The translations under genes and the position numbers were made by a program. A model generated the notes under the pieces. That model did no database searches and was not told the origin of the DNA. It saw only the letters and a list, made by a program, of their open reading frames with translations. Of a DNA stretch of 7,664 nt, positions 1 to 7,664 are shown one piece after another. The first letter of the stretch is position 1; each line of letters starts with the position of its first letter. The DNA is from Myxococcales bacterium (GTDB lineage: Bacteria > Myxococcota > Polyangia > Fen-1088): the NCBI GenBank assembly GCA_003155465.1, contig PMCR01000022.1:1-7664 (forward strand). The letters are read 5' to 3'.

Positions 1-189
1 GCCGCATCCGCTCGTTGATCGCAGACCCGATCATGGCGATGGCAAACTGGAGCGTCAACGGCAGCATCGCAGCCAACCTGCCCGTTCAGACCTGCCGATC
101 CAAGCTGCCAATCCTCGCGAATTCATGCGAGAATCTTGGCGACAGCTTTCCGGACATCACGGGGTTTGTCACCTTCGAGCAGATTGTCT
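1..189. other. Region downstream of the lipoprotein gene, no supported gene
   Basis: This stretch lies beyond the stop codon of the minus-strand lipoprotein gene and runs to the window edge. Short open frames cross it on both strands, but none has a recognisable domain or a convincing start signal. A weak inverted repeat, CTCGC/GCGAG with an 8-base loop near 115-132, could form a small hairpin. It lacks a T-run, so I do not call it a terminator. It could hold the end of a neighbouring gene lying outside the window. Confidence 0.4.
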
Positions 190-2763
190 CTATCTCGGCG
201 TCAGTTTCATGACGGCGCCGGGATTGGTCTCGGTGGTCCAATACAGCGAGTTTGAGTCGATCGTGATCCAGAAGGACGAGGTCTGTCCCGTCGCCAGCGG
301 GATCGTGCTGCTCCCGTCCACCGACATCTTCACCATCGAACCCGTAGTTGTGGCGAAGTACACCCAGGTACCATCGGTGGCCAGGCCATACTGAGAAACC
401 TGCGATGCGAGCAGTGTCGGCAAGCTGCCGTCCCCGGCGCTCGATACCTTCCTCAGTGTGTGGTCCTCGCCAGATGTCCAATAGACGAAGAATGCGTCCA
501 CCGCAAGCATGGAAGGGAACGGCAGCGAAGACGCGAGCGGGGTGGCCAAGGTTCCGTCCAGAGCCTTTTTCATTACCTTGCCGGAGTTTGCCGCGCCGTG
601 GGTGATCTCACTCCAGTAGCGGTTCGTGGCGGTGACGACGAAATCCCCATACGTCGCCCCAGAAATGAGCGTCGTGGGGGAAGTGCCGCCCGCCGACATC
701 TTCATCAGCGAACCTAAGAAATCCGGGGTGTGCCCCATATTGGACCAGTACACATTGGTTCCATCAGTTGCCACAAAGGCGGGTTGGTCCTGCTCGCTCG
801 CGAACGGCGTCGGCGCGCTACTACCGATCGGTGACTTCATGATGTAGGGATCGTTAGTCCAATAGACGTTGTTAGCGTCGACCGCAATACCGTAGGGATT
901 GAGCTGTCCCGACGCGATCGTCACGCTGGGACCGCCGCCAATGGGCACCTTCATGGTGGTGCCGGTCGGTCCGCCAGCAGTACCGAAGGTGTTCCAGTAG
1001 ACGTGATGCGAGTCCACGGTAAGGCCCGTAGGCGCCGCCTGTGCCGAGGCGAGTGTCACGAGACACCGGCCGGCCGTGCACTGAGCAAGCGACGGTGAGG
1101 TGGTCGAGCAGATGGTATTGCAGCTGCCACAGTTGCCATTGTCGCTCTGGACGTCAATGCAGGTGCCGTTGCAGGGGGTGTTGCCAGCCGGACACCCGCA
1201 GGTGGGCGCTGGGGTGCTCCATTCTCCGCTGGCCTGACAGGAGGTGGTTGCCGAGCCCGAGAGGACGTAGCTCTCGTGGCATGCATAGGTGGCTTGTGAG
1301 CCGTAGGTGGTGCCGGGAACGTCGACTGTGCCGTTGGCCGGCGCACTGAGGCCGCCGCAATCGACCAAAACGCAAGTGGGCGCGGTGCCCCAGCTGCTGT
1401 CGGCCTGGCAGGTGCGGGTTGCATTGCCCGACAAATGGTAGCCCGTGGTGGTGCAGGAATAGGTTGCCGTGGAACCATAGGTCGTAATCGGAGCGCTGAC
1501 CGTGCCGTTGGTCGGAGCCAAGGGCGCACCGCAGTCGACCAGAACGCAAGTGGGGGCCGTGCCCGACCAGGAGATGTCAGCCTGGCAGGTGCGGGTCGCA
1601 TTGCCCGACAGATGATAGCCCGTGGCGGTGCAGGAATAGGTTGCCGTGGAACCATAGGTCGTGATTGGGGCACTGACGGCGCCATTGGCCAGTGCGGGGG
1701 GGGGGCCGCAATCGATGATCGTGCACGTGGGTGCGGTTCCGGCCCAAGTACGGTCCGCTTGGCAGGTGCGGGTAGCAGTGCCGTGCATCTGATGGCCGGT
1801 CCCGCAGGAATAGGTCGCCGTGGAACCCACGGTCAGAGTCGGCGCCGAGACCGTTCCCCCGGTTGGCTCCGGCAACGAGGGACAATCGGAAGCAACGCAG
1901 CTTGGCGCTGTGCCGGACCAGATGCCGTTCGCCTGACAAGTGCGGGTAGACGAGCCGGAAGGGCCATACCCAGTTGCGCAAGAGTAGTTGGCAATTGAAC
2001 CATAGGTTGTGATGGTCGCGCTGACCGAGCCGCTGGTCGGAGCGCTGAGCGGGCCGCAGTCGACCAACGAACAGGTCGGCGCGGCACCCGACCATGTGCC
2101 GTCCGGCTGGCAGGTGCGGGTCACCGACTGTGACAGGCGATACCCAATCGAGCAGGCATAGGTCGCGGTTGAGCCCGGCTTCGTACTTTCGCCGATCACC
2201 GAACCGTTCGCCGGATTGGTCAGCGGATCGCAATCGGCTATTCCCGTGGTTGGCGTGTCGGTTGGCTTCAAGTCTGGCGGGGCGTCGGCTGGCGGTGTTC
2301 CCAGGTCGGGCGCTAGCGGCACGTCAGCAGGCGCGCCCCCGCGCGAGTCGGCGGCGCCGTCCCCTGATGGGCCGACTCGATCATCTGCAGCATCGATCGA
2401 TCGGACTTGCGTCGGCGTGCTATCCACCGCCGCCAGTCTGGCGTCCGTCGTCGAGGGCGCGCCATCCGTCGGCGGGTGCACGCCATCCATCGCCGTCTCT
2501 GTCGCGTCCGTCGTCGTTGGCATGGCATCCAGGCCGTCAGATGCCGCCGCATCGATTTGGCCGCAGGTCAAGTCGTCAGGCTTGCAGCAACCGCCCGCGC
2601 GTCCCGGTACTCGGCAGAGGTACCCGGATGGACACTGCTGATTGTCGTCGCAGGCCAACTTCGCCAGGTCAGGCTCGGGGAAACACCCTGTCAGCGCCGA
2701 AAGCGCGAGCAGGCTGAGCCCGAAGGTTGCGTGCCTGCGCCTCAAGTAGGTCAACCGTGCCAT
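190..2763 (-). CDS. Large surface lipoprotein: Cys-rich head, six sushi (CCP) modules and YWT-type beta-propeller
   Basis: 857 residues, probably lipid-anchored and exposed on the outer membrane or periplasmic face. The start at 2763 is chosen because it gives a lipoprotein signal: basic RRR at 8-10, a hydrophobic run at 13-24 and lipobox LTGC with Cys27. The longer frame upstream overlaps the preceding gene. After Cys27 comes a Cys-rich segment (38-67), then an Asp/Ala/Pro/Thr-rich linker (68-175). Six CCP modules follow, each with four cysteines and a conserved Trp (178-231, 236-289, 294-347, 352-406, 411-464, 469-522). A Cys-rich module with NCGSC at 544-548 spans 524-567. The C-terminal part (about 580-857) repeats YW/YF at 589, 634, 672, 716, 761, 802 and 841, as in a six- or seven-bladed propeller. 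CCP and propeller modules usually bind proteins or glycans; the ligand is unknown. No catalytic motif is visible. The gene follows the TPR gene by 4 bases, so the insertion upstream may reduce its expression. Confidence 0.9.
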   Translation of the reverse strand: MARLTYLRRRHATFGLSLLALSALTGCFPEPDLAKLACDDNQQCPSGYLCRVPGRAGGCCKPDDLTCGQIDAAASDGLDAMPTTTDATETAMDGVHPPTDGAPSTTDARLAAVDSTPTQVRSIDAADDRVGPSGDGAADSRGGAPADVPLAPDLGTPPADAPPDLKPTDTPTTGIADCDPLTNPANGSVIGESTKPGSTATYACSIGYRLSQSVTRTCQPDGTWSGAAPTCSLVDCGPLSAPTSGSVSATITTYGSIANYSCATGYGPSGSSTRTCQANGIWSGTAPSCVASDCPSLPEPTGGTVSAPTLTVGSTATYSCGTGHQMHGTATRTCQADRTWAGTAPTCTIIDCGPPPALANGAVSAPITTYGSTATYSCTATGYHLSGNATRTCQADISWSGTAPTCVLVDCGAPLAPTNGTVSAPITTYGSTATYSCTTTGYHLSGNATRTCQADSSWGTAPTCVLVDCGGLSAPANGTVDVPGTTYGSQATYACHESYVLSGSATTSCQASGEWSTPAPTCGCPAGNTPCNGTCIDVQSDNGNCGSCNTICSTTSPSLAQCTAGRCLVTLASAQAAPTGLTVDSHHVYWNTFGTAGGPTGTTMKVPIGGGPSVTIASGQLNPYGIAVDANNVYWTNDPYIMKSPIGSSAPTPFASEQDQPAFVATDGTNVYWSNMGHTPDFLGSLMKMSAGGTSPTTLISGATYGDFVVTATNRYWSEITHGAANSGKVMKKALDGTLATPLASSLPFPSMLAVDAFFVYWTSGEDHTLRKVSSAGDGSLPTLLASQVSQYGLATDGTWVYFATTTGSMVKMSVDGSSTIPLATGQTSSFWITIDSNSLYWTTETNPGAVMKLTPR
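1381..1720 (-). repeat. Near-identical tandem sushi-module coding repeats (CCP4 and CCP5)
   Basis: The DNA of the fourth and fifth CCP modules is nearly the same over most of the module, with a 177-bp period: for example GGTGCGGGT occurs at 1411 and again at 1588. The other modules are clearly more diverged. This points to a recent in-frame duplication or gene conversion of one 59-residue unit. CCP5 has lost a couple of residues before its last cysteine (SSWGTAPTC against SWSGTAPTC plus spacing). Confidence 0.75.
1696..1705 (-). repeat. Homopolymeric C10 tract inside the lipoprotein gene
   Basis: Ten consecutive G on the plus strand read as C10 on the coding strand, encoding the end of Gly353 and Pro354-356 at the start of CCP4. 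A one-base change here would shift the frame and remove the last three sushi modules and the propeller. Runs of this length are slippage-prone; the sequence shown is in frame. Confidence 0.9.
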
Positions 2764-2767
2764 GAGA

Positions 2768-3409
2768 CTAGTAGGTTCCTTGAAGGGTGGCTGCGATTCC
2801 ACCAGTGATCGGTAGCGGGCCGAGGGAAATTTGGGGGCGATTGTCCTTTGCCTTCCAGCCCAGCACGCACATCGTGGTTCCCGCCAGGATGGCCGCTGTG
2901 CCGACCCCGTAGCCGACCCAGGCCCAGGTCTTGTATGAGCGGCGGGTTGAATCCTTGTTGGCGTCGTAGTGCCCCGGCGGGTACATCTCATTCATAAGGC
3001 TGTTGCTCTTCAAGTTGAGCGCGATACCGGTGGCCAACGAGGCCAGGCCCACCGAGCCGACCAAAAGTCCAGCCGTCCGCAACCCGCTACCCCCTTGCCT
3101 CTCTGGAACGGCAGGCGCGGCCAGGACAACCCCGGGCTCGGGCTCCTGCGGTGGGTTCGGCAGAGGCCCCCCTTTGTCGATGACCGGCGCGACGGGCGCC
3201 GCCGCCTTCACCGGTTCTGGCTCGATCCGTGGGGTTGCCGGCTTCTGCACTTCGAGATGGGACTCACATTCGGTCACATGCTTGCGCAGTCCCTCGGCAT
3301 CGCGCGCCGACATGTCGGGGACCTTGCGCTCATATTCGCGGAAGCGATCAAGCGCATCCTGCCACACGTGGTTCTGTTCGAAACAGCGGGGATTGCCTAC
3401 CTGACGCAC
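2768..3409 (-). pseudogene. C-terminal fragment of a disrupted TPR/two-TM envelope protein
   Basis: This is the 3' part of a host gene cut by the element. True host codons begin at 3379 (EQNHVWQDALDRFREY, second half of a TPR). They continue through a Glu/Pro/Ala-rich stretch to two hydrophobic segments, around GLLVGSVGLASLATGIAL and VGYGVGTAAILAGTTM, typical of myxobacterial TPR proteins with a C-terminal membrane part. The open frame extends to a GTG at 3409 that lies inside the left terminal repeat and adds ten residues beginning MRQVGNP. I see no ribosome binding site before that GTG, so translation of this fragment is doubtful. Joined to the other half (7187-7438), it would give about 287 residues. 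The stop lies 4 bases before the lipoprotein start, indicating that the two genes formed an operon. Confidence 0.85.
3380..3387. repeat. Target site duplication, left copy
   Basis: GAAACAGC directly abuts the left terminal repeat and recurs exactly at 7187-7194 next to the right one. An 8-bp duplication is the usual length for IS1595-family insertions. Confidence 0.95.
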
Positions 3410-3420
3410 GCCGCGGAAGG
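3388..3420 (+). repeat. Left terminal inverted repeat (TIR-L)
   Basis: 33 bp beginning GGGGATTGCCTACCTGACGC. It pairs with 7154-7186 in inverted orientation, with two mismatches (TIR positions 22 and 25, C here and T in the right copy). The match stops abruptly after position 33. Read outward, this copy contains a GTG in frame with the host gene fragment. Confidence 0.97.
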
Positions 3421-3478
3421 CTAACGCAATGATGCATTTCTATTTACGGCTCGTTCGCGTGGGTGCTAGGGTCGCTCC

Positions 3479-4276
3479 ATGGGGATACTGCATCGAGCGT
3501 GGAAGCATCTTGCATCTTGGGCCGCTGAGGGAGTGTGGCAGTGGATCATTTGCTACTTCATTTTTACTCCCGGCGCATGGGTTGGGACGACGGCAACGCT
3601 TAGGCACTACGGGGCGCCCATGATCACCGCCTTACTCGTTGGAGCCGTTCTTGCGGTTCCGGTGGGATTGTTCATCGCCTTCTTCCGGCAACACGCCAAG
3701 TTGATGCCAATCGTAAGGGAGTTGCAGACGAAGTTGCACGTCCAGTCGGTTCCTATCTTGGATTCTACCCCTAACGTAGATAGTTCACCCTCTCCCACAT
3801 CCGCGTCTCCGCCGCACTCATTGTTTCCGGTCGCCGCAGTTCTGGCTGCATTGGCCGTGCTCATAATTGGAATAGTAATTTTGGTTCCACATAGCGCCAG
3901 CGTGTCTCAGGAGACTGCAAGCGCGACAGACGGTGGCACGGGGCCGGGAGACATCTTCAATAACTTAGAAGATGTACAAAAGAAGATCCTGCGCACAATG
4001 TGGGACTATCAGAAACAGTTGAGCCCTGGCTATGAGAAGCGCTTTATCATGCGCATCTATCCGGAAACATTTGAGTATTTAGAATTGTATCCACACCTTG
4101 ATGCATTGGTAAAGCGTGGCTATGTCATCTGTACCTATGCGGTGGCAAAACAAGGCAACGTCTGTGTCATTGACAACGGCGGTATTACCTTTATGCAGTC
4201 AATCGGCTCTCTTGCAAATGGTAGCACTTATGTCTTGCCATTCGATTACGTCGAAACTCTGCATCATCGGAACTAG
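3479..4276 (+). CDS. Uncharacterised membrane protein, element cargo
   Basis: 265 residues of unrecognised family. Hydrophobic segments at about 46-69 and 113-137 look like two transmembrane helices, and 18-34 is also hydrophobic. A Ser/Pro-rich loop lies between the two helices (95-112). The C-terminal soluble part (about 163-245) has helical EDVQKKILRTMWDYQKQ, then LDALVKRGYV and a beta-rich stretch with NGGITFM. That order (helices, L..L...GYV, strand, G.TF) resembles a winged-helix fold, but this is only a pattern impression. TAGGG at 3467-3471 lies a good distance before the ATG and can serve as ribosome binding site. The gene is alone on its strand at the left end. Its stop codon shares the CTAG at 4273-4276 with the stop of the convergent small gene. 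Function unknown; a membrane-anchored sensor or effector is one possibility. Confidence 0.75.
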   Translation: MGILHRAWKHLASWAAEGVWQWIICYFIFTPGAWVGTTATLRHYGAPMITALLVGAVLAVPVGLFIAFFRQHAKLMPIVRELQTKLHVQSVPILDSTPNVDSSPSPTSASPPHSLFPVAAVLAALAVLIIGIVILVPHSASVSQETASATDGGTGPGDIFNNLEDVQKKILRTMWDYQKQLSPGYEKRFIMRIYPETFEYLELYPHLDALVKRGYVICTYAVAKQGNVCVIDNGGITFMQSIGSLANGSTYVLPFDYVETLHHRN

Positions 4277-4410
4277 TGTGCCTTGGATGGTCTCTTCTTG
4301 AAAAGAAGGCCGACTGCTTCCGTGAACCGCAACGGATGGAGTGACAAGGGCGGATCGCCCCGAGGTGGGTTTGGGGCCGATGGCTTTGGTTGTGCCTTGT
4401 CCTTCTTCAT
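4273..4410 (-). CDS. Small 45-residue protein immediately downstream of the transposase
   Basis: The frame starts with ATG at 4410, encodes MKKDKAQPKPSAPNPP onward and ends at a TAG at 4273-4275. It is rich in Lys and Pro at the start, with a short LHPLRFTEAVGLLFKKRP segment near the end. The start is only 9 bases beyond the transposase stop. AAGG, which overlaps that stop codon, lies 7 bases before the ATG, a good ribosome binding site that suggests coupled translation. The 3' end overlaps the convergent membrane protein gene through the palindrome CTAG. No family is recognised; a small accessory to transposition is an inference from position only. Confidence 0.65.
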   Translation of the reverse strand: MKKDKAQPKPSAPNPPRGDPPLSLHPLRFTEAVGLLFKKRPSKAH

Positions 4411-4419
4411 GGCTACACC

Positions 4420-5400
4420 TTACCGCGATCCGCGCGTGTCCTGCAAAGAGGGGATATGCCCCGCAATCTTGTAGAGGGTGAGACGGCGGTTTTCAAGACG
4501 GCGAATCGTCTGGACCGTACGTTGGCCGTCGGTGATCTTGCGCGTGTTGTACTTGAACTCGAACTCGTTTGAGTAGCGGGGAAGGTGACCAGAGCTGACG
4601 TGGTGGTGCGTTCCATCCACCTGCCGGCGGAAGTTGCCGAAGTATCCCTCGACTGCGTTGGTCGATGCCATTCGGCCAGTGCTCCGGTCGCGGCGCACAT
4701 ATTCCTCTTCCTGATGGTTGACGGTGTCGTGCGAAGCAAATTCCTGTCCGGGCCACGTGTAGATCGACGATTCGTCAGTGTTGAGGACCGCATCCGACGA
4801 AACGTGTTCTTCCAGCATGTCCGCGACGATCGCGCTGGTGACCTGGGCTTCCGGCATGACGTGGGCGTGAGCCCGTCCGCCACGCTCAACGAAGGCAACA
4901 ACGGCCGTCTTGTTGCCGCGATACCCACGACCCCTTCCGCGTCGCACGCCGCCGATATAGACCTCATCTGCCTCGACGGTGCCAGAGAGGATTTCCGGGG
5001 CGGCCTCGGTCATCGCGGCGCGGATTCGGTGTGAGAGGTGCCAAGCCGAGCGCTTGGCGATCCCGAGCATGCGGTGAAGTTGCAAACTACTGATGCCCTT
5101 CTTGCTCGCGCACATCAGGTGGATGGCCAGGAGCCACTTATGCAGCGGGATCTTGCTGTCTTCCATGACCGTGCCGGTGGTCACGCTGAACTGCTTCTTG
5201 CAGCCGGCGCAGTAGAAGATCGGGCGCGCACGCTTGGAGGACACGGGAGAGACATCGGTGCAGCCGCAGCGAGAGCAGACGAGGCCGGCCGGCCAGCGCA
5301 TGGCTTCGAGAAAAGCGCGGGCAGACTCCTCATTCGGAAAGCGGGTCACCATCTCGACGAAGGAGAGGTTGTTCAAACCGGCCATCATGTTCGTTGTCAT
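4420..5400 (-). CDS. IS1595-family transposase (ISXO2-like)
   Basis: 326 residues, catalysing excision and insertion of the element at its terminal repeats. An N-terminal zinc ribbon has Cys42, Cys45, Cys64 and Cys67, followed by a helical region (about 85-130) likely to contact DNA. The catalytic part shows Asp145 in VEADEVYIGG, Asp209 in LNTDESSIY and Glu251 in the STNAVEGYFGNFRR motif, the expected DDE set for IS1595 relatives. There is no frameshift or internal stop and the length is usual, so it is probably active. The annotated ATG at 5400 has no ribosome binding site. A promoter-like TTGACA/TATACA pair ends at the start codon, so the mRNA may be nearly leaderless and translation might begin at Met5 or Met6. 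It is followed after 9 bases by a 45-codon gene and is divergent from a small ribbon-helix-helix gene. Confidence 0.95.
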   Translation of the reverse strand: MTTNMMAGLNNLSFVEMVTRFPNEESARAFLEAMRWPAGLVCSRCGCTDVSPVSSKRARPIFYCAGCKKQFSVTTGTVMEDSKIPLHKWLLAIHLMCASKKGISSLQLHRMLGIAKRSAWHLSHRIRAAMTEAAPEILSGTVEADEVYIGGVRRGRGRGYRGNKTAVVAFVERGGRAHAHVMPEAQVTSAIVADMLEEHVSSDAVLNTDESSIYTWPGQEFASHDTVNHQEEEYVRRDRSTGRMASTNAVEGYFGNFRRQVDGTHHHVSSGHLPRYSNEFEFKYNTRKITDGQRTVQTIRRLENRRLTLYKIAGHIPSLQDTRGSR

Positions 5401-5427
5401 GTATATGTGTATACAACGTCATGTCAA
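5400..5427 (-). promoter_or_regulatory. Putative promoter of the transposase
   Basis: On the minus strand, TTGACA (5427-5422) is followed by 16 bases and TATACA (5405-5400), the latter overlapping the annotated ATG. A transcript from here would begin inside or just before the first codons, implying a leaderless or very short leader. The boxes match the sigma-70 consensus well, but no start site can be shown from sequence alone. Confidence 0.5.
5407..5414 (-). promoter_or_regulatory. GTATACAC motif upstream of the transposase
   Basis: GTATACAC on the transposase strand sits 6 bases before its ATG. The same 8 bases occur 7 bases before the divergent ribbon-helix-helix gene. The site is also half of a local palindrome GTATA-TGTG-TATAC (5401-5414). 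A shared operator for the small DNA-binding protein is the simplest reading; a shared promoter element is the alternative. Confidence 0.45.
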
Positions 5428-5446
5428 GCGACGCAAGAAGAATGTA

Positions 5447-5474
5447 TTGACAATCGGGTGACGCGGTATACACT
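5447..5474 (+). promoter_or_regulatory. Putative promoter of the ribbon-helix-helix gene
   Basis: TTGACA at 5447-5452 is followed by TATACA (14-base spacer) or, better spaced, TACACT at 5469-5474 (16 bases). The ATG is at 5481, so transcription would start at or near the first codon. The second GTATACAC copy (5466-5473) overlaps the -10 region, a position suited to repression. Confidence 0.45.
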
Positions 5475-5480
5475 TTGAAC

Positions 5481-5663
5481 ATGACACCAAAAGCAGGCAA
5501 GAAAGAAAAGGCGCGACGCGAAACGCCCATGCAGATCCGACTCACCGCAGAAGAGAAGACGATGTTCTCCGAGGCTGCAGAGCGGGATCACCTCAGCCTA
5601 TCAGCGTGGCTTCGACTGGCGGGTATCCACGCTATCGATAACCGGCACAAGCTGGCGGGGTAG
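5481..5663 (+). CDS. Small ribbon-helix-helix DNA-binding protein
   Basis: 60 residues. After a Lys/Arg-rich head comes a pattern typical of the MetJ/Arc/CopG or MobC-like fold: a strand PMQIRLT, helix EEKTMFSEAAERDH and then SLSAWLRLAGIHAI. Such dimers bind short palindromic operators. The ATG at 5481 is preferred over an in-frame TTG two codons earlier, because it follows the promoter-like boxes directly. The gene is divergent from the transposase across 80 bases that contain two GTATACAC copies, so it may repress the transposase and itself. It could also be an antitoxin-like or mobilisation-type accessory, but no toxin partner lies next to it on the same strand. Confidence 0.7.
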   Translation: MTPKAGKKEKARRETPMQIRLTAEEKTMFSEAAERDHLSLSAWLRLAGIHAIDNRHKLAG

Positions 5664-5678
5664 GGATTGTTCGATAGC

Positions 5679-5698
5679 CTCCTAGAGTTGGCTAGGAG
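5679..5698. terminator. Hairpin between convergent genes, possible terminator
   Basis: A perfect 7-bp inverted repeat, CTCCTAG / CTAGGAG with a 6-base loop, lies between the end of the plus-strand ribbon-helix-helix gene and the end of the minus-strand operon. It overlaps the stop codon of the latter. Neither side has a T-run, so intrinsic termination would be weak. Confidence 0.4.
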
Positions 5699-6162
5699 CG
5701 AATAACTGGCATTGGGGCTATGACAACATCCATGTTGTCGACAATGATCTGCCGCAGTTTCCTCTGCACTGTCTTGCTCATTTCCCTACCGCGAACCCAC
5801 GGCTCTCCTCTTCTGTTCATTCTGATTTCTGTGTGGGCTGGATTGGGAGGACTACTAGCATAGTCGGGATCGTGGACCACACTGACCTCGCAGTGCTTCC
5901 TCGAATTTTCGCAATACAACTCAGGGGGCAACACTCCGACAGCAAACGAGCCGACACCGTTTTCCCTTGGATACTTTTGCGACAGAGCGTCCATCGGCTG
6001 GCTGTACTTCGATCGGTTGCATGAGCAATCCGTAATCCTGATGGCCGCGACGCTGACCTTCCCGTCTTGGTCCAGATCTTCGAACGCAACCCTTCGATAG
6101 AGAAGTTCTCTCGGGTCGAAGTTCTGATCGGCTGGGATCTGATCTCGTTCGTCCTCAGCCAT
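5692..6162 (-). CDS. Uncharacterised protein, third gene of the cargo operon
   Basis: 156 residues, soluble, no signal or membrane segment. Notable stretches are RRVAFEDL (23-30), DCSCNRSKYSQPMDAL (45-60), GVGSFAVGVLPP (69-80), KHCEVSVVHDPD (89-100) and NPAHTEIR (107-114). Several Cys and His residues fall in these motifs (Cys46, Cys48, Cys84, His90, Cys91, His97, His110), so a metal site or catalytic centre is possible but unproven. I recognise no named family. The start overlaps the previous gene by 8 bases (ATGGCTGA) and has no clear ribosome binding site of its own, so translation is probably coupled. The tight overlap suggests that this protein and the one before it act together. Confidence 0.75.
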   Translation of the reverse strand: MAEDERDQIPADQNFDPRELLYRRVAFEDLDQDGKVSVAAIRITDCSCNRSKYSQPMDALSQKYPRENGVGSFAVGVLPPELYCENSRKHCEVSVVHDPDYASSPPNPAHTEIRMNRRGEPWVRGREMSKTVQRKLRQIIVDNMDVVIAPMPVIRS

Positions 6163-6724
6163 GCGCCAGATAGTCGACCATTTCGTTGACGAACCAGATA
6201 AGGTTCGAGGCTTCGATCTCTGAGACGATTGGCTCTGAGCCCTTTTCTCGTGTCGTGGTAACTATCTCGCCTGTGTTGTAGCACTCCACGTCCGCGTACC
6301 TGATGCCGGAGCTAATGCACACGATGACGCCATCTTGCGCAGATGCACCCACCTTGGTAGGTTGGATTCCTAAAATAGCAAGCTGCTCTACTACTGACCT
6401 CGCCGACGCGATTGCATTCGCACTGGGAGGTTCTGCGCCGTAGCTATTCCAGCCGGCAGGAAGAGACGCGAGGCTTTTGAATTTCTCCTCCGCCGCAACA
6501 TACCAATCAGGGCGCTGATAGCCTTGGTCAATCATGATCACTCCGGATTCCGTGGCCTCAGATTGGATCTCCTCGGGGAGCAAACTTCCGATGCCGATAT
6601 CGCCAGCATAGCTATAGCGGACGGGAGCGGAGCGCGTGATGACGACCTTTTCGGGCACCTCCGTATAGCGTCTTGTGTCATCCACGATCTCCTCGGGAGG
6701 GCTGGCATAGGCGAGCGCAGGCAT
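6155..6724 (-). CDS. Uncharacterised protein with LPAGWNSYGA motif, second gene of the cargo operon
   Basis: 189 residues, cytoplasmic by appearance. The N-terminal third (about 1-70) looks loosely structured. The core begins with the motif LPAGWNSYGAEPPS (88-101). It continues with a helix ANAIASARSVVEQLAILGI (102-120) and alternating strands including DGVIVCISSG and YADVECYNTGEIV (131-155). The GW(N/D)xYGAxPP style motif followed by a helix and beta-strands looks like a recurring bacterial family of unknown function, from memory and without a search. A good ribosome binding site (TAGGA, 7 bases before ATG) supports the start at 6724. It begins 14 bases after the first operon gene ends and overlaps the third by 8 bases. 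Confidence 0.75.
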   Translation of the reverse strand: MPALAYASPPEEIVDDTRRYTEVPEKVVITRSAPVRYSYAGDIGIGSLLPEEIQSEATESGVIMIDQGYQRPDWYVAAEEKFKSLASLPAGWNSYGAEPPSANAIASARSVVEQLAILGIQPTKVGASAQDGVIVCISSGIRYADVECYNTGEIVTTTREKGSEPIVSEIEASNLIWFVNEMVDYLAHG

Positions 6725-6738
6725 GGTTCTATCCTACA

Positions 6739-7104
6739 TCACTTTTGCTGCTCCGATGTTTTCTTGATCATTCCTTGGAGGATGGGGATTCTCTCTCCAA
6801 GCCACTTGTGAAGGCGCACTGCCACCTCGACATCGAATACTAGATCAACCTCAACCTCGCGAACGACGCCTTTACGCGTGAGCCTTTTCCCCTGGATCTC
6901 ATCACCAAGAGTTCCGTCTGCGTTGACTTTATGTACGACTTGCTGAGGAATCGCCACGCGTTCATTGAAAAAGCTGATCGTGAAGTTGCGTTGGGGGGTC
7001 AGGCCGCCCCAGGCTCCGTCGACGTGGACCACGCGGAAGTGGTTGCTCTTGATGTAGTGAAATACCACTTCCTGCTGATCATCAGGAAGATTATCGTCTG
7101 CCAT
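6739..7104 (-). CDS. Uncharacterised protein with FRVVHVDGAWGG motif, first gene of the cargo operon
   Basis: 121 residues; the ATG at 7104 is chosen because the longer open frame upstream crosses the terminal repeat and the host gene in a different frame. Conserved-looking stretches are VVFHYIKSNHFRVVHVDGAW (13-32), GGLTPQRNFTISFFNERVAI (33-52), and GVVREVEVDLVFDVEVAVRL (79-98) with a terminal KWLGERIPIL. The layout suggests a compact beta-rich fold closed by a C-terminal helix. No transmembrane segment or known catalytic motif is seen and I cannot name the family. AGGG lies close before the ATG as a modest ribosome binding site. The reading frame of the truncated host TPR gene stops 13 bases upstream. 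Confidence 0.75.
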   Translation of the reverse strand: MADDNLPDDQQEVVFHYIKSNHFRVVHVDGAWGGLTPQRNFTISFFNERVAIPQQVVHKVNADGTLGDEIQGKRLTRKGVVREVEVDLVFDVEVAVRLHKWLGERIPILQGMIKKTSEQQK

Positions 7105-7153
7105 GATGCCCTGGTTATCACCCACCCTGATCTTGAGCAAGCGGATACGTGGT

Positions 7154-7186
7154 CCTTCCGCAGCATGCGTCAGGTAGGCAATCCCC
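7154..7186 (-). repeat. Right terminal inverted repeat (TIR-R)
   Basis: 33 bp, reverse complement beginning GGGGATTGCCTACCTGACGC and matching 3388-3420 at 31 of 33 positions. It is followed directly by the second copy of the target duplication. Confidence 0.97.
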
Positions 7187-7194
7187 GAAACAGC
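7187..7194. repeat. Target site duplication, right copy
   Basis: GAAACAGC, identical to 3380-3387, directly abutting the right terminal repeat. Confidence 0.95.
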
Positions 7195-7471
7195 GCCCCT
7201 GGTTGTAGACGTAGGTCGGATCGTTGGACTCCACGTACAGGTCGGCCAGAATTTCGACACCCTTCCGGTAGTCACCGGTGATGCAAGCCTTCTTGGCCGC
7301 CTTCTCCTGCGCCTCTCGGTTCTGTGCGTGGCGCGCTGGCCGGGCACTAGCCGAAGCTGCCATCATCGTGATGGCGAGCGCGGACCATGCAACGCAGGTT
7401 GAGCGACCGGGCCAAAGGTAGTGCCGCAGCATGCGCATATCATACTGCATCGGCTCCATGTTTTGTGCCAA

Positions 7472-7664
7472 GCAGAAACGTCGTGTTCAGCAGGGTCTGA
7501 GTGCGCTCTTCATCACGCCGATCCGGCTTCAGATTCGGACCGGTGAGCGTTCTAGCCTGACGCCGTTCCAGTTGTCGGGTTGAATGACGAGGTTGAAGGC
7601 CCCGAGGTGTACGCGAGGTGTAGGCAGATCGGCCTCCACGTGGTGTACGGAAATTCATCGCCGG
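7472..7664. other. Upstream region of the disrupted TPR gene
   Basis: This region precedes the TPR gene and should hold its promoter, but I see no convincing -35/-10 pair. A minus-strand frame between stops at 7657 and 7529 reads like protein in places (HLGAFNLVIQPDNWNG). It is closed by a stop near the window edge and has no ribosome binding site, so I do not call it a gene. Confidence 0.35.

Follow-up and report, generated by a model that had tools for sequence, protein, structure and literature searches.

An IS1595-family transposon from a Myxococcales bacterium carries an operon likely related to the candidate defence system PDC-M32

Insertion sequences of the IS1595 type that carry passenger genes are known by the established term tIS, and two of them, tISCpe8 and MTnSag1, are described as IMEs (mobilisable elements) in the sections of the source drawn on here (PMC5704250). 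The same sections document what a sequence-only reading of the present locus had given as known, namely that some IS1595 members carry passengers. PDC systems are computational, unvalidated phage-defence candidates, as characterized in the relevant passages of two papers (PMC11811056, PMC12988326), and a table in a third lists PADLOC matches to PDC-M32A and PDC-M32B for one Sinorhizobium meliloti prophage (PMC12429752). The element described here has an IS1595 transposase, inverted ends, an 8-bp duplication and passengers in common with tISCpe8 and MTnSag1/tISSag10 as these are portrayed in that source. It differs from them, as far as the portrayal goes, in that an RHH gene diverges from its transposase gene and in carrying an operon of three genes, P6-P5-P4, and no relaxase-type or resistance family was found among its proteins in Pfam, NCBIfam, PADLOC and PHROGs scans. 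What is new is the cargo, a P6-P5-P4 operon on a tIS, the tIS being already known as a type of element. We would give an even chance to the reading that this is a tIS moving a PDC-M32-like candidate defence operon, with a transposase core repressed by the RHH protein. Such a reading would connect a compact transposon with exact boundaries to an uncharacterised operon akin to a catalogued, untested defence candidate.

The window, meaning the whole stretch of 7,664 nucleotides that was analysed (contig PMCR01000022.1), contains the element at positions 3388-7186, a length of 3,799 bp (Table 1). The 33-bp inverted ends and the exact 8-bp duplication proposed from the sequence were both borne out, the ends agreeing at 31 of 33 positions with GAAACAGC on either side. 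These features, together with its transposase, make it near certain that the stretch is a complete IS1595-family transposon, and the footprint shows insertion with an 8-bp duplication by a transposase acting on the 33-bp ends. When the element and one copy of the repeat are removed, the host gene on the minus strand becomes a single 303-codon frame across the site. Because the host frame closes in this way, the genes of the element are not ancestral at the site, contrary to the possibility that the sequence-only reading had named as its refutation. The alternative that ancestral genes lie between similar sequences, by chance or through an artefact of assembly, deserves virtually no credence: the closure is exact, a scan for exact 8-bp repeats bounding ends that match at 20 or more of 30 positions found one pair in the window and none in 60 mononucleotide shuffles, a related core with related ends is present in a second genome (L001), and the database clusters of P4, P5 and P6 list 4, 6 and 6 contigs. 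Intact ends, duplication and transposase are compatible with an element that is recent and possibly still mobile.

Table 1. Features of the element and its insertion site, in window coordinates.
Feature	Position	Strand	Remarks
Host gene, 3' part	2768..3379	-	Frame closes without the element
Target duplication, left copy, 8 bp, GAAACAGC	3380..3387		Sequence
Left inverted end, 33 bp	3388..3420	+	31/33 against right end
P1, 265-aa cargo protein	3479..4276	+	Two hydrophobic segments (residues 51-69, 118-136); no family
Small ORF, 45 aa	4273..4410	-	9 bases past transposase stop
IS1595-family transposase, 326 aa	4420..5400	-	PF12762, PF12760, NF033547; 91% identical in L001
Divergent promoter region	5401..5480		Inverted repeat and promoter-like site
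RHH protein, 60 aa	5481..5663	+	PF21983; in-frame start also at 5475; 78% identical in L001
P4, 156 aa, third operon gene	5692..6162	-	PDC-M32B-like
P5, 189 aa, second operon gene	6155..6724	-	Resembles PDC-M32A C-terminal domain
P6, 121 aa, first operon gene	6739..7104	-	Large family without Pfam model
Right inverted end, 33 bp	7154..7186	-	31/33 against left end
Target duplication, right copy, 8 bp, GAAACAGC	7187..7194		Sequence
Host gene, 5' part	7195..7471	-	Frame closes without the element

The transposase is of the ISXO2-like DDE type with an N-terminal zinc ribbon, and it matches PF12762 (E 1.2e-31, 110.2 bits, cut-off 27), PF12760 (E 1.1e-12, 48.1 bits, cut-off 25.4) and NF033547 (E 1.3e-54, 185.4 bits, cut-off 75). 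An alignment of four transposases shows no variation at C42, C45, C64, C67, D145, D209 and E251; we take the cysteines to be zinc ligands and the other three to be the catalytic triad. By the family models and these residues, the zinc ribbon and DDE transposase that had been claimed are intact.

The sole relative returned by the scan of genome contigs is an element of 3,966 bp in Myxococcales bacterium fen_1125, a MAG (L001). It is bounded by the duplication GAAACTTG, and its ends match one another at 26 of 33 positions and the window ends at 27-29 of 33. Its transposase is 91% identical to that of the window, a similarity that by itself makes a Myxococcota origin of the window probable, and its RHH protein 78%, the intergenic region between the two genes being conserved as well, and its P6 is 43% identical. 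The stretch of the small ORF also has a translated match there (59% over 22 residues). In contrast, the P6 unit of L001 is inverted, so that P6 runs in the opposite direction relative to the transposase, and P6 is accompanied there by a DUF7689 protein (PF24738, E 6.6e-39) and by a protein of 162 aa that has no family. The place equivalent to that of P1 is taken by an unrelated membrane protein. The ends thus recur as a unit elsewhere, a check that the sequence-only reading had put forward, and they do so around other cargo and within another duplication. In the window, GC at third codon positions is.77 for the transposase,.66 for RHH and.58-.64 for P1, P4, P5 and P6, the two host genes measured standing at.75-.76; in L001 the transposase has.79, RHH.75 and the cargo.49-.62. 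This split suggests that core and cargo have different histories, and cargo seems to have been exchanged between core and ends, with a membrane protein on one side and, in the window, the P6-P5-P4 operon on the other as the parts that would be exchangeable. Comparison of the two elements separates the core parts from the exchanged ones.

The RHH protein passes the cut-off of PF21983, a NikA-like family, with 29.1 bits against 27. Its gene and that of the transposase diverge from an 80-bp region holding a 15-nt inverted repeat (5407-5421 and 5459-5473, 87%), whose counterpart in the intergenic region of L001 is 17 nt long (88%). The left arm immediately precedes the transposase start codon, and the right arm is overlapped by a promoter-like TTGACA-16-TACACT (5447-5474), which is suggestive at most because the promoter scan found 4 sites where 2.1 are expected. 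Since the transposase, RHH and the palindromic region between them are common to both elements, RHH is more aptly assigned to the core than to the cargo. The earlier count of five non-transposase cargo genes must be amended to this extent: all five are open as described, and they resolve into one core regulator and four larger cargo genes, joined by one small ORF. The simplest reading is that RHH is a probable autoregulated repressor of transposition, which would most likely bind the palindromic intergenic sequences and repress both genes. Alternatively, RHH may be an oriT-binding accessory of an element mobilised by conjugative helpers like tISCpe8 and MTnSag1, as would suit both the NikA-like match and the standing of those two IS1595-type tIS as IMEs (PMC5704250, in the sections used). 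This is very improbable, as no relaxase-type family was found among the element proteins scanned (Pfam, NCBIfam), and the palindromes flank the transposase start instead. Across 30 candidate elements, RHH is found in those of the window and L001 only, with one weak match besides (0.0039). That weak match is the L001 element's own small ORF.

The 30 elements come from a wider survey of IS1595 relatives. Transposase matches at 1e-40 or better occur in 10 of 377 Myxococcota genomes, that of L001 included. In total, 48 loci were examined for ends, comprising the window, L001, 12 Myxococcota stretches, 5 plasmid loci and 29 viral-contig loci; they are not a fair sample, because they were picked by similarity to the window transposase. 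A candidate pair of ends with an exact 8-bp duplication was found in 30 of the 48 and none in the other 18, giving elements of 1.39 to 5.72 kb, of which those with the weakest end pairs (15-16 of 20) may be due to chance. Two of the loci, L096 and L097, appear to be duplicate views of a single element. Cargo is clearly common among these IS1595 relatives, and includes PIN/VapC genes in two plasmid-borne ones.

In the window, P1, P4, P5 and P6 lie between the ends of the IS, as is the case in a tIS. P1 is a membrane protein, carried as cargo at one end. Of the six larger proteins of the element, the transposase and RHH alone score above a curated cut-off (Pfam, NCBIfam), strong matches in PHROGs are confined to the transposase, and no protein, P5 and P4 included, has a PADLOC match with E of 1 or lower. 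The family of P6 counts 676 database proteins (E up to 0.001; 120 listed), has no Pfam model and is brought to attention by this finding; a Pfam scan of 48 among the listed members gave just three single weak matches.

The P6-P5-P4 genes form an unstudied operon that is also present off IS1595. P6 was found in 4 of the 377 Myxococcota genomes (G001, which holds L001, G120, G211 and G129) and in one plasmid record; it was not found in the phage collection searched. The triplet, in the same order, is present in G120 (L032), G211 (L033) and one viral contig (L027), where it lies near a phage-type integrase; in G129 (L034), two other genes come next after P6. P4 matches two of the 377 genomes, both bearing the triplet, and P5 matches six, two with the triplet and four weakly. 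At L047 and L050, a P5-like domain ends a protein of 448 or 438 aa that is preceded by a DUF6932 gene and followed by a P4-like gene. L048 has a P5-like gene and then a P4-like gene, and at L049 a P5-like ORF alone was seen. Compared with the P4 family, the P4-like genes of L047, L048 and L050 match at 97.5% (E 8.5e-12). It is conceivable that the cargo consists of chance passengers without benefit, for example regulatory genes, that are being lost or exchanged, as the differing cargo of the window and L001 and the occurrence of P5 and P4 in one of the 30 elements and of P6 in two would allow. We consider this improbable, since all frames are intact, operon spacing is tight, and the triplet retains its order in L032, L033 and L027, where P5 and P4 are 26-33% identical.

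The link between the window and PDC-M32 runs via relatives and profile comparisons. The PADLOC model for PDC-M32A is matched by 4 of 9 members of the P5 family (best 7.8e-7), the rows seen covering the C-terminal part of the model, and that for PDC-M32B by 1 of 7 members of the P4 family (3.4e-5). A search with PDC-M32A found 17 places in 14 of the 377 genomes, and for the comparison, profiles were made from five of the M32A proteins and from seven neighbouring M32B-like proteins, chosen as clear to the eye. Profile comparison gave 80.9% (E 1.2e-5) for the P5 family against M32A, with alignment to M32A residues 268-345 only, and 74.8% (E 2.6e-5) for the P4 family against M32B; P6 had no match to M32A. 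Controls with column-shuffled targets reached at most 1.1% and 0.7% (30 each) and crossed pairs gave 1.4%, 0.1% and 1.7%, while the P5 family against the P6 family gave an unexpected 24.3% (E 8e-4). P4 of the window matches the M32B profile directly at 1.9e-5 within a limited set of ORFs, and a wider P4 profile has E under 1e-4 in 4 of 8 M32B-containing loci. No ORF of the 30 elements, P5 included, matches the M32A profile at 0.01, and a P5 profile has weak matches to full-length M32A, the best at 0.035, among other weak matches. Since the two matches are independent and the gene order agrees, P5 and P4 likely have a common origin with M32A and M32B, more firmly so for P4 than for P5. PDC-M32 resembles the operon in gene order, with P5 similar to the C-terminal part of M32A and P4 to M32B, and differs in that M32A has an N-terminal part of roughly 260 residues that is missing from P5 and that a separate P6 gene comes first in the operon.

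On the strength of these resemblances we infer a defence role for the operon, which may be a three-gene relative of PDC-M32 that at times shields its host against phages or competing elements; the element would then most likely have spread because of this protection. Since the operon is related to a suspected anti-virus system, the element may in turn help to spread such systems, and its ends offer natural boundaries for cloning the operon. A competing view, which we hold to be somewhat unlikely, is that the operon works as an addiction or stress module, resembling toxin-antitoxin pairs, which keeps the transposon stable and has no part in phage defence. The operon genes are small and overlapping, PIN/VapC cargo is carried by the two plasmid-borne relatives, and P5-P4-related genes lie behind DUF6932 proteins at L051 and L054. 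These DUF6932 proteins, which we take to be nucleotidyltransferase-like, match PDC-M63A. Against this view, searches of Pfam, NCBIfam and PHROGs linked none of P6, P5 and P4 to a toxin or an antitoxin, and the remote matches point to a defence candidate. At three loci of our own choosing, the adjoining genes were compared with PADLOC. The neighbour at L033 is a STAND ATPase (PDC-M54A, 6.8e-21) and one of those at L051 is a type IIG restriction enzyme (2e-213), both of which favour the defence reading; L051 also has a neighbour with a weak helicase-type match, and the neighbour at L034 has a weak PADLOC match.

Beyond the operon itself, P6 is combined with other gene pairs at other loci and could be a constant partner of changing pairs. 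A broader proposal, rather doubtful as it stands, would make P6 the constant core of a modular immune system with interchangeable gene pairs, of which PDC-M32 is one branch and IS1595 elements are carriers. The pairs would be P5-P4, the 162-aa protein with DUF7689, and a third pair in L034, and IS1595 carriers with an RHH-repressed transposase would swap and flip such modules between a fixed core and ends.

Relatives of the transposase encoded by the window element were found at 29 viral-contig loci (L073-L101). Long candidate elements are present at some of these loci, possibly representing insertions with cargo into the DNA of viruses or proviruses. IS1595-type elements with cargo were also located on alphaproteobacterial plasmids, and these are listed in the table with the other features.

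Genes resembling parts of the three-gene cargo operon (P6, P5, and P4) occur elsewhere in other company. At two loci, a P5-like domain forms the end of a longer protein within a gene row, and at one of them (L051) the row is followed by a type IIG restriction enzyme. In the Myxococcota locus L034, P6 precedes genes for proteins of 177 and 221 aa, which apparently make up a third set of P6 partners.

Features of the window and of the compared loci
Feature	Locus and position	Strand	Content
Gene for 857-aa protein, adjoining the interrupted host gene	window 190-2763	-	Sushi (SCR) repeats, PF00084
Small ORF directly after transposase	window 4273-4410; counterpart L001 6991-7194	- in window	common sequence stretch
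IS1595-type element, alphaproteobacterial plasmid	L039 693-4105		hypothetical gene, PIN/VapC gene, small gene
IS1595-type element, alphaproteobacterial plasmid	L040 3915-6518		hypothetical gene, PIN/VapC gene, small gene
Gene row	L051 5457-7938		DUF6932 protein, long protein with P5-like domain at end, P4-like gene
Gene row	L054 6721-9199		DUF6932 protein, long protein with P5-like domain at end, P4-like gene
P6 gene and following genes	L034 7633-9180		P6, then 177-aa and 221-aa genes

The small ORF and its counterpart in the related fen_1125 element (L001) have S-L-H-P-x-x-F-T-E-A-V-G in common. Judged by eye, small proteins with a loose similarity appear to be present in the L015, L016, L017, and L020 elements. 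The target duplications of the two elements, GAAACAGC (window 3380-3387) and GAAACTTG (L001 4083-4090), are identical in their first five bases. From just two cases, this can do no more than hint at a preferred target.

Bacterial proteins seldom contain Sushi repeats. The 857-aa protein has six matches to this repeat (E 1.5e-63), and its N-terminal start is lipoprotein-signal-like in appearance.
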